Below are positions 1 through 64,000 of a stretch of DNA of 64,000 bases, one piece after another. A program made the position numbers and the translations under genes. Every line of letters starts with the position of its first letter. The first letter of the stretch is position 1. This DNA is from Pyrococcus sp. NA2 (lineage in GTDB: Archaea > Methanobacteriota_B > Thermococci > Thermococcales > Thermococcaceae): positions 992,001-1,056,000 of the forward strand of contig NC_015474.1 of assembly GCF_000211475.1 (NCBI RefSeq), read 5' to 3'. A model generated the notes under the pieces. That model was given only the letters and a program-made list of their open reading frames with translations, was not told where the DNA came from and did not search any database.

Positions 1-1
1 A

Positions 2-1816
2 AGGCATGTTCTATTAATTGGCGAGCCTGGAACGGGTAAGTCAATGCTTGGTCAAGCGATGGCCGAGTTGCTACCAACTGAAGACCTAGAAGATATCCTC
101 GTCTTTCCGAATCCCGAAGATGAGAACATGCCCAGGATAAGAACTGTTCCAGCGGGCCAGGGAAGGAAGATAGTTGAGGAGTACAGAAGGAAGGCTAAGG
201 AACAGGAGAGCGTTAGATTTTATCTCCTCTTCTTTGTGTTCTTCATAGTTGCAATGGCCGTCTTCCTGAGCCATGGAGATCCGAACACCTTGCTACTCGG
301 AGTCTTCGTGATACTAGTGGCCCTGATGGTTACCGCCAATATGAGGTTCAAGACACAGGCAATGGTTCCAAAGCTACTCGTGGACAACTCGGGAAGGAAG
401 AAGGCTCCCTTCGTTGATGCAACTGGGGCCCACGCTGGAGCCTTGCTCGGTGACGTTAGACATGACCCCTTCCAGAGCGGTGGATTGGGAACTCCGGCAC
501 ACTTAAGGGTTGAGCCTGGAATGATACACCGCGCGCACAAGGGAGTTCTCTTCATAGATGAGATAGCTACCCTAAGCCTGAAGATGCAACAGAGTCTTCT
601 CACCGCTATGCAGGAGAAGAAGTTCCCAATAACTGGACAGAGCGAACTCTCAAGTGGAGCGATGGTCAGAACTGAGCCAGTTCCATGTGACTTCATCTTA
701 GTAGCTGCTGGAAACCTTGACACCGTTGAGAAGATGCACCCAGCCCTCAGGTCTAGAATAAGGGGTTATGGTTACGAGGTCTACATGAGAACCACCATGC
801 CTGATACGCCAGAGAACAGAAGGAAGCTCGTTCAGTTCGTGGCCCAGGAAGTTAAGAAGGATGGAAGAATACCTCACTTCACGAGGGATGCCGTTGAGGA
901 AATAGTTAGGGAAGCTCAGAGGAGGGCTGGAAGAAAGGGGCACCTAACGCTGAGGCTCAGGGATCTTGGTGGCGTTGTTAGAGCGGCTGGAGACATAGCT
1001 GTGAGGAAGGGTAAGAAGTACGTAACGAGGGAGGATGTTCTGGAGGCATTGAAGCTTGCAAAGCCTCTCGAAAAGCAGCTTGCAGACTGGTACATTGAGA
1101 GGAAGAAGGAGTATCAGGTAATTAGGGTTGAAGGTGGAGAGATAGGAAGGGTCAATGGCCTAGCTTTAATTGGCGGTGAGAGCGGTATAGTCCTCCCGAT
1201 AGAGGCGATAGTTGCTCCGGCTGCAAGTAAGGAGGAGGGCAAGATTATAGTTACAGGAAAACTCGGAGAGATTGCGAGAGAGGCTGTCCAGAATGTCTCG
1301 GCGATTATAAAAAGATACAAGGGTGAGGATATAAGTAAGTATGATATACACGTCCAGTTCCTCCAAACTTACGAAGGTGTCGAGGGGGATTCGGCAAGCA
1401 TAAGCGTTGCTACAGCCGTTATCTCAGCTCTAGAGGAGATTCCAGTTAGACAGGACGTAGCAATGACGGGCTCTTTAAGCGTTCGTGGTGAGGTCTTACC
1501 AGTTGGAGGTGTAACGCCAAAGATAGAGGCCGCAATTGAGGCTGGAATAAAGAAGGTCATAATTCCAAAAGCAAATGAGAAGGACGTCTTCTTGAGCCCA
1601 GATAAGAGGGAGAAGATAGAGATAATACCAGTCGAGAGGATTGACGAGGTTCTTGAAATAGCCCTAGTTGAGAGCGAGAAGAAGATGGAGCTTATAGAGA
1701 AGATAAGGTCAAGTCTCCCTCTCTTCGGGGTGAAGGAGAATGTTGGTGGCGAAACCGTGCACGAGCATGGGGGGAGTGCTCGTCCAGCTCTACCAGTGGA
1801 AGAAAGTAAAGCTTGA
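2..1816 (+). CDS. lonB: Membrane-anchored ATP-dependent protease LonB (5' end outside window)
   Basis: Archaeal Lon degrades unfolded and membrane proteins as an ATP-driven hexamer at the inner face of the membrane. The reading frame is open from base 2, so the N-terminus lies upstream. The visible part starts with a P-loop (GEPGTGKS, codons 7-14), followed by two membrane helices (about visible residues 72-92 and 98-115) inserted in the AAA domain, the hallmark of archaeal LonB. Walker B is GVLFIDEIA. The C-terminal protease domain has the catalytic serine in EGDSAS (codon at 1391) and the lysine in [10 protein letters not shown] (codon at 1520); the 43-residue spacing matches the Ser-Lys dyad of Lon. 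No intein interrupts the visible P-loop, although Lon inteins are known in Pyrococcus. The stop overlaps the next gene by about 50 nt, suggesting cotranscription. Confidence 0.96.
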
Positions 1817-2027
1817 CATAAATGAGCTTGCCAAGAAAATGAAGGAGTCCGGATATAAGGTTAAGACGATTATCCCTGGAATAATGCTGATAGCGGAAGT
1901 TGAAGGTTATGAGGTTAGTGTCTATCCAAGCACAAAGATAATAATAAAGGAGTTAAGGGACGAAAAGAAGGCGGAGGAGATAGCAAGGAGGATCTATGAA
2001 CTGGCAGGGATGGAGGTTGAAGGTTGA
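1767..2027 (+). CDS. Small conserved-looking protein, unknown function
   Basis: About 86 residues between lonB and a glycosyltransferase. The protein is a charged alpha/beta sequence with an amphipathic start ([19 protein letters not shown]) and two central strands, and no membrane segment or cysteine motif. The frame stays open upstream to an ATG at 1740, but that would extend the overlap with lonB to 77 nt. ATG 1767 or GTG 1776 is more economical; neither has a convincing ribosome binding site, so the start is uncertain. The end overlaps the next ORF by 32 nt. It looks cotranslated with both neighbours. I do not recognise the family. Confidence 0.65.
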
Positions 2028-3057
2028 CCTTTTTCTTCTCTTATTGGTTTTTGCTTGGGACTCCTACTTCTTCTTTAGGTACATCCTTGGCCTTTTAAAG
2101 GGGTACAAAACTAGGGAATGGCAACCAACCGTTAGCGTAATAATTCCCGCCTACAACGAAGAGGAGAACATTGAGAGCTCGGTTAGATCCGTCTTATCCC
2201 AGGATTATCCAGTCAAGGAAGTTATAGTTGTCGATGATGGTAGTTCAGATGGCACATACGAGAGGGCTAGGAGAATAAATGATCCCAGGCTTAGGGTTAT
2301 CAGGATAGAACATTCGGGGAAGACAAAGGCCCTGAACGAGGGTATAAAGGCTTCATCTGGGGAAATCATTGTGACCACGGACGCGGATTCAGTCATGGAG
2401 AAGAATGCAGTCAGGAGATTAATCGAGAGATTCTACTCAGATGATGTAGTGGCCGTTGGAGGTCAAGTTAGGGTAATGATAGAATCACCCTTGACCCTAG
2501 TTCAAGACGTAGAACACCTTAGGATAGCCATGTACAGGAGGGGAAAGGATCTTGATGATCTAAGCCTAGCTCCAGGTCCAATTTCTGCCTTTCGAAGGGA
2601 TGCTCTCGAAAGGATAGGAGGGATCCAGGAAAGTCCAGTTGAAGATTATGCAACCACTAAGGCAATCAAGAGGGTTGGAAGGGTTGTCTATGCTCCTAAG
2701 GCCAAAGTCTATACTAGGATGCCAATGACCTTAACCGATCTATGGAGGCAGAGAAAGAGATGGTTCCTTGGAGACTTGAGGCATCTAAACCTTAGAGAGG
2801 CCATCATCTTAGCCCTGAGTGATTTCATTGCATTGCTAGATGTTGCACTTCCTGTGGCTTTTCTCCTCACTGGGAAATTTTCCCTACTCTTCTTATTCCT
2901 AGGCTTTGAGTACCTTACGATGCTTGTTCCCTTCCTGGTTGAGGGAGGGAGATTGATAGAGTTGCTCCTCTTCCCCTTCATTTTATGGTTCCTAGCTCTA
3001 TTCTACCTCTCGGTGCATCTCTACGGTTACGTGAAACTTTTAAAGCAGAAAATTTAA
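1996..3057 (+). CDS. Membrane glycosyltransferase family 2, processive type
   Basis: 353 residues. The N-terminal membrane helix (residues about 10-30) is followed by a GT-A domain: PAYNEEENI (nucleotide-sugar loop), VVDDGSSDGT, the metal-binding TTDADS, the acceptor-site VEDYATT and RQRKRW, which matches the Q/RxxRW motif of processive beta-glycosyltransferases such as cellulose, hyaluronan and poly-GlcNAc synthases. Two or three C-terminal membrane helices follow. The ATG at 1996 has AAGGAGG at 1985-1991 and is preferred over TTG 2017. The sugar and product cannot be read from sequence. It is the last gene of the lonB strand group before a separate promoter-like AT-rich stretch at 3046-3060. 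Confidence 0.85.
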   Translation: MNWQGWRLKVDLFLLLLVFAWDSYFFFRYILGLLKGYKTREWQPTVSVIIPAYNEEENIESSVRSVLSQDYPVKEVIVVDDGSSDGTYERARRINDPRLRVIRIEHSGKTKALNEGIKASSGEIIVTTDADSVMEKNAVRRLIERFYSDDVVAVGGQVRVMIESPLTLVQDVEHLRIAMYRRGKDLDDLSLAPGPISAFRRDALERIGGIQESPVEDYATTKAIKRVGRVVYAPKAKVYTRMPMTLTDLWRQRKRWFLGDLRHLNLREAIILALSDFIALLDVALPVAFLLTGKFSLLFLFLGFEYLTMLVPFLVEGGRLIELLLFPFILWFLALFYLSVHLYGYVKLLKQKI

Positions 3058-3086
3058 AGTAACCAACTTGGTAGAGGTGGTAACGC

Positions 3087-5048
3087 ATGCGATTTTCAGT
3101 TCTAAAACTAAACGTTGAAGGTAAGGAGGTAATTGTTGAGGACGTTGACATAAAAGATGCTTATGGAATAATCGATTACGGGATACACGTGCACACAAAG
3201 TTGAAAACCTATGAAGTCGATCCTTACGATCCAAGAAACGTCCTGATCTTTGGAAAAGGCCCATTTTCGGGATCTTCCTTGCCCGGATCTCATAGATTGG
3301 TCTTCTTCTACAGATCACCCCTCTATGGAACGCTTTTCCCCTCAACAATGGGCGGTGCTGGTTACCAATTTCAGTATGTGGGAGTTGATTTCGTCGAAAT
3401 TCATGGAAAGGCTGAGAATCCCATGGTAATTATCATGAAGAACGATGGGAAAAACCTCAGTGTCGATTTCTATGAGATTAGTATCGATAAGCTAATTGAT
3501 ATATGGAAAGGCTACAAGGGGGAAGAGGGAGTTTACGCTCTAACGCAGTTTCTTCTTGATAGCCTCTCAAAGACATTTGAGGGAATGGAGTTCAGGATTG
3601 CAGTAGTTGGGCCTGCATCTCTAAATACAAACTATGGTGCAGTTTTCTCTCAAGCTCTAAGGAATGGAAAAAGGGTAGTTGGAAGCGAGGATTGGGCGGC
3701 CAGAGGAGGTACTGGAAGCGTTCTACTTAGAGCTCACAATGTCGTTGGGGTGGTATTTGGAGGTAAGAGGAGAAAGAGGGAATTCCCAGAGGAGGACATA
3801 GGAGACCCGAAGATAGCAAGAAAGATAGTCGAGGGGGTTCATAAGAAGCCCTATAACGATGTTGTGACACAGGCAACTACAAAGTACAGATTCAATCCAA
3901 AGCTCAACACTGGGGGGACGTTTGGAGGTAACTACCCGGCTGAGGGAGAATTGGTTCCAATTCTAAACTGGCAGATGCCCTACATACCAAAGGAGGACAG
4001 GATAAGGATTCATGAACTCATAATGGAACATTACTGGAAGGTATTCAATGAAGAATCGATAAAGCCAAAGAACTGGACCACATGTGGAGAGCCCTGTCCT
4101 GCAGTTTGTAAGAAGCATAGAAAAGGCCATCACGTTGAGTACGAACCTTACGAAGCCAATGGACCTTTAATAGGCAGTATCCATCTATACGCGAGTGACT
4201 TGAGCGTTCATGCAGTTGATTCAATGGGGTTCGATGCGATAGAGTTTGGTGGTACTGCTGCCTGGGTTCTGGAGTTAGTTTACAGAGGACTCCTTAAGCC
4301 TGAGGAAGTTGGAATCTCGGATAAGCCCAAGTTCGATAGGGAGGATTTAATGAGGGATCCTAAGGGCACAAGTGAGCATAATGCCAAACTCGTTTCCGAG
4401 TTAGCTAGATCATTGGCATTCGCCAAGACAGAAGTCGCGAGGATTATAGGCCTAGGCAAGAGGAAGGCAAGCAGGATCCTGGATGAGAAATTCAGAGATA
4501 GGCTAAAGTATGGGGAGAGCTTCAAGGATTACGCGGTTTACACGCCCTTGGGGGAGGATGGAGAGATAAACCCGACGATGTATTGGGCGATAGGAAATTA
4601 CATCCCCCTCCCAATCCAGGGAAGGTACTGGACTTTCTATGCCTTTGGAACATTCCTTGAGCCAGAGGAGTTGGCGAGCAAAATAGTCTCCTCTGCCCTC
4701 TGGGAGTTCTGGTACGATAATATAGGTTGGTGTAGGTTCCACAGAAAATGGGTAAAGGACGTCCTTAGGGTTCTCTTCATGGAAGCCTATGGGCTGAGCG
4801 TTGATATGGAGGAGCATGCAAAGAAGCAGATAAGAAAGCTAATAGACTATGCTAAGAAAGCCGGTTATACTCCCGTGTTTTGGGACAGCATGAGGGTCAT
4901 AGATTTGATTGCTGCTGGAAGCGAGGAGTTCGGGAATGAAAACTGGGCGAGGAAATTTAAGCAGGACAAGATTAGAACAGCTAAGGAGTACTTAAAAAGG
5001 GTTTTAGAGGCATACAGTAGATTGATGGGAGTCGACTGGAATATCTAG
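3087..5048 (+). CDS. gor: Glyceraldehyde-3-phosphate:ferredoxin oxidoreductase (tungsten GAPOR)
   Basis: GAPOR oxidises glyceraldehyde-3-phosphate directly to 3-phosphoglycerate with ferredoxin in the modified Embden-Meyerhof pathway of Thermococcales. The protein has the length expected of GAPOR (653 residues; AOR and FOR are near 605-620). It contains the AOR-family N-terminal pterin fold, a cysteine cluster CGEPCPAVC for the [4Fe-4S] centre, and a late fourth cysteine in NIGWCRFH. The start ATG follows GAGGTGGTAACGC. An AT-rich TATA-like stretch (around 3046-3058) sits just upstream, so it probably has its own promoter. The HAD gene follows after 14 nt, a pairing I recall from other Pyrococcus genomes. 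The family assignment is firm; GAPOR rather than another WOR paralogue rests on length and context. Confidence 0.87.
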   Translation: MRFSVLKLNVEGKEVIVEDVDIKDAYGIIDYGIHVHTKLKTYEVDPYDPRNVLIFGKGPFSGSSLPGSHRLVFFYRSPLYGTLFPSTMGGAGYQFQYVGVDFVEIHGKAENPMVIIMKNDGKNLSVDFYEISIDKLIDIWKGYKGEEGVYALTQFLLDSLSKTFEGMEFRIAVVGPASLNTNYGAVFSQALRNGKRVVGSEDWAARGGTGSVLLRAHNVVGVVFGGKRRKREFPEEDIGDPKIARKIVEGVHKKPYNDVVTQATTKYRFNPKLNTGGTFGGNYPAEGELVPILNWQMPYIPKEDRIRIHELIMEHYWKVFNEESIKPKNWTTCGEPCPAVCKKHRKGHHVEYEPYEANGPLIGSIHLYASDLSVHAVDSMGFDAIEFGGTAAWVLELVYRGLLKPEEVGISDKPKFDREDLMRDPKGTSEHNAKLVSELARSLAFAKTEVARIIGLGKRKASRILDEKFRDRLKYGESFKDYAVYTPLGEDGEINPTMYWAIGNYIPLPIQGRYWTFYAFGTFLEPEELASKIVSSALWEFWYDNIGWCRFHRKWVKDVLRVLFMEAYGLSVDMEEHAKKQIRKLIDYAKKAGYTPVFWDSMRVIDLIAAGSEEFGNENWARKFKQDKIRTAKEYLKRVLEAYSRLMGVDWNI

Positions 5049-5062
5049 AGGAGGTGGGTGCA

Positions 5063-5761
5063 ATGATTAGGGCGGTCTTCTTTGACTTCGTTGGAACTTT
5101 GCTTAGCGTTGAAGGGGAAGCCGAGACTCATTTGAAGATAATGGAGGAGATACTGAAGGGATCGTCAAACGTTAGTCCAGACGAGTTGCTTATGGAGTAC
5201 GAGAAGTTAACGAGGGAAGCATTCTCAAAGTACGCTGGGAAGCCATATAAACCGATAAGGGAAATTGAGGAAGAGATAATGAGGGAGCTTTCGAGTAGGT
5301 ATAACTTCCCCTACCCTGAGAACTTCTGGGATATCCACTTGAAGATGCATCAAAGGTACGGTAAGCTTTACCCTGAGGTCATGGAGGTTCTCAGGAGTTT
5401 GAGGGGTAAATACCATGTTGGCCTAATAACAGATTCAGACACAGATTATCTGATGGCCCACCTTGAGGCTCTAGGGCTAAAGGATGCCTTCGATTCAATA
5501 ACGACGAGCGAGGAAGCGGGATTCTTTAAGCCTCACCCAAGGATATTTGAGCTAGCCTTAAATAAGGCAAAGGTCAAGGGGGAGGAGGCAGTTTACGTTG
5601 GAGATAACCCAGTTAAGGACTGTGGTGGTTCTAAAGCGTTGGGAATGACGTCGATATTGCTCGACAGAAATGGTGAGAAGAGGGAGCTTTGGGATAAATG
5701 TGACTTCGTTGTCAGCGATCTTAGAGAGGTAATCAAGATAGTAGAGGAGCTGAGTCACTGA
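5063..5761 (+). CDS. HAD-superfamily hydrolase, haloacid dehalogenase-like
   Basis: About 232 residues. Motif I is FFDFVGTL: the nucleophile Asp is present, but the second Asp of the phosphatase signature DxDGT is Val. That is also the case in true L-2-haloacid dehalogenases, which have DxYGT. Motif II is ITDSDT, the motif III lysine lies in FKPHPRIF, and motif IV is YVGDNPVKDC. It closely resembles the P. horikoshii protein PH0459 as I remember it. ATG 5063 follows AGAGGAGGTG and is preferred to GTG 5054. The physiological substrate is unknown; co-transcription with the GAPOR-type gene hints at metabolite repair or sugar-phosphate clean-up. That role is inference only. The IS relic begins directly after the stop codon. 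Confidence 0.85.
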   Translation: MIRAVFFDFVGTLLSVEGEAETHLKIMEEILKGSSNVSPDELLMEYEKLTREAFSKYAGKPYKPIREIEEEIMRELSSRYNFPYPENFWDIHLKMHQRYGKLYPEVMEVLRSLRGKYHVGLITDSDTDYLMAHLEALGLKDAFDSITTSEEAGFFKPHPRIFELALNKAKVKGEEAVYVGDNPVKDCGGSKALGMTSILLDRNGEKRELWDKCDFVVSDLREVIKIVEELSH

Positions 5762-5809
5762 CCTCCTTCCCGCCGTGAAGGGCGAGGGTTCCAATGGGTT
5801 AGTCGCTCT

Positions 5810-5866
5810 GGTTGTCCGCTACGAGTCATGCAAAAGTTCCATCCATGCCACTCGTAGCGGACAACC
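5810..5866. repeat. 17-bp perfect inverted repeat (stem-loop) within IS relic
   Basis: Bases 5810-5826 (GGTTGTCCGCTACGAGT) are exactly complementary to 5850-5866, with a 23-nt loop that holds two further CATG tetramers which could extend the stem. It is longer and more perfect than the short imperfect hairpins at IS200/IS605 ends. On the minus strand it lies about 20 bases before the right-end sequence, where the scaffold of a TnpB guide RNA would be found in a complete element. It could be the end structure, a guide-RNA remnant or a small palindromic insertion. Confidence 0.85.
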
Positions 5867-6079
5867 TTCCAGTCCCCTCTCTTCATTGGCTGGCCTTCGG
5901 GGGAACGGTTACTCCCCACACCCTCCATTCGGGCTTAGAACACCACATGCCGAGGACTGTCACTAAGATCCACAAAACCATTAAAAATTACGGAAAAACA
6001 AAAGAACTCAAACGTTCCATTTGTTGCTATCTACGAAACAGCCCCTTTAGTGGGCTCCTTTAGCTCGATCTTGAGCCAG

Positions 6080-6349
6080 TTACCCTCTTCGTTTCAACTC
6101 ACGCTCCCATTGGGTCTCAATGTAGTGTTTGACAATCTCATCCGTTATGTAGCCGGCTGAGGCGACGAAATAAGAGCGGGACCATAATCTTCCGTTGGTT
6201 GTTTTGTTCCTCAGTTCTGGAAACTCTTGGAGGAGTTTTCTTGCTATCTTGCCCTTCAAGTGGTTCACTATTTGGACGTGAACGTGGTCTGGCATTACTT
6301 TGAGGGCAATGACCTCACACCCGATTTCTTCAGAATATTCCTTGAGCAT
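6080..6349 (-). pseudogene. tnpA: IS200/IS605 TnpA (Y1 HUH transposase), N-terminally truncated
   Basis: TnpA is the single-strand DNA transposase of IS200/IS605 elements. The remaining ~90 residues contain the HUH metal motif (MPDHVH), the LWSRSYFVAS strand and the helix with the presumed catalytic tyrosine (VKHYIETQ), ending in a normal-looking C-terminus. The expected first ~45 residues (the RNA/DNA-binding HYH...KYRR region) are missing. Reading upstream gives VAERLKE in frame, then two stops (TAATAA). A fragment reading RNVYHHN in another frame just upstream could be the original N-terminus, implying an internal deletion. The catalytic residues survive but the protein is unlikely to fold. 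Confidence 0.82.
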
Positions 6350-6513
6350 TTCTTTAAGCCTCTCGGCGACTTATTATGATGGTATACATTCCTGCTTATT
6401 GAGGGCTGTTTTAGGATTACTGCACCCCGCTCCAAAAGATGAAGCTTTCAAAAAAGAAAAAGTCAGTAACGGCAGGGCTCATCACAGTTCAGGGGTAGCA
6501 AATTTCATCATCC

Positions 6514-7074
6514 TCAGCTCAATCTCTTCTTCGCTTCATGCACTCTTTGAAGGAAGGTCATCCATGAGAGTAATGCAACTAGGTACACACCGATTTGGAC
6601 GATCTTAAGAAGGGCGGTTATAAATATTATTATTAACCTCTCCCCCCTCTCAGCTATCCCTATTGCCAACGTTCCAGAACCAGCTAGCTCAGCTCTACAT
6701 CTCGCGTAACTCACCATATATGAACCCATTAGAGCGAGAAAAGCAATCCTCCAGTCGACCAATCCTCCTAAGGCAATACCCAGGAATATCACACCATCAC
6801 TCAGCCTGTCTAGTGTAGAATCAAGAAACCCACCAAATTTAGAAACCCTGTTTGTTGCTCTTGCAACCGCACCATCAAGGGCATCTAGAAACGCCCCAAT
6901 TCCGAGGATTAGAGCTGCAATAATCTGATTGCCAAGGTAAAATTCATATGAGGCAAATAACGTTATTAGGAAACCGAGAAGGGTGAGCTGATTTGGCGTG
7001 ATTCCGGCCTTAGCTATTCCCCTCCCGATCCTTTCGAGGGGTTCCTTCACTTTCGGTCTTATCCTGCTCAACAT
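6514..7074 (-). CDS. CDP-alcohol phosphatidyltransferase (archaetidylinositol-phosphate synthase-like)
   Basis: 186-residue polytopic membrane enzyme that transfers an archaetidyl group from CDP-archaeol to an alcohol phosphate. The family signature D-G-x2-A-R-x8-G-x3-D-x3-D is complete: DGAVAR, then GGFLD and STLD, in the first third, followed by four or so membrane helices. Family knowledge favours archaetidylinositol phosphate synthase in Thermococcales; glycerol- or serine-phosphate as acceptor cannot be excluded. It overlaps the 3' end of trm56 by 65 nt in another frame, so the two are probably cotranslated. The ATG has AGGAGA directly before it; a TTG three bases further in would give better spacing. 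Confidence 0.85.
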
Positions 7075-7603
7075 TCTCCTGAACCTCCACGACCTTCTTC
7101 CCCCTAGCCTGTGGGATTATCTTCAGTTTGGCTCCTTTAAACTCTTTTCTAAGTCCTTCTCCCTCTAGTAATCTGTCCAAGAATACAGCTAGAGCAGCAA
7201 CTTCACTGTGAGGCTGGTTCCCTATGGCCACATTGTAGTCGGCAAGATCGTAAACTTCCCTAGGAACTTTCTCGGCACCTACTATGATCAGAAAGTCCTT
7301 TCCCTCCTTTAGTTTTCTCCTGAGTTCTTCCATAACGTCATCCACGTGAAGGCCATACATCGTCAAGTGCACCTTAATTCCATTGAATTCTTTAATGACC
7401 TTTCTCCAATTCCTCTCGAATTCTATAAAGAATGGCCCGCCCCATCTCCTGACTACATCTTCAACGCTTTCAATGACCTTCTCATCTTCCTCCCCGGAAA
7501 TTATTATGCCATCTGCACCAAAGGCCCTAGCGGTTAATGCGACGTGCGTCGTAACTCTCTTATCCCTCTCTGGTCTGTGGCCCAACCTGAGAACCACTAT
7601 CAT
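7010..7603 (-). CDS. trm56: tRNA (cytidine-56-2'-O)-methyltransferase
   Basis: SAM-dependent SPOUT methyltransferase that modifies C56 in the T-loop of archaeal tRNAs. About 197 residues. It has the N-terminal [16 protein letters not shown] segment, FGADGIII, and the knot region with [17 protein letters not shown] and [19 protein letters not shown], all characteristic of aTrm56. The C-terminus is a charged tail (about the last 25 residues). ATG 7603 lies five bases after GGTGATC, so I prefer it to GTG 7612, which would overlap the preceding gene's stop. It is the middle gene of a tightly packed minus-strand operon. Confidence 0.92.
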
Positions 7604-7608
7604 CTTGA

Positions 7609-9201
7609 TCACCTGTATAGGTTAATTAACTTCTCCCAGTACACCCTGAAGTCATCCTCCCACTGCATGTCTTTGTAGAACTCATAAAACGCATCTATAG
7701 TTCTCTTTAAATTGTCTACGTTTACCCTCGTTAATATCCATTTTACCTCAGAGGGGTCTCCCGATGAAAAGAGGAACATTGCGAATATCTTTTCATTCTC
7801 ATCGGTTATCCTTGTGAGTAGCATATTTAGTCGGGAGAACGTGGCCGCATCCAATCTATGGGACAGGGATAGGAATAGGGCCTGTTTCGTAATCTTGATG
7901 TACTCCTTGGTTAAATCTTTATGCTTGTGACCAACTGAACTCGGCTCTAATGCGACGAGTTCATTGTTAAACGTTGAGATCTCCTGATATATTCTTGGGT
8001 ACCATCTGCTCGCAATGAAATCCTCCCTGGTTCCGAAGAACATGTGGTTGAAATCTATAACGTACCATCTATCGGAGAGGTAAGCCTCAACGAATGGATA
8101 GTATGTGCAATCAGGCTCCTTATAGACGCTTACAATCCTAGCAGGGATGTTTAGGGATCTCAAATATGCCACCATTAGGATTTCTGCTTCCTCTGGGCTA
8201 ATGGATGATAGTTTTTTAATCTCCCTGGGGTTCAACGTCTTTATCCTTCTCTTCTCTATAACGTAGTTCGTAACTATGTAATTGTAGACGGCTCTAGCGG
8301 CCTCAACGTCTGAATTAGTTGAGTTGATTATAGCATTAATATCTTTTCTAAAGACACTTCTATTACCAATCTCCGAGAAGGAACCGTACATCCACTCCCA
8401 GTAACCATCAACGACCTTATCATAAAATATCCACTCGCTAAAATTGCCATACACGTCTTTTAATTCCTTCTCCGAGAGTTCCCACGGTCTCCACACGATA
8501 AGGATACTTTTACCGCCAACGAGTTTACCTGATGTCTGAAGAGAAACATAATCAACCAATACGTATATTCTGACCTTCCTATAGGTTGGTTTTGCCCTAA
8601 GCTTGAATCTGATTACTCCCTTTGACTTGGCCCCTACCTCATCTGGAACGTGCTTTTCTAAGACATCAAAGTTCTCAGCAGTTATCTCAGCGTTTGTTAT
8701 CTTAATTGGGATCGTTAGATTGTTGAAGATTACAGCAGATACGTTCAAAACTTCCCCTCCTTGAACTTCGCTTGGAGCTTCGAGCTTTAGTGTCACTCCT
8801 TCCCTTGCCTCTCCACTCGATACCCTTATCCTCGTCTCATACCTTATTCCCTTCCACACCCTATTCAGCTCGTCCACTATGTCCAAGTATATCTTAAGCT
8901 GATAGGTCCCAGGAACACTTGGACCCTTAACAGTCCATATGAGCTTTGCAGAATCACCAACCTTTAAAGGCGATCCAAGCTTTGGACTTTGAAGTATGAG
9001 AAACTCGTCTCCCTCAATCATTAACTTCGCATCCACTATTCCAACCTTTCCGGTGTTGTTGATGAGAACAATTATGTGGAACGTTCCATTTGGAGGAATC
9101 GTTGTTCTATCTATCTCAAACCTAACACTCGCCGGAGATTTTATCAGACATCCTAACATGAGTGTTGCAAGCATTACCACTAATATCTTTAAATGTTTCA
9201 T
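7609..9201 (-). CDS. Secreted lipoprotein with transglutaminase-like domain, catalytic residues missing
   Basis: 530 residues. The start [18 protein letters not shown] is a signal peptide with a lipobox-like LMLGC. Two CARDB/Ig-like segments follow (about residues 25-125 and 130-230; [15 protein letters not shown] and [11 protein letters not shown] are typical). The region from about 290 to 410 follows the transglutaminase-like fold ([50 protein letters not shown]). However, the cysteine position reads [11 protein letters not shown] and the histidine position reads [10 protein letters not shown]; only the Asp is kept. It is probably a binding or structural domain, not an enzyme. Several N-x-S/T sequons suggest extracellular glycosylation. 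GGTGAAG precedes the ATG. Confidence 0.75.
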
Positions 9202-9255
9202 AACTTCACCATAGGATTTTATGTTGAAACGTTAATAAACTTTATTCAATTATGA

Positions 9256-10053
<798 letters not shown>

Positions 10054-10054
10054 A

Positions 10055-10612
10055 ATGCGTGGCCTGTTTATAGGTAGGTTTCAGCCAGTTCATAAGGGAC
10101 ACATAAAGGCCCTGGAATTCGTGTTTTCTCAGGTAGATGAAGTTATAATAGGAATAGGGAGTGCCCAGGCAAGCCACACCCTTAAGAATCCCTTCACGAC
10201 TGGAGAAAGGATGGAGATGTTGATAAGGGCTTTAGATGAGGCCGGCTTTAAAAAGAGATACTATTTGATTCCGCTGCCCGACATAAACTTCAACGCCATA
10301 TGGGTTCCCTACGTTGAGAGCATGGTTCCAAAGTTCGAGGTTGTATTCACGGGCAATTCCCTGGTTGCTCAGCTGTTTAGAGAGAGGGGTTACAAGGTTG
10401 TAGTCCAGCCAATGTTCAGGAAGGACATACTTTCGGCGACTGAGATAAGGAGAAGGATGATAGCTGGAGAACCATGGGAGGATTTGGTTCCAAAGAGCGT
10501 TGCTGAATACATAAAGGAGATAAAGGGCGTGGAAAGGTTGAGAAACTTGGCGACAAACTTAGAATCTTCAGAAAAGGAACTGCAAGCTCCAATAAGGGTT
10601 CCAGAATTTTAG
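10055..10612 (+). CDS. nadM: Nicotinamide-nucleotide adenylyltransferase, archaeal NadM type
   Basis: 185 residues. It makes NAD+ from NMN and ATP. The nucleotidyltransferase HxGH motif is GRFQPVHKGHIKAL at the N-terminus and the second motif is ILSATEIRRRM. The segment ERMEMLIRALDEAG and the FTGNSLV strand are typical. The start ATG is two bases after the previous stop with GAGGGGTGG upstream. The C-terminal tail (about the last 15 residues) is low in structure. The role with SAM hydrolase is not obvious; the shared theme is adenine nucleotide and cofactor turnover. Confidence 0.93.
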   Translation: MRGLFIGRFQPVHKGHIKALEFVFSQVDEVIIGIGSAQASHTLKNPFTTGERMEMLIRALDEAGFKKRYYLIPLPDINFNAIWVPYVESMVPKFEVVFTGNSLVAQLFRERGYKVVVQPMFRKDILSATEIRRRMIAGEPWEDLVPKSVAEYIKEIKGVERLRNLATNLESSEKELQAPIRVPEF

Positions 10613-10621
10613 GTGATAAAT

Positions 10622-10810
10622 ATGGATGACATCTACAAGAGGTTAAGGGAAATGTTGAGGGTGGAGATAATAGACCTCGAGTTCCAGGAGGACAAGATAA
10701 TAGTATACGTCCCGAAGGATCAGGTCAGGTTGGCGGTTGGCTACGGTGGCTCGGTAGTCAAGTCTGCTGAGCTCGTGCTTGGGAGGAAGATTGAGGTGCG
10801 GGGGAGATGA
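10622..10810 (+). CDS. Small NusA-like KH-domain protein
   Basis: 62 residues, a single KH fold. The start MDDIYKRLREML forms a helix, followed by strands and the nucleic-acid-binding loop GYGGSVV (the GxxG loop), then a helix and a last strand RKIEVR. This resembles the second KH domain of archaeal NusA. ATG 10622 lies behind AGGTGATAAAT and is preferred to GTG 10613, which abuts the nadM stop. It probably binds RNA; the partner is unknown. Confidence 0.78.
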   Translation: MDDIYKRLREMLRVEIIDLEFQEDKIIVYVPKDQVRLAVGYGGSVVKSAELVLGRKIEVRGR

Positions 10811-10814
10811 CTAA

Positions 10815-11975
10815 TTAAAAGTACTTCTCAAAGAATCCTCTTAGATTCTTCCCACTAACTTCCTCTGCAAGCTCCCTAAAGCGCTTGAAATCAATCGGGC
10901 TCTTCTCAATGCACCTAGCTAATAGATGATAGAATGAGTCTCCGATGAGATCGTGAAGCTCCTTCAAGATGAAGACGCCCTTTGTGTAGGAAAGCAAGTG
11001 AAGGCCTTTGCGTCCCCACTCGGGAACCTTAAGGTTCTTAGCCTCGGGGTTCTTCTTCAAAATATCTTTGTACCACCACTCCAAATTTGCCATGAATCTC
11101 TTGTATTCATCCTCCCCGTGGATTTCTCTAACTGCTAACGCTGTTAGGTAGTTCGCGAAGGCTTCGTCAAAGAACCTGCTAAGATGAGCTTCTGGAGTTG
11201 CCTTGGGATTCCAAAAATGGGCCAGCTCGTGGTAGATGTTGGCAGGGATTTCGGAGCGTAAAGAACTTCCAGAGACGAGCATGTAGCCCTTTCCAGCCTG
11301 TCCACCGTAGTTTTCTGGAGTTTCAATAACGGTGTAAGTGAACCCTTTCCTGCCGAGGAGAGAGGAGTAAAATTCATAAGCTCTCATGATGAGGTTAACT
11401 GTCCTTTCAATTCCCTTCTTACTGAGGAGAAAGAATCTGAAGGGATCCTCCTCAACAACTTCAAAAGGGGCAATTGCTATGTCAAGCCTAGTGGTTTCCT
11501 CAATTCTGAGCTTTTTCCCGTGAATATCTCCACCAAAAGCTATCATTAATTCGTCCGGAATGCCCTCAATCGTTATCTCTGCATTAAACTTTGAGCTAAC
11601 AACGGACTTAATGAGGCTCTCAAAGTTCGGCTCAGCTGGGATCGGATAAAAAAGAGAATCAGTTCTTAATAGAGTGTATTCTTTACTTATGGAGTCCTTT
11701 AGATATGGGAAAACGCTCTCATAGCTCTCAAGCTTGCCAGAGTAAACAAACTTGGTTTCGTCAGTGGGTTGTTCAAGTTCAATCGTATTGACTTCAAAAG
11801 TTTCAAGACCTCTGAGTTCCTTGACTCCCTGGGAGAAGCGGGTAGAAGCTTTATTTACTTTAAGTCCCTTGTTAAGGAGGAACGTTTTAGCCTTTTCCTT
11901 CAGTACTTCCGTAGCCTCAGCCTGAAGTGTTCCCTCACCGAAGTTAAGGGCTAAGTTAAGACTTAGATGTATCAA
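10815..11975 (-). CDS. M1-like zinc metallopeptidase
   Basis: 386 residues with no signal peptide. The gluzincin site is YHELAHFWNP (HExxH) with the third ligand Glu in FFDEAFANYL about 20 residues on, as in family M1. The N-terminal 190 residues are beta-rich, as expected for the M1 saddle domain. The GAMEN-type exopeptidase motif is not evident; GKGYMLVSGSS lies in its place, so aminopeptidase activity is only inferred. The start is a TTG with GGGTGAATAGGA upstream, directly after the MFS stop codon. It is the last gene of a three-gene operon with an MFS carrier and a CPBP-like protein, which suggests peptide processing and export, unproven. Confidence 0.8.
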   Translation of the reverse strand: MIHLSLNLALNFGEGTLQAEATEVLKEKAKTFLLNKGLKVNKASTRFSQGVKELRGLETFEVNTIELEQPTDETKFVYSGKLESYESVFPYLKDSISKEYTLLRTDSLFYPIPAEPNFESLIKSVVSSKFNAEITIEGIPDELMIAFGGDIHGKKLRIEETTRLDIAIAPFEVVEEDPFRFFLLSKKGIERTVNLIMRAYEFYSSLLGRKGFTYTVIETPENYGGQAGKGYMLVSGSSLRSEIPANIYHELAHFWNPKATPEAHLSRFFDEAFANYLTALAVREIHGEDEYKRFMANLEWWYKDILKKNPEAKNLKVPEWGRKGLHLLSYTKGVFILKELHDLIGDSFYHLLARCIEKSPIDFKRFRELAEEVSGKNLRGFFEKYF

Positions 11976-11977
11976 TC

Positions 11978-13192
11978 CTATTCACCCATCAGGATTCTCT
12001 GATCTAACTTAAGTGTTTTAGAGGAAAGATAAAACAATGTAATTGTAGTTATTAGTGGTAGTATCATAATTAGGAATCCAAGTCTGATTCCGTGACCTGC
12101 CGCTATGAATCCTGAGAAGCTACTTCCGATTGCTGCAACTATTGAAGCTAGTGAGCTGTTAAGTGATAGCACTGAGCTCCTAGCATCATCTGGGATTATC
12201 TCATTGAGCCAGACGCTGAAGAGGGGCCCATACACTCCGAGCCCCACGTTGTACATGAAGAGGGAGAGAAATGCTGGTAAATATAAGTGAGAAGCTGCAA
12301 AACCAATGAATGATACTATTATAAGTGATTGACTTAAAATACTGGCCTTAAATATCTCTGTCTTCTTTAATAAAAAGCCTGAGAGGAAATTTCCAAAGAG
12401 TGAGCCTAGAACTCCAAGTATGTACAGAATTCCGAGCATCTTGGTCGGCATCTTAAGATCTTCTGTAAAAAGCAGTTGCCAGGAATAAACATAGTATATC
12501 AGGGCGAAAGAGAGAACAGCGTCGGCAAGAAGAAGATAGCGGATGCTCTTTTCTTGGATTGAGGCTCTGAGGGCGTTCGACATTACGCACAAAATAGATC
12601 TCTTTTCGTTATCGTGATTCTCCTCCATAGTCAACAATCCAAGACCCACGGCGACGAACATGAGTATCCCGCCGGTGAAAAATGGATAGGCGATATCAAA
12701 GGACGCAACTTGGTAGGTAATAGCTCCAGCCAAAATGCTACAGATTGTCCTACTTGCGCTTATAAATCCAAATACACTTTTGGCCTCATCCGTTAATCCA
12801 CGCTTTTTGAGGGATGAGTAGTACCAGGCAGTTAGGGAGCCGCTCATGAATGCGGAGCCGAGTGCAAGGAGGGTTTCAGAGATTACGAAGAGTTCAAATC
12901 CTCTGGAGATCCCATATAGAACCAACCCAATCCCATACACTCCAACGCCCAGTAGATAAGTTCTCTTTCTCCCCCATCTGTCTGCAATTGCCCCAGTGGG
13001 GAGATCAAAAATGGAAAGACAGGCAAAGTATATTGTTAGGAGCAATCCAATTTGCTCCTTAGTGAGTGCTCTTGAAGCGAGGAAAGCTATGTAAATAGGA
13101 TCAATTATGCCTTTGCCAAGAGAGACCATCGTTACTAGCAATAATGTTATCTTGGAGTAGTTTGAAAGGTCCCTTAGATTCCTAAAGGACAT
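11978..13192 (-). CDS. Major facilitator superfamily transporter
   Basis: About 404 residues with 12 predicted membrane helices. The MFS motif A is seen in the loop between helices 2 and 3 (GAIADRWGRKRTYL). It resembles drug- or metabolite-efflux carriers in general, but the substrate cannot be read. ATG 13192 lies behind GAGGTGATAAATCTC, so the upstream in-frame GTG 13204 is not needed. Its ribosome binding site lies within the end of the CPBP-like gene. The downstream peptidase starts three bases after its end. Confidence 0.87.
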   Translation of the reverse strand: MSFRNLRDLSNYSKITLLLVTMVSLGKGIIDPIYIAFLASRALTKEQIGLLLTIYFACLSIFDLPTGAIADRWGRKRTYLLGVGVYGIGLVLYGISRGFELFVISETLLALGSAFMSGSLTAWYYSSLKKRGLTDEAKSVFGFISASRTICSILAGAITYQVASFDIAYPFFTGGILMFVAVGLGLLTMEENHDNEKRSILCVMSNALRASIQEKSIRYLLLADAVLSFALIYYVYSWQLLFTEDLKMPTKMLGILYILGVLGSLFGNFLSGFLLKKTEIFKASILSQSLIIVSFIGFAASHLYLPAFLSLFMYNVGLGVYGPLFSVWLNEIIPDDARSSVLSLNSSLASIVAAIGSSFSGFIAAGHGIRLGFLIMILPLITTITLFYLSSKTLKLDQRILMGE

Positions 13193-13205
13193 GAGATTTA
13201 TCACC

Positions 13206-13862
13206 TCAAAGAACCATGCTCACGAGCCACGTGAAGACTGAGACCTTGAGGCTTTCCGTTCTCCTTACTGCCCAGAACATGAGGAGGGCAAAGATCATCG
13301 CATAGATTCCGAGGAGTAGTGCCTCAATCGAGTGGACAACTACGAAGTTAAGGGAGTGGGCAAAGCCCCAGAGGAGCGCTGGCATTATTAATGCGAGCCT
13401 TTCGTTTCCGAGGTTAAAGGAGCCGAGGTAGAGCAGATTAACCGCGAGGATTTCGAGGGTGTAGTAGACGTATTCGGAGCCAAGAGAGAGCAAGGCTATT
13501 CCAACGTTTGGGGAAATCCTAAGGTGATAACGGAACTCTCCAAGAATCTGGGGAGAGTAGCTCCTTAAATAGGCTATCTCGACGGCGAGCATGGTAAAAA
13601 CGACTACCATCGAGTATTTAAGCTCCCTCCAGCCGAACTTTCCGGAGGTTAACTCGGAAAATTTAAGATTAAGCCACCTTAGGAGAAGCAGGAGGCCCAG
13701 GAACCTTAGACAATTTATCGTCCAGATCTCTGCCATATACACTGAGGCGCTCTGGGGGATCCAGGAGCCTGTTAGAGAGTCAAAAATCCACCCAATGCTA
13801 AGTTCCATTCCCCATGTTACGAAGAGGAACCAGACAATAACAAAGATGAGGAACCTTCTCAT
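13206..13862 (-). CDS. CPBP-like membrane protein with degenerate first motif
   Basis: 218 residues and about 6-8 membrane helices. The second half resembles CPBP (CAAX protease and bacteriocin-processing) proteins: LLWGFAHSLNF matches the FxxxH-type motif 2. The expected EExxxR of motif 1 is replaced by GSEYVYYTLEIL, which keeps one Glu and lacks the Arg. This points to a non-proteolytic or diverged member. ATG has CCGGTGGTTAA upstream. By eye the codon use has more G/C at third positions than the secreted operon upstream, suggesting separate origin. It is the first gene of the operon with the MFS carrier and peptidase. Confidence 0.6.
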   Translation of the reverse strand: MRRFLIFVIVWFLFVTWGMELSIGWIFDSLTGSWIPQSASVYMAEIWTINCLRFLGLLLLLRWLNLKFSELTSGKFGWRELKYSMVVVFTMLAVEIAYLRSYSPQILGEFRYHLRISPNVGIALLSLGSEYVYYTLEILAVNLLYLGSFNLGNERLALIMPALLWGFAHSLNFVVVHSIEALLLGIYAMIFALLMFWAVRRTESLKVSVFTWLVSMVL

Positions 13863-13900
13863 TTAACCACCGGAGTTACTCTTTAATAGGGTTTAAATGT

Positions 13901-15196
13901 TTATCCAAATCGCTTCATGATCATGGAAAGATACGAGCAGGATTTTTGAGTGAGAATCTTCGTCATCTCGTAGTCATACACAAGGATAGAAGGATATTCA
14001 TGTATCTTGTAAAGGCTATAATATACATTTGGGTTCATGATATCCCTGAGAATGAGCTCAGCCCTTTTGAAGTACCACTCCGTGGCATCTTTCAGATATA
14101 GGGAGGTTAATGGATCCGAGGGACACCTTTTAATGCTTTCTATGGTTTCTTCTCTTAACTTGAGGATGAGTTTTGTCTTATCGGTTAACCTTTTTGATCC
14201 GTTGAATTTAAGTATTAAAACCTTAAATTCGTCTAAATTCTCTGCAATGGCAAGAGCCTGAAGAAGGTGGTAACTTGCCGCTGAGTAGTATCCTTCTTGA
14301 AGTGCTATGGTTCCTCTTACCTTATGGTAATCTTTCCAATCGCATGCAACTTTGACGGGCATTATTGTGAGGTTACATGGCCTATCGACAACTGATAGGT
14401 TTCTCTTGAGTATCTCTACATAGTCTTTAAGCTCTGAAGGCAAGAAATTCCCATCGCTTACGTGCTTCATAAGTACTGATGCATCCTTCAAAAAACTTCT
14501 TGCGTACTCTAAGTTGCTCATAATTCTACTTCCCAACAAGGTTAAGTTCTCAATGTCCTCAACTGAATTCAGCTTTTCTAAGATAATCTTCGTTTCGTTT
14601 AGATATATTCTTGCCTCAATAAGATTGTGCTCTATCCTGAATCCGATAACCATGTAGTCGGTGAAGTTCATGCTCTCTCTTGTTCTTGCTTTCCATTCCC
14701 TTTCAAGTTCTAGCTGAAGTTTGGTCATGTTTTGAAGCTCCCTGAAGGCATTCTCAAGGAATTCTTCTCTGTTTTTAATTATGAGATGAGAACCTATGTA
14801 ATCCGAGGCAAGTATCGCACATACCCTTGCTTGTGTCATGGCATCATAGAACGTTCCCTCTTTTTGGAATGTGTAAGTCTCGTTAAGGCATTCATCGATG
14901 TTCCTAACTTCATTTTTTGTAGCATTTAATTGCATCAATCTGTTTCTAAGCAACAACACCCTGTTAATGGCAATCTCACTCTCATTTTTGGTTACCTTCT
15001 GATTTAGGTATTGGTAATATGTGGAGTTGTAGCTTATAGCATATCTCTGTAAGTGATTTTTGAGCATCTTAATACTTGCGTTGAGGTCAAGCTCCATCTC
15101 TTCCCGTTCCTTGAGCTCACGATATTTTGAATATGCGTATGTGAGTGAAATTGAGATCAACAAGACAACAATTAGGACAATGAGAGGTTTTCTCAT
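13901..15196 (-). CDS. Exported, anchored helical protein, sequon-rich, unknown
   Basis: 431 residues. One N-terminal membrane helix (residues about 4-23) is followed by a charged, almost entirely helical ectodomain with coiled-coil stretches. It carries about a dozen N-x-S/T sequons (NAS, NST, NAT, NES, NET, NMT, NFT, NLT, NLS, NGS) and six or so cysteines (ECL, VCA, PCN, ACD, RCP, SCS), so it should be a glycosylated surface protein with possible disulfides. The ATG overlaps the upstream gene by 4 nt. It is the last of three exported proteins on one transcript. No recognised domain; possibly a surface scaffold or pilus-like accessory. Confidence 0.8.
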   Translation of the reverse strand: MRKPLIVLIVVLLISISLTYAYSKYRELKEREEMELDLNASIKMLKNHLQRYAISYNSTYYQYLNQKVTKNESEIAINRVLLLRNRLMQLNATKNEVRNIDECLNETYTFQKEGTFYDAMTQARVCAILASDYIGSHLIIKNREEFLENAFRELQNMTKLQLELEREWKARTRESMNFTDYMVIGFRIEHNLIEARIYLNETKIILEKLNSVEDIENLTLLGSRIMSNLEYARSFLKDASVLMKHVSDGNFLPSELKDYVEILKRNLSVVDRPCNLTIMPVKVACDWKDYHKVRGTIALQEGYYSAASYHLLQALAIAENLDEFKVLILKFNGSKRLTDKTKLILKLREETIESIKRCPSDPLTSLYLKDATEWYFKRAELILRDIMNPNVYYSLYKIHEYPSILVYDYEMTKILTQKSCSYLSMIMKRFG

Positions 15197-15585
15197 TGAG
15201 AATACCCCTCTCTCTTTTTGTTTTCGTAATAAACTTTTGTGACTGTCGTGACGCTAGCACTTCTCTCGGCTTTTCCGATAATGGATGTTGGCCTAATTTG
15301 ATTTATCCTTGGGCTATTATGAGAATACCTAGCAACATATAGAGTTGCACCACCACTTACCCTGAATTTATAATCTCCCTCCTTTGGACTTGTTATAATC
15401 CAGGTAACTCCAGCACCGAAGTTTGTACCCCGGTTATGGAATCTAATAGTTATCTCCTTAACATCATATGCAACATCTCCTGAAGTTTCTATTGTGTAGG
15501 CTCCTCTTTCACTTTCACCGATTTCAAATAAGATGTCCAGAAAGTTTGGCAGTCCGAGAATTTCCGCTAGTGCATCTATCGACAT
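15193..15585 (-). CDS. Small beta-rich protein, unknown, middle gene of secreted operon
   Basis: 130 residues. The first 25 are weakly hydrophobic and not a convincing signal peptide. The rest alternates strands, with ITIRFHNRGTNFGAGVTW and DYKFRVSGGATLYVARYS resembling an Ig-like or beta-sandwich fold that binds outside the cell. It overlaps its upstream neighbour by 10 nt and its downstream neighbour by 4 nt, so all three genes are probably translated from one message. The upstream gene's C-terminus ends abruptly, so 15576-16010 and this frame could once have been one protein; I see no direct proof. The ribosome binding site is weak. Confidence 0.6.
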   Translation of the reverse strand: MSIDALAEILGLPNFLDILFEIGESERGAYTIETSGDVAYDVKEITIRFHNRGTNFGAGVTWIITSPKEGDYKFRVSGGATLYVARYSHNSPRINQIRPTSIIGKAERSASVTTVTKVYYENKKREGYSQ

Positions 15586-16010
15586 TTTAAAGAATTCTTT
15601 GTAATTTTCAATATCCCCTTTGAATTACTGGATGAATCTATGACAAAGATCCCATTTGTACCCGTTAGCACTCCCACATAGGTAGATTTTGAGGGTTTAA
15701 TTATCTCAATAGAAATCCAATGGTTCGTACTAGCTGGGAAATCATAGTGGTTCCACCTAGTTTTCCAACTCCTTCCAAGTTTTACTCTGAGCACAAAAGT
15801 TTGCTGAAATATAACAATGTCATCCTGATTTATTGCCACTACTCGAGGTATATAAGTGGAAGCCACACCTACTTGACCTATGAAATGTCCATTCCAGTAA
15901 TAAGGATCCGATATGGCAGCAATTGTTTCTGGCTCCGCTGCATTTACGAACTCTAGTATTCCTTCGAAAATTAAAGCATATATAATTAGGCTGGCAATCT
16001 TATTCCACAT
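15576..16010 (-). CDS. Secreted protein with signal peptide, unknown
   Basis: About 144 residues. MWNKIASLIIYALIFEG plus the following EFVNAAEPE looks like a signal peptide with a cleavage site after AA. The mature part is beta-rich with many aromatic residues (DPYYWNGHFIGQ, WKTRWNHYDF, TNHWISIEI) and could bind carbohydrate or a surface. ATG 16010 is preferred since GGTGATATCT lies directly before it; ATG 16022 has nothing comparable. It is the first gene of the three-gene exported operon. The ~120 nt upstream are AT-rich with several TTTAAATA-like boxes around 16065-16090 and likely hold the promoter. Confidence 0.65.
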   Translation of the reverse strand: MWNKIASLIIYALIFEGILEFVNAAEPETIAAISDPYYWNGHFIGQVGVASTYIPRVVAINQDDIVIFQQTFVLRVKLGRSWKTRWNHYDFPASTNHWISIEIIKPSKSTYVGVLTGTNGIFVIDSSSNSKGILKITKNSLKCR

Positions 16011-16022
16011 AGATATCACCAT

Positions 16023-16293
16023 TGGTAGATTGTTTGATAGTATTTTTAAATTTTTCTAAAATTATTACGATAAGTTTAAATAAATGATTCAATAAAGCAA
16101 GAAACTAATAAAAAGCTCTTCAAATCAGCAATAATCTTTCTCGCAGAGGTTGAGACATGAATTGGTGAATCTCTGGTGGAGCTTACGGAGATATACTATA
16201 ATTAGGCTGATTATTCTTCTTTGGAAACCTTGCCCTTCGGGGTGGGATGCTTTCACACCTATCTAAGGAGAAGTATTGGGGCAAAAGGTTAAA
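16023..16293. other. Intergenic: AT-rich promoter region, then IS-derived sequence without a frame
   Basis: From 16023 to about 16130 the sequence is strongly AT-rich and probably holds the promoter of the minus-strand exported operon. From about 16140 the composition changes and no open frame persists; this part leads into the tnpB relic and is probably eroded transposon sequence. I see no RNA gene in it. Confidence 0.45.
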
Positions 16294-16452
16294 AGAGGCC
16301 TCTATTAATCATCTGTTGGAACTTTGATTAATGCCGACGTGAATGGTGCTTTGAACATTCTGCGTAAAGTAGCCGGTGATTCGCCTGTTAGGGTGATAGT
16401 CGGTAGTGGTCGCGTGACCCGGCCGGTGAGGCTACCGGCAACGGGATGCTAA
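16294..16452 (+). pseudogene. tnpB: TnpB C-terminal remnant (IS605-family)
   Basis: The frame reads RGLY, an in-frame TAA (16306), SSVGTLINADVNGALNILRKV, then a basic tail ending at TAA 16450. INADVNGALNIL is the conserved C-terminal RuvC-III region of TnpB, where the Asp is a catalytic residue. Everything upstream of about 16290 is lost. The following 60 bases (GGCGGGGCAGG, then TTAAGGGCTACGCGC) look like the remaining right end. TnpB is an RNA-guided nuclease whose guide RNA is made from this 3' end, so the surviving sequence could include part of the guide-RNA scaffold. Confidence 0.82.
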
Positions 16453-16532
16453 GGCGGGGCAGGTCACATATGGTTACTGCCATGCAATTAAGGGCTACGC
16501 GCTTATGAAAAATCCGCCGGAGGAACATAGTT

Positions 16533-17054
16533 ATGGCTGGAAGAAAGGTTTTCATTGGATTTATCTTAGCTCTACTTCTGGTATGGGCAGTTTGGTCGAC
16601 CTATTCCTGGCACCAGTGCAGAAAGGAGAAGAGGGAAATGCTCGTGAGCGTTTACCTTGAGGAGTACAATGCCTTCCTAACCCTTGGAGATATGGGTGGT
16701 CTCTTGGAATACCAGCTCCAGAACAACGCTTCCGAGAGGATCATCTCGTTCTACGTCTGGAATTTTCGTGACAATGCCTGGAGCGTTGAAAATGCCTTCT
16801 GGATACTGTATGCATACTCCGGGGAAGAAAAGTTTTGGAAGATTAGAACTGCTGTGATGGATCTGAGGGACTTCCTCAACACGGTCCTCAACAGACCGCC
16901 TGAGGAGCGCATAGGGAAAATCCAGGAGAACATGGAGACGCTTAAAAAGTTTGGCACCCTGTTCAAGGAGCTTTCAAAGTACCGCGATCCCTTCGAAATA
17001 CCGGATAAGCTCGCTGAAGAACTTCTCCAGACAAGTAGGGAGCTCAAGTGGTGA
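16533..17054 (+). CDS. Membrane-anchored protein, unknown
   Basis: 173 residues. One N-terminal membrane helix (residues about 5-21), then an aromatic-rich helical domain (WNFRDNAWSVENAFWILYAYSG is split here into WNFRDNAWSVENAFW and ILYAYSG) and a charged C-terminus. GGAGGAACATAGTT precedes the ATG. It is the first gene of a tight plus-strand operon with a methyltransferase (7-nt gap) and a CPBP protease. It begins just after the tnpB relic and, by eye, has higher G/C at third codon positions than the genes before 16.1 kb. Family not recognised. Confidence 0.75.
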   Translation: MAGRKVFIGFILALLLVWAVWSTYSWHQCRKEKREMLVSVYLEEYNAFLTLGDMGGLLEYQLQNNASERIISFYVWNFRDNAWSVENAFWILYAYSGEEKFWKIRTAVMDLRDFLNTVLNRPPEERIGKIQENMETLKKFGTLFKELSKYRDPFEIPDKLAEELLQTSRELKW

Positions 17055-17060
17055 TCGCAA

Positions 17061-17720
17061 ATGAACCCGCTTGATGCGTTCTACTCAGAAGCGGTGGAAC
17101 ATTTCAGAGAGCTTGGCGGGAGCGAGGATGAGTTCAAGTGGTTCGTTGGGGTCAGGCTGGCCTGGTTCGGACCCTATCGCGAGGAGGTCAAGCTAAGGCT
17201 CAGGCTTCTCAATGAGATACCGAAGAGAATCAGAGGCAGGGTGCTCGATGTAGGTTCAGGAAGCGGTTATCCTTCCCTCCTCATGGCACTCTCTGGAAAC
17301 GCTACGGAGGTTGTGGGTATTGAGTCCAACCGACATCTATTTGAGTTCTCGAAGAGACTCGAGAAGCTGACCAAAAACTTGTGGTTCATCAATGGCGACT
17401 TCCTCGACCGGGAGCTTGGGCTTGGAAGCTTCGACACGGTGGTGTTCAGCTACATCCTTCACGATTTTGACGCGCTTCCATTCCTAGAGAGGGCTCTTGA
17501 AGTCATAAGGCCTGGAGGAAGGATAGTGGTTGCTGACTTCGACATCAATGGCCTAAGGAGAACCCTGGAAGAGTTCGCCCATGAAAAAGGAATCAAGATC
17601 ATCGAAAACCTCACCCTAGGAGAGGCTTACACCCATGGACAGAGGGCAGAAGCGTTTATATTCGTCATGGATGGCGTCATGCCAGTTGAGAGGAATCAAA
17701 TTGCCAAAAGAACAGTTTAG
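17061..17720 (+). CDS. Class I SAM-dependent methyltransferase
   Basis: 219 residues. The Rossmann motif I is VLDVGSGSGYPSLLMA, the acidic residue after strand 2 is in VVGIESNRHL, motif II is GSFDTVVFSYILHDF, and post-motif is IRPGGRIVVADFD. HDF at the substrate edge is seen in small-molecule O- and N-methyltransferases. The substrate is unknown. GGTGATCGCAA precedes the ATG. Gaps of 7 and 11 nt to its neighbours indicate one transcript. Linked to a membrane protein and a CPBP protease, it may modify a lipid, quinone or peptide; that is only inference. Confidence 0.85.
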   Translation: MNPLDAFYSEAVEHFRELGGSEDEFKWFVGVRLAWFGPYREEVKLRLRLLNEIPKRIRGRVLDVGSGSGYPSLLMALSGNATEVVGIESNRHLFEFSKRLEKLTKNLWFINGDFLDRELGLGSFDTVVFSYILHDFDALPFLERALEVIRPGGRIVVADFDINGLRRTLEEFAHEKGIKIIENLTLGEAYTHGQRAEAFIFVMDGVMPVERNQIAKRTV

Positions 17721-17731
17721 GAGGGCTTCAA

Positions 17732-18475
17732 ATGGAACGATGGATGAAGGGAGTGCTTGGTGTTGTAATCCTCAACTTTATAACCCTGTCGATGTTCCAT
17801 GCCCTTCACCGCAAGATAGGATGGGTGCCGCTTGGACTGATGTCCTTTGCACTCCTCTATCTCCTCATCCGGCTCTCAGGCTACAGCGGAGAGGAGCTCG
17901 GCCTCGGCGGGGGCTTTGACCTAAGGTTCCATATCTTTCTGCCATTGTTTGCCATGCTACTGAACTTTCTCTGGATTGTTCCCCTGGGGATTGGCATAAA
18001 CACCTTTGGAAAGCCGCTGAAGGTGGCTCTTTTAATATACATCGCGATGCTGATAAAATACCTTGTCTTCGTGGCTTTATACGAGGAGCTGATGTGGAGG
18101 GGACTCTTCCAGGTCGCCCTTGAGGATAAGCTTGGTAGGGGCTGGAAGGTAGTGCTTGTAACGGCCTTCCTCTTTGCCTTGAGCCACCTAACACTCAGGC
18201 CAAGCTTCTGGAGATTCTATAATCCCTTTCTTCTTGGAATCACCTACAGCGTATACCGGTGGAAGTTCAGGAGGATCGAAGGGCTGGTGTTAGCGCATGG
18301 ACTCGGAGACTTCCTGGACAGGATAACGACGATTGAAAAGGTGGACTGGTTAACGAAAACTCCTCAGGGAATAGTTTACCTAATAAGTACGTTCACTGTA
18401 ACCCAGATGTTTTTGGTCTTCATGTACCTAAAGATTGCTGAAAGGGTTGATGTTGGAAAGGAGGTGTTAGGATGA
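17732..18475 (+). CDS. CPBP-family intramembrane metalloprotease
   Basis: 247 residues with about eight membrane helices. Both CPBP motifs are present: YEELMWRGLFQ (EExxxR) and LFALSHLTL (FxxxH-like), plus a downstream GITYSVYR segment. Members cleave prenylated proteins or process peptides; archaeal members are mostly uncharacterised. GGAGGGCTTCAA precedes the ATG. It is the last intact gene of the operon; its stop overlaps a short ATG frame (18472) that resembles the start of the nitrilase gene at 20224. In contrast to the CPBP-like gene at 13.2 kb, this one looks catalytically complete. Confidence 0.86.
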   Translation: MERWMKGVLGVVILNFITLSMFHALHRKIGWVPLGLMSFALLYLLIRLSGYSGEELGLGGGFDLRFHIFLPLFAMLLNFLWIVPLGIGINTFGKPLKVALLIYIAMLIKYLVFVALYEELMWRGLFQVALEDKLGRGWKVVLVTAFLFALSHLTLRPSFWRFYNPFLLGITYSVYRWKFRRIEGLVLAHGLGDFLDRITTIEKVDWLTKTPQGIVYLISTFTVTQMFLVFMYLKIAERVDVGKEVLG

Positions 18476-18735
18476 TGGCTGCATTAATTTCGATGCACGT
18501 CTTCACATGAGCCCTTCCAGGTCACGACACAATAACAAGCGCCATCAAGGGCGGATTCAACAATATCACCTTCTTCTCATTTTCATTTTGCTAGGATTGG
18601 GGAAGTCTCGTGCCTCAGCGCGTTTCCGATGCTCTTCCTTCCTGCCTTGTTGGCTCAGTAGCTGTCCCAGGGATTCGGTGATAGTGGTTGGAATCCTTAA
18701 ATGAAGCTTTTTCTCTTTATGATGGACTTGAAAAA
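18472..18735 (+). other. Gap with possible remnant of a nitrilase start, otherwise no gene
   Basis: ATG 18472 follows GGAGGTGTTAGG and reads MMAALISMHVFT before a stop at 18508. The intact nitrilase at 20224 begins MIVTLIPMRVETG behind GGGGTGTTAGA, so both the ribosome binding site and the first ~10 codons are similar. The rest of the gap shows short broken frames. It may be the scar left when the ATPase gene came in between the CPBP gene and a nitrilase. The similarity is short and could be chance. Confidence 0.35.
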
Positions 18736-18770
18736 TGTATCATCTGAATGATACAAAAACATTAAATATG
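18736..18770 (+). promoter_or_regulatory. Palindromic operator-like site plus TATA box of ATPase gene
   Basis: TGTATCAT (18736-18743) and ATGATACA (18748-18755) form a perfect 8-bp inverted repeat with a 4-bp spacer. Directly downstream is a TATA-like box (ATTAAATATG, 18761-18770). A start about 25 bp on (near 18791) would place GGTGAG (18792-18797) at the very 5' end of the message. A repressor on the palindrome would touch the BRE/TATA region. The site is upstream of the chosen GTG start, so it is not coding. Confidence 0.6.
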
Positions 18771-18800
18771 TCACAGTTAGATAGTACAAATGGTGAGAAA

Positions 18801-20099
18801 GTGAACCTTGAAGAGGTCATCGTCGAGTTCCAAAAGCTTGGAATCCCTGAGGTTAAGAGGCGTGAGCTGGAGCTCCCTACGAATTTGAGCCAGGCAATTG
18901 TTGTTTTTGGGCTTAGAAGGACTGGAAAGACCCACCTGCTTTATCAAACTATGCTCTCCCTCATGGAAAAGGGATTGCCCATGGAGAGGCTGTTCTACAT
19001 CAACTTCGAGGACAACAGGCTCGAAGGCATCACTGGAAAGGACCTTTCGAAAATCGTTGAGCTATACTACAAGCACAACCCAGACGCCGATACCATGTAC
19101 CTCTTTCTCGATGAGGTTCAGAACGTCCCTGGCTGGGAGAAGTTCGTGAGGAGGTTGCTTGAGAGAAAAAACGCAAGAGTATTCATCACGGGTTCGTCCT
19201 CAAAGCTTCTCTCGAAGGAAATCGCGACTTCCCTGAGGGGGAGAAGCCTGAGCTTCAAACTCTTCCCTCTCTCCTTCCGCGAGTTTCTTGTCTTTAAGAG
19301 ATTTGAGTTCAGGGAACCGCTCATAGAGCCGGAGAGGGGGAAAATAAAGAGATATCTCGAAGAGTACGTCGAATACGGTGGTTTTCCAGAGATAGTGGAT
19401 TATCCACCCCTCCTCAAGATAAGAACTCTCCAGGAGTACCTTGACCTCATAATATACAAGGACTTGATCGAGAGGTACGGGATTGAAAAAACTGGTGCGA
19501 TGAAGGGGCTCATAAGAGTCATAGTCCGCAACTTCGCGAGGAGAACCTCAATAAGAAAACTGCACGGAATGCTCTCGTCGCTCGGCTTGAGCCTTAGCAG
19601 GGGCAAGGTCTACGAGTACTTCTCTTACCTTGAGGACATAGGGTTCGTAATACCTGTTAGGAGGTTTCACTTCAGCGAGGTTGAGTCCCTCAGGAGCATT
19701 CCCAAGCTCTATATCGCTGACGTTGGGTTCCCAACGGTCTTCGGGGTTAAGGACATCGGCCACAGGATGGAGAACATAGTGGCCCTTGAGCTCCTCAGGA
19801 GGAAGCACTACCGGGAGCCTAGGCTTAACATCGCTTACTGGATGGACACAAAGGGAGAGGTTGATTTCGTCGTCTCGCTCGGTTTTGAAGTTAGGGAGTT
19901 GATCCAGGTGAGCTATGACGTTGATGACCCCGAGACAAAGCGGAGGGAAGTAGAAGCGCTCCTGAGGGCCGCTAAAACCCTGAAGTGTGACAACCTAACG
20001 GTAATCACGTGGGACTACGAGGCAGTTGAAACGCATGGGGGGAAAACAATAAAGTTCGTCCCGCTGTGGATGTGGCTCCTGGGGTTGGAACAGGGCTAA
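18801..20099 (+). CDS. AAA ATPase, AAA_14/DUF4143 type
   Basis: About 432 residues. The N-terminal ATPase has Walker A GLRRTGKTHLL, Walker B YLFLDEVQNVPGWEKF and sensor FITGSSSKLLS, then the DUF4143 part (LFPLSFREFLVFKRF; winged-helix region; PRLNIAYWMDTKGEVDFVVS with an Asp/Glu pattern as in PD-(D/E)xK nuclease folds). These ATPases are abundant in archaea, spread by transfer and have no firmly known role. GTG 18801 is five bases behind GGTGAG and lies after the promoter; the frame is open to ATG 18735, but that would translate the palindrome. High third-position G/C matches the island genes before it. Confidence 0.85.
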   Translation: MNLEEVIVEFQKLGIPEVKRRELELPTNLSQAIVVFGLRRTGKTHLLYQTMLSLMEKGLPMERLFYINFEDNRLEGITGKDLSKIVELYYKHNPDADTMYLFLDEVQNVPGWEKFVRRLLERKNARVFITGSSSKLLSKEIATSLRGRSLSFKLFPLSFREFLVFKRFEFREPLIEPERGKIKRYLEEYVEYGGFPEIVDYPPLLKIRTLQEYLDLIIYKDLIERYGIEKTGAMKGLIRVIVRNFARRTSIRKLHGMLSSLGLSLSRGKVYEYFSYLEDIGFVIPVRRFHFSEVESLRSIPKLYIADVGFPTVFGVKDIGHRMENIVALELLRRKHYREPRLNIAYWMDTKGEVDFVVSLGFEVRELIQVSYDVDDPETKRREVEALLRAAKTLKCDNLTVITWDYEAVETHGGKTIKFVPLWMWLLGLEQG

Positions 20100-20130
20100 A
20101 ATAAATGTAATTGGCTAAAATCATCTAAAC

Positions 20131-20141
20131 CTTTAAATATG
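20131..20141 (+). promoter_or_regulatory. TATA box of nitrilase gene
   Basis: CTTTAAATATG is the best TATA-like match in the 124-bp gap before the nitrilase gene. It would give a transcript starting near 20165 and a leader of about 60 nt with GGGGTG as ribosome binding site at about 20213. Confidence 0.5.
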
Positions 20142-20223
20142 GCCTTTGGATAGCTAATTCATTCCCCCTAGTTAGGATAAGGTAAATCCTAGGTAGTGGG
20201 GATATACAAAAAGGGGTGTTAGA

Positions 20224-20907
20224 ATGATAGTTACATTAATCCCGATGCGCGTTGAAACTGGTAACTTCGAGGTCAACTGGAGTGAGTTTGAGCGCAGGTT
20301 TGAGGAAGCCTTGCGCTATAATCCAGACTTCGTGGTCTTTCCCGAGTATTGCCTTACGGGCTTCGAGGAGTGGGATTTTTCTGGGGCGAAACTTTACGAG
20401 GAGATACTCGAGAGGGTGAGCAAACTGGCAAGGGAAAACAGCGTTTACGTAATCATCGGTTTGCTAGAGCCATATAAAAACTACATCTACAACTCATCCT
20501 TATTAATCGGCCGGAACGGAGAGGTTCTCCTCAAGCACCGCAAGTTCCAGGAGCCTTACAAGTTCTGCACGGGAAACACGGTGAGAACTGCAAAAACGGA
20601 GTTTGGAAAAGTTGCAATGGTTATATGCGGCGACCTCTACAACAAGCGCATTTTGAAGTGGGTCAAAAAGAAAAGGCCCGACTACCTCTTCGTGCCAATG
20701 GAGTACTCGCCAGAATACGGGGAGCCAAATGAAGAGGACATCAATGCAATGACGGATAGGGTTAAGCTTCTGGGCGTCAAGACATTCATCGTTAATAGCT
20801 TTCCACCTGGAGGGGCCTGGGTATTCAGCTCTGACGGCAGGTTGTTGGCCTTTGCCAAGGGACAGGAGCTACTGGTTTGGGAAGAAAAAACTTTCAAAAG
20901 GCATTGA
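20224..20907 (+). CDS. Carbon-nitrogen hydrolase (nitrilase superfamily)
   Basis: 227 residues. The Glu-Lys-Cys triad is complete: Glu in VVFPEYCLTGF, Lys in LLKHRKFQEPY, Cys in AMVICGDLYNKR. It belongs to the amidase or omega-amidase-like branch, and hydrolyses an unknown C-N bond. It is somewhat shorter than the usual 260-280 residues at the C-terminus. The start has GGGGTGTTAGA upstream. The 3' end overlaps the nitroreductase gene on the other strand by 14 nt. Confidence 0.87.
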   Translation: MIVTLIPMRVETGNFEVNWSEFERRFEEALRYNPDFVVFPEYCLTGFEEWDFSGAKLYEEILERVSKLARENSVYVIIGLLEPYKNYIYNSSLLIGRNGEVLLKHRKFQEPYKFCTGNTVRTAKTEFGKVAMVICGDLYNKRILKWVKKKRPDYLFVPMEYSPEYGEPNEEDINAMTDRVKLLGVKTFIVNSFPPGGAWVFSSDGRLLAFAKGQELLVWEEKTFKRH

Positions 20908-21457
20908 AGCTCACAACCTCCTCAAGCTCTTTTCTCTCGTATTTTGGCTTTGGGTCTGCTGGATAGCCTACGGGTAGAATTGTCTGAAGCTTATAATCAC
21001 TGGGCACTTTTAGAAGCTCCTCAACAGGTTTTGGATTCGGCGGGGTGTATGTCACCGTCCCAAGGCCGAGCTCTTCAAGGGCCAGTAAAAGGTATCCTAC
21101 CGCTATCCACGTTGACTGGAGCCAGTACGGTGCTTTGGTATAGCCAAAGACGAGGATTAGGTATGGGGCCTCGCTTAGGAATGGCTTCTCAGGCGTGAAC
21201 CCTCTTTCGTTGAGCCACCTCATGAGCTCACCTTTCGTCTTTGAGTAGAACTTCTTCTCTTCCCTCTCGCATATTTCCCTTATCCTGCTCTTCAGCCCCT
21301 CGTCGTCGATGACCACGAACTTCCAAGGCTGGGCATTCATACCACTTGGAGCTTCCTTTGCCGCTTCTATGGCCCTTAAAATGTCCTCTCTTGGGGGCTT
21401 ATCGGGTAGGAACTGCCTCACAGTTTTCCTCCTCTTTGCCAACTCGAGAACGCGCAT
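20894..21457 (-). CDS. Nitroreductase-family flavoprotein
   Basis: 187 residues. The FMN-binding N-terminal RRKTVRQF, PSGMNAQPWKFVVI and the central IAVGYLLLALEELGLGT plus C-terminal LPVGYPADPKPK are typical of the FMN-dependent NADH dehydrogenase/nitroreductase family. Archaeal members reduce unknown acceptors; ferredoxin-linked thioredoxin-type reduction and F420 ligase-like functions are alternatives. GGTGGTGGT precedes the ATG. A TATA-like TTTTATAAG stands about 25-30 bp upstream of the start on the minus strand (near 21480-21490). Confidence 0.88.
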   Translation of the reverse strand: MRVLELAKRRKTVRQFLPDKPPREDILRAIEAAKEAPSGMNAQPWKFVVIDDEGLKSRIREICEREEKKFYSKTKGELMRWLNERGFTPEKPFLSEAPYLILVFGYTKAPYWLQSTWIAVGYLLLALEELGLGTVTYTPPNPKPVEELLKVPSDYKLQTILPVGYPADPKPKYERKELEEVVSFNAF

Positions 21458-21593
21458 ACCACCACCAAAGAAAGTTCATCTCTTATAAAAAAAAGGCTTT
21501 ATGGGGAATCATGTGGTAATGTTAATCTACTCCCCTGAAAGATATATGATATCTGGCGAGGGTATAAAACCTTTCTCGTTTGAATTTTCGTAG

Positions 21594-21613
21594 AAACGAT
21601 TATAAATTCGTTT
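21594..21613 (+). promoter_or_regulatory. TATA box enclosed in a palindrome, carboxypeptidase promoter
   Basis: AAACGA (21594-21599) and TCGTTT (21608-21613) are complementary and flank TTATAAAT, the likely TATA box. A transcript would start near 21630, giving an almost leaderless message with GGTGA just before ATG 21639. A factor bound to the half-sites would compete with TBP. A further TCGTTT with TTCG copies lies at 21577-21590, as though half-sites were repeated. Confidence 0.55.
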
Positions 21614-21638
21614 AAACATTAGCTCTCGGGTGAAACAA

Positions 21639-23135
21639 ATGGAAGTCTTCAAGAACGAAACTATTAAGGAAATTCTCCAGAAGTACAGGAGAATTTGGGC
21701 TTTAGGACATGCTCAAAGCGTTCTGGGCTGGGACTTGGAGGTTAACATGCCAAAGGAAGGGATAATGGAGAGGTCAGTGGCCCAGGGAGAGCTGTCTGTT
21801 TTGTCCCAGGAGTTGCTCTTAAGGCCAGAGTTCGTTGAGCTCGTTGAGAAGGCCAAGGGAATAGAAGACCTAAACGAATACGAGAGGGGAGTTGTAAGGG
21901 TTCTCGATAGACAGATAAGGATAATGAAATCGTTCCCACCTGAGTTCCTAAGAGAGGTCAGCGAAACAACTTCAATGGCAACCAAGGCTTGGGAGGAAGC
22001 TAAGGCTAAGGACGACTTCTCGAAGTTTGAGCCATGGCTCGACAAGATAATAAGCCTGGCAAAGAAAGCTGCAGATTATCTGGGATACGAAGAGGAGCCC
22101 TATGATGCCCTTCTCGACCTATACGAGGAAGGTCTTAGGACGAGAGATGTTGAGAGGATGTTCTCAACCTTGGAGAAGGAGCTCAGGCCACTGCTCGAGA
22201 AGATACTTGAGGAGGGAAAGGTTCCCAGGGAGCACCCACTCGAGAAGGAGAAGTACGAGAAGGAGTGGATGGAGAAGGTCAACATCTGGGTTCTTGAGAA
22301 GTTTGGATTTCCACTTGGGGTTAGGGCCAGATTAGATGTTTCAGCTCATCCATTCACAACTGAGTTTGGAATAAGGGACGTTAGGATAACAACGAGATAC
22401 GAGGGATTTGACTTTAGAAGAACTTTGCTGAGCACGATTCACGAGTTTGGCCACGCACTTTACGAGCTTCAGCAAGATGAGAGGTTCATGTTCACTCCAA
22501 TAGCTGGAGGAGTCTCCCTGGGTGTTCACGAGAGCCAGTCAAGGTTCTGGGAGAACATAATAGGGAGAAGCAGGGAGTTCGTTGAGCTGATATATCCAGT
22601 TCTAAAGGAGAATCTTCCCTTCCTAGACGGTTACAGTGAAGAGGACGTTTATCTTTACTTCAACATCGTTCGTCCAGATTTCATAAGGACTGAAGCAGAC
22701 GTTGTAACTTACAACTTCCACATCCTCCTCAGGTTCAAGCTCGAGAGGCTGATGGTGAGCGAGGAGGTAAAAGCCAAGGATCTGCCGGAGATGTGGAACG
22801 AGGAGATGGAGAGGCTACTTGGCATAAGGCCAAAGACATACAGGGAGGGAATACTTCAGGACATTCACTGGGCCCACGGGAGCATAGGCTACTTCCCAAC
22901 CTACAGCATAGGAACCATACTCTCAGCACAGCTGTACTATCACATAAAGAAGGACATAAAGGACTTTGAGGAGAAGGTTAGGCAAGGAGACTTTGAGCCA
23001 ATTAAAGCCTGGCTTAGAGAGAAGATACACCGCTGGGGTAGCATATATCCACCAAAGGAACTAATAAGGAGGGCAATCGGCGAAGACATGGATGCGGAGT
23101 ATTTCGTGAAGTGGATAAGGGAGAGATACCTTTGA
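21639..23135 (+). CDS. Thermostable carboxypeptidase, family M32
   Basis: 498 residues, the usual size of the Pyrococcus and Taq M32 enzymes. A metal-dependent enzyme, it removes C-terminal amino acids in the cytoplasm. Active-site motifs are TIHEFGHALYE (HExxH), the third ligand in GVHESQSRFWEN, RPDFIRTEADVVTYN and WAHGSIGYFPTYSIG, all conserved in M32. ATG 21639 has GGTGA five bases before it and is preferred over GTG 21630. It appears to be monocistronic; a T-rich stretch (CTTTCTTTTTTACC, about 23155) follows the stop codon. Confidence 0.95.
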   Translation: MEVFKNETIKEILQKYRRIWALGHAQSVLGWDLEVNMPKEGIMERSVAQGELSVLSQELLLRPEFVELVEKAKGIEDLNEYERGVVRVLDRQIRIMKSFPPEFLREVSETTSMATKAWEEAKAKDDFSKFEPWLDKIISLAKKAADYLGYEEEPYDALLDLYEEGLRTRDVERMFSTLEKELRPLLEKILEEGKVPREHPLEKEKYEKEWMEKVNIWVLEKFGFPLGVRARLDVSAHPFTTEFGIRDVRITTRYEGFDFRRTLLSTIHEFGHALYELQQDERFMFTPIAGGVSLGVHESQSRFWENIIGRSREFVELIYPVLKENLPFLDGYSEEDVYLYFNIVRPDFIRTEADVVTYNFHILLRFKLERLMVSEEVKAKDLPEMWNEEMERLLGIRPKTYREGILQDIHWAHGSIGYFPTYSIGTILSAQLYYHIKKDIKDFEEKVRQGDFEPIKAWLREKIHRWGSIYPPKELIRRAIGEDMDAEYFVKWIRERYL

Positions 23136-23318
23136 TCATGTTTTCCCTGGGAACTTTCTTTTTTACCCTTAGGCTTAGTGTGTCGAAGCTAGAGGGTTGA
23201 AGGACTAAAACTAAGGAATTAAGAAGCTTTTTCAAGGAGATTCCACGACGAATTGAGTCAATTGAAAACAGAATGTAAGTTTTTATTCATATGTTTGAAC
23301 TATCTCTTGGTGACTATC

Positions 23319-24299
23319 ATGTTCTTTGACAGGGAGCGAGAGTTGAAATGGCTATTGAAGTTCGTTTCAACTGAGCCAAATTTAATCACCTTCATTTATG
23401 GACCGATTAATAGCGGAAAATCATCCCTAATGGTTGAGTTCATTAAGAGGCTTCCCGAAGAGTACGTGACCTTCTACATAAACCTGCGGGGGAGGTTCAT
23501 AAGAAGTGAGGATTTCATAAAGGTTCTCTTTAGCGTTAAGGATGGCTCATTGAAAGATCTATTAGGTGAACTTCTAAGGACTGGGCTATCTTATGGAGGA
23601 ATTCCAGTTCCAGAAAGGATACTCAAAAAGCTTCTCGAGGATGAAAACGAAGATCCCTTCCTCTTTCTTGAGAATTACTTTAGGAGTCTTGTGGAAAAGG
23701 AGAAAAAGCCAGTTTTAATCCTCGATGAACTCCAGGTAATTGGTGATTTAAAGCTTGATGGCCCATTGATTTATAGGCTCTTCAATTTCTTCGTGAGACT
23801 TGCGAAGGAGACGCACTTAAGCCACGTCTTCCTTGTTACATCAGACAGTCTCTTCATAGAGAGGATTTACAACGAAGCAATGCTCCAGGGAAGGGCAGAG
23901 TACTTCCTAGTGGATGACTTCGAAAGGGAGATCGCCTTAGAATTTCTAAGGTATCAAGGATTGAACGATGAGGAGGCCGAGTTAATATGGAACTACTTCG
24001 GCGGAAAGCCCGTTTACCTAGTTGAGGCTCCAAAGCATAAGGACGAATTGAGGAAGTGGTGCGAGAGAATGCTCAGACTTAGGGTTCAGTCCCTCAATGC
24101 TCTGATTCATGGAAAAAGGAATTTGGTTAACCTTCTGAAGAAGTCTGAGGATAATGAGAGTATTCCCTTTGACGGCAGGATTGACAGGGCGCTGAAGGAA
24201 CTCATTAGGGCCAATGTTCTCTTCATAGATCCCTTAAATGGCATCGTAAGGCCACAGGGTAGGCTCGAGTTGTTGGCAATAAGGGAAGTTCTCAAGTGA
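23319..24299 (+). CDS. Archaeal ATPase (PF01637 type), first of three in tandem
   Basis: About 326 residues. It starts MFFDRERELKWL, the classical opening of archaeal P-loop ATPases of the STAND/MNS group. Walker A is GPINSGKSSL, Walker B is PVLILDELQVI, and SHVFLVTSDSLFIERI is the sensor strand. A winged-helix C-terminal part follows. No nuclease-like C-terminal domain is evident. ATG 23319 has TTGGTGACTATC upstream; the frame is open to 23253 but those codons look non-coding. Function unknown; related ATPases have been linked to mobile elements and DNA transactions in archaea. Confidence 0.85.
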   Translation: MFFDRERELKWLLKFVSTEPNLITFIYGPINSGKSSLMVEFIKRLPEEYVTFYINLRGRFIRSEDFIKVLFSVKDGSLKDLLGELLRTGLSYGGIPVPERILKKLLEDENEDPFLFLENYFRSLVEKEKKPVLILDELQVIGDLKLDGPLIYRLFNFFVRLAKETHLSHVFLVTSDSLFIERIYNEAMLQGRAEYFLVDDFEREIALEFLRYQGLNDEEAELIWNYFGGKPVYLVEAPKHKDELRKWCERMLRLRVQSLNALIHGKRNLVNLLKKSEDNESIPFDGRIDRALKELIRANVLFIDPLNGIVRPQGRLELLAIREVLK

Positions 24300-24356
24300 G
24301 ACAAATGCTACATAAAGATTATTATAATTTAGTTGCATCATTTTTGCGGTGAAATG

Positions 24357-25739
24357 ATGTTCGTGAATAGGAGGAGGGAACTTGAGTTTCTCGAAAGGAA
24401 GTGGAGGGAGAAGGGTGCTCAGCTGATAATAGTCTATGGGCGCAGAAGGGTTGGAAAGACTATGCTCCTTAAAGAGTTTCTAAAGGGTAAGAGAGGAGTT
24501 TACTTCCTTGCCACAACCGATTCCATGAGCGAAAACGTTAAGGAGTTGGCGGAGAAGCTTGCAAAACTAACTGGAAGGAGTTACTTCAAGGAAGTTAGGG
24601 ATTTTGGAAGGTTATTCCTTTACCTGGCAGAGGAGATGAAGAACGAGAGGGTTGCCGTCGTTCTGGATGAGTTCCAGTACTTAATGAGCCTCGAACCAGG
24701 GATCTTAAGCGTGATCCAAAAGCTTTGGGATGAGCACCTAAAGGACACTGAGATATTCTTGGTGCTCTGTGGATCCTCGGTGGGAATGATGGAGAGGACT
24801 CTCGATTACAAAAGTCCTCTCTATGGAAGGAGAACTGGACAATGGAAAGTTGAACCCTTCGATATAAGGGGAATTTCAGAGATGTTTCCCGAGAGAAGCA
24901 TGGAAGAACTCGTAAAGATCTACGCTGTTTTCGGTGGCACACCCTTCTACCTGGACTTAGTTAAGGGATTGAGCGTTGAAGAGGCGATAAGGGAGAAGGT
25001 GCTTAGGAAGGGTGAAGTTCTCTACGAGGAGCCAGAATTCCTCCTGAGGGAAGAGTTAAGGGAACCAAGGATCTACAAGCTAATCCTTAAGGGCCTCGCT
25101 TTGGGCTATGAAACCCTTGGAGAGCTCGTGAGCTTCACGGGGCTGGAGAGGGGACATCTCTCAAGGTACTTAGAGATTTTGGAGAGGCTTGATCTCGTTG
25201 ATTACGAGTTGCCTTACGGAAAGAGGAAGAGGGGGCGCTACTACATCAAGGACAACTTCTTCAACTTCTGGTTCCGATTCGTTTATCCAAACTTATCGGA
25301 CTTAGAACTTGGACTCGTGGACGAGGTTTGGAGTAGGATAGAGCGTGACCTCAACTCCTATTATGGAAAGATGTTTGAGAGGCTTGTCAGGGAGATGCTC
25401 AGGCTTAAGATCATCAACTTTGGGCAGAGAAAGGTTTCAAGGTGGTGGCATCGTGGGGAGGAGATAGATGCTGTCGTTGAGCTTGAAGACTCTCTGCTCT
25501 TTGTGGAGGTCAAGTGGAGCGAGCTTAGGGGAAGAGAGGCAAAAGAAATACTCAGGGAACTGGAGAGGAAGGCCGAGCATTTTGAAGGTGAAAAGAGGTT
25601 CCTCCTCGTCGCAAAGAGGATTGAGGATAAAGGGGAGAGCATGATCGACCTGAGGGATCTGGAGATGATCATCAAGAATGGTTATAAACTTGGTCGCTTA
25701 AATGACCAAAATGGTGACCATTATGGTCAACCTAGATGA
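24357..25739 (+). CDS. Archaeal ATPase with DUF234/nuclease-like C-terminus, second in tandem
   Basis: 460 residues. Start MFVNRRRELEFLERK; Walker A YGRRRVGKTMLLKEF; Walker B VVLDEFQYLM; sensor LVLCGSSVGMMER; then LYGRRTGQWKVEPF, a winged helix (SFTGLERGHLSRYLEIL), and a C-terminal region with EIDAVVELEDSLLFVEVKW, the E/D-ExK pattern of PD-(D/E)xK folds. This is the ATPase_2/DUF234 architecture. ATG 24357 is four bases after GGTGA. The 3' end overlaps the next gene. Probable role unknown; the nuclease-like residues E/D, ExK are intact. Confidence 0.87.
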   Translation: MFVNRRRELEFLERKWREKGAQLIIVYGRRRVGKTMLLKEFLKGKRGVYFLATTDSMSENVKELAEKLAKLTGRSYFKEVRDFGRLFLYLAEEMKNERVAVVLDEFQYLMSLEPGILSVIQKLWDEHLKDTEIFLVLCGSSVGMMERTLDYKSPLYGRRTGQWKVEPFDIRGISEMFPERSMEELVKIYAVFGGTPFYLDLVKGLSVEEAIREKVLRKGEVLYEEPEFLLREELREPRIYKLILKGLALGYETLGELVSFTGLERGHLSRYLEILERLDLVDYELPYGKRKRGRYYIKDNFFNFWFRFVYPNLSDLELGLVDEVWSRIERDLNSYYGKMFERLVREMLRLKIINFGQRKVSRWWHRGEEIDAVVELEDSLLFVEVKWSELRGREAKEILRELERKAEHFEGEKRFLLVAKRIEDKGESMIDLRDLEMIIKNGYKLGRLNDQNGDHYGQPR

Positions 25740-26947
25740 CTATCTTGTGAGGCTCATGGCCGAGCTTCCGAGAAGGTTTGAATACGCGAGAAGACTTAGG
25801 GGAAGATTCATCCTCGATGAGCTTATTAGGAGAGTTGATAACTACCTTGAAGGGGGAAAGAGTGGCACAATTCTTCTTCCCGGGCTTAGAGGGACTGGCA
25901 AAACCACTTTACTAGGCCAGCTTTACCTTTATATTCTCTCTAAAACCTCCGATGTCATTTATCTTCCAGTGGATGAGCTGAGCCTTCTAGGATTTAATCT
26001 TTACGAGGCGATTGAAAGGTACACTAAATTATTTAAGCCTGAAAGGCCAGTTATACTCCTTGATGAGGTTCACTACGATGAAAAATGGGATCTAACCTTA
26101 AAGGTTCTCCACGATAGGATGGAGTTCTTGACAATAGCTACAGGATCCTCCGCGATAAAACTTAGAGAAAGCCCATCTTAAGGGTGAAAAGGTTGAACGA
26201 ATCGGCCTTGAGGCGCTTCTTGAGTTCGATGAAGGTTCGCTTAGAAAGGCCCTCAGAAAAGTTAGGTACGATGACCTTAGGCATTATCTTCGCGTAGGCT
26301 CATTGCCTTTAGCCCTAGAGCTCCCTGAAAGGGAAGCCCATGAGGCAATCTTCACCCTGGTGGAGAGGATAGTCTATCGGGATCTCAAGGAATTCAGGAA
26401 CTTCGACGTGTCAACATTGGATTCCGCCATGAGGCTTCTCTTTGTTCTGGCAAATCCTAGAGGGGAGCGTTTTAGTTATGAGAGACTTTCAAAAATGCTT
26501 GGAATATCAAAAAGCACGGTTATGGAGCTGATTAGGGCCTTTGTTAGAAGTGACCTCCTTATCGAGATACCTCCAGCTGGAAGCTTGTCGAAGAAGATAA
26601 GGAAGAGCCCAAAGCTGAAGTTCATATCCCCCTCGATAAGGGCTTCGATTCTCCATAAATTTGAGAGGGTTGAGGAGGGAGCGTTACTTGAGGATGCCGT
26701 TGCTTTCTATTTGCACACCCTTGGAAGGCTGGAATATGAGCCAGGAAAAGGTGGAGCTGATTTCCTTCTAATCAGGAATGGGGAAAGGTACGTGATAGAG
26801 GTTGGCGTTGGGAAAGATACTCCCTCTCAAGTTAAAAGGAGCATGGAGAAGCTGAAGGCGGATAGGGGAATAGTCATCGGGAGAGAGTTTGAGGTTGGGG
26901 ATGATGTGTTAATGGTACCATGGTGGGTTTTCCTGGCACTCGTTTAG
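25723..26947 (+). pseudogene. Third tandem archaeal ATPase, frameshifted and partly deleted
   Basis: The first part (25723-26181, behind GGTGACC) contains Walker A GLRGTGKTTLLG, Walker B VILLDEVHYDEKW and sensor TIATGSSAIKLRES, then stops at TAA 26179. From about 26171 to 26947 another frame carries the winged helix (YERLSKMLGISKSTVMELI) and a C-terminal domain with GADFLLI and YVIEVGVGK, the D-ExK nuclease-fold pattern. The usual stretch between sensor and HYLRVGSLPLAL (PLTFREYL-type motif) is mostly missing, so a frameshift alone does not restore it; a deletion plus a frame change is more likely. The C-terminal half could start separately at 26303. Confidence 0.8.
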
Positions 26948-27243
26948 ATTACTTCATAAATCCTAATCGCTATTTCACTGTTTTCAAGTTTTGGGCCTCT
27001 CTTAGATTTGCATACCACTTAAGGCTCTGTCGTAGGATTCTCATGTTTTGAATTCAACTTCCTTGATTAACTCGTTTGCTCGTTTTTTCGTTTTGTCATT
27101 ATTTAACTTTTAACTCATGCTTCCAGACTCAAGGGATAGCCAATCATAACTGACGTAAATAAAGTTCTATCTTTTGGTCTAATAGCGACGAAATTCTCCT
27201 TGGGTTATGAGGAGAGTAATTAAGAGTCAGCTTTTCGCCCTGC
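26948..27243. other. Intergenic, no gene seen
   Basis: About 296 bases between two convergent genes. AT-rich, with short broken frames on both strands and no clear promoter, tRNA or repeat. It may contain the two terminators (TTTTTTCGTTTTG near 27086-27098 for the plus strand) and perhaps eroded accessory DNA. Confidence 0.4.
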
Positions 27244-29493
27244 TTATCTTAGAAATATTCCCCTATCAAGGACTTTTTCTTCCTGGGTATAGGTGTATCT
27301 AATTACATCTCCTTTAACCTCGGCTGGAAGTTCAAATTCTCTTAACCCTCTTACATAGTACCACTTTTCAAAGACCTTGGTACCGTTGTCTAGGAATCCT
27401 ACGATTTCCAACTTAGTACCAGTTGCATTTTCGAACTTAAATATTATCTTTCCATCTCTCCTATATATCTTGACATTCGGATGCTCAAACTTAAAGATTT
27501 TTATAAAGCCCCCATCGCTGTATGCCAGCTTATAATCCATTGGATACTTGTTTGTGAACATTAACTTTGCTAACGTTGTATTGAATGTTTTTTCGTTCAT
27601 CAATACTGCGTATCCATAGTTTAGGTTAATGTATGCATATAGGTTTGAATGAGTGTGCAATTCAACTTCTGTAATGTTTCCGTCATGCTCTACGAATACT
27701 TCTTTTGGGATATAGGTTCTCCCATTTATAGTAGTTAGAACCTCTAATTTTTTTCCTGGCTTCATGATTAGTTTATAACTTCCATATTCAAATATTAAAA
27801 CCCCAAACTTGGAGACCAATGGTAAAATAATTAGAAATTGTCCCTCCTCATTTTCATTAGCTGTCCTTAAAATTGCTCCGAACTTCAAAGCGGTATCAAA
27901 AGAAACTATAATATAATCCACCCCAAGGTTCATTAATTCCTGATCACTCACTCTACCAAGGAGATATCTAGCAACGAATTCATCTGGACTCATCTGTGCA
28001 ACTGTTCCTCTCCTAGTATAATATTCTATCCATCCCCCATAGTCCCACCAAGCTAAGATTATATCATTTTCGTTTGAATTCTCCCTAAGCCATACTAACC
28101 CTCTTTCCCAATGGATGTTCATTAAAGGCCTCTCAGTTAAGACGGTTCTAAATCCTAAGGCTCCGGTTATACTGGGCATGATTATCATTAGGATCAAAGA
28201 AACTGCCAGAGTTGCTCTACCTTTAATCCTTGAAAGCAAGAGCTCGTAAAGTGAAACTAGACCAACACCCGCCATAATGGCAATTGCCATGGAACCTATA
28301 AATAGGAATCTTGTCCAAATATATATCATCCAGAGACTTGGAATTATCGTTCCCAAGAGGAGAAAGTCTGTTACACTAACTTTTCTGCTTTTTAGAACGA
28401 AAAGTGGAGCTAGGAAAATTACAATATTGTAGGCTAACCACAGATCCGAGAATTTTGAATGTGTTGTTTCAATAATTGGAAGCTTAGAAAAAATCTTAAA
28501 ACCCAAGAATAGCCCTTTAAGTGTTGTAAATTTTGAAAATATAATTGCAAAAACCAGTAGGATTAACGATACAAAGATGAGACGGTGTTTTTCATTTTTT
28601 ATCATTTTACTTGTTAAAAATAATGTTAAAACCAAGAGTATAGCTAGTGGAACGAGATACTTTAAGTGCAGGAAAAGATAAACGTCTCCAATGTCGTTAT
28701 TGAGCTTTATCCCGAGTTTCTCCATAGTAATTTTGCCAAGCCATGTGTTTCTTCCCAACATCCCATATCTCACGATTTTCCCTAGGTAATTAGCTATCAA
28801 TGCCCCTAGAGCCGTTGAAAGTGCCAAGATTACTGAGTCAAATAGGTACCTCTCTTTCTTCAGAATGAAAGCACCAATTGCCAGGAAAGTGATATTTAGC
28901 AACAGGAAGATGAACATTAAATAATAAGCACTCCAAAAAGCTGAAACTAGGCCACTAGCAAGGGCTGGGATTAGGTAGAATGGAAGCCTCTTGGTTAATT
29001 TGTCTCTTCTTAACGCTAAGGATATGCCAAATAAAGCTATGGAATACCAGAAAAGCATGTAGTTATCTCCCCTATAATACCCTCCCATTGACCTAAATAC
29101 GTGTCCAAACATCACGGAGAGAAAGAATGAAGAGAAGAATGCTTCTCTCTTTCCATAGAAATTAAGAATTGTCAAATAGAAGAAGAATATTGTCAAAACC
29201 CCAAAGATCACTGGTGTCACTCTGAAGGCATTATATAGGGAGATTTTTAAGACCTTCCAAATATATACAGGAGTTGCATAGAATCCTAGAGGATGTCCAG
29301 TTTTATATATTAAATCTCCCCAAGGAGCATTAGCTAAGGGATAAAATTTTATCCAATATCCAACTTTTAAACTTTCCTCAATGTAGGCCAAATGAAAGTA
29401 AGGATCGTATCCGAGGAGATACCTGTACCTAAGGGTGATAATCCTTAGGGCAGTGGCAATGGCTAGTATTAGAGGAATGGCAATTTTGGGCAT
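27244..29493 (-). CDS. aglB: Oligosaccharyltransferase STT3/AglB, short form
   Basis: 749 residues. It transfers glycan from dolichyl phosphate to asparagine of exported proteins. GT-C membrane domain with about 12-13 helices; the first catalytic acidic motif is GYDPYFHLAY in external loop 1, the second is YYRGDNYMLFW, and the signature WWDYGGWIEYYT opens the soluble domain. The C-terminal domain is short (compared with about 970 residues for the long Pyrococcus AglB), so it is AglB-S-like. ATG 29493 begins MPKIAIPLILAIATAL; the frame is open 61 codons upstream, but that part looks non-coding. A GT4 gene diverges from it, and surface and GT genes follow. Confidence 0.92.
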   Translation of the reverse strand: MPKIAIPLILAIATALRIITLRYRYLLGYDPYFHLAYIEESLKVGYWIKFYPLANAPWGDLIYKTGHPLGFYATPVYIWKVLKISLYNAFRVTPVIFGVLTIFFFYLTILNFYGKREAFFSSFFLSVMFGHVFRSMGGYYRGDNYMLFWYSIALFGISLALRRDKLTKRLPFYLIPALASGLVSAFWSAYYLMFIFLLLNITFLAIGAFILKKERYLFDSVILALSTALGALIANYLGKIVRYGMLGRNTWLGKITMEKLGIKLNNDIGDVYLFLHLKYLVPLAILLVLTLFLTSKMIKNEKHRLIFVSLILLVFAIIFSKFTTLKGLFLGFKIFSKLPIIETTHSKFSDLWLAYNIVIFLAPLFVLKSRKVSVTDFLLLGTIIPSLWMIYIWTRFLFIGSMAIAIMAGVGLVSLYELLLSRIKGRATLAVSLILMIIMPSITGALGFRTVLTERPLMNIHWERGLVWLRENSNENDIILAWWDYGGWIEYYTRRGTVAQMSPDEFVARYLLGRVSDQELMNLGVDYIIVSFDTALKFGAILRTANENEEGQFLIILPLVSKFGVLIFEYGSYKLIMKPGKKLEVLTTINGRTYIPKEVFVEHDGNITEVELHTHSNLYAYINLNYGYAVLMNEKTFNTTLAKLMFTNKYPMDYKLAYSDGGFIKIFKFEHPNVKIYRRDGKIIFKFENATGTKLEIVGFLDNGTKVFEKWYYVRGLREFELPAEVKGDVIRYTYTQEEKVLDRGIFLR

Positions 29494-29602
29494 AAATATC
29501 TTTTCCCCGCTAAATCTCCTCACGCCCTGACACCTTAATGTTCTCGTATTTTTGGATTTAAAAAATGTTTTTTTGCCTGTTCTATCATGTGTCCACCCAA
29601 CG

Positions 29603-29617
29603 AATAAATATATAAAT
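29603..29617 (+). promoter_or_regulatory. TATA box for leaderless GT4 transcript
   Basis: AATAAATATATAAAT lies about 25-30 bases before the GTG at 29640. No ribosome binding site precedes that GTG, so transcription probably starts at or within a few bases of it and the message is leaderless. Confidence 0.6.
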
Positions 29618-29639
29618 CGACTTCCGTTCATCGATAATT

Positions 29640-30749
29640 GTGAGAATAGTCTACATTTATGATGCTGTCTATCCATTCATAAAAGGGGGAGTTGAAAGAA
29701 GAGTCTATGAGATAGGGAAGAGATTGGCAAAAAAACATGATGTTTATTGGTTTGGTCTCAACTGGGGGGAGGGGAGTCCAGATGGTATAGAGTTTTATGG
29801 AGTAGGAAGATGGAAAAACTTGTACAAGAACGGAAAAAGATCAATAGGGGAGGCAATTTACTTCGCCCTGAAACTTTTATTGAAATTCAAAGGCAAATAC
29901 GACATTGTTGATTGTCAACAGTTCCCTTACTTCCCATGTTTTTCGGCAAAATTCCATTCCATGATAAGGGATATTCCCCTTGTTATAACGTGGCATGAAG
30001 TTTGGAATGAGTACTGGAAAGAGTACTTAGGAAACTTGGCAATATTTGGCCTTCAAGTGGAGAGGAAAATGAGTAAAATAACGGAAAATAACATTTCAGT
30101 CTCAAGGCTAACCCAGCGAAGGCTTTATTCTATTGGCGTACACAGTGAAGTTATTCCTAATGGGATTGACTTTAAGAGAATACAGAATGTAAGTAAAAAG
30201 GATGAGGAGTACGACATAATTTTCGTGGGGAGATTGATAAGAGAGAAGAACGTTGATCTGCTTCTAAAGGCTGTTAGGATGGTTAGGGAGGACATCCCTG
30301 ATTTAAAAGTCTTAATAATTGGTGAAGGTCCAGAAAAAGAGAGACTGGTAAAATTAGCCTCTATCTTGGATCTCTCTGATAATGTGAAATTCCTAGGTTT
30401 TCTTAAGGATCATGATGAGGTTATATCTTATCTAAAGTCATCAAAAGTCTTTGTTCTCCCATCTAAACGTGAAGGTTTTGGTATAGTTGTTTTAGAGGCA
30501 AATGCTTCCGGACTTCCAGTGATAACTCTGGACTATCCTATGAATGCATCTAAAGAGCTGATAATTCATGGGTATAATGGATTCGTTTCATCACCAACTC
30601 CGGATCATCTAGCAAAGTATATAGAAATTTCACTTTCCAACAGGAAAAAATTTAGAAGAAATTGCACGAAAAATGCTAGGCGATACGATTGGAATATCAT
30701 AGCTAAACTAACAGAAAAGTTTTATGAAAGAGTCTTAAGCAAGCGCTAA
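29640..30749 (+). CDS. Glycosyltransferase family 4
   Basis: 369 residues, GT-B fold. The N-terminal domain starts RIVYIYDAVYPFIKGGVERR with the GG loop; the C-terminal domain has IIFVGRLIREKNVDLLL, VLIIGEGPEKERL, VKFLGFL and the E-x7-E motif in PSKREGFGIVVLEANASG. It transfers a sugar to a lipid- or glycan-linked acceptor, probably in N-glycan assembly given the adjacent aglB. GTG start, leaderless as judged from the TATA spacing. AT-rich and lysine-rich codon use compared with housekeeping genes suggests rapid turnover of this locus among strains. Confidence 0.9.
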   Translation: MRIVYIYDAVYPFIKGGVERRVYEIGKRLAKKHDVYWFGLNWGEGSPDGIEFYGVGRWKNLYKNGKRSIGEAIYFALKLLLKFKGKYDIVDCQQFPYFPCFSAKFHSMIRDIPLVITWHEVWNEYWKEYLGNLAIFGLQVERKMSKITENNISVSRLTQRRLYSIGVHSEVIPNGIDFKRIQNVSKKDEEYDIIFVGRLIREKNVDLLLKAVRMVREDIPDLKVLIIGEGPEKERLVKLASILDLSDNVKFLGFLKDHDEVISYLKSSKVFVLPSKREGFGIVVLEANASGLPVITLDYPMNASKELIIHGYNGFVSSPTPDHLAKYIEISLSNRKKFRRNCTKNARRYDWNIIAKLTEKFYERVLSKR

Positions 30750-30865
30750 GACTTATATCTACCCTCATTATGAAGTTTTGATTCATCAAATGTAGGGGTA
30801 AGTTGCTATACCGATCCACGCTTGGAGGAAACTCTAATTCTCCCGAGAGATAAAGAACTTCATGC

Positions 30866-32074
30866 CTAAAAAGAACAGCCAACAAGGCTATCCTTGTAAT
30901 ATCTGGACATATTGCCGACAGTTCTTAAAACGTTATCAGTTTTTTCTATAACTTTATCCAGTCTATATTCCCTTTCAACGAGCTTTCTACCATTTCTACC
31001 CATTTTTCTTGCTAGATAATTATCAGTAAGCAAAGTAATTATTGCCTTGGCTAACTGTACCGGATCTTTAGGTGGAACGAGGATTCCGGTTACTCCATCC
31101 TTGATAACATACTTTATCCCCCCTATCCTTGTTCCAATGACAGGTTTACCACTGGCACCTGCTTCTATCAACACCATTCCAAACCCTTCCTGAATAGTTG
31201 TTGATGGAAGGACTACCAGGTCAGAACTCCTATAAAACTCAGGTAACACATCCTCTCTGACGTACCCAGTAAATATAACTCTGTCTAAAATTCCCAGAGA
31301 GGCACAAATTTCTCTGTACTTGGGTATCATATCCCCTCTTCCCACTAGCACTAAATATGAGTCCTCCACCTGTCTTGCCACGGATTTGAAAGCAACAAGA
31401 AGGTGGGATACTCCCTTATGAGCATGCCCCCTATTCATTGTACCAATGAACATTACGATCTTCGCGGATTTTGGGAGATTGTACATCTTGTGTAATTTAT
31501 AAGATTTGCCTGGTGAATACCTTTTTACGTCGACTCCGGGAGGAATCCACACAACCCTCTCCCTCACTCTCTTAAATAGCTTGGATTCGTAGTAACAATA
31601 TGGAGAGGGTGTCACTATGATATCTGAGAGAAACAGCAAACTCTGCTGTAATGACAGATTATACATAGACGCTACAATGTTCAGAGGAAAACTTTCTTTA
31701 ACCAGATCATTATGGTATGTGAGAACAAAGGGAACTTTAGCCTTCTTAAATATATGCCTTGTTAGCATGGAAACATCTGCATAGTATGGAACGGGTGTGT
31801 GGGCATTTATTACATCGAACTTCTCCCTTTTAAGAATTTTAATGATGTGGAATGGAAGATTAAGAACTACGGGAGTGTTAGACACCACGAAATCTGGCTT
31901 GAACCTTATCACCTCTATACCATCCAAATTCTGTAAGCCGTTACCTTTTTTTGATGCTGTTATGACCTTCACTTCCCATCCCCTGTTTACAAGGCCCTTT
32001 GCTACCATGTATGCATACTTTTCAAGTCCCCCTCCTTCAGGGTAGAAGTAGGGAGTGACCATGAGTAACTTCAT
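30866..32074 (-). CDS. Glycosyltransferase family 4
   Basis: 402 residues, GT-B fold. Start MKLLMVTPYFYPEGGGLEKY; C-terminal domain with IVMFIGTMNRGHAHKGVSHL, YLVLVGRGDMIPKY, VIFTGYVRED and the E-x7-E motif in PSTTIQEGFGMVLIEAGASG. Similar to mannosyl- and glucosyltransferases of archaeal N-glycan pathways; sugar and linkage unknown. It is convergent with the upstream GT4 across a 116-bp gap that shows no gene. Its upstream region (32075-32280) is AT-rich and shared with the divergent secreted protein. Confidence 0.9.
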   Translation of the reverse strand: MKLLMVTPYFYPEGGGLEKYAYMVAKGLVNRGWEVKVITASKKGNGLQNLDGIEVIRFKPDFVVSNTPVVLNLPFHIIKILKREKFDVINAHTPVPYYADVSMLTRHIFKKAKVPFVLTYHNDLVKESFPLNIVASMYNLSLQQSLLFLSDIIVTPSPYCYYESKLFKRVRERVVWIPPGVDVKRYSPGKSYKLHKMYNLPKSAKIVMFIGTMNRGHAHKGVSHLLVAFKSVARQVEDSYLVLVGRGDMIPKYREICASLGILDRVIFTGYVREDVLPEFYRSSDLVVLPSTTIQEGFGMVLIEAGASGKPVIGTRIGGIKYVIKDGVTGILVPPKDPVQLAKAIITLLTDNYLARKMGRNGRKLVEREYRLDKVIEKTDNVLRTVGNMSRYYKDSLVGCSF

Positions 32075-32279
32075 AGCTTCTCACCTACCCCATATTCCCA
32101 GCCAGGGGCTATATAACTGATTTCATTCTTCGTTAATATTGATAATTAAATCAAATTCTAATTATACATAAAGATAATCATAAACCACGGTCATATGTAT
32201 GACATATTTAACGTAATATATTTACTAACAGGTCCAGGCTTCTATATAAATTATAGATAATTTTTCGATCCTTACCAAC

Positions 32280-32302
32280 AAAAGGCGAAAAGCTTATATA
32301 TG
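32280..32302 (+). promoter_or_regulatory. Strong BRE/TATA promoter of the secreted surface protein
   Basis: GCGAAAAGCTTATATATG has a purine-rich BRE directly before a canonical TTATATAT box. Transcription would start about 25 bases on (near 32322), giving a ~40-nt leader with GGGGGGAAG as ribosome binding site. The strength fits an abundant surface protein. Upstream, 32100-32279 is very AT-rich with no frame. Confidence 0.7.
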
Positions 32303-32362
32303 CTAACACACCACCTAATAACTGAGCTACTTCCAGTATCAATGCAATGGGGGGAAGAAGAC

Positions 32363-34885
32363 ATGAAGAAAGCCCTTAGCTTGGTCTTAGTTTTGTTTGT
32401 ATTAGCAATGTCAGTGCCTACAGCAATGGCTACCCCACTACTACCAACAAAGGCAATAAACTTCAAGCAGTCTGGAGACGAGTCACTGCCTAACATCAAC
32501 TTCATAACCTCACCTCAATTATCAAATGACACTACGGGTGCTACCGACGTTGAGTTAACCCTTTACTTCAACAATTCTCTGCTGGATCTCCCAGGAGGAG
32601 GCCAGGGACTCATTAAGATAGGTTTCACTGGAATATCCCCATTTAATGTCACCCAAGTGGACTTGGTTTCATTCGAGATCAATGGAAATGACGTGACAGA
32701 CAAGGTAGTTGATGTTGTACGTTATCAGCAGGATCCCTCTGATCCTCAGGTTCAATCAGTGTTCATCTATGTTACCGACATATCAATAGCCCCCACTGAC
32801 AAGGTTAAGATAGTGCTTGGAGGTCTCAAGAACCCAGATGTTCCCGGAACTTATACAATCAGCGTTGGTACCTATGTTGGTGGAAACCCAAGGTCATCGG
32901 GTACCGCAAAAGTTGTCATTAAGGGACCAAAGCCACCACTCACGTTGCCAGAGCCATTCATCATTGGTTGGCATGTGGATTATTCAGAGTGCAGTGGCTG
33001 CAATCCCGATCACCACTATGACATACTTGATACTGAACTGGTAGGCTACAGAGACGATGGGCCTGTCTATGAGATAAGCTATCCAAAAGAATACACGATC
33101 GGCTGTGATGAGGATACCTTCTACTACAACATCTATGCTTGGAACCTCAGCTACCAGAATTTGACCTTCAAGGGAGTTAAGGTGTTTGTTAACAATGAAA
33201 TAGAACTATGGTTGCCAGCAGAGTACTTCAGGACATACAAGGAGTGCCACCTCATAAGCGATGGCATAGTTAGCAGTGGAGTTATCACCGAGGACTTTAC
33301 TGAGAAGGTTCCAGAAGGAGAAAAAGACTACCTTAAAGGGTGGAAGCTTGAGGGATTCCAGCATGCGGAGCCTGCGGACTTTGTACTGTACTTCAACAGG
33401 GAATATGGATGGGCTCTAACAACGAACCCAACCAGCTACGATATAGTTAATAACAGCTACATAATGACCGACCCAATGTCCCTAATCGACGGCACTAGTG
33501 CAGATGTCAAGAGCTTTACTGGATATGTGTATGTTTCGTTTGACTACGCACTGGCCCTTGACGAGAACGTAACTGTGTACTTCCAGTACAGAGTCTACGA
33601 TAATGATTGGAGCGACTGGATAACTGTAAGAAAGTTCACAAGCGTTGATGAAGCGGAGTATGCAACCTATGTTACCTCTACTCCAATATTCGTGAGGAAC
33701 GTAACTAAGATACAGTTCAGGTTCTATGTCAACTACACTAAAGTTGACAAGTTCACAAAGCCAGGATTTGCCCTGTTCACGTTCAAAGTGACAAATGACA
33801 GAGTAACCGACTGTGACATAGTGTACGCCGTTAATCCAAAAGATAATAAGAACACAACGCTCTTCGTATACAACCTGAGCATCACGCCAAATGTAACCCT
33901 TTCAGAAGGTGAGAAAGCGACAATAGAGGTTGAAGCCATCTACGAGCTTACTGATGAGGAGTTACTCGAGAAGTACGACCCAATCCAAGTTGCCAGCCAG
34001 GACTTCAACGTCTCTAGAGAGGAGTGTGTTGACTTCACCCTCTGTGGCCTTCTCAGCAACGCTAGGTACATCGTCATAGGTGGCGGAAGCTGGACGCACG
34101 GGTCACCACAGCCCTACTTCGGTTGGGAGTTCGATGAGAACCAGAAGCCAGTAATAAGGAGCGGTCACGGCTCCCTTGCAGCGGATAACCTTGGTGTGCT
34201 GTTCTTCCTCAGCCAGGCAGGAGCAGATCCAAACAAGGTGATATTCGACGACAATCCACAATACGTGAACCTAACGACGGGTGAGATAAGAGGACTCGAG
34301 AAGGGAGACATAGTCATACTCGTTGGCTCAAGCGGTGTGAACTTACCACTTGGATACTATGAGTACGTGACCAAGGAGGCACCAGTCGTCAGGATACCAC
34401 CACAGAACGGAATGTGGGACGCCTTTGTACTACCAAACGGAACAGTTGTTGAGTGGGAAGGACCAGACGAGCAGTGGTACGATGTTTGGGAGGATGTCTT
34501 CGTCATCCAGTGGTTCACAACAGAGGATGGAGTAATAGTCTTCTCGGTCGAGGGAGCTGGCGTCGACGGTACCGTTGCAGCTTCATGGCTCGTCGCATGG
34601 CTAGTTGCAAGTGGCTATGGAAATGAAGTGCTTCCATCAAGCGGATACATAGTCGGCAGGTGGTACGAGGATATTGCGGAAGGATATCCTCGCAACATCA
34701 TCTTCGCGCCGGCCTGGATCAGGGGCTCACCTGACGACGTCAACGGCTTCAGCACTGGCGACGACTACATCAAGATTGAGTACATGAGCCACCCAGGACT
34801 CTTTGGTCTTGAGCCAGGAGATATAATACAGACTTACCCAATACCAAGTTGCTTCTGTGAACAGCCATACTATCCACTCCCGTGA
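32363..34885 (+). CDS. Large secreted surface (S-layer-like) protein
   Basis: 840 residues. A clear signal peptide (MKKALSLVLVLFVLAMS, cleavage after AMA), then beta-rich domains with many aromatic and Asn/Thr residues and more than a dozen N-x-S/T sequons. Paired cysteines (CSGCNPD, CDED, CHL, CDIV, CVDFTLCG, CFCEQ) suggest disulfides. The part from about residue 570 resembles surface-layer proteins of Thermococcales (YIVIGGGSWTHG, GLEKGDIVILVGSSG), and the last ~110 residues (GTVAASWLVAWLVAS, YIVGRWY, DDVNGFSTGDDYI) recur in the membrane protein 35689-37917. No membrane anchor is present. It is probably a glycosylated coat protein and a likely client of the local aglB. Codon use is more biased than its neighbours, as expected for high expression. 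Confidence 0.8.
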   Translation: MKKALSLVLVLFVLAMSVPTAMATPLLPTKAINFKQSGDESLPNINFITSPQLSNDTTGATDVELTLYFNNSLLDLPGGGQGLIKIGFTGISPFNVTQVDLVSFEINGNDVTDKVVDVVRYQQDPSDPQVQSVFIYVTDISIAPTDKVKIVLGGLKNPDVPGTYTISVGTYVGGNPRSSGTAKVVIKGPKPPLTLPEPFIIGWHVDYSECSGCNPDHHYDILDTELVGYRDDGPVYEISYPKEYTIGCDEDTFYYNIYAWNLSYQNLTFKGVKVFVNNEIELWLPAEYFRTYKECHLISDGIVSSGVITEDFTEKVPEGEKDYLKGWKLEGFQHAEPADFVLYFNREYGWALTTNPTSYDIVNNSYIMTDPMSLIDGTSADVKSFTGYVYVSFDYALALDENVTVYFQYRVYDNDWSDWITVRKFTSVDEAEYATYVTSTPIFVRNVTKIQFRFYVNYTKVDKFTKPGFALFTFKVTNDRVTDCDIVYAVNPKDNKNTTLFVYNLSITPNVTLSEGEKATIEVEAIYELTDEELLEKYDPIQVASQDFNVSREECVDFTLCGLLSNARYIVIGGGSWTHGSPQPYFGWEFDENQKPVIRSGHGSLAADNLGVLFFLSQAGADPNKVIFDDNPQYVNLTTGEIRGLEKGDIVILVGSSGVNLPLGYYEYVTKEAPVVRIPPQNGMWDAFVLPNGTVVEWEGPDEQWYDVWEDVFVIQWFTTEDGVIVFSVEGAGVDGTVAASWLVAWLVASGYGNEVLPSSGYIVGRWYEDIAEGYPRNIIFAPAWIRGSPDDVNGFSTGDDYIKIEYMSHPGLFGLEPGDIIQTYPIPSCFCEQPYYPLP

Positions 34886-34906
34886 TTCCCTAACTCCTCT
34901 CTTAAG

Positions 34907-34934
34907 TTTCTTTTTACTAATTTTTTCTTGTTTT
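34907..34934 (+). terminator. T-rich terminator after the surface protein gene
   Basis: TTTCTTTTT and TTTTTTCTTGTTTT follow the stop codon within 50 bases, as usual for archaeal termination. The next gene starts immediately behind, so some read-through or a weak internal start is likely. Confidence 0.55.
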
Positions 34935-34939
34935 AAGGG

Positions 34940-35692
34940 GTGTTTAGGGTGAAAGATATTCTTTACTTGTTGACCTTTTTGGTAACGATGATTCTTGGAG
35001 CTGTAGTCGTTGTTTCCGTTTTCAATCAGCCACATTCTCACGGTTACACGAAGGTTTACTTTGAAAATGATGTTTTTCCTGTTTTGTCCCCAAACAAAAC
35101 CTATGAGATTGCATTCATAATAGAATCCCACGAGAAAAGACAGATGAAGTACATCTACACCATCTATCTTGACAACTCTTCGGTGAAGAGTGGTGAAATT
35201 GTACTAAACCCAAGTGACGTAAAGAGGATTTCTGTTAACGTATCACTTGAAAAGATTCCTTATTCTAAGCAGATACTTAAGGAGAGCTATACAAATATGA
35301 CCGTTGAGAATCCAGCGGCTCTTGTTAAGGTGCCCTGGGCGTACGGTGTAGATCTGTCCAAGCAGAGAAACTGGAGTGGCGAAGAGTTACTATATGTGAT
35401 AAAGAATTTCCCGTTATTCTATATTGGAGAGGAGGGAGTGTCTGTTATAGTGAATACCACCAGTGGAACGAACGTAACTGACATCTCTATAGAGCGTTCT
35501 GGGAATGGGTTTATCAAAACGATTCGGGAGTTCAACGTGACCCCTGTCCAAAACGGATATGTTGTTAGCATTAGAACCGTCAAGATAAAGTATTATCCTC
35601 GCCCAGTCGAGCTTAAGGTGATAGTAATTTCGGATTCAGGTAAGAGATACACTTTAAAGACAATGTTAAGCGTTGAGGGGGGAGACAGTTGA
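34940..35692 (+). CDS. Exported one-pass membrane protein, DUF1616-like
   Basis: About 250 residues. An N-terminal membrane helix (about residues 8-27) and an extracellular beta-rich domain (KYIYTIYLDNSSVKSGEIVL, ISVNVSLEKI) of the kind seen in DUF1616 proteins; the family match is by impression. Eight or so sequons. Starts GTG 34940 or GTG 34949, neither with good spacing to a ribosome binding site. The end overlaps the TTG start of the next gene by 4 nt (TTGA), so both are made together. A role as partner of the following membrane protein is likely but unproven. Confidence 0.7.
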   Translation: MFRVKDILYLLTFLVTMILGAVVVVSVFNQPHSHGYTKVYFENDVFPVLSPNKTYEIAFIIESHEKRQMKYIYTIYLDNSSVKSGEIVLNPSDVKRISVNVSLEKIPYSKQILKESYTNMTVENPAALVKVPWAYGVDLSKQRNWSGEELLYVIKNFPLFYIGEEGVSVIVNTTSGTNVTDISIERSGNGFIKTIREFNVTPVQNGYVVSIRTVKIKYYPRPVELKVIVISDSGKRYTLKTMLSVEGGDS

Positions 35693-37917
35693 GCTACACA
35701 CTCTTATTCTTTCTACTATTTGTGCTCTTGACGGTCTTCACTGTAGCTTTGCTTAGGTTTAACACTAAGGTTAAGCTCTTCCTTCTCATGTTCTTTGCTT
35801 TTGTTCTCAACGTTTATATTCGCTTTGGCTTTGGAAGGTATTTCACGACTTTTGACGAGAGTTATTATTTGTTTTTGATTAGTGATAGATACTTCTATTT
35901 GGAGTGGCCCTTCTCTGGTTTCGTACTTCCTTTCCTTCTTGGAAAGGTCTCGGCAATGCTAAATCTTCAACCTCTTTCAGTTGTATGGGGTTTTTCTATT
36001 TTGACGTTCGTCCTCTATGTTCCAACTATCTACTGGTTTTATAGAAAACTCAAGCTTTCAAGGAAGACTGCGTTGTTTTCGGTCTTAACTTTGTTCTTGT
36101 CAAGCTACTACATATGGTCAGGCATTGAGGTTAGGCCTCAGGAGGTTGGAGCTTTATTGGGTGTGATAGCTACCGGTCATTACATCACTACTATTGAGAA
36201 TCGGACGAGATTCAATGTTATTGTTCTCCCAGTGCTTTTTGTACTTCTCGCTCTTTCCCACATTCTCTCGTTCTTCCTGTTCTCAATGCTTTTGTTATTT
36301 TATACTGTTTATGTCTTTTTAGCTGGAAAGATTTCAGAGTTTGGGAAACTATACTTCGTTCTATCTTTTTCAATTCTTCTTGGGCTAGTTATCGTTCTAT
36401 GGTTTCCACCCTATGATAGAATGGTTGAGGCCGTAATATGGATGGTCAATAATATGAGGCTTCTGAATTTGTCAATAACTTTACAACATTTTAGGATTAT
36501 GGTTATCATTGGTTACGTATCTGGCATAGTTCTTTTATGGTTACTTACATTTCTCCTCTCAAGATCAATTTTACGCCTATGGAATTTTTTCAAAATCATT
36601 ACCTGTAAGTTCTTTACTCCTCTTTTATTACTGGCTGCTTTTGGAGGGGGAATCGCTCTATATCTTCAGTTCATGCTGAACGCTCAAGCGTACAGTAAGG
36701 TCTATGGAGGTTCGCTCTTGACGTTTATATTCTTCCAATTAGGGAATATGTTCTTTGGATTGCTATTCATTTACTCCTTCTTTAGGAGGATTAGAGATGG
36801 AAAGTTCTTGACATTTGATGTTTTGGCGCTATCTTGGATCATTATCGGTGGATTAATGCTTCTGCTTTCGTTTATGATGCCAAAGGGTACGGGAGGGTGG
36901 GGATTCAATAACTGGCTCATTAGGGTGCTTCAATACTTTCCCATATTTGGTGCTCCTCTTGTTGCATATGTTCTCATGGAACATCTTAATGAAATTCATA
37001 AGAGAACTTTCCATGCCAATATAGTGTTTCTCCTCTCGACTCTCATTGTGGTTAGCACTCTTAACGTTGCCAGGATTTCCCCCTTCTATAACTATGAAGG
37101 GGTTATCACGGATGAGTTTATGGATATAGTGTCATATTGTCAAGACAATGGCTGTCTCTTGGCGTGGGATAGACACTCCGAATTTAAAGATTTTGTTATA
37201 ACAAACTTCTTTAGGGCTTATCTTCCTGGAATCAGGTTCATTACAGGGAATGAGAATTGCTCATATCTAACTTTTTCATCCGATAGCTTTAGAGTTTACA
37301 AGACGATGTTCTTTACTTTGACATTTGAATCTCTAGCAGAATATTCGTCATTTCTTCTGAGGACGTCTGGCAATTTGAAATCTCCCGATCAGAGATCTGA
37401 GCTTGAATATTCTATGAAACTCTTGGGAAGTATATATTCGATATCTCCCGTGAATGATCTCGAATGTCATGAAATCTTTAGCTCTAAGGAACCCGTAATA
37501 CTGGTTGGAGTTGAGATGAATGATTGCACGAAGAAGCTCATAGCATCAAATTCTCTTCCTGTATTTATCACTTCAAATAAGATGATCACGCCGTTCAAGG
37601 AATATCCTTTTTATCCCCCAAGGGAAAACTGGTGGAATGTAACTGAAGGGTACTTTGTAATTCAGGTGATTGAGAACTACCAGAATACACCTATTCTAGT
37701 TATCTTTGGAACGGATATTGATTCAACGGTTGCTGGCATCTGGTATTTTGTGAAGGAGGTTTATCCGAATTTAATTGATAAATATGCAAACGTGCACTAC
37801 ATATTTGGAAAATGGATTGAAAAGGATTATAAGGTTTGGAAAGGTCTGAAATTTGCGCCTAATGATGTGAATGGGTTTTCGGAAGGAGATGAAATTGAAA
37901 TCTTGGAGATTAACTAG
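35689..37917 (+). CDS. GT-C-like polytopic membrane protein with C-terminal surface-protein domain
   Basis: 742 residues. About 11-13 membrane helices occupy residues 1-460; the first external loop has TFDESYYLF, the acidic pair expected in GT-C transferases that use dolichyl-phosphate sugars. A ~280-residue external part follows. Its last ~90 residues (DIDSTVAGIWYFVKEV, YIFGKWIE, FAPNDVNGFSEGDEIEI) match the C-terminus of the secreted protein 32363-34885. TTG start with GGGGGGAGA upstream, overlapping the previous stop. The architecture suggests a transferase held in contact with the surface layer, or a surface-layer anchor. Family name uncertain. Confidence 0.78.
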   Translation: MSYTLLFFLLFVLLTVFTVALLRFNTKVKLFLLMFFAFVLNVYIRFGFGRYFTTFDESYYLFLISDRYFYLEWPFSGFVLPFLLGKVSAMLNLQPLSVVWGFSILTFVLYVPTIYWFYRKLKLSRKTALFSVLTLFLSSYYIWSGIEVRPQEVGALLGVIATGHYITTIENRTRFNVIVLPVLFVLLALSHILSFFLFSMLLLFYTVYVFLAGKISEFGKLYFVLSFSILLGLVIVLWFPPYDRMVEAVIWMVNNMRLLNLSITLQHFRIMVIIGYVSGIVLLWLLTFLLSRSILRLWNFFKIITCKFFTPLLLLAAFGGGIALYLQFMLNAQAYSKVYGGSLLTFIFFQLGNMFFGLLFIYSFFRRIRDGKFLTFDVLALSWIIIGGLMLLLSFMMPKGTGGWGFNNWLIRVLQYFPIFGAPLVAYVLMEHLNEIHKRTFHANIVFLLSTLIVVSTLNVARISPFYNYEGVITDEFMDIVSYCQDNGCLLAWDRHSEFKDFVITNFFRAYLPGIRFITGNENCSYLTFSSDSFRVYKTMFFTLTFESLAEYSSFLLRTSGNLKSPDQRSELEYSMKLLGSIYSISPVNDLECHEIFSSKEPVILVGVEMNDCTKKLIASNSLPVFITSNKMITPFKEYPFYPPRENWWNVTEGYFVIQVIENYQNTPILVIFGTDIDSTVAGIWYFVKEVYPNLIDKYANVHYIFGKWIEKDYKVWKGLKFAPNDVNGFSEGDEIEILEIN

Positions 37918-37933
37918 TTTGGGGGTGTTAACA

Positions 37934-38425
37934 ATGGTAAATCGAGTACGAATTGTCGTTGGCATGTTTTATGCACTCTTCATATTATTTTTAGTATGGA
38001 GGGTGTTCCTCAGGGGAACACCTCCCCTTATATGGGATCAGGCAATCCACTTTATCGCCAGTGTTAAGTATTATAATGCCCTAATGCATTTTGAGTTATC
38101 CGATTTAGTTTATGCGGATAGGTATTACCCTCCGCTCCCACAGTTGTTTGCAATTCCTGGTTACATAATTTTTGGTCCTTCTGTTTCTGTGGGGGTCTTT
38201 ACCTTAAATGCTATAGCCGTTGGAATCATGCTCTATGCCACTTATAAAATTTCAAAATTAATGAGGGTAAGTCCTCCCGTTCCAATATTTATGATATTAA
38301 CTTCCCCAATAATACTTGATCAAGCGACAACATTCATGATGGATATAACCCTGACATCAATTGTCGTACTCACTTGGTACCGTTGGATCCTTTGTTTTTC
38401 CTCTTTTGGACATCAAAAATATTAA
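37934..38425 (+). pseudogene. Truncated GT-C (PMT-like) membrane glycosyltransferase
   Basis: About 163 residues, starting with GGGGGTG upstream of ATG 37934. Membrane helix 1, then PLIWDQAIHFIASVKYY (acidic loop typical of PMT/ArnT-like GT-C enzymes), ADRYYPPLPQLFAIPGYI and two or three further helices. Full members have 450-600 residues. After DITLTSIVVLTWY the frame ends quickly, while the next frame reads DPLFFLFWTSKILKDRD, which looks like the C-terminus of the same kind of protein. A deletion of most of the gene around 38370 explains both. Product probably inactive. Confidence 0.65.
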
Positions 38426-38460
38426 AAGACAGGGATAGAATAGGAAGGGGAGGAGCTCAA

Positions 38461-39582
38461 ATGAACATTGACGTTTCGATAATCCTTCCAACCATGAATG
38501 AGGAGAAAGCGATAGGAAAGATAATCCCCCAAATCAAGGAAACCCTTGACAAAATGGGGGTATCGTATGAAATCATAGTTGTGGACAAGAGTAGCGATAG
38601 AACCCCGGAGATAGCTAAGAGTCTAGGAGCCAAGGTTATTAAACAGAAGGGAAAAGGTTATGGGGATGCATACCTGGAGGGATTCAAAGTAGCAAGGGGA
38701 AAGTACATTGTGATGCTTGATCCAGATGGTAGTTATGATCCTAGAGAGATTCCAAAATTTTTAGAAGTTCTGATGAATGAAAACGTTGATTTTGTAATTG
38801 GGAGTAGACTAAGGGGCAAAATTGAACCTGGTGCAATGCCATGGTTACATCGTTATATTGGCAACCCCATCTTAACGAAAATTCTAAACATATTGTTTAA
38901 AGTTGGAATTTCAGATGCTCATTGTGGCTTCAGAGCAATAAAGAAGGAAGCTCTCCAAAAGCTTTCTTTGAAGTGTAAAGGGATGGAATTTGCCAGCGAG
39001 ATGATTATAGAAGCTGCGAAGGTGGGTCTAAAGATTAAGGAGATTCCTATAACATATCACCCAAGGATTGGGGAATCAAAACTTCATTCATTTAGAGATG
39101 GATGGAGACACTTGAGGTTAATGCTTTTGTATTCTCCTTCCCACCTTTTTCTACTTCCTGGCTCTTTATTGATGTTGGTTGGTCTAATACTCTTAGTTTA
39201 TGCTTATAACACGAACCCTCTAAGGATGCACACGATGATTCTTGGGAGTCTTCTTACTATAGTTGGCTTTCAGATAATTAATTTTGGAATCTCTGGAAAG
39301 GTTTATGCGGTTAAAGAAGGACTAGATAAGCCTGATAAGGCAACTAAGTTCTTCATGAGGTATTCAATCCTTGAGGAAGGGTTGATCCTTGGGGGATTGT
39401 TGCTTTTATCTGGCTTACTCCTTGGAATAAGGATATTTCTCAGGTGGAGGGCTCTTGGTTATGGAGAGCTGTTTGAAATAAAATCTACAATATTAGTATT
39501 GACGCTCATAGCCTTGAGTGTCCAACTAATATTCTTCTCTTTCTTCATAAGCTTTCTAATGCTCAAAGAGAATTTTGAGTAG
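38461..39582 (+). CDS. Dolichyl-phosphate hexose synthase-like GT2 with C-terminal membrane domain
   Basis: 373 residues. GT-A domain as in DPM1 and GtrB: SIILPTMNEEKAIGKI, IIVVDKSSDRT, VMLDPDGSYDP (DxD), IGSRLRG, DAHCGFRAI and YHPRIGESKLHSF; then four membrane helices (about residues 225-370). It should load a sugar from a nucleotide onto dolichyl phosphate as donor for GT-C enzymes. ATG 38461 follows GGGGAGGAGCTCAA; the frame is open upstream into the truncated GT-C remnant. Its 3' end overlaps the flippase gene on the other strand by 20 nt. Confidence 0.9.
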   Translation: MNIDVSIILPTMNEEKAIGKIIPQIKETLDKMGVSYEIIVVDKSSDRTPEIAKSLGAKVIKQKGKGYGDAYLEGFKVARGKYIVMLDPDGSYDPREIPKFLEVLMNENVDFVIGSRLRGKIEPGAMPWLHRYIGNPILTKILNILFKVGISDAHCGFRAIKKEALQKLSLKCKGMEFASEMIIEAAKVGLKIKEIPITYHPRIGESKLHSFRDGWRHLRLMLLYSPSHLFLLPGSLLMLVGLILLVYAYNTNPLRMHTMILGSLLTIVGFQIINFGISGKVYAVKEGLDKPDKATKFFMRYSILEEGLILGGLLLLSGLLLGIRIFLRWRALGYGELFEIKSTILVLTLIALSVQLIFFSFFISFLMLKENFE

Positions 39583-40807
39583 GTGTACACTTTATGACAT
39601 GTATGAGCAAAGTGATGAGCGTCAGGATACTCACGATTGTCAACATATTTATTATTGATTGGATATTTCCCCCTCCTACGGATAGTAAAACAACTTCAAT
39701 TGTAAGCAAGCTCAAGAGGGATAGGGATATGTTCGTTTCGTTTATCGAAAGCAGATAATTAATGAGGACATTTGCAAGAGAGAATAAGGTCATTGCTAGT
39801 CCATATCTCCAGATGTAGGGAGATATAGTGAGGTACCTTTCCCCATAGACAGTTCTTATTACGAATTCAGGAAATAGAGCATAAGTTAGAACAACCCCAC
39901 CAGAGATCAAAGATGTTATCACAAGTCCCTCTACCAATATTTTAGTTGACCTCTCTCCTTTCTCGTACATCTCAGCAACCTTTGGAAATATTACTAGGCT
40001 AACTGCCCAGGGAGCAAATAGTGTTATCTTCCCTAAAACTGAAACTGCCGAGTACTCTCCAGCCTCCAATGGAGAGAGATAGTGTTTAGCTAAAATTACA
40101 TCAATGTTCCACATTGTTGTATAAGCGAATATCGCTAAGAATGATATGCCACCATAACTTACAATACTTCTAAGACTGATCTCAGTGTTCTCCTTAATTT
40201 TGAGCACATCCATGAGGAAGATCAACGTTATCAAGAAAGACATGAGATACGCTAGAAATGTCCCAGAGACAGCGCCAATAATACCGAAGCCTAATAGAAC
40301 TAGGGTAAGACCAAGGAGAAGTCTAAAAACTGACCATGAAAACATACTAATTCCCAGGGCTTTAAACCTTTGAAGTCCTCTTAAAACTCCCTGATAAACT
40401 GGAAGAACAAGGGCAAAAGGAATCGATGCAAAGAGAACCACCATTGGCAGAGGATCTTCAATGTTCAGAAAGCTTGATATGTATGAACTTAAAAGCACAA
40501 TAGCAAAGAAAATTATTCCTCCAGCTATGACGAGATCCTTGCTCAACTTTAGGAGAAGTGTCTTTATTTTTCCATATTCTCTTCTTGTCTTACAAATTGA
40601 TGTGAACTTAGTCACAGAGGTATCTATAGTTATGAAAAACACTGAGAATATGTAAAACAGAGAGAACAAACTGAATAGCTCTCCATATTCTTCGGGAGTC
40701 AGCAATCTCCCCATAAAAAGCTGATAAATGTAGTTGAAAAAATTTGAAAGTGTAACCATGATTGTCATGACAAATGTATCCCTAAGAAATTCACTTTTTA
40801 GGGACAT
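39563..40807 (-). CDS. Polysaccharide/lipid-linked oligosaccharide flippase (Wzx-like, MATE-like fold)
   Basis: 414 residues, about 12-14 membrane helices. The start resembles polysaccharide biosynthesis proteins (SNFFNYIYQLFMGRLLTPEEYG, SLFSLFYIFSVF), and later GISFLAIFAYTTMWNIDVILAK and LSPLEAGEYSAVSVLG are characteristic. It probably turns over the lipid-linked glycan so that AglB can use it outside. GGAGGTGGG precedes the ATG. Upstream there is an AT-rich promoter-like stretch (40840-40856). Confidence 0.86.
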   Translation of the reverse strand: MSLKSEFLRDTFVMTIMVTLSNFFNYIYQLFMGRLLTPEEYGELFSLFSLFYIFSVFFITIDTSVTKFTSICKTRREYGKIKTLLLKLSKDLVIAGGIIFFAIVLLSSYISSFLNIEDPLPMVVLFASIPFALVLPVYQGVLRGLQRFKALGISMFSWSVFRLLLGLTLVLLGFGIIGAVSGTFLAYLMSFLITLIFLMDVLKIKENTEISLRSIVSYGGISFLAIFAYTTMWNIDVILAKHYLSPLEAGEYSAVSVLGKITLFAPWAVSLVIFPKVAEMYEKGERSTKILVEGLVITSLISGGVVLTYALFPEFVIRTVYGERYLTISPYIWRYGLAMTLFSLANVLINYLLSINETNISLSLLSLLTIEVVLLSVGGGNIQSIINMLTIVSILTLITLLIHVIKCTPTQNSL

Positions 40808-41187
40808 TCAAAACCCACCTCCAGTTGAAGCCACGATTTTTATAATTTATATACCTTGCATCTACTACATCCTTAGGTGCACTAGAGTCAAAACTTCTCC
40901 CCTTTCAACCTGAGTGCGAATTCCCACGTTAAATACTCATCGGGAGGTGAGATTTAACATGGGGATTTATAATAGCATGGGCAAGGTATTGTCAAAGATA
41001 TCTATGGAAGTTTAGGAGAGAATCCTCAAAGGGGAACTCGAAGTCAAGCTTGGAAATCAGTTGGAGCATTATGGGTTGGCAAATTTGCAACGCTCATGGA
41101 AACCCTTTCAAGTCGAGGAATATTTCTCAGCTGATGCCCAAGGCTTCTCTCCCATGCTCTCAGAGCGGTTTTTTAATCCCTCTAACT
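40808..41187. other. Degenerate region with broken plus-strand frame
   Basis: ATG 40959 lies behind GGGAGGTGAGATTTAAC and reads 17 codons (MGIYNSMGKVLSKI) before TAG; the same frame reopens (ERILKGELEVKLGNQLEHYG) and runs to 41375 through sequence that is antisense to the toxin relic. The beginning could be a decayed antitoxin-like gene, but the later part looks like chance. Around 40840-40856 an AT-rich TTATAATTTATATA box on the minus side serves the flippase. Confidence 0.35.
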
Positions 41188-41898
41188 CTAGTCTATATTC
41201 TCGAATTTCTCAGGTGGTATCATCAACACGTTTCCAGATTGATAAACTGCCCCAGCATCCAGACGTCGTAAAGATCCATTGGTCGGGTTCTCTGAAAAAA
41301 TGCCCGAACTTTCTCTGTATAGGGGATAAATTTTCTCGGCTAAAATTTCTTCAGGAGAATAAAGCAGTGACGTGAATCTTTGAGTACTTCTTAAGCTCCT
41401 CATTAGTCAGACTAATATCATCGAGAAGCGTTCTGGCCATTCTCTCCCTCTCTCCAAACAGCACCGGCTCGAAAAAGTTAACCTCAATCTTCACAACTTC
41501 ACCCGTAGGCATGAAGAGGTGGAAAAAGACTATCTTTCTGTTCTCATTTCCCTCAAAATGAACAAAGTTCCGATCGTAGGTTTTCCCTTTAAAAGGCCTG
41601 AACTCCAAAAGTCACTTGACCTTAGAGCTTATCAGCTCCCTTCGCTTCGAGCGGGAGAGCTTCCCTGAAGTGGAAACGTGAAGTTTAGGTCAACGCTGAA
41701 ACGGTAATAGCATAGGTAACACTCGATTAAACACGTCTCGCCCTTGAACAAGTATTGTCCTTGGAACCTCTCCTCCTCATAAAGTTCCTGCAAGATTGCA
41801 TGCAGAAGCACATCTCTCTTTGTTAGTAGTGATTTTTCAATGCCGGTCTTCCTGATTATAAATCCTGTGAACTCATCACTTGGAAACAATTGCTTCAA
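41188..41898 (-). pseudogene. AbiEii/DUF1814-type nucleotidyltransferase toxin, fragmented
   Basis: Three consecutive minus-strand frames carry one protein in order. 41898-41632: KRDVLLHAILQELYEEERF, then YLFKGETCLIECYL and YYRFSVDLNFTF, which match the GGT(A/C)L and RxSxDIDF active-site motifs of AbiEii, with Gly changed to Glu and the D-x-D pattern weakened. 41608-41351: MEFRPFKGKTYDRN to EVNFFEPVLF. 41403-41188: YSPEEILAEKIYPLY, the SxEE-LAEK motif of this family. Frames change at about 41620 and 41380, so no full protein can be made. Changes in active-site residues indicate long inactivity. Confidence 0.72.
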
Positions 41899-41904
41899 CC
41901 TCCC

Positions 41905-42487
41905 TTTGAACCGACTTTGGATATGCCTTGAGTATTCTACCAGCTTTTCTTTTCTAGTCTTTGCAATGTATTCCCTTACGACTGCATCTGCATTGAGACG
42001 TTTATTGTACCGCTTTAAGTAAATAAAGTCTAGTAGGGTTTTTCTAGGTCTGAATATTGGATCTCTCCACGCTTAATTACTCCAAAGCTCATCAAGGATT
42101 TCTTCAACTTGACGAACTGAACCTTCTCGCCGAGAATTGTAACCGGTTTTGGCCTTGTTATCACTGGTGTTATCAGAAAAATCCGAGAGTAGTACTCATG
42201 GGTTGCTCAGTTAAATCTCAGCGCTGTGTACAGGCCGAAGTACCACTTCAGCCTTAACTTGTTCATGGCCTTTGCGATTAAAACTTGTATTCTTCAAGTG
42301 TTCTGACGTAGTAAACTCCTCGCAGGATTCTGATGAGATAACCTCTGCTTATGTAATAGTTTACAATGTATTTAAATTGCTCCCCAAATCTCCTACAAAC
42401 ATCCTCCAACTCTTTCTTGGTGATTATCTCTCCTCCATATTTTGAAAGGATGAACTTGGTGATGAGCTTCATATTTAGGGTTGTCAA
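41905..42487 (-). pseudogene. AbiEi-type antitoxin/transcription factor, fragmented
   Basis: The intact first frame 42487-42278 (69 codons) gives a winged helix: ITKFILSKYGGEIITKKEL, SRGYLIRILRGVYYVRTLE. Then in another frame from about 42267 KLRLKWYFGLYTALRFN, a stop, ATHEYYSRIFLITPVITRP, KPVTILGEKVQFVKLKKSL, GVIKRGEIQYSDLEKPY, a stop, and LNADAVVREYIAKTRKEKL up to 41930. Together these follow the C-terminal domain of archaeal AbiEi-like regulators. At least one frameshift and two stops. Only the 69-residue DNA-binding part could still be expressed. Confidence 0.68.
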
Positions 42488-42537
42488 TCAACCAACCATA
42501 GAGGATGTATGGTTTTAGAAAATAGGTTAGAATTGTA

Positions 42538-42613
42538 TGGTAGCCCCGCCGGGATTCGAACCCGGGTCGCGGGATCCAAAGTCCCGCATGCTTGGCCGCT
42601 ACACCACGGGGCT
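42538..42613 (-). tRNA. tRNA-Gln (anticodon TTG)
   Basis: The minus strand folds as a cloverleaf: acceptor AGCCCCG with CGGGGCT (42607-42613 and 42542-42548), anticodon stem CGGGA/TCCCG with loop CTTTGGA, hence TTG, and T-arm CCGGGTTCGAATCCCGG. Discriminator base A (42541) and the CCA end (42538-42540) are encoded. No intron. Confidence 0.96.
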
Positions 42614-42892
42614 ACTCCCGAAAGTTCTACTTAAATATGGGTTTTTAAATTTAATCTTCACAAAGTCTGATAAAATTTGAGCATCTCTCAAGCACAACAA
42701 CATCTCACGGATATTTATGATGAGCCCCTGGACAACGTTCTCGTAACCTGCTGATTCGAAAGTTTTTAACTCCGTTCCATAGATAAAAATAAGGAACCTT
42801 TAGAAGACTCCAGGGTTCTCTTCAAGGTAGGCTCACCTTTTAACTATTTTATAAATCCCATGAATTGGATTCCATGCTTTCTAACTATTTGA
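42614..42892. other. Intergenic between tRNA-Gln and stomatin, no gene
   Basis: Besides the tRNA promoter at its left edge, I see short broken frames only. The middle part (42700-42870) has mixed composition and may be old accessory DNA. No repeat of the tRNA 3' end was found. Confidence 0.4.
42629..42642 (-). promoter_or_regulatory. TATA box of tRNA-Gln
   Basis: On the minus strand CCATATTTAAG stands about 20-25 bases before the mature 5' end of the tRNA, the normal place for an archaeal tRNA promoter. Confidence 0.55.
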
Positions 42893-42908
42893 GAAAATTT
42901 AAATAATT
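42893..42908 (+). promoter_or_regulatory. TATA box of stomatin-NfeD operon
   Basis: GAAAATTTAAATAATT is a TATA-like element whose start point would fall near 42928, about 10 bases before the ATG, leaving GGGTG as a ribosome binding site within a very short leader. Confidence 0.5.
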
Positions 42909-42937
42909 AAAGATTGTCGTTTTAATGGGTGTAACCT

Positions 42938-43828
42938 ATGATCGGAGCAGGAGGAGTGGTCCTGGTTATACTAGGTATATTTCTATTGGTGATGCTACTG
43001 CTCAGCGTCAAGGTGATAAGGCCATACCAAAGGGGATTGGTAGAGAGGCTTGGAAAGTTCAACAGGATCCTGGAGCCAGGAATACACTTCATAATCCCCT
43101 TCATGGAAAGGGTAAGAACCGTTGACATGAGGGAGCATGTCATCGATGTCCCTCCCCAGGAGGTAATATGTAAAGACAACGTCGTTGTGACGGTAGATGC
43201 GGTCGTTTATTACCAGGTGATAGATCCGGTTAAAGCCGTTTACAACGTTAGCGATTTTCTAATGGCAATAGTCAAATTAGCTCAGACTAATTTGAGGGCA
43301 ATAATTGGTGAGATGGAGCTCGACGAAACATTAAGCGGTAGGGACATTATAAACGCAAGACTTAGAGAAGAGCTCGACAAGATAACCGACCGCTGGGGAG
43401 TCAAGATAACCCGCGTTGAGATTCAGAGGATAGATCCTCCTAAGGACATACAGGAGGCCATGGCGAAGCAGATGACTGCGGAGAGGGAGAAGAGGGCCAT
43501 GATTCTAATAGCAGAAGGTAAAAAGGAAGCGGCGATAAGGGAAGCTGAAGGTCAAAAGCAGGCCGCGATACTGAAAGCTGAAGGTGAGAAGCAGAGGCAG
43601 ATATTGATAGCTGAGGGTCAGGCCGAAGCCATAAGGAAGGTTCTCGAGGCTTTGAAGTTGGCGGACGAAAAGTATTTGACACTTCAGTACATAGAGAAGT
43701 TACCCGAGCTGGCCAAATATGGTAACCTGATAGTCCCCTATGATACCGAGGCATTGATAGGCCTTTTAAGGATACTCCAGAAGATTAAGGAGATGCCCAT
43801 CTCCCAGGAAAAAGATGAGAAGGAGTGA
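42938..43828 (+). CDS. Stomatin/prohibitin (SPFH) family membrane protein
   Basis: 296 residues. N-terminal membrane helix (about 5-25), the SPFH domain ([61 protein letters not shown]) and a long C-terminal coiled coil with AEG repeats ([18 protein letters not shown]). Stomatins form ring-like membrane scaffolds and are substrates or partners of NfeD/STOPP proteases. The stop overlaps the start of nfeD (TGATG). I recall the same pair in P. horikoshii as PH0470-PH0471. Motif [12 protein letters not shown] is the usual protease-sensitive region. Confidence 0.94.
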
Positions 43829-44259
43829 TGTCCATGAATCCCCTCCCAATTTTCCTCTTAATTTTGGGATTGCTCATAATACTCCTGGACATGATGGTTT
43901 CAGCTTTCATAACCCCCATAGGAATTGCCTTTGTTGTTCTAGGACTACTTCAGCTCTTCAACGTCAACTTCTACGTCTCGTTCGTGCTATCCTTGATATC
44001 AGCGGTGATATCCTACGTGGCCTTCGCAAGGATAATAAAGAGGGAGACCAGGGACATGGGAAAGGGCAAGTATACCTTCGATCTTAAGGGCAAGGAAGGA
44101 AAAGTAATCAAGGTTTCAGAGGATCACTACTTGGTTGAGGTCGATGGAGATACTTGGATGGCTTACAGTGAAGAAGAGCTTAAACCCGGAGAAAAGGTAG
44201 TTGTGGAGGATGTGGACGGCTTGAAGCTGAAGGTTAGAAGGAAAACTCCTCAGAAGTGA
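43828..44259 (+). CDS. Short NfeD homologue (membrane helices plus OB fold)
   Basis: 143 residues without the ClpP-like protease domain. Two or three N-terminal membrane helices (about residues 5-70) precede an OB-fold NfeDC domain ([38 protein letters not shown]). It works with the adjacent stomatin. ATG 43828 overlaps the stomatin stop and has GAAGGAG upstream at good distance. Its last 26 bases overlap the gene on the other strand. Confidence 0.92.
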
Positions 44260-44911
44260 GCTCTTCTATCACGAACTCCAATCTATCTTCTGGGGTGAAT
44301 ATGAAGCCACAGTTGTCGCAGATTAAAATCCCACTCTCTTCCCTAAGTGGGGAGAAGCATATGGGGCATCTGTATTCTTCCCTCTTTAGCTTCTCAAATA
44401 TATCGTTGAGCATAACTAGGGTCTTTAAATCCTCTTCCCACTCCTCATAGACCATTCCCCAGTAGGGGAGCGAGATCGGGGAGTAGCCCTCCAGGATTAG
44501 GGGATTTATTCCTAAGCTTCTAATCCCCGAGGGTAGCTTTTGGGCTGGCTCTATCGAGACTACGTGTTGATCGTAGAACTCTATGTGCTCGACCCTAACG
44601 GTTATCCCCCTGGATATCTTCCCCCTTAGGGGGAATATCTGGATGAACAGCTTTTCTCCCTCGATGTCCCAGCTCGATGTAACTCCAACGTTACCCCTGA
44701 TGTGGAACATCGTGAATGTTGATTCCTCATGCTCTTCAGAGGAAAAGGAGAAGTTGAGCTTTCCGAGGGCCCTCCTGATGAATTTTGGTTTGGGTATCGA
44801 GAAGTGGTCCATTAGATACTCTCCTATCCATCCGGCTAGGGCCATGGAGTAGCCAACGTATACCTGCCTCTGAACTTTAAGGTAGGCAACGCTTGGAACT
44901 AGTTTCATCAT
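44234..44911 (-). CDS. Unknown protein with C-terminal zinc ribbon
   Basis: 225 residues. No signal or membrane helix. The N-terminal ~160 residues are mixed alpha/beta and not recognised; the C-terminal part contains CPIC-x12-CDNCGF, a four-cysteine zinc ribbon. Zinc-ribbon tails of this kind occur in archaeal nucleic-acid and translation-linked proteins, and in membrane-trafficking regulators, so no function follows. GAGAAGTAGGA precedes the ATG pair at 44911/44908. Convergent with nfeD, overlapping by 26 nt. Confidence 0.75.
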
Positions 44912-44920
44912 TCCTACTTC

Positions 44921-45868
44921 TCATCCTGGTATATACACTTTTCCCTGGGCCAAGAGATATAGGAATATCGTGTAAATAATCAACTGGATTATTGCTGTTT
45001 TTCTCCCAACCTTGCTGTTTCTGTAGAGTGAGATCGTCAAAACTACCATTACCAATATCGTTATTGGCATCACAAGTCTCACGATTGATTCATCAACCTC
45101 TATGGGCCTTATTAGAGAGGCTATGCCTATCACCATTAGTATGTCGAGGATGTTGGCCCCAATTATGTTGCCGACGCTTATGTTCGGAATTCTCTTTAGG
45201 GTTGCCGTAAGTGAGTTCGCGAACTCTGGAAGTGAGGTGCCTATTGAAACCAGGGTCACCCCTATCACGATCTCTGGAACTCCCGCGCTCCTTGCTATCT
45301 CCACTGCACTGTCAACGACGAGCTCTGCTCCGAGGATAACTATTCCCCCTGAGATGAAGAGCATCACTATATCTTTTGCCACGCTTCCTACTCTTTCTCT
45401 TTCAGCTTCTTCAAACTTCACATGTTTCCTGTAGAGATACCTAAGAAACGCGATATAAATTAGGATTAACGTTAGTCCCTCCACTCTGCTGATCTTGCCA
45501 TTGCTCATCAACAGCCATGCATAGAGCGTGACTCCGAGCATTATCAGGGAATTCTCGGTTGCTATCTTGTCAACTTTAAGGGGCATTATTAGGGCAGAGA
45601 TCGAGAGTATCAAGGCAATGTTTGCCAATGCACTCCCTATTGCGTTTCCGAGGGCTATTCCGCTGTTTCCCTTGTAAGATGAAATCACCGATACAGTAAC
45701 TTCCGGGAGGGTTGTCGCTATGCTCGCTAAAACCAAGGCTATTAAGAATTCGCTGATGTTGAAAGATTTCGCTATCCTCGTTGCCCTATCGACGAAGATG
45801 TCGCTACCTTTTATTAGAAGACCAAGCCCGATGAAGAATATTATTGCCTCAAGAATTACCCCTTGCAC
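44921..45868 (-). CDS. Ca2+/Na+ (cation) antiporter, CaCA family
   Basis: 315 residues and 10 predicted membrane helices. The two inverted alpha repeats are intact: LASIATTLPEVTVS with GNAIGSALANI, and VSIGTSLPEFANS with GNIIGANILDI, which carry the ion-binding Glu, Asn and Ser residues. YrbG-like branch, as in the archaeal NCX exchangers. GTG start behind GGGGTGAGAA. It lies 9 nt upstream of the zinc-ribbon gene on the same strand, so the two may share a message. Confidence 0.92.
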   Translation of the reverse strand: MQGVILEAIIFFIGLGLLIKGSDIFVDRATRIAKSFNISEFLIALVLASIATTLPEVTVSVISSYKGNSGIALGNAIGSALANIALILSISALIMPLKVDKIATENSLIMLGVTLYAWLLMSNGKISRVEGLTLILIYIAFLRYLYRKHVKFEEAERERVGSVAKDIVMLFISGGIVILGAELVVDSAVEIARSAGVPEIVIGVTLVSIGTSLPEFANSLTATLKRIPNISVGNIIGANILDILMVIGIASLIRPIEVDESIVRLVMPITILVMVVLTISLYRNSKVGRKTAIIQLIIYTIFLYLLAQGKVYIPG

Positions 45869-45913
45869 TTCTCACCCCGTTTGGGGATTCGTAGCTACTT
45901 TAAAATATTTTTG

Positions 45914-46978
45914 CTAAACACCAAGATCTTCAAGTATCTTCTTTATCTCATCAATTTTGTCCCTTTTTTCTTCCTTTTTTATCTCACCGCCAAGTCTAGC
46001 TAAGAGCTCTTGAACCTGCTTCTCTAACTTTTTCAGGTTTTCGAACTGGATTTTAAGCTTCTCATAAAACTCTTTCTCTATAGGCGTTACGGGAATGGGA
46101 CCTTCAATTTTCTCAGCTACTCTGTCCAGTTTACTTGTTAGATCGTATATCATGTTATGTACTCGTATAAAACTCTTTTCTGGAGATAGCTCTTTACCTT
46201 TTTCCTCTAGAGGGAGTTTTAATTTTTTGAGTTCGGCAATTATCGATGTCATCTCGGAGTAAATATCTTCCTCCGGCAAGGCTATAACGACAAGCTTTCT
46301 CATCTCCTTTAAAAAGGACACCAAGTTCTCTCTTAACTTCTCAAACTCTTCAATGCCCTTTCCGGTTAACACGTAGACCTTGGCTATATCTCTCAAGGAG
46401 AGAAGGGCAAGCTTTGCCTGTATGAGTCCATCTTTCACCTTCTCTGGAGGCAGGTTTATTGACATCGTGAGTAAGTCAAGGAATTCCTTAAGTTCCTCCT
46501 CCTTCTTTTTCTCTAGCATGTCCTCAAAGCTCTCTATCTCGTCTCTTAGTTCATTCAATATCTCAGATTTTATGTCTTCCTTTAGCTCTTTTCTTAAATT
46601 TTCAGGTTCTATTGAATCAATTCTCACTGAAAGCTCTTTGATTTTATCATTGAGCCTTTCAATTAGAAGAATTTTCTTTTTCAGATCTTTGAGCTCCTTC
46701 TCTATGGAAGAAATTCTCTTACCAAGTTCGTCTACTTTTTTTACAATGCTATCTTCCAGGTTCTTTATTCTCTTCTCTGCTTCCCTTATTTCCCTTCTAA
46801 AATCTTTTATACTCTCCTGGAGCAGTGACCTTGCGTTTTCAAGTTTCGCTTCGTTATCATTGACGAGATCCTTTAACTCAAAATATCTCGCCGTTACCTT
46901 GCTGGTTATATCTCGAACGTAGTACACCAATGTAACCACTGAAGCTATGAGAATAATCAGCGTTATGATGGGTGTCAT
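45914..46978 (-). CDS. Membrane-anchored coiled-coil protein of chemotaxis operon (paralogue A)
   Basis: 354 residues. One membrane helix (about 3-22), then ~120 residues of coiled coil (ENARSLLQESIKDFRREIR, KRISSIEKELKDLKKKI), and a helical domain from about 165 to 320. That domain reads ...IIAELKKLKLPLEEKGKE, LSPEKSFIRVHNMIYDL, IPVTPIEKEF and ends in another coiled coil. The same order is found in 57513-58250 (TKLPIEVRERGKE, LSPDEALIRMTSSINS, AITPLEIQLQ), so the two are paralogues. GGAGGGAAACG precedes the ATG. It is the last gene after a soluble MCP and cheW on the minus strand. I know no name for this family; a receptor-array scaffold or motor-linking role is inferred from context alone. 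Confidence 0.85.
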   Translation of the reverse strand: MTPIITLIILIASVVTLVYYVRDITSKVTARYFELKDLVNDNEAKLENARSLLQESIKDFRREIREAEKRIKNLEDSIVKKVDELGKRISSIEKELKDLKKKILLIERLNDKIKELSVRIDSIEPENLRKELKEDIKSEILNELRDEIESFEDMLEKKKEEELKEFLDLLTMSINLPPEKVKDGLIQAKLALLSLRDIAKVYVLTGKGIEEFEKLRENLVSFLKEMRKLVVIALPEEDIYSEMTSIIAELKKLKLPLEEKGKELSPEKSFIRVHNMIYDLTSKLDRVAEKIEGPIPVTPIEKEFYEKLKIQFENLKKLEKQVQELLARLGGEIKKEEKRDKIDEIKKILEDLGV

Positions 46979-47044
46979 CGTTTCCCTCCAAATCTACCGA
47001 TTAATGATAAACTTAATTAAATTTTCTACAAGAAAAAATTAATG

Positions 47045-47482
47045 TCAGAAGCTTTCCCCAATTAGCTTATCAAGGTCGAGCATTATGAGCAATCTCTCTC
47101 CATTGTTTATCTTTGCTATTCCCTTTATTGCCTTCATATCGACTTTCGAAGCGAGCGTCTTTGGAGGTTGCTCTATCTGGTCTTCCGTTAACGTTATCAC
47201 ATCAGAGACGGAATCAACTATAACTCCTACGATTTCTCCATTAACTTCTGCTATTATTATCTTCTTGTTGCTTAGGTCTTCATCGTCATAATAGCCTAGG
47301 AGCTTTTTCAGATTTATTACGGTGGTTATCTGTCCCCTTAGGTTTATTACCCCCTCTACAAAGTCTGGGGCATTGGGGACCCTTGTTATGGGCATCATTT
47401 CCTTGATCTCACGAACCTTCGAAATCTCCAAACAAAACTCCTCATTCCCTAATCTAAAAGCAACCACCTGAATTTCAGTCAT
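47045..47482 (-). CDS. cheW: Chemotaxis coupling protein CheW
   Basis: 145 residues, one CheW beta-barrel domain: VVAFRLGNEEFCLEISKVREI, VPNAPDFVEGVINLRGQI (the conserved N-L-R-G receptor/kinase contact), VINLKKLLGY, VGVIVDSVSDV and a C-terminal LIMLDLDKL. Couples MCP signalling domains to CheA. GGGGTGATTTGAA precedes the ATG. It lies 12 nt after the soluble MCP and upstream of the anchored coiled-coil protein. Confidence 0.96.
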   Translation of the reverse strand: MTEIQVVAFRLGNEEFCLEISKVREIKEMMPITRVPNAPDFVEGVINLRGQITTVINLKKLLGYYDDEDLSNKKIIIAEVNGEIVGVIVDSVSDVITLTEDQIEQPPKTLASKVDMKAIKGIAKINNGERLLIMLDLDKLIGESF

Positions 47483-47494
47483 TTCAAATCACCC

Positions 47495-48643
47495 CTAAAT
47501 GTTTTTCAAAACCTCGTCAAGTTCCTCTTTAACCTTTGAAATGTTATCCTTGATCATCTCCAACTTCTCAAGTGATCCTTTTATTGTTTCTGTAAGCTGG
47601 GTCGCAAAATTGAGGTTATCCGAGACGTCCTTTGAAATTGAATCTATCCTCTCTACGAGCATCTGAACCGAGTTGGCCTGCTCGTCTATCCCCTCTGAGA
47701 GTTCCTTAACCATGTTGGCGGTTTCATTGGCCCTTCTGGCTATATCATCAAAGGCGGCTATTAGCTCTTGTATGGCCTCCTTAACCTCTTCCGTTACCTT
47801 GACGTTTTCCTGGATTGCCTGTATGACTCTATTTGTGTTCTCTTGCATCTCTTTTATTAGATTCCTTATCTGCTCGGCGGATTTCTTTGATCTGTCGGCA
47901 AGTTCTCTAACATTCTCTGCAACAACTGCAAATCCTCTCCCGGCTTCCCCAGCTCTTGCGGCTTCTATGCTGGCATTCAGCGCGAGCAAATTAGTTTGGC
48001 TTGCTATTGAAGAGATCACGTAGACTATCTCATCTATCTTCTTTGAATATTCTGCAAGGATATTCACAGCATTGCTCATTTCCCTGCTTGTCTCACTTAT
48101 TCTTGAAACCTTGAGAGCAACATTGTCAGATATCTGCTTGCCCTTTTCAGCCATTGAAGCTGACTCTAAGGCAAAATCAGAGAGTTGTTGTGCTTGAACA
48201 TTCATTTCTTCAATTCCTGCTGAGAGCGTTTGGATATAATCGTTAACTTCTGCTATCTTCACATTTTCGTTGTTAAGCCTTGTTACAAGTTCATTCACTT
48301 CGTCCAAGTCTCCTAATCTTATCTCGGATATGTTCCTTTCTAAGTCCTCCATGGAGTCCTTTAATTTTTTAATGCTTGATTTCACTTTTTCAATACTTGT
48401 AGGTTTTGTTGCGGGATATCTCCTTGATTTGAGTTTTAGAGCGACTCTCTTAAGGACTTCCTCATCTTCTTTTGATAGTCCTGGAGGTATGCTTGGCTCT
48501 TTTCCTTCTAGTAGTCCCCTGAGATAGTTTATCACTGCCTTTACAAGTGACCCTTCCTCGTTGCCCTTTCCGCTGACAAGAAATAGGCCTAAGATTGTCA
48601 AAAGATGGAGGGCTTTAGGGGAGGACCAGACTATGATATCCAA
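47495..48643 (-). CDS. Methyl-accepting chemotaxis protein without periplasmic sensor (soluble or weakly bound)
   Basis: 382 residues. The N-terminal ~90 residues contain no dCache or clear membrane helix (only the short hydrophobic stretch [12 protein letters not shown]) and no known sensor fold. The signalling coiled coil follows with the hairpin tip [20 protein letters not shown] and [20 protein letters not shown]. Gln/Glu-rich stretches on both arms could be methylated. TTG start behind AAGGAGGCG. Divergent from cheR; operon with cheW and coiled-coil paralogue A. It probably senses an internal cue, possibly via its unassigned N-terminus. Confidence 0.9.
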
Positions 48644-48947
48644 GGTCTTCGCCTCCTTGGATAATTTTTATTCATGTGCATGATGCATACAGGAACAACT
48701 TTAGATCCTTTTGTTTTACCTAATGTCACTTATGCTTTTTGATTGCATAGGTAAAAAGTTTTTCGTTCTTCTTTTACTGAAGCATAGTAGTTTTGTGTCT
48801 CCATTCTATAGTTTAGAAAATCTACAGACCTACCTACACAATTACGTGCATAAAAATATTTTTATTAAAAAACGTAGACCATTGTATAGAAGCCGAAAAT
48901 ATCTGGATTGTCTTAGATATACAACAAAATTCAATGAGGGGACAAGG
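48644..48947. other. Divergent promoter region of the two chemotaxis operons
   Basis: About 300 bases. AAGGAGG of the soluble MCP is at its left edge. A perfect 11-bp palindrome (TGCATGATGCA, about 48678-48688) lies near the minus-strand start. Near 48850-48866 AAAAATATTTTTAT is a good TATA candidate for the cheR transcript, giving a leader of about 60 nt. The open frame from 48711 in line with cheR is not needed for translation and looks non-coding. Confidence 0.5.
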
Positions 48948-49790
48948 ATGCAGTCAGATAGGGGGTATGAACTTATTAAGGCAGAGATATTTAGACGATT
49001 GGGGGTTAATAAGACTGACGCTTATAAGGATTCCTATTTACAGAGGAGGATAAGGGCTAGAATGAGGAAGCTTGGGATATCTAACTATATGGAATACTAT
49101 AAGTTCCTCAAGGCAAATAAAGATGAATTTGAGGAACTCCTCTTTACAATAGCGATCAATGTTACGGAGTTCTTTCGCGACCCGATAGTCTGGAAAACGT
49201 TCCAAAATAAAATTCTACCACAATTAGTAGAGTTTAAGAAGAAAAAAGGTATGAGATCACTGAAGATTTGGAGTGCGGCTTGTTCTACTGGTCAAGAGCC
49301 CTACTCAATAGCGATGACGCTATATGAAGTGCTAGGGAACGACCTTGGGGGATTTAGGGTCTCGATTTTGGCAACGGATATAGACAAGGAAGCTTTGCAG
49401 ATAGCCATGAAGGGGGAATATCCCGCTGAAATTGTTGAAAAACAAGTTCCCAGGCACATGATATTTAAGTACTTTGAGAAGATTAGTGAGGAAAGGTACA
49501 AGATTAAACCTCATGTTAGGCGACTGGTAACTTTCAAATGGTTTAATCTATTATCTTCGATTTATCCAAAGGGCTTTGATGTTATCTTCATCCGAAATGT
49601 TTTAATTTATATGAGCAAGGAGGCCCAGGAAGAAATATTTAAAAAGCTGTATAACTCGCTTGAGGATCACGGGTACCTTATTCTTGGCAAGACTGAAACG
49701 ATACTTGGGAAGGCTTCAAATCTTTTTAAGTTGTATGATCTCGTTGCTAAGGTCTACGTTAAAAATTTAGAGGTGAAGAGGCATGGCTAG
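48948..49790 (+). CDS. cheR: Chemotaxis protein methyltransferase CheR
   Basis: 280 residues. It transfers methyl from SAM to glutamates of MCPs. N-terminal helical domain (YLQRRIRARMRKLGI), NVTEFFRDP, the SAM-binding WSAACSTGQEPYSIAM, ILATDIDKEAL, and FIRNVLIYM plus LILGKTETI. ATG 48948 comes after GAGGGGACAAGG; residues coded further upstream are hydrophobic and unrelated to CheR. It is the first gene of the large plus-strand operon and overlaps cheY by 8 nt. Confidence 0.95.
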   Translation: MQSDRGYELIKAEIFRRLGVNKTDAYKDSYLQRRIRARMRKLGISNYMEYYKFLKANKDEFEELLFTIAINVTEFFRDPIVWKTFQNKILPQLVEFKKKKGMRSLKIWSAACSTGQEPYSIAMTLYEVLGNDLGGFRVSILATDIDKEALQIAMKGEYPAEIVEKQVPRHMIFKYFEKISEERYKIKPHVRRLVTFKWFNLLSSIYPKGFDVIFIRNVLIYMSKEAQEEIFKKLYNSLEDHGYLILGKTETILGKASNLFKLYDLVAKVYVKNLEVKRHG

Positions 49791-50145
49791 GATATTAATT
49801 GTGGACGATGCTGCGTTTATGAGGATGCTACTGAAGAAGATACTAACGCAGGCAGGACACGAAGTAGTTGGAGAGGCAAGTAATGGAAGAGAAGCAGTTG
49901 AGAAGTACAAGCAATTAAAGCCAGATTTAGTCACCATGGACATAGTTATGCCAGAAATGGATGGGATAACAGCGGTAAAGGAAATAATGAAGATCGATCC
50001 TAATGCAAAGATAATCATGATAACGGCAGTCGGACAGGAAGCAAAGGTCATGGAGGCCTTAAAGAGTGGAGCAAAGGGATACATAGTGAAACCATTCCAG
50101 GCCCAAAAGGTCATAGAGGAAGTTAACAGAGTGCTATCATCGTGA
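49783..50145 (+). CDS. cheY: Chemotaxis response regulator CheY
   Basis: 120 residues, one receiver domain. Acidic pocket VDDAAF, phospho-acceptor Asp in [13 protein letters not shown], switch Thr in IMITAVG and Lys in YIVKPFQ. In archaea CheY-P docks via CheF to the archaellum motor. Start overlaps cheR by 8 nt. The last codons and the stop (50143-50145) lie inside a hairpin that reaches to the cheB start codon. Confidence 0.97.
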
Positions 50146-50160
50146 TAACGGTGATAGCAT
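50131..50160 (+). promoter_or_regulatory. 12-bp hairpin covering cheY stop and cheB ribosome binding site
   Basis: TGCTATCATCGT (50132-50143) pairs with ACGGTGATAGCA (50148-50159) with a single T-G wobble and a GATA loop. GGTGAT (50150-50155), the cheB Shine-Dalgarno sequence, and the A of the ATG are in the stem; the cheY stop TGA occupies 50143-50145. Ribosomes finishing cheY would melt it, so cheB translation should depend on cheY translation. Confidence 0.8.
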
Positions 50161-51265
50161 GCCCCTGAGTGGAAGGAAAATCAGAGTACTTGTTGTTGAT
50201 GACTCCGCATTTATGAGGAAAGTCCTAAAGGATATAATAAACTCGGATCCAGAGCTGGAGGTTTGTGGCGAGGCTAGGGATGGCATTGAAGCAATAGAGA
50301 TGGTTCAGAAGTGTAAGCCAGACGTCGTTACCTTAGACGTTGAAATGCCAAGGATGAATGGATTGGATGCACTTAGGGTGATAATGAAGAGGTATCCTGT
50401 CCCAGTGATAATGATAAGTGCGTTGACCCAGGAAGGAGCTGAAGCAACGATAAAGGCCCTTGAATATGGTGCAATAGATTTCATCCCTAAGCCTTCCTCC
50501 TCAATATCCTTGAACATCAAGGAGATGAAAGATGAAATTATTGCGAAGATTAAAGAGGCGGCTAAGGTTCCTCGGAGGTTCCTTGAACTTAGGAGAATCA
50601 GGTTACTTAGGGTTCAAAAGGCTAAGAAGGTTAAGCCCTCCGTTCCGGCGAGAATTGCGGTGGCAATAGCAGCTTCAACTGGAGGCCCTCAATCCCTGCT
50701 GAAGATATTTCCGAAGTTTCCTGAGGATCTCAAAGCTGGGATATTGCTCGTTCAGCACATGCCTCCAGGATTCACTAGGTCGTTCGCAAAGAGGCTTGAC
50801 AGTGTTTCAAAGATCGACGTAAAAGAGGCCGAAGAGGGGGATGTTGTCGAGGAAGGAAAAGCATACGTGGCTCCAGGGGATTATCACATGGAGGTAACAC
50901 TGAGAGGCGGAAAGCCGGTTATCACGCTAAACAAGAAGCCAAAGATTCATGGAGTAAGACCTGCGGCCGATCCAACGATGATAAGTGCAGCTCAAGTATT
51001 TGGTAGAAGAACCGTTGGGGTTGTGATGACTGGGATGGGCAGAGATGGAGCCCAGGGAATAGTTGAAATCAAGAAGAAAGGGGGAATAACAATAGCTCAA
51101 GATGAAAAAACATCTATAATCTTTGGAATGCCAAAGGCAGCGATAGAAACTGGAATGGTCGATTACGTAGTACCTCTCGACAAGATACCTGAGACCGTTG
51201 TGAGGGCCGTGGAGACGATAAGGGGAGGTGGTGGGCTTGGAAGACATGTCACAATATCTCGATGA
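50159..51265 (+). CDS. cheB: Chemotaxis-specific methylesterase CheB
   Basis: 368 residues. Receiver domain ([35 protein letters not shown]), a charged linker (about 140-170) and the methylesterase domain with catalytic Ser in AASTGGPQ, His in VQHMPPGF and Asp in [11 protein letters not shown]. Removes methyl groups and deamidates MCPs. Its SD GGTGAT is sequestered in the hairpin described above. The 3' end overlaps cheA by about 29 nt if cheA starts at TTG 51237. Confidence 0.97.
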
Positions 51266-53513
51266 ATTCCTGGCGGACGCGAGAGATAGAATAGATAGCC
51301 TAAGTAATGCAATTCTAACCCTTGAGAAGATAGTCAAGGAGGGGGGTAGTGAGGAGGAGAGAGCTGAGTTAATTAACCAAATATTTAGGGACGCTCATAC
51401 CCTCAAGGGAACAGCGGCAACGATGGGCTTCATGAAGTTGAGTGAAACGGCACATAAAATGGAAAATCTGTTCGATGCTATAAGGAATAATCAGATAGAG
51501 TTAACGCCAGAATTAGTCGACTTAGTCTTAGATTTCCTGGATGCCATTGAGGCCATGGTCAATAACATAGAAGAGAGCGGTAGCGAGGGAGACGTTGATG
51601 TGTCTGAGCTCTTTGAGAGAGCGGATGAGTTTTTGGGTAAGGGTAAGGAGGTGCAGAAAGAGGAGAAAATTAAAGCTAAGGAAGAAGTTAAAGAGGAAGA
51701 GGAAATTAAAGCTGAAGTTCCTGGAGAGGGAAATATCTATCATATAAAGGTTTACTTCCAGAAGGATGCTCCACTGAAGGGAGTTAGAGCCTTCCTAATA
51801 CTTTCTGATTTAGAGGAGAGAGGAGAGGTCTTTTGGACCAATCCTGAGAGAGAGGCAATCGAAAATGGCAACGTTGATGCAGATGTTGTCGAGTTCAAAG
51901 TAAAAACGGATGTCCCTAAGGAAGAGTTGGAGAGGGTGATTAAGAGGCATCCTGAAGTTGAGAATGTCGAGATCTCTGAGGAGGAGAGGAAGGCAGGTGA
52001 AAAAGAATACAAAATAAGGGTTTACTTCCAAGCCGATGCCCCGCTTAAGGGTCCGAGATCGTTCCTCATACTCAAGGATCTTGAAGGGATTGGCGAGATT
52101 GTTCAGACAAATCCAAGTAGGGGAGAGATAGAGGATGGAAGATTAATTGAAGACAAGTACTTTGAGGTTGTTTTAAGGACCTCTGAAAGTCCAGAGAGGA
52201 TAAAGGAATTGATTAGAAAGCATCCAGACGTTGCCAATTTTGAGGTAATTCCAAAGGAAGAAGAGATTAAAGAAGAGAAGAAAGAAGAGAAAAAAGTTGC
52301 ACAGCCACCTAAGCAACCAAAAAAGCCCCAAGTCATAGAAACGCCGAAGGTAAAGATATCTAGGGTAATAAAGATTGACGTTTCTTACCTTGACAAGTTG
52401 ATGAATCTTGTTGGTGAGCTTGTAATTACGAAGGGTAGACTTGAGCAGATTGGTGAAAGGCTTGGTGATAGAGAACTGTTTGAGGCCTTATCAACGCTCT
52501 CCAGGTTGTTAACTGAACTCCAGGATGAGATAATGGAAATGAGATTGACACCAATAGGAGAGGTATTCAACAAGTTTCCAAGGATGGTTAGGGATCTTGC
52601 AAGGAAAATGGGTAAGGAAGTTGAATTCATAATGGAGGGTGCAGACATAGAGGTTGATAGAACGATTTTGGAGAAGCTTGGTGACGCACTCGTTCACCTC
52701 CTTAGAAATGCCGTTGATCACGGGATAGAGCCTCCAGAAGAAAGGGTCAAGTTAGGTAAGCCAAGGGCTGGTAGAGTTGAGCTCATAGCTAAGAGGGAGA
52801 AGAATCATGTCGTCATAATTGTGAGAGACGATGGAAGGGGAATCGATCCAGAGAAGGTAAAGAAGAAGGCCATAGAGAGAGGTCTGATAACCCCAGAAGA
52901 GGCAGCTAACTTATCAGATGAGGAGGCAATAAACCTGATATTCCTCCCAGGTTTCAGCACTGCTGAGAAGGTGACGGACGTTTCTGGAAGAGGAGTTGGA
53001 ATGGATGTTGTCAAGGAAGTTGTTAAGTCAATGAATGGCTCGATCTCCGTTCAAACTGAAGTTGGAAAAGGAACGACGTTCATACTCAAACTACCCATAA
53101 GTATGGCAATAATCCAGGCCCTTCTGATAAGGGTTGAGAATGAGATCTATGCGATTCCAATAAATAACATCCTGGAGACAATTGAAGTTGATAAGTCCAT
53201 TTTGAAGACGATTGGGGGTAAACCGGTCATAGTTCTTAGAGGTGAAATAATTCCCGTCATAATGCTTCATGAGCTCTTTGGTCTCCCCGTTCCAGAAGTT
53301 GATAGCTTCCCAGCTATAATAGTAGACCATGGAGCTCAGAAGGTTGCAATAGGCGTTGACGAGCTCTTGCACAAGAGGGACATAGTGATCAAGAGCCTCG
53401 GTAAATTCCTTTCGAATGTCAGGGGCTTTGCTGGGGCTACAATACTTGGAGATGGAAGTGTCGTCCTCATAATAGACATAGGAGGACTACTGGGAGGTGG
53501 ATACAGTGGATGA
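51237..53513 (+). CDS. cheA: Chemotaxis histidine kinase CheA with two P2-like repeats
   Basis: About 758 residues. P1 (HPt): [14 protein letters not shown] with the phosphorylated His. Then two homologous segments, [20 protein letters not shown] and [20 protein letters not shown], each of ~85 residues in the place of P2 (CheY/CheB docking). P3: [20 protein letters not shown]4 kinase: [17 protein letters not shown] (N box), VRDDGRGID (G1), [18 protein letters not shown] (F/G2 region). P5: CheW-like C-terminus. Start: TTG 51237 is about 8 bases behind GGGGAGGTG; ATG 51246 and GTG 51228/51231 are alternatives. Overlaps cheB at the 5' end and cheC at the 3' end. Confidence 0.95.
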
Positions 53514-54135
53514 GAAATGGGAAGAGTATCTTAAGGAAATGGACGAGTTTACAAAGAGTGCACTCCTGGAAACGTTTAACATAGGGGCGTCACATGCTGC
53601 AACTGCACTCAGCCAGATGACGGGAAAAGAGGTTAATATCTCAGTTCCAGACCTTAAAATCTTAGAGATAAAGAAAGTTCCGGAGGTAGTTGGCGAGGAA
53701 GTTAAGGTTGCCGTGTACATAGAATTAGGAAAGGACTTTAGTAGTCATGCATTCTTTGTCGCCGATTATGACGATGTCCTAAAGATGTACGATACGATAA
53801 TGGGGAATCCTCCAGGAACCACAAAGGAGCTCGATGAGATGGCGAGGTCCTCCTTCATGGAGGTTGGTAACATACTAATCTCAGCCTTTGCTAATGCCCT
53901 AAGTCAGTTTTTGGGGATAACAATCGAACAGAGTCCCCCAAATCTCGCGATAGATTTCCTTCCAGCGATAATAGATATTGCATTGGCTGACATCGGTAAA
54001 TATTGTGACTACACGCTCATCCTTCACACTAAGATAACGATTAGCGGTGAAGACTTTGAGGAGCATTTCTTGCTCTTTCCAAAACCGGAAGACATGAAGA
54101 AAATTATTGAAAAACTCCTGGGGGGACTCGCATGA
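53506..54135 (+). CDS. cheC: CheY-P phosphatase CheC (first copy)
   Basis: 209 residues. Both phosphatase motifs (S/D-x3-E-x2-N) are present: SALLETFNIG near the start and SSFMEVGNIL in the middle, each followed by a proline about 22 residues later (ISVPDL; EQSPP). CheC hydrolyses CheY-P and is stimulated by CheD. GTG 53506 comes after GGGAGGTGGATACA and overlaps the cheA stop, better than GTG 53497. Four-nt overlap with the second copy. Confidence 0.92.
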   Translation: MDEKWEEYLKEMDEFTKSALLETFNIGASHAATALSQMTGKEVNISVPDLKILEIKKVPEVVGEEVKVAVYIELGKDFSSHAFFVADYDDVLKMYDTIMGNPPGTTKELDEMARSSFMEVGNILISAFANALSQFLGITIEQSPPNLAIDFLPAIIDIALADIGKYCDYTLILHTKITISGEDFEEHFLLFPKPEDMKKIIEKLLGGLA

Positions 54136-54758
54136 AGAAGAGTGAGTGGTATAAGGACATCTTTAGAGAGGCCTCGAATATAGCGATGTCACATGCGATT
54201 ACAGCACTCTCCCAGATGATAGGTGGGCCAATAGAGATGGAGCCCCCTGAAGTCGATATTGTCTCAAGAGTTGAATTTCTGAAGATTCTAGCGGAGAGGG
54301 GTGTATCTAAGGGCTTTACAGTCATGTTTGACATTACGGAAGGACTCTCAGGCCTAACAATATTACAATTCCCTAAGCATAGTGCCTTGAACATAACTGC
54401 CGTTCTAATGGGCATGGAACCAGGAAGCGTTACGGAACTGGACGAGATGGGAAAATCGGCAATTATGGAAGTAGGAAACATATTGATTTCAGCTTACACT
54501 GACATACTCTCTAACTTAATAGGAGAATCGGTCTCCTTAAGTCCTCCAAAACCAGCAGAATCATTATACGATATAGAAAAAGAGCTTAGTAGACCTGACT
54601 TAAGAACAGTAACGAGTATCATAGTATTCAGATCGAAGTTCCAAAAATCGGATATTGGAGTAGAGAGCTACTTCTACATCGTTCCAACTCCAGAGTCATT
54701 TACCAAGCTTGTGAAGAAGCTTGAGAATCAGGTGAAAGGAGAGGCTGGTAATCAATGA
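54132..54758 (+). CDS. CheY-P phosphatase CheC (second copy)
   Basis: 208 residues. Both motifs are also complete here: DIFREASNIA and SAIMEVGNIL with MEPP and SLSPP. Sequence identity to the first copy is moderate apart from the motifs, so the two may differ in CheD binding or localisation. A two-copy arrangement is common in Euryarchaeota. ATG overlaps the first copy (ATGA type) and the end overlaps cheD in the same manner. Confidence 0.9.
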   Translation: MKKSEWYKDIFREASNIAMSHAITALSQMIGGPIEMEPPEVDIVSRVEFLKILAERGVSKGFTVMFDITEGLSGLTILQFPKHSALNITAVLMGMEPGSVTELDEMGKSAIMEVGNILISAYTDILSNLIGESVSLSPPKPAESLYDIEKELSRPDLRTVTSIIVFRSKFQKSDIGVESYFYIVPTPESFTKLVKKLENQVKGEAGNQ

Positions 54759-55246
54759 CCCAAGAAATCAAAGTTGGAATAGGGGACTATGCAGTTGGGA
54801 AAGGAAATGGAGTAATAAGCACGTATGGTTTGGGGAGTTGCGTTGGAATAACGCTTTACGATAGAGTTACTAAGGTTGGAGGATTGCTACATGCCCTATT
54901 ACCTGAAGCTGAAAGGTATGGACATAGAGGAAATCCAGCCAAGTACGTTGACACAGGTCTTCAATTACTCTTAAGGGAGGTGCTAAAGCTGGGCGCATCA
55001 AAATTCAGGCTTGAAGCAAAACTCTTTGGTGGGGCTCAGATGTTTGAGAACATAAAGAGTAGTGAGCTCAAAATTGGAGAGAGAAATGTTCAGGTGGCTA
55101 AAAGAGAGTTGAAAAAACTTGGAATAAGGTTAGTGGCGGAAGACACGGGAGGTAAAGGGGGGAGAACAATTTACCTGGATCTTTCAACTGGAAGAGTTAG
55201 AATGAGAAAAGTGGAAGGAGGTAGAGTTATAGAAAGGGTGTATTAG
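54755..55246 (+). CDS. cheD: Chemoreceptor glutamine deamidase CheD
   Basis: 163 residues. Catalytic Cys in GLGSCVGITLYD, His in GGLLHALLPEA and Thr in YVDTGLQLLLRE. Deamidates Gln in MCPs and interacts with CheC. The C-terminus (DTGGKGGRTIYLDLSTGRV) is family-like. ATGA overlap with the second cheC. The frameshifted MCP gene starts 12 nt downstream behind GGGGGAATG. Confidence 0.95.
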   Translation: MTQEIKVGIGDYAVGKGNGVISTYGLGSCVGITLYDRVTKVGGLLHALLPEAERYGHRGNPAKYVDTGLQLLLREVLKLGASKFRLEAKLFGGAQMFENIKSSELKIGERNVQVAKRELKKLGIRLVAEDTGGKGGRTIYLDLSTGRVRMRKVEGGRVIERVY

Positions 55247-55258
55247 GGGGAATGAAAA

Positions 55259-57479
<2,221 letters not shown>

Positions 57480-57512
57480 TTCCCTTAATTTAAATTTTTA
57501 GGGGTGAGGAAG

Positions 57513-58250
57513 ATGGACATATTAACGGTAGTACTAGTATTGGTGGCAGTAATAGCTGGTGCCCTAATCTCTGCCTGGATGGTCTCATCAACATTGTCCC
57601 AGCAGATCAAGAACATGCAGGCATTATTAGTTACAAAGGCTGCAGAAGCTGAAACTAGGCATCAAATTGAGAGAAAAAGGGGGGAAGTGGTAGCAGAAAA
57701 ATCAAAGAGAGAGTCTGAAAAGAGAGTTAGTGAAGAGGAAATTGTAAAGAGGATAAAGCAGGTGATAGATGAGAAGGTTCAGAATGTCCTCAATGAGGCC
57801 AAGAAGAAAAAGGAGAGATTACTAATGTTGCTGGACGTTGCAAGGGGTTATGCACTTGGATTCGTAAGCGAGGACGAATACAATGCATTTCTCATGAGAG
57901 TTCTGAGTGAGCTAGATGAGTTCAAGAGGCTCTGGTTAGCTAGATATCCATCTACTGAGGATAGAGATAAGCTTAACCAGGTAATAGCCTACGTCGCTAG
58001 GACGAAGCTTCCAATTGAAGTCAGGGAGAGGGGGAAGGAAGGAACCGTTAAGTTGTCCCCGGATGAAGCACTCATAAGGATGACCTCCAGCATAAACAGT
58101 GCAATCTCAATACTTGACGACCTAATTAAGAAGAGGGGTGAAAATCCGGCTATCACTCCATTAGAGATTCAACTCCAACAGGAAGTTGAGAAGCTTAGGA
58201 AGAAAGTCGAAGACCTAGAGAGGAGACTTCAAGAACTTGAAGCCCTCTAA
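57513..58250 (+). CDS. Membrane-anchored coiled-coil protein of chemotaxis operon (paralogue B)
   Basis: 245 residues. One membrane helix (about 4-26), coiled coil (KKRESEKRVSEEE-like charged stretch), helical domain (KERLLMLLDVARGYALGFV, FKRLWLARYPSTEDRDKLN, TKLPIEVRERGKE, LSPDEALIRMTSSINS) and final coiled coil (VEKLRKKVEDLERRLQEL). The segment from about 150 to the end matches paralogue A in order and spacing. ATG 57513 follows GGGGTGAGGA. It lies 34 bp after the MCP and 15 bp before cheF. Cytoplasmic orientation of the coiled coil is likely, as with a receptor-array or motor accessory. Not a family I can name. Confidence 0.85.
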   Translation: MDILTVVLVLVAVIAGALISAWMVSSTLSQQIKNMQALLVTKAAEAETRHQIERKRGEVVAEKSKRESEKRVSEEEIVKRIKQVIDEKVQNVLNEAKKKKERLLMLLDVARGYALGFVSEDEYNAFLMRVLSELDEFKRLWLARYPSTEDRDKLNQVIAYVARTKLPIEVRERGKEGTVKLSPDEALIRMTSSINSAISILDDLIKKRGENPAITPLEIQLQQEVEKLRKKVEDLERRLQELEAL

Positions 58251-58264
58251 CGGGGGCACTGTAA

Positions 58265-59287
58265 ATGCCAATATTTGAAGCGAGGGTTAAGGTAGGCATA
58301 TCTTCATCCTGGGTCACGTCAAAGGTTAGCTGGAGGGATGCCCTGGCTCAGATAGAGAGCGATAGGATAGTTATTAAGTACTTAAGGATGGGCGAGGTTA
58401 TTGGGGAAGATAGCTATCCATTTTCAGCTTTAACTGATTTAGCAGTTAGAATCCCAGATGAGATCAAATTGAACCCCGAAAAGGATCACTTTGGGCTAAA
58501 ATTTTACATTCCTGGAAGAGGGGAGCTTCTCGTGATCTTCACCATAGAGGAAAATCTCTTGATTTATGACGAGAAGAAGTTTAATGAGTTTGTCCATAAG
58601 GTGTTTGAGGTTCTCATTAACGGGAAGAGCGTGATGCTTCAATTGGCTAGAATAGTGGGTGGCGCGATCAATATGGAATCAAAGTGGGAGGAGGGATGGC
58701 TTAGAGTTGTGAGGGTTAAATCGGCGAGAACTCAGAGAACTGAGAGGAGCATAGTTGTTATAACCAAGGATAAAAGGCCCGTCTCAATATTCTCAGATCT
58801 TGAGGACATAGAGATTGAGGAAGTTGACATGAATGGAAAGAAGGTTAAGGCATGGAAGATAAGACACTTCCACATAGATCAGAGTGTCACGTCTTATCTT
58901 TACATTCCCGATAAAAAGGTTCAACTATTCGTTCTAAGGTACCTACTCAAGTACAACCCGACAATGCTCGAGTTCATAATGAAAATTTCAGATGACTTCC
59001 CAACGTTGAAGTCGGAATTCCAGGAAATAATGGAGAAAGAGCTAAAGGAGCTTGAAAGCTTAGATGAAATGGAGAAGCAAATACTTGTAGCCCTTTATTC
59101 AGGGATAAATCCCCTTGAGCTTCACCAGTTCCTGGGTCTTTCAGAAAAGGAGATTGAGGAAATCTACGATAGGATGATAGATAAAGGATTGCTGAAGATA
59201 GTCATGATAAGAAAGATAGTGGATTTAACGAATGAGGGAAGAAAGATAGTTAATAAGTTGCTCAAGTACGGACTCGTCTCGATGTGA
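58265..59287 (+). CDS. cheF: Archaeal chemotaxis-archaellum adaptor CheF
   Basis: 340 residues. CheF (DUF439) links CheY and CheC/CheD to the archaellum switch. The N-terminal PH-like half is IFEARVKVGISSSW to YPFSALTDLAV, the central half repeats the pattern, and the C-terminal part is a winged helix (EKQILVALYSGINPLEL, FLGLSEKEIEEIYDRM). GGGGGCACTGTAA precedes the ATG. Last gene of the operon; its 3' end overlaps the glycerate kinase gene by 26 nt. The archaellum operon itself is not in the window. Confidence 0.88.
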   Translation: MPIFEARVKVGISSSWVTSKVSWRDALAQIESDRIVIKYLRMGEVIGEDSYPFSALTDLAVRIPDEIKLNPEKDHFGLKFYIPGRGELLVIFTIEENLLIYDEKKFNEFVHKVFEVLINGKSVMLQLARIVGGAINMESKWEEGWLRVVRVKSARTQRTERSIVVITKDKRPVSIFSDLEDIEIEEVDMNGKKVKAWKIRHFHIDQSVTSYLYIPDKKVQLFVLRYLLKYNPTMLEFIMKISDDFPTLKSEFQEIMEKELKELESLDEMEKQILVALYSGINPLELHQFLGLSEKEIEEIYDRMIDKGLLKIVMIRKIVDLTNEGRKIVNKLLKYGLVSM

Positions 59288-60569
59288 CAATTGCTATAAC
59301 TATGGAATTTACGTTAGTTCCTGTAGGGCCAGTAAATAGAAGTCCTCCAACTCTCTTCAAGGCTTCATAGGAATTGTGCTCCCTTAACGCTTTCTCAACA
59401 TCTATCCCCTTTCCTTCCAGCATCTTAAGTGTGTTTCCATCCACTATTCCACCTGCAGCATCTGTGGGGCCATCAGTTCCATCGGTGTCAAATGCGACAA
59501 CTATTGCCTCCAATCCGAATATCTTTCTGGCGACACTAAGTGCTATCTCCTGATTTGGCCCTCCCTTTCCACTTTTACCTTCAATTGTGACGGTCGTTTC
59601 TCCTCCAAACACAAGAACGACAGGTGGTTCAAATGGCCTGCCTGCTTCGGCTATCTCCTGAATTATTGAACCTATGAATAGGCCAGCATCTCTGGCTTCT
59701 CCCTCAAGTCTCGTTGTTATGATGTGAGATTTGAAGCCAAGTTCCTTTGCCTTCTCAACTATTGCCTCGCACGAAATGGAATTACTTGCTATGAGAAAAT
59801 TGTGAACATTGGGAAGATCTTCCTTTAGCGTTTCCTCTGCCTCTCCCTTTAATCCCTTTTCTATATGTTTTCTTACACTCTCGGGAACTTTTTCCCATAT
59901 TCCGTAGATCTCCAGTATCCTCTTTGCATCCCTAAACGTCGTTGGATCCTTAACGGTTGGACCAGAGGCTATTGCTTCCAAGTTATCTCCAACGACATCC
60001 GATATAATTAAGGCTATACCAGTGCCCCTAATCAGTTTGGCAAGCTTTCCTCCCTTAACCTTTGAGATATGCTTCCTGACAGTGTTTATTTCATGTATCT
60101 TGGCCCCACTCTTCAGCAATAGCTCGGTAGTCAACTTTAGATCCTCAAGAGATATTCCATCCTCAGGTAGCTCAAATAATGCTGACCCTCCTCCAGAAAT
60201 CAGAATGAAAACTATATCCTCCTCTCTAACTTTCTTTAGGAGATTTATCCCTTCTTTAGCTCCTAAAATCGAATTCTCATCTGGAATTGGATGACCGGCC
60301 TCTATGACTTTGGTTCTCTTTAGTTGTCTTCCATAACCGTACTTTGTAACGGCAATTCCATCTTCAACCTCAACTAACTCCTCAATTGCCCTTGCCATCT
60401 CACATGCTGCCTTTCCAAAGGCAAGCACGTAAATTTTTCCCTTAATCTTAAACTCTTTCCCCTTAACAAATAGTCTACCCCCTTCAATTCTGACGCTTTT
60501 CCTCACGGCCCTGTATGGATCGGCAGCCCTTATGGCCTCTCTCACTAGGCTTAGGGCTATTTCCCTCAT
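59262..60569 (-). CDS. Glycerate 2-kinase (MOFRL family)
   Basis: 435 residues. Converts D-glycerate to 2-phosphoglycerate. N-terminal kinase half (VLAFGKAACEMARA, EAGHPIPDENS, LISGGGSALFELP, NTVRKHISKVKGGKLA, ISDVVGDNLEAIASGPT) and the MOFRL half (FGGETTVTIEGKSGKGGPNQ, DTDGTDGPTDAAGGIVD, GPTGTNV). Typical for Thermococcales, and I recall the P. horikoshii homologue as PH0495, next to a che cluster as here. First in the tail-to-tail arrangement with cheF; 8 nt downstream of the RNA ligase gene on the same strand. Confidence 0.95.
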   Translation of the reverse strand: MREIALSLVREAIRAADPYRAVRKSVRIEGGRLFVKGKEFKIKGKIYVLAFGKAACEMARAIEELVEVEDGIAVTKYGYGRQLKRTKVIEAGHPIPDENSILGAKEGINLLKKVREEDIVFILISGGGSALFELPEDGISLEDLKLTTELLLKSGAKIHEINTVRKHISKVKGGKLAKLIRGTGIALIISDVVGDNLEAIASGPTVKDPTTFRDAKRILEIYGIWEKVPESVRKHIEKGLKGEAEETLKEDLPNVHNFLIASNSISCEAIVEKAKELGFKSHIITTRLEGEARDAGLFIGSIIQEIAEAGRPFEPPVVLVFGGETTVTIEGKSGKGGPNQEIALSVARKIFGLEAIVVAFDTDGTDGPTDAAGGIVDGNTLKMLEGKGIDVEKALREHNSYEALKRVGGLLFTGPTGTNVNSIVIAIVTSRRVRT

Positions 60570-60577
60570 AATACCAC

Positions 60578-61717
60578 CTAATCAACGAAGGCTTTCCCAC
60601 CTATCAGCTCTCTTATCTCCTCGGTCGCATCGGGATAGATCCTCTTAAACGTTATCTTCCACCCTCCTTTGATTTCCTCTATATCCACGATCTCTATCTT
60701 TAGTCCTAGCTTTTCAAAGTGGGTGACCATCTTATATGCTGTCTCTATTCTTTTTACTCTGACCTTGAACACCTCTGATATTTCCTCTTCCTGCTCAACA
60801 TCAAATATGCTCTCGACTAAAGGTTGGAGAAGAGCCTTCCCAAGTTCGAGGGCTATTCTGTTGAACTCTTCTCCCCTAATCCTATTCTCAGCTATGTAGA
60901 AGGCAAGTCTCGATATTCTGCTCGTGAAGTATCCTGGAGGTAATTCGTAGAATACCTTGGCCCCAATTCTTATGTCGTTTATGTTGGCAAACGGCGTAAC
61001 ATACTTCACTATTTTCTTCATGTCTGGGCTCTTCATCACTATTCCTTCCCTTCCCTCCTCACTGAGCCTCTCGATGATCTCTCGGATTTCCCCTATGTCA
61101 TCTCTGGTAAATTTTCCAAAAACTTCAACATGCCTTATCCCGTATTCCTCTGCTATCTTAAGTCTTTCCTCAACTGGAAGGCTTTTTCCAGTGTTTATCT
61201 CTTGTACATCGAAGAGGAAGAATTCTATGTCCTCCTTAACATAAGGAGGACCTTCTACAAGATAAGGACTCTCAGGTCCGGCCATCTCACCAACCAAGAC
61301 GAGGTTGGGATTATCCTTGAAAAATTCCTCTGGAATGAAATCGGTTATCCTCTCCGTTGTAAAGGGACATATGAAACCTCCCCTCGTTATCCCTAGAATT
61401 TTATCGCCAACTCTCACGACCCTGACGTTGTATCCGTCTACTTTTTCTTCAACGTAGAATTCTCCTCTCTTGAACGTCCTTCTAATTCCACTTTCAAGAT
61501 TAACGATTCTTTTTATATGGGGAAATCCGAGCACTATTGTTTTCTCATTAAATACAACCGTTCCTCTTCGGAACTTCCCAGCGGAATCCTTAAATCTAAG
61601 ATATCTTATACCTTCAAATTCGTCCTCAATTATCCCTCCCTTCATCTCAAGGGTCTCAACTCTACTTTCGGGAATTCCCAATCTCACGAGAATATCCTTA
61701 AAAGTGCTAGTGACCAC
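60578..61717 (-). CDS. ATP-dependent RNA ligase, Rnl3 family
   Basis: 379 residues. Nucleotidyl motif I with the adenylated lysine is VEEKVDGYNVRVV; motif Ia region is RGGFICPFT; motif III LVGEMAGPESPYL; motif IV GIVMKSPDMKKIVKYV. The C-terminal dimerisation domain is present. The P. abyssi homologue (Pab1020) circularises RNA, as I recall. GTG start behind TAGGGGAT. It lies between glycerate kinase and rio2 on the minus strand. Confidence 0.92.
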   Translation of the reverse strand: MVTSTFKDILVRLGIPESRVETLEMKGGIIEDEFEGIRYLRFKDSAGKFRRGTVVFNEKTIVLGFPHIKRIVNLESGIRRTFKRGEFYVEEKVDGYNVRVVRVGDKILGITRGGFICPFTTERITDFIPEEFFKDNPNLVLVGEMAGPESPYLVEGPPYVKEDIEFFLFDVQEINTGKSLPVEERLKIAEEYGIRHVEVFGKFTRDDIGEIREIIERLSEEGREGIVMKSPDMKKIVKYVTPFANINDIRIGAKVFYELPPGYFTSRISRLAFYIAENRIRGEEFNRIALELGKALLQPLVESIFDVEQEEEISEVFKVRVKRIETAYKMVTHFEKLGLKIEIVDIEEIKGGWKITFKRIYPDATEEIRELIGGKAFVD

Positions 61718-61753
61718 GTTGGATCCCCTACTAAAAGCTCGACTTTAACTTAT

Positions 61754-62698
61754 TTAACTTTCTGTTTCCTCGACCTTCTCTTTCCTCCCCTCTAACCAGG
61801 CCTCATAGAATCTCTTCCATTCCTCCTCAAAGTTTCTCTTAACTCCCCATCTTCTCCTGAACGCATTTAGGAGCACTGTTATGTCCCTCTTTAGTAGCTC
61901 TAAGCTCTCAGGATTTGCACAGCTTTGATACTGGGCCCAGTCTATTATCAATATGTCGTTATCTTCCGTTAGCACTACGTTGAACTCGCTCATGTCTCCG
62001 TGTACTATTCCAAACTTCACTATCTTTTCGTACTCATCTAAAACCTTGCCAAGTATCTCTCCGGCCTCTTCCTTGGTAAGATCGGTATCTTTCAAATCTG
62101 CTAACTCAACACCGCTTATGTACTCCATAACTATGGCATGCCTGTTCCATGCTATTGGCTTTGGAACCTTTGCAAATGGGCTAAGTAAGACCAATGCTTC
62201 ATGTTCCTTCTTTGCTATTAGCCTAGAGACGTAGAGCCAGCTCTTGTGGTGCTTGTCTGCAAAGACGTCACTATGGTATCCAGCCTTCCTGGCACTCGTT
62301 CTCTCTCCTATCCTGTTGAACTTTATAGCAACTTTTTCTCCTGAAGGTGTTATTGCAACATAAACATCTGCGTCCTTTCCAACTCCGATCTGCGTCGTGC
62401 TTATGGCCTCGATTATTCCCTTCTTCGCGAAGGCTCTAATGGCCAATGCATCATATCCATGTATCGTTAGCTGATAACCGATGTACCCCATATCGCTCCT
62501 TCTAACTACTAAGCTTAGGTTGTCCAACTTTCCTAACCTATAGCTCGCGCTCTCAACGTCCATTCTCGCGAACTTTGCAATTTCCTCGAGGGGGACCCAT
62601 CTGTAATACCTCATCTTCAGCTCTACCGCTCTTAAGAGTCTGAAGTCAATATCCTTTAACCTTGGATACGCTTCAAGGGCAAGTAACTTGCTCACCAC
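61754..62698 (-). CDS. rio2: RIO2 serine protein kinase
   Basis: 314 residues. N-terminal winged helix (LLRAVELKMRYYRWVPLEEI), then the RIO kinase: flexible P-loop IGVGKDADVYVA, Lys in KVAIKFNR, catalytic loop VHGDMSEFNVVL, metal Asp in LIIDWAQYQ. Acts in late 40S/30S subunit maturation. GTG start with AAGGAGGTGG at suitable distance. Charged C-terminal tail. Upstream gap shared with the divergent DUF835 gene (70 bp, promoter). Confidence 0.95.
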   Translation of the reverse strand: MVSKLLALEAYPRLKDIDFRLLRAVELKMRYYRWVPLEEIAKFARMDVESASYRLGKLDNLSLVVRRSDMGYIGYQLTIHGYDALAIRAFAKKGIIEAISTTQIGVGKDADVYVAITPSGEKVAIKFNRIGERTSARKAGYHSDVFADKHHKSWLYVSRLIAKKEHEALVLLSPFAKVPKPIAWNRHAIVMEYISGVELADLKDTDLTKEEAGEILGKVLDEYEKIVKFGIVHGDMSEFNVVLTEDNDILIIDWAQYQSCANPESLELLKRDITVLLNAFRRRWGVKRNFEEEWKRFYEAWLEGRKEKVEETES

Positions 62699-62768
62699 TT
62701 CCCAACCACCTCCTTAGCTTTCTCTAGGATAACGTTAAATATGTCAATGTCTAAACATTACTATTGGT

Positions 62769-63836
62769 ATGTCGCCAGTTAGTTTGGAAATTGCAATGTT
62801 GGTGACTGCCTTCATAAAGCTCCTAGCCGCAACATTCTTACTTAGGGTATATTTTAAAACCAATAGGAGGTCATCCCTCATCTTTGGTTTGGCCTTAATA
62901 TTCTATGCCATTAACACTGTCTCAGATTTCTTCGGAAATTACATGGTTAATCAGTTATCCTTGGCAATAGCCTCTGCAATGTTCTTTGCGGCCATGTACT
63001 CGTTGGGAGTTGAGGAAGCAACATTGTCATCTTCAAAGATGTTCCAGCTGAGCGTTTCAATAACCCCAATAATCATTACCCTTTACACATGGCTACTTAA
63101 AGAGCATACGGTGACCTTAGGAGAGTGGGGCATTATAAGTGTAAATTGGGGAATCTCAGGATTTTTTGCTGTCTTGGCGGGTGTAATAGGTCTGGATTTC
63201 AGAAAGATATTCGGCAATAAGGCGCTATGGCTTTCGTTCTCCTTGATTGCAATAGGGGGACATGAGATGGATTATCCATTCCTAAGACCTGTGGCCTGGT
63301 TTGCTCCAATAGGCTTTCTCATGGCGGCATTGTTCGTTTTGGCATTGCTTTATGGGATTCTTCAGGTCTTTGGAAGTGAAGTTTACTTCAAAAAGAGAAT
63401 AGTCGAAAGGCCAACTCAACTCCAATTAAATCCTGGAAGTACCATACTCACCATGGATGGGTTCAAAAAGATAATGCCTGCTCTGGAGAATTTCCCGGTT
63501 TTGGCCTTTATTAGGAATTTGAAACCCTACAAAGACTGGTACGTGTACTTTGTAACGAGAACTAAAGGGGTTGAAAATGCCATAGATCCAACTAACTTAC
63601 CAAAGATACTTGAGTTATCCAAAAAATATTTTCAAAATGTTGAGAATGGGATAGTCGTTATAGACTGTCCAGAGTACCTTTCCATATACAATGGCTTTGA
63701 GAACACCGTAAAATACCTCGCCATGTTAAAGGATTATGCAATAATAAACGACGGAACATTGGTCATAGTAACGAGCAAGGATGCCTGGGATGCCAAGCAA
63801 TGGTCAATATTGACGAATCTTCTCTCTAGCCAGTAG
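62769..63836 (+). CDS. Membrane protein with C-terminal DUF835 domain
   Basis: 355 residues. Seven or so membrane helices (about residues 5-205) are arranged like a histidine-kinase 7TM-type sensor, followed by a ~145-residue soluble DUF835 domain (GFKKIMPALENFPVLAFIR, DWYVYFVTRTKGVENAIDP, GIVVIDCPEYLSIYNGFEN, LVIVTSKDAWDAKQWSIL). DUF835 is confined to Thermococcales and related archaea and is often at the end of membrane sensor proteins; no biochemical function is known to me. TATA-like sequence TTAAATATG lies at about 62733. Its end overlaps the last gene by 33 nt. Confidence 0.82.
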   Translation: MSPVSLEIAMLVTAFIKLLAATFLLRVYFKTNRRSSLIFGLALIFYAINTVSDFFGNYMVNQLSLAIASAMFFAAMYSLGVEEATLSSSKMFQLSVSITPIIITLYTWLLKEHTVTLGEWGIISVNWGISGFFAVLAGVIGLDFRKIFGNKALWLSFSLIAIGGHEMDYPFLRPVAWFAPIGFLMAALFVLALLYGILQVFGSEVYFKKRIVERPTQLQLNPGSTILTMDGFKKIMPALENFPVLAFIRNLKPYKDWYVYFVTRTKGVENAIDPTNLPKILELSKKYFQNVENGIVVIDCPEYLSIYNGFENTVKYLAMLKDYAIINDGTLVIVTSKDAWDAKQWSILTNLLSSQ

Positions 63837-63998
63837 TTCCTTCACTTCCCTTTTTAGATCCTCAATACTGCCTTCGTTTAGGATAACATAATCGGCGATA
63901 TCCTTTATTTTCCTAGTCTTGTAGAGATTTTCTTCCCACTCATCGAACTTTAAGAGATCTTCAAGGCTCTTTATCCCCCTGTCCTTGTCAGCTCCTCT
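63804..63998 (-). CDS. Nucleotide-kinase-like protein (UPF0200-type), C-terminal part
   Basis: The minus-strand frame enters from the right edge and ends at TGA (63804-63806): 64 residues of the C-terminus. It reads RGADKDRGIKSLEDLLKFDE, then WEENLYKTRKIKDIADYVIL and NEGSIEDLKREVKELLARE. The ADYVI-NEGS-EDLKREV ending is characteristic of dephospho-CoA-kinase-like P-loop proteins such as UPF0200. The P-loop itself lies outside. Family call is by pattern only. Confidence 0.6.
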   Translation of the reverse strand, partial: RGADKDRGIKSLEDLLKFDEWEENLYKTRKIKDIADYVILNEGSIEDLKREVKELLAREKIRQY

Positions 63999-64000
63999 CC

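Follow-up and report, generated by a model that had tools for sequence, protein, structure and literature searches.

Several described systems bear on the attachment and glycosylation of archaeal surface proteins. The PDB entry 9FSA comprises residues 24-75 and 484-576 of the M. voltae S-layer protein, the domain responsible for anchor dimerisation (PMC11410804). This dimeric anchor domain has been recognised only recently and is predicted also for the S-layers of Pyrococcus abyssi and Thermococcus (PMC11410804). By electron microscopy, a double S-layer is common in Thermococcales (PMC5744192). Lattice-forming S-layer proteins are taken here to be those (TIGR01564 / PF05123+PF05124) of 570-680 aa in which the anchor domain is split around the S-layer core. 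How the S-layer and other helix-less surface proteins are attached to the membrane in Thermococcales and Methanococcales is an unsettled question. In Sulfolobales, the membrane protein SlaB, a stalk with no enzyme fold, keeps the secreted coat protein SlaA attached to the membrane. AglS of Haloferax volcanii is a polytopic enzyme that extends the S-layer glycan by a sugar taken from dolichyl phosphate, working on the outer side of the membrane; it is not known to contain an S-layer-type domain or to pair with a dedicated secreted client.

The window, that is, the whole stretch of 64,000 nucleotides of the Pyrococcus sp. NA2 genome that was analysed, contains three consecutive + strand genes (32363-37917), as its preliminary description had reported, which encode a secreted protein of 840 aa, a one-pass protein of 250 aa and a polytopic protein of 742 aa. 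These genes lie within a glycosylation cluster, the features of which are as follows.

27244-29676, - strand: STT3/AglB-like oligosaccharyltransferase paralogue (STT3/AglB match) of the same cluster
29640-30749, + strand: GT4 glycosyltransferase of the cluster
30866-32074, - strand: GT4 glycosyltransferase of the cluster, with homologues adjoining most related loci
32363-34885, + strand: secreted client protein, 840 aa, with one N-terminal signal segment and no C-terminal membrane helix
34178-34798, + strand: S-layer-anchor-type tail of the client, about residues 606-812, with the core shared stretch at 34460-34768
34940-35692, + strand: one-pass exported protein, 250 aa, weakly DUF1616-like, confined to one of two GT-C subfamilies
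35689-37917, + strand: polytopic GT-C-fold membrane protein with an S-layer-anchor-type C-terminal domain, 742 aa
35854-35859, + strand: Asp56-Glu57 in the first outer loop of GT-C, candidate catalytic motif, invariant in 19 of 19 sequences
37357-37914, + strand: S-layer-anchor-type tail of GT-C, about residues 557-742
37871-38425, + strand: N-terminal fragment, 184 aa, of a second GT-C of the PMT_2 type, with an intact counterpart of 720 aa next to the related locus L058
38374-39582, + strand: GT2 resembling AglJ/dolichyl-phosphate-sugar synthases, with membrane helices at the C-terminus; probably supplies the donor
39563-40807, - strand: Polysacc_synt-type flippase

An upstream ATG at 32300 in the list of open reading frames would make the secreted protein 861 aa long. 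DUF1616 is matched by 7 of 9 homologues of the one-pass protein (best E 0.0014), the window protein itself scoring below the curated cut-off. The fragment at 37871-38425 overlaps the ends of both neighbouring genes, and the STT3/AglB paralogue recurs beside many related loci.

The C-terminal match between the secreted and polytopic proteins that had been proposed initially withstands scrutiny, and the homologous region, put at ~100 residues in the preliminary description, is longer, about 150-190 residues. When the polytopic protein was searched against the whole 1.86-Mb genome, the secreted gene was the sole other match, with residues 643-736 of GT-C aligned to the secreted tail at 35% identity (E 3.6e-5). 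A profile made from the GT-C tails alone (19 genomes) retrieved the secreted protein at E 6.6e-13, as the sole other match among the 63 open reading frames of the window, and the reverse profile, made only from secreted tails of other genomes, retrieved the window GT-C at E 1.1e-34. The whole-genome E-value and the profile searches in both directions rule out chance similarity. In structure models, the predicted secondary structure elements follow the same order in both tails. In the tree of the tails, those of GT-C form a single clade and all secreted tails fall on the other side (support 96/87), suggesting one split followed by co-inheritance. The GTDxDST motif is missing from the GT-C tail of the second GT-C subfamily, an observation that counts against the explanation favoured below. 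A general cytoplasmic domain, the occurrence of which in many unrelated proteins would have spoken against the original proposal, is likewise ruled out: all intact carriers other than GT-C are exported proteins with an N-terminal signal-like segment, and the carriers without such a segment are contig-cut or broken genes. Beyond Thermococcaceae, sister families yielded only weak tail matches, some to secreted proteins and some to others.

By sequence comparison, the tail is a divergent, contiguous relative of the S-layer domain PF05124 (S_layer_C). This family matches 22 of 35 tails at E<=0.1, and one secreted carrier (L084) reaches 29.2 bits against the curated cut-off of 23.9; full-length GT-C proteins yield three weak matches (best E 0.0029), and the Pfam search of the two window proteins yielded no PF05124 match. 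When the tails were compared by hhalign with the C-terminal ~120 residues of genuine S-layer proteins from Thermococcales, the probability was 90.3% (E 1.5e-6, 81 columns), and the only PDB sequence match to the tail is 9FSA (E 0.0078). The surface-layer type assigned to the domain at the outset is thus corroborated by PF05124, hhalign and 9FSA; its presumed role in joining coat subunits, that is, in lattice contact, is not, the domain being the membrane-side dimerising anchor module of the S-layer. Nor is the 840-aa protein the coat protein that it had been taken for, because the genome encodes a canonical S-layer protein elsewhere, in a separate gene (674 aa, L181:4496-6520); the client carries the tail alone, and a role as the main S-layer protein is ruled out. 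With the whole client model as query, Foldseek returned nothing more specific than beta-sandwich and adhesin matches of a generic kind, at low TM-scores, a result that is uninformative because most of the model, outside the tail, is of low confidence. The client of the window contains 15 N-glycosylation sequons vs 5.4 in shuffles (z 4.8). In every full GT-C locus, the adjacent client likewise has more sequons than shuffled sequences of the same composition (z 3.5 to 15).

The assignment of the polytopic protein to the GT-C superfamily is upheld both by structure search, which recovers the transmembrane fold, and by an acidic motif in the first outer loop. Its structure model (mean pLDDT 87.6) has PglB, AglB and human OST as the top Foldseek matches (E 1e-4 to 1e-6, all <=1.6e-4), followed by weaker matches to PMT and ArnT; the superposition TM over the whole chain, about 0.35-0.4, is low, which counts against the favoured explanation. 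Across 19 GT-C homologues, with identities down to 25%, D56E57 does not vary, nor do dozens of further core residues. In the Pfam search, the transmembrane core matched no family, and neither PF02516 nor the AglB or PglB core domain of STT3/AglB oligosaccharyltransferases was matched in GT-C. Given the matches of the model, the conserved core and the lack of a Pfam match, the structure model identifies the protein as a GT-C-fold member of a family not described by Pfam, probably an active enzyme.

Tailed GT-C proteins, two of them pieces cut by contig ends, are encoded in 21 of 94 Thermococcaceae genomes. The gene set, a search for which in other Thermococcales had been proposed as a check, therefore recurs, with the one-pass gene present in only one of the two GT-C subfamilies; the arrangement spans four genera, with GT-C identities down to 25%. 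Each of the 19 full GT-C loci contains, in the same cluster and on the same strand, a gene for a tailed secreted protein of 836 to 2933 aa, either directly upstream of GT-C or separated from it by one to four genes: the one-pass gene and, in two of the loci, others as well. Tails on proteins other than GT-C are found in 21 of 21 GT-C genomes vs 3 of 73 others (Fisher p 4e-18; phylogeny ignored). The three exceptions are G028, G034 and G036, in the first two of which the genes are broken. In G028, GT-C is cut down to a 55-residue, stop-containing end (L078:3496-3663) and both tailed clients are broken (L078:13162-16136; L079:10427-11676), a case of joint decay; in G034, the client is frameshifted. 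G036, a draft genome that is 98% complete, encodes one intact tailed solute-binding protein with no GT-C found, which again counts against the favoured explanation. At the site that adjoins GT-C in related genomes, no GT-C was seen in either G034 or G036. The S-layer protein is present in 91 of 94 genomes. A close homologue of the GT2 is encoded in 19 of 21 GT-C genomes vs 10 of 73 others (Fisher p 9e-11; phylogeny ignored), and with these 10 genomes having GT2 without GT-C, it is not quite a strict member of the set.

Of the six loci that a scan of named genomes yielded, five belong to Thermococci MAGs, on contigs equal in length to contigs of the present set, and the sixth to a MAG labelled as Thermotogaceae. 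The latter (L145), a 5-kb contig that carries the one-pass and GT-C genes at 52-54% identity to a Thermococcaceae locus, is probably misbinned. A sister family (L139-L144, genomes G099-G107) encodes a secreted protein of 321-334 aa, with an N-terminal S-layer-anchor-like domain and an unrelated C-terminal half.

The adjacent secreted protein is not the only carrier of the tail. Some genomes encode further carriers, SBP_bac_5 solute-binding proteins and beta-helix proteins; in complete genomes, the non-adjacent clients lie roughly 20-40 kb from GT-C, so that the co-occurrence may in part be due to a single region of surface genes having been gained and lost as a unit. Among homologous solute-binding proteins that are 55-80% identical, some have at the C-terminus a Thr-rich linker followed by a membrane helix or CGP-CTERM, and others the tail without any helix; the tail thus takes the place of a membrane anchor. 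A C-terminal sorting signal of the CGP-CTERM or PGF-CTERM type, that is, a short motif plus a hydrophobic helix, is absent from the tailed clients, which have no C-terminal helix; there is no CGP-CTERM match in L073, and the homologue L156 has one at 28.8 bits. The solute-binding clients show little or no enrichment in sequons, so glycosylation would concern the adjacent client rather than every client. The solute-binding proteins of ~810 aa (L160-L180) are circularly permuted relative to the tailed 955-aa one (L073:7399-10266): the region matching query residues 371-698 precedes that matching residues 10-358, at 55-80% identity.

The explanation we favour, to which we give about an even chance, is that the tail serves for anchoring or docking, with GT-C as its membrane partner and the adjacent protein as both client and substrate. 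Under this scheme, a free-standing relative of the S-layer anchor would have come to serve as a C-terminal docking module on helix-less exported proteins, and GT-C, bearing the same module on the outer face, would be the membrane partner of these clients. Tail would pair with tail, holding the client at the membrane beside the active site of GT-C; the neighbouring GT2 would make the dolichyl-phosphate-sugar donor, and GT-C would add donor sugars to the adjacent client or to its glycans. Of this scheme, the sequence and structure comparisons show the homology of the tails, the GT-C fold with its invariant DE motif, the conserved neighbourhood, the co-occurrence of GT-C with clients, the exchange of membrane anchors for the tail and the abundance of sequons in the adjacent client; the tail-tail pairing, the tethering via GT-C and the glycosyl transfer are inferred. 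A broader and more tentative version, which we hold to be possible and somewhat less probable, is a surface-display hub, in which the anchor-type domain of the membrane GT-C would recognise its like, borne as a tag at the C-terminus of several exported proteins, whether large glycoproteins, solute-binding proteins or beta-helix proteins; GT-C would tether and glycosylate these clients and so replace C-terminal membrane anchors.

The preliminary description had suggested that GT-C is built into, or anchors, the surface layer through the shared domain. The GT-C fold and the S-layer-type tail agree with this suggestion; the partner of the GT-C tail is more likely to be the tails of the secreted clients than the S-layer lattice because the S-layer is present in almost every genome and GT-C in only 21. 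The main rival explanation nevertheless assigns both tails to the lattice: each would plug independently into the anchor domain of the main S-layer protein, and GT-C, stationed under the lattice, would act on any exported protein without holding clients. We consider this unlikely. It accounts for the homology of the tail to the S-layer anchor, the parent domain of the tail is carried by the real S-layer protein in 91 of 94 genomes, and G036 offers a tailed client without a detected GT-C; yet it predicts that tailed clients without GT-C are common, and it does not account for their near absence, such clients being seen in 3 of 73 genomes and broken in two of these.

It is decidedly improbable that GT-C is a dead enzyme acting as a mere membrane anchor for the client, as SlaB does for SlaA in Sulfolobales. 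The conserved gene neighbourhood and the lack of a C-terminal membrane helix in the clients would fit such a role, but a pure anchor would need neither D56E57 and the many other GT-C-core residues that are invariant across 19 sequences, down to 25% identity, nor the co-occurring donor-synthase-like GT2. Still harder to credit is a functionless domain fusion or duplication between neighbouring genes, to which we assign the lowest probability: adjacency and the single clade of GT-C tails would follow from one such fusion, but not the retention of the arrangement in 21 genomes of four genera, with GT-C identities down to 25%, or the joint decay in G028. Finally, the 840-aa protein and its larger counterparts might form a subunit of a second Thermococcales surface layer, with GT-C as its anchor. 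The clients are large, secreted and rich in sequons, with an S-layer-type tail, and double layers are common in the order, which makes these proteins candidates for the second surface layers of electron microscopy (PMC5744192); but the protein occurs in only about a fifth of genomes and varies in size from 836 to 2933 aa, leaving this reading with a very small probability. It is an add-on to the favoured explanation rather than an alternative to tethering.

If the favoured explanation is true, GT-C would be a glycosyltransferase with a built-in substrate-docking domain, and in some Thermococcaceae it may both hold the large secreted products of neighbouring genes at the membrane and attach sugars to them. 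With an anchor domain as its covalent tail, GT-C is a concrete candidate for the membrane partner of helix-less surface proteins.

With the S-layer anchor (M. voltae 9FSA/PF05124), the tail shares a homologous core, a GGPxxN strand-helix followed by a strand and a GTDxxxT helix, as well as the C-terminal position and the membrane-side role. In S-layer proteins, however, the anchor domain is split between both chain ends, whereas here it is contiguous, extended by a conserved YIVGxW...DxNGFSxGDxI end, and found on a GT-C enzyme as well as on unrelated exported proteins. CGP-CTERM and C-terminal transmembrane anchors occupy the same C-terminal position in homologous Thermococcales solute-binding proteins, but they are short helices without association with GT-C, whereas the tail is a folded domain of about 150-190 residues. 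AglB/PglB/STT3, PMT and ArnT share with GT-C the transmembrane fold, as judged by structure search, the acidic motif in the first outer loop and an extracytoplasmic C-terminal domain; unlike in those enzymes, the transmembrane core here has no Pfam match, and in place of an AglB/PglB core or MIR domain the C-terminus carries a domain of the S-layer-anchor type. GT-C can further be likened to Haloferax volcanii AglS, in being polytopic and in probably adding sugar on the outer face, and the proposed pair of client and GT-C to SlaA and SlaB, with the difference that GT-C has an enzyme fold and SlaB does not.
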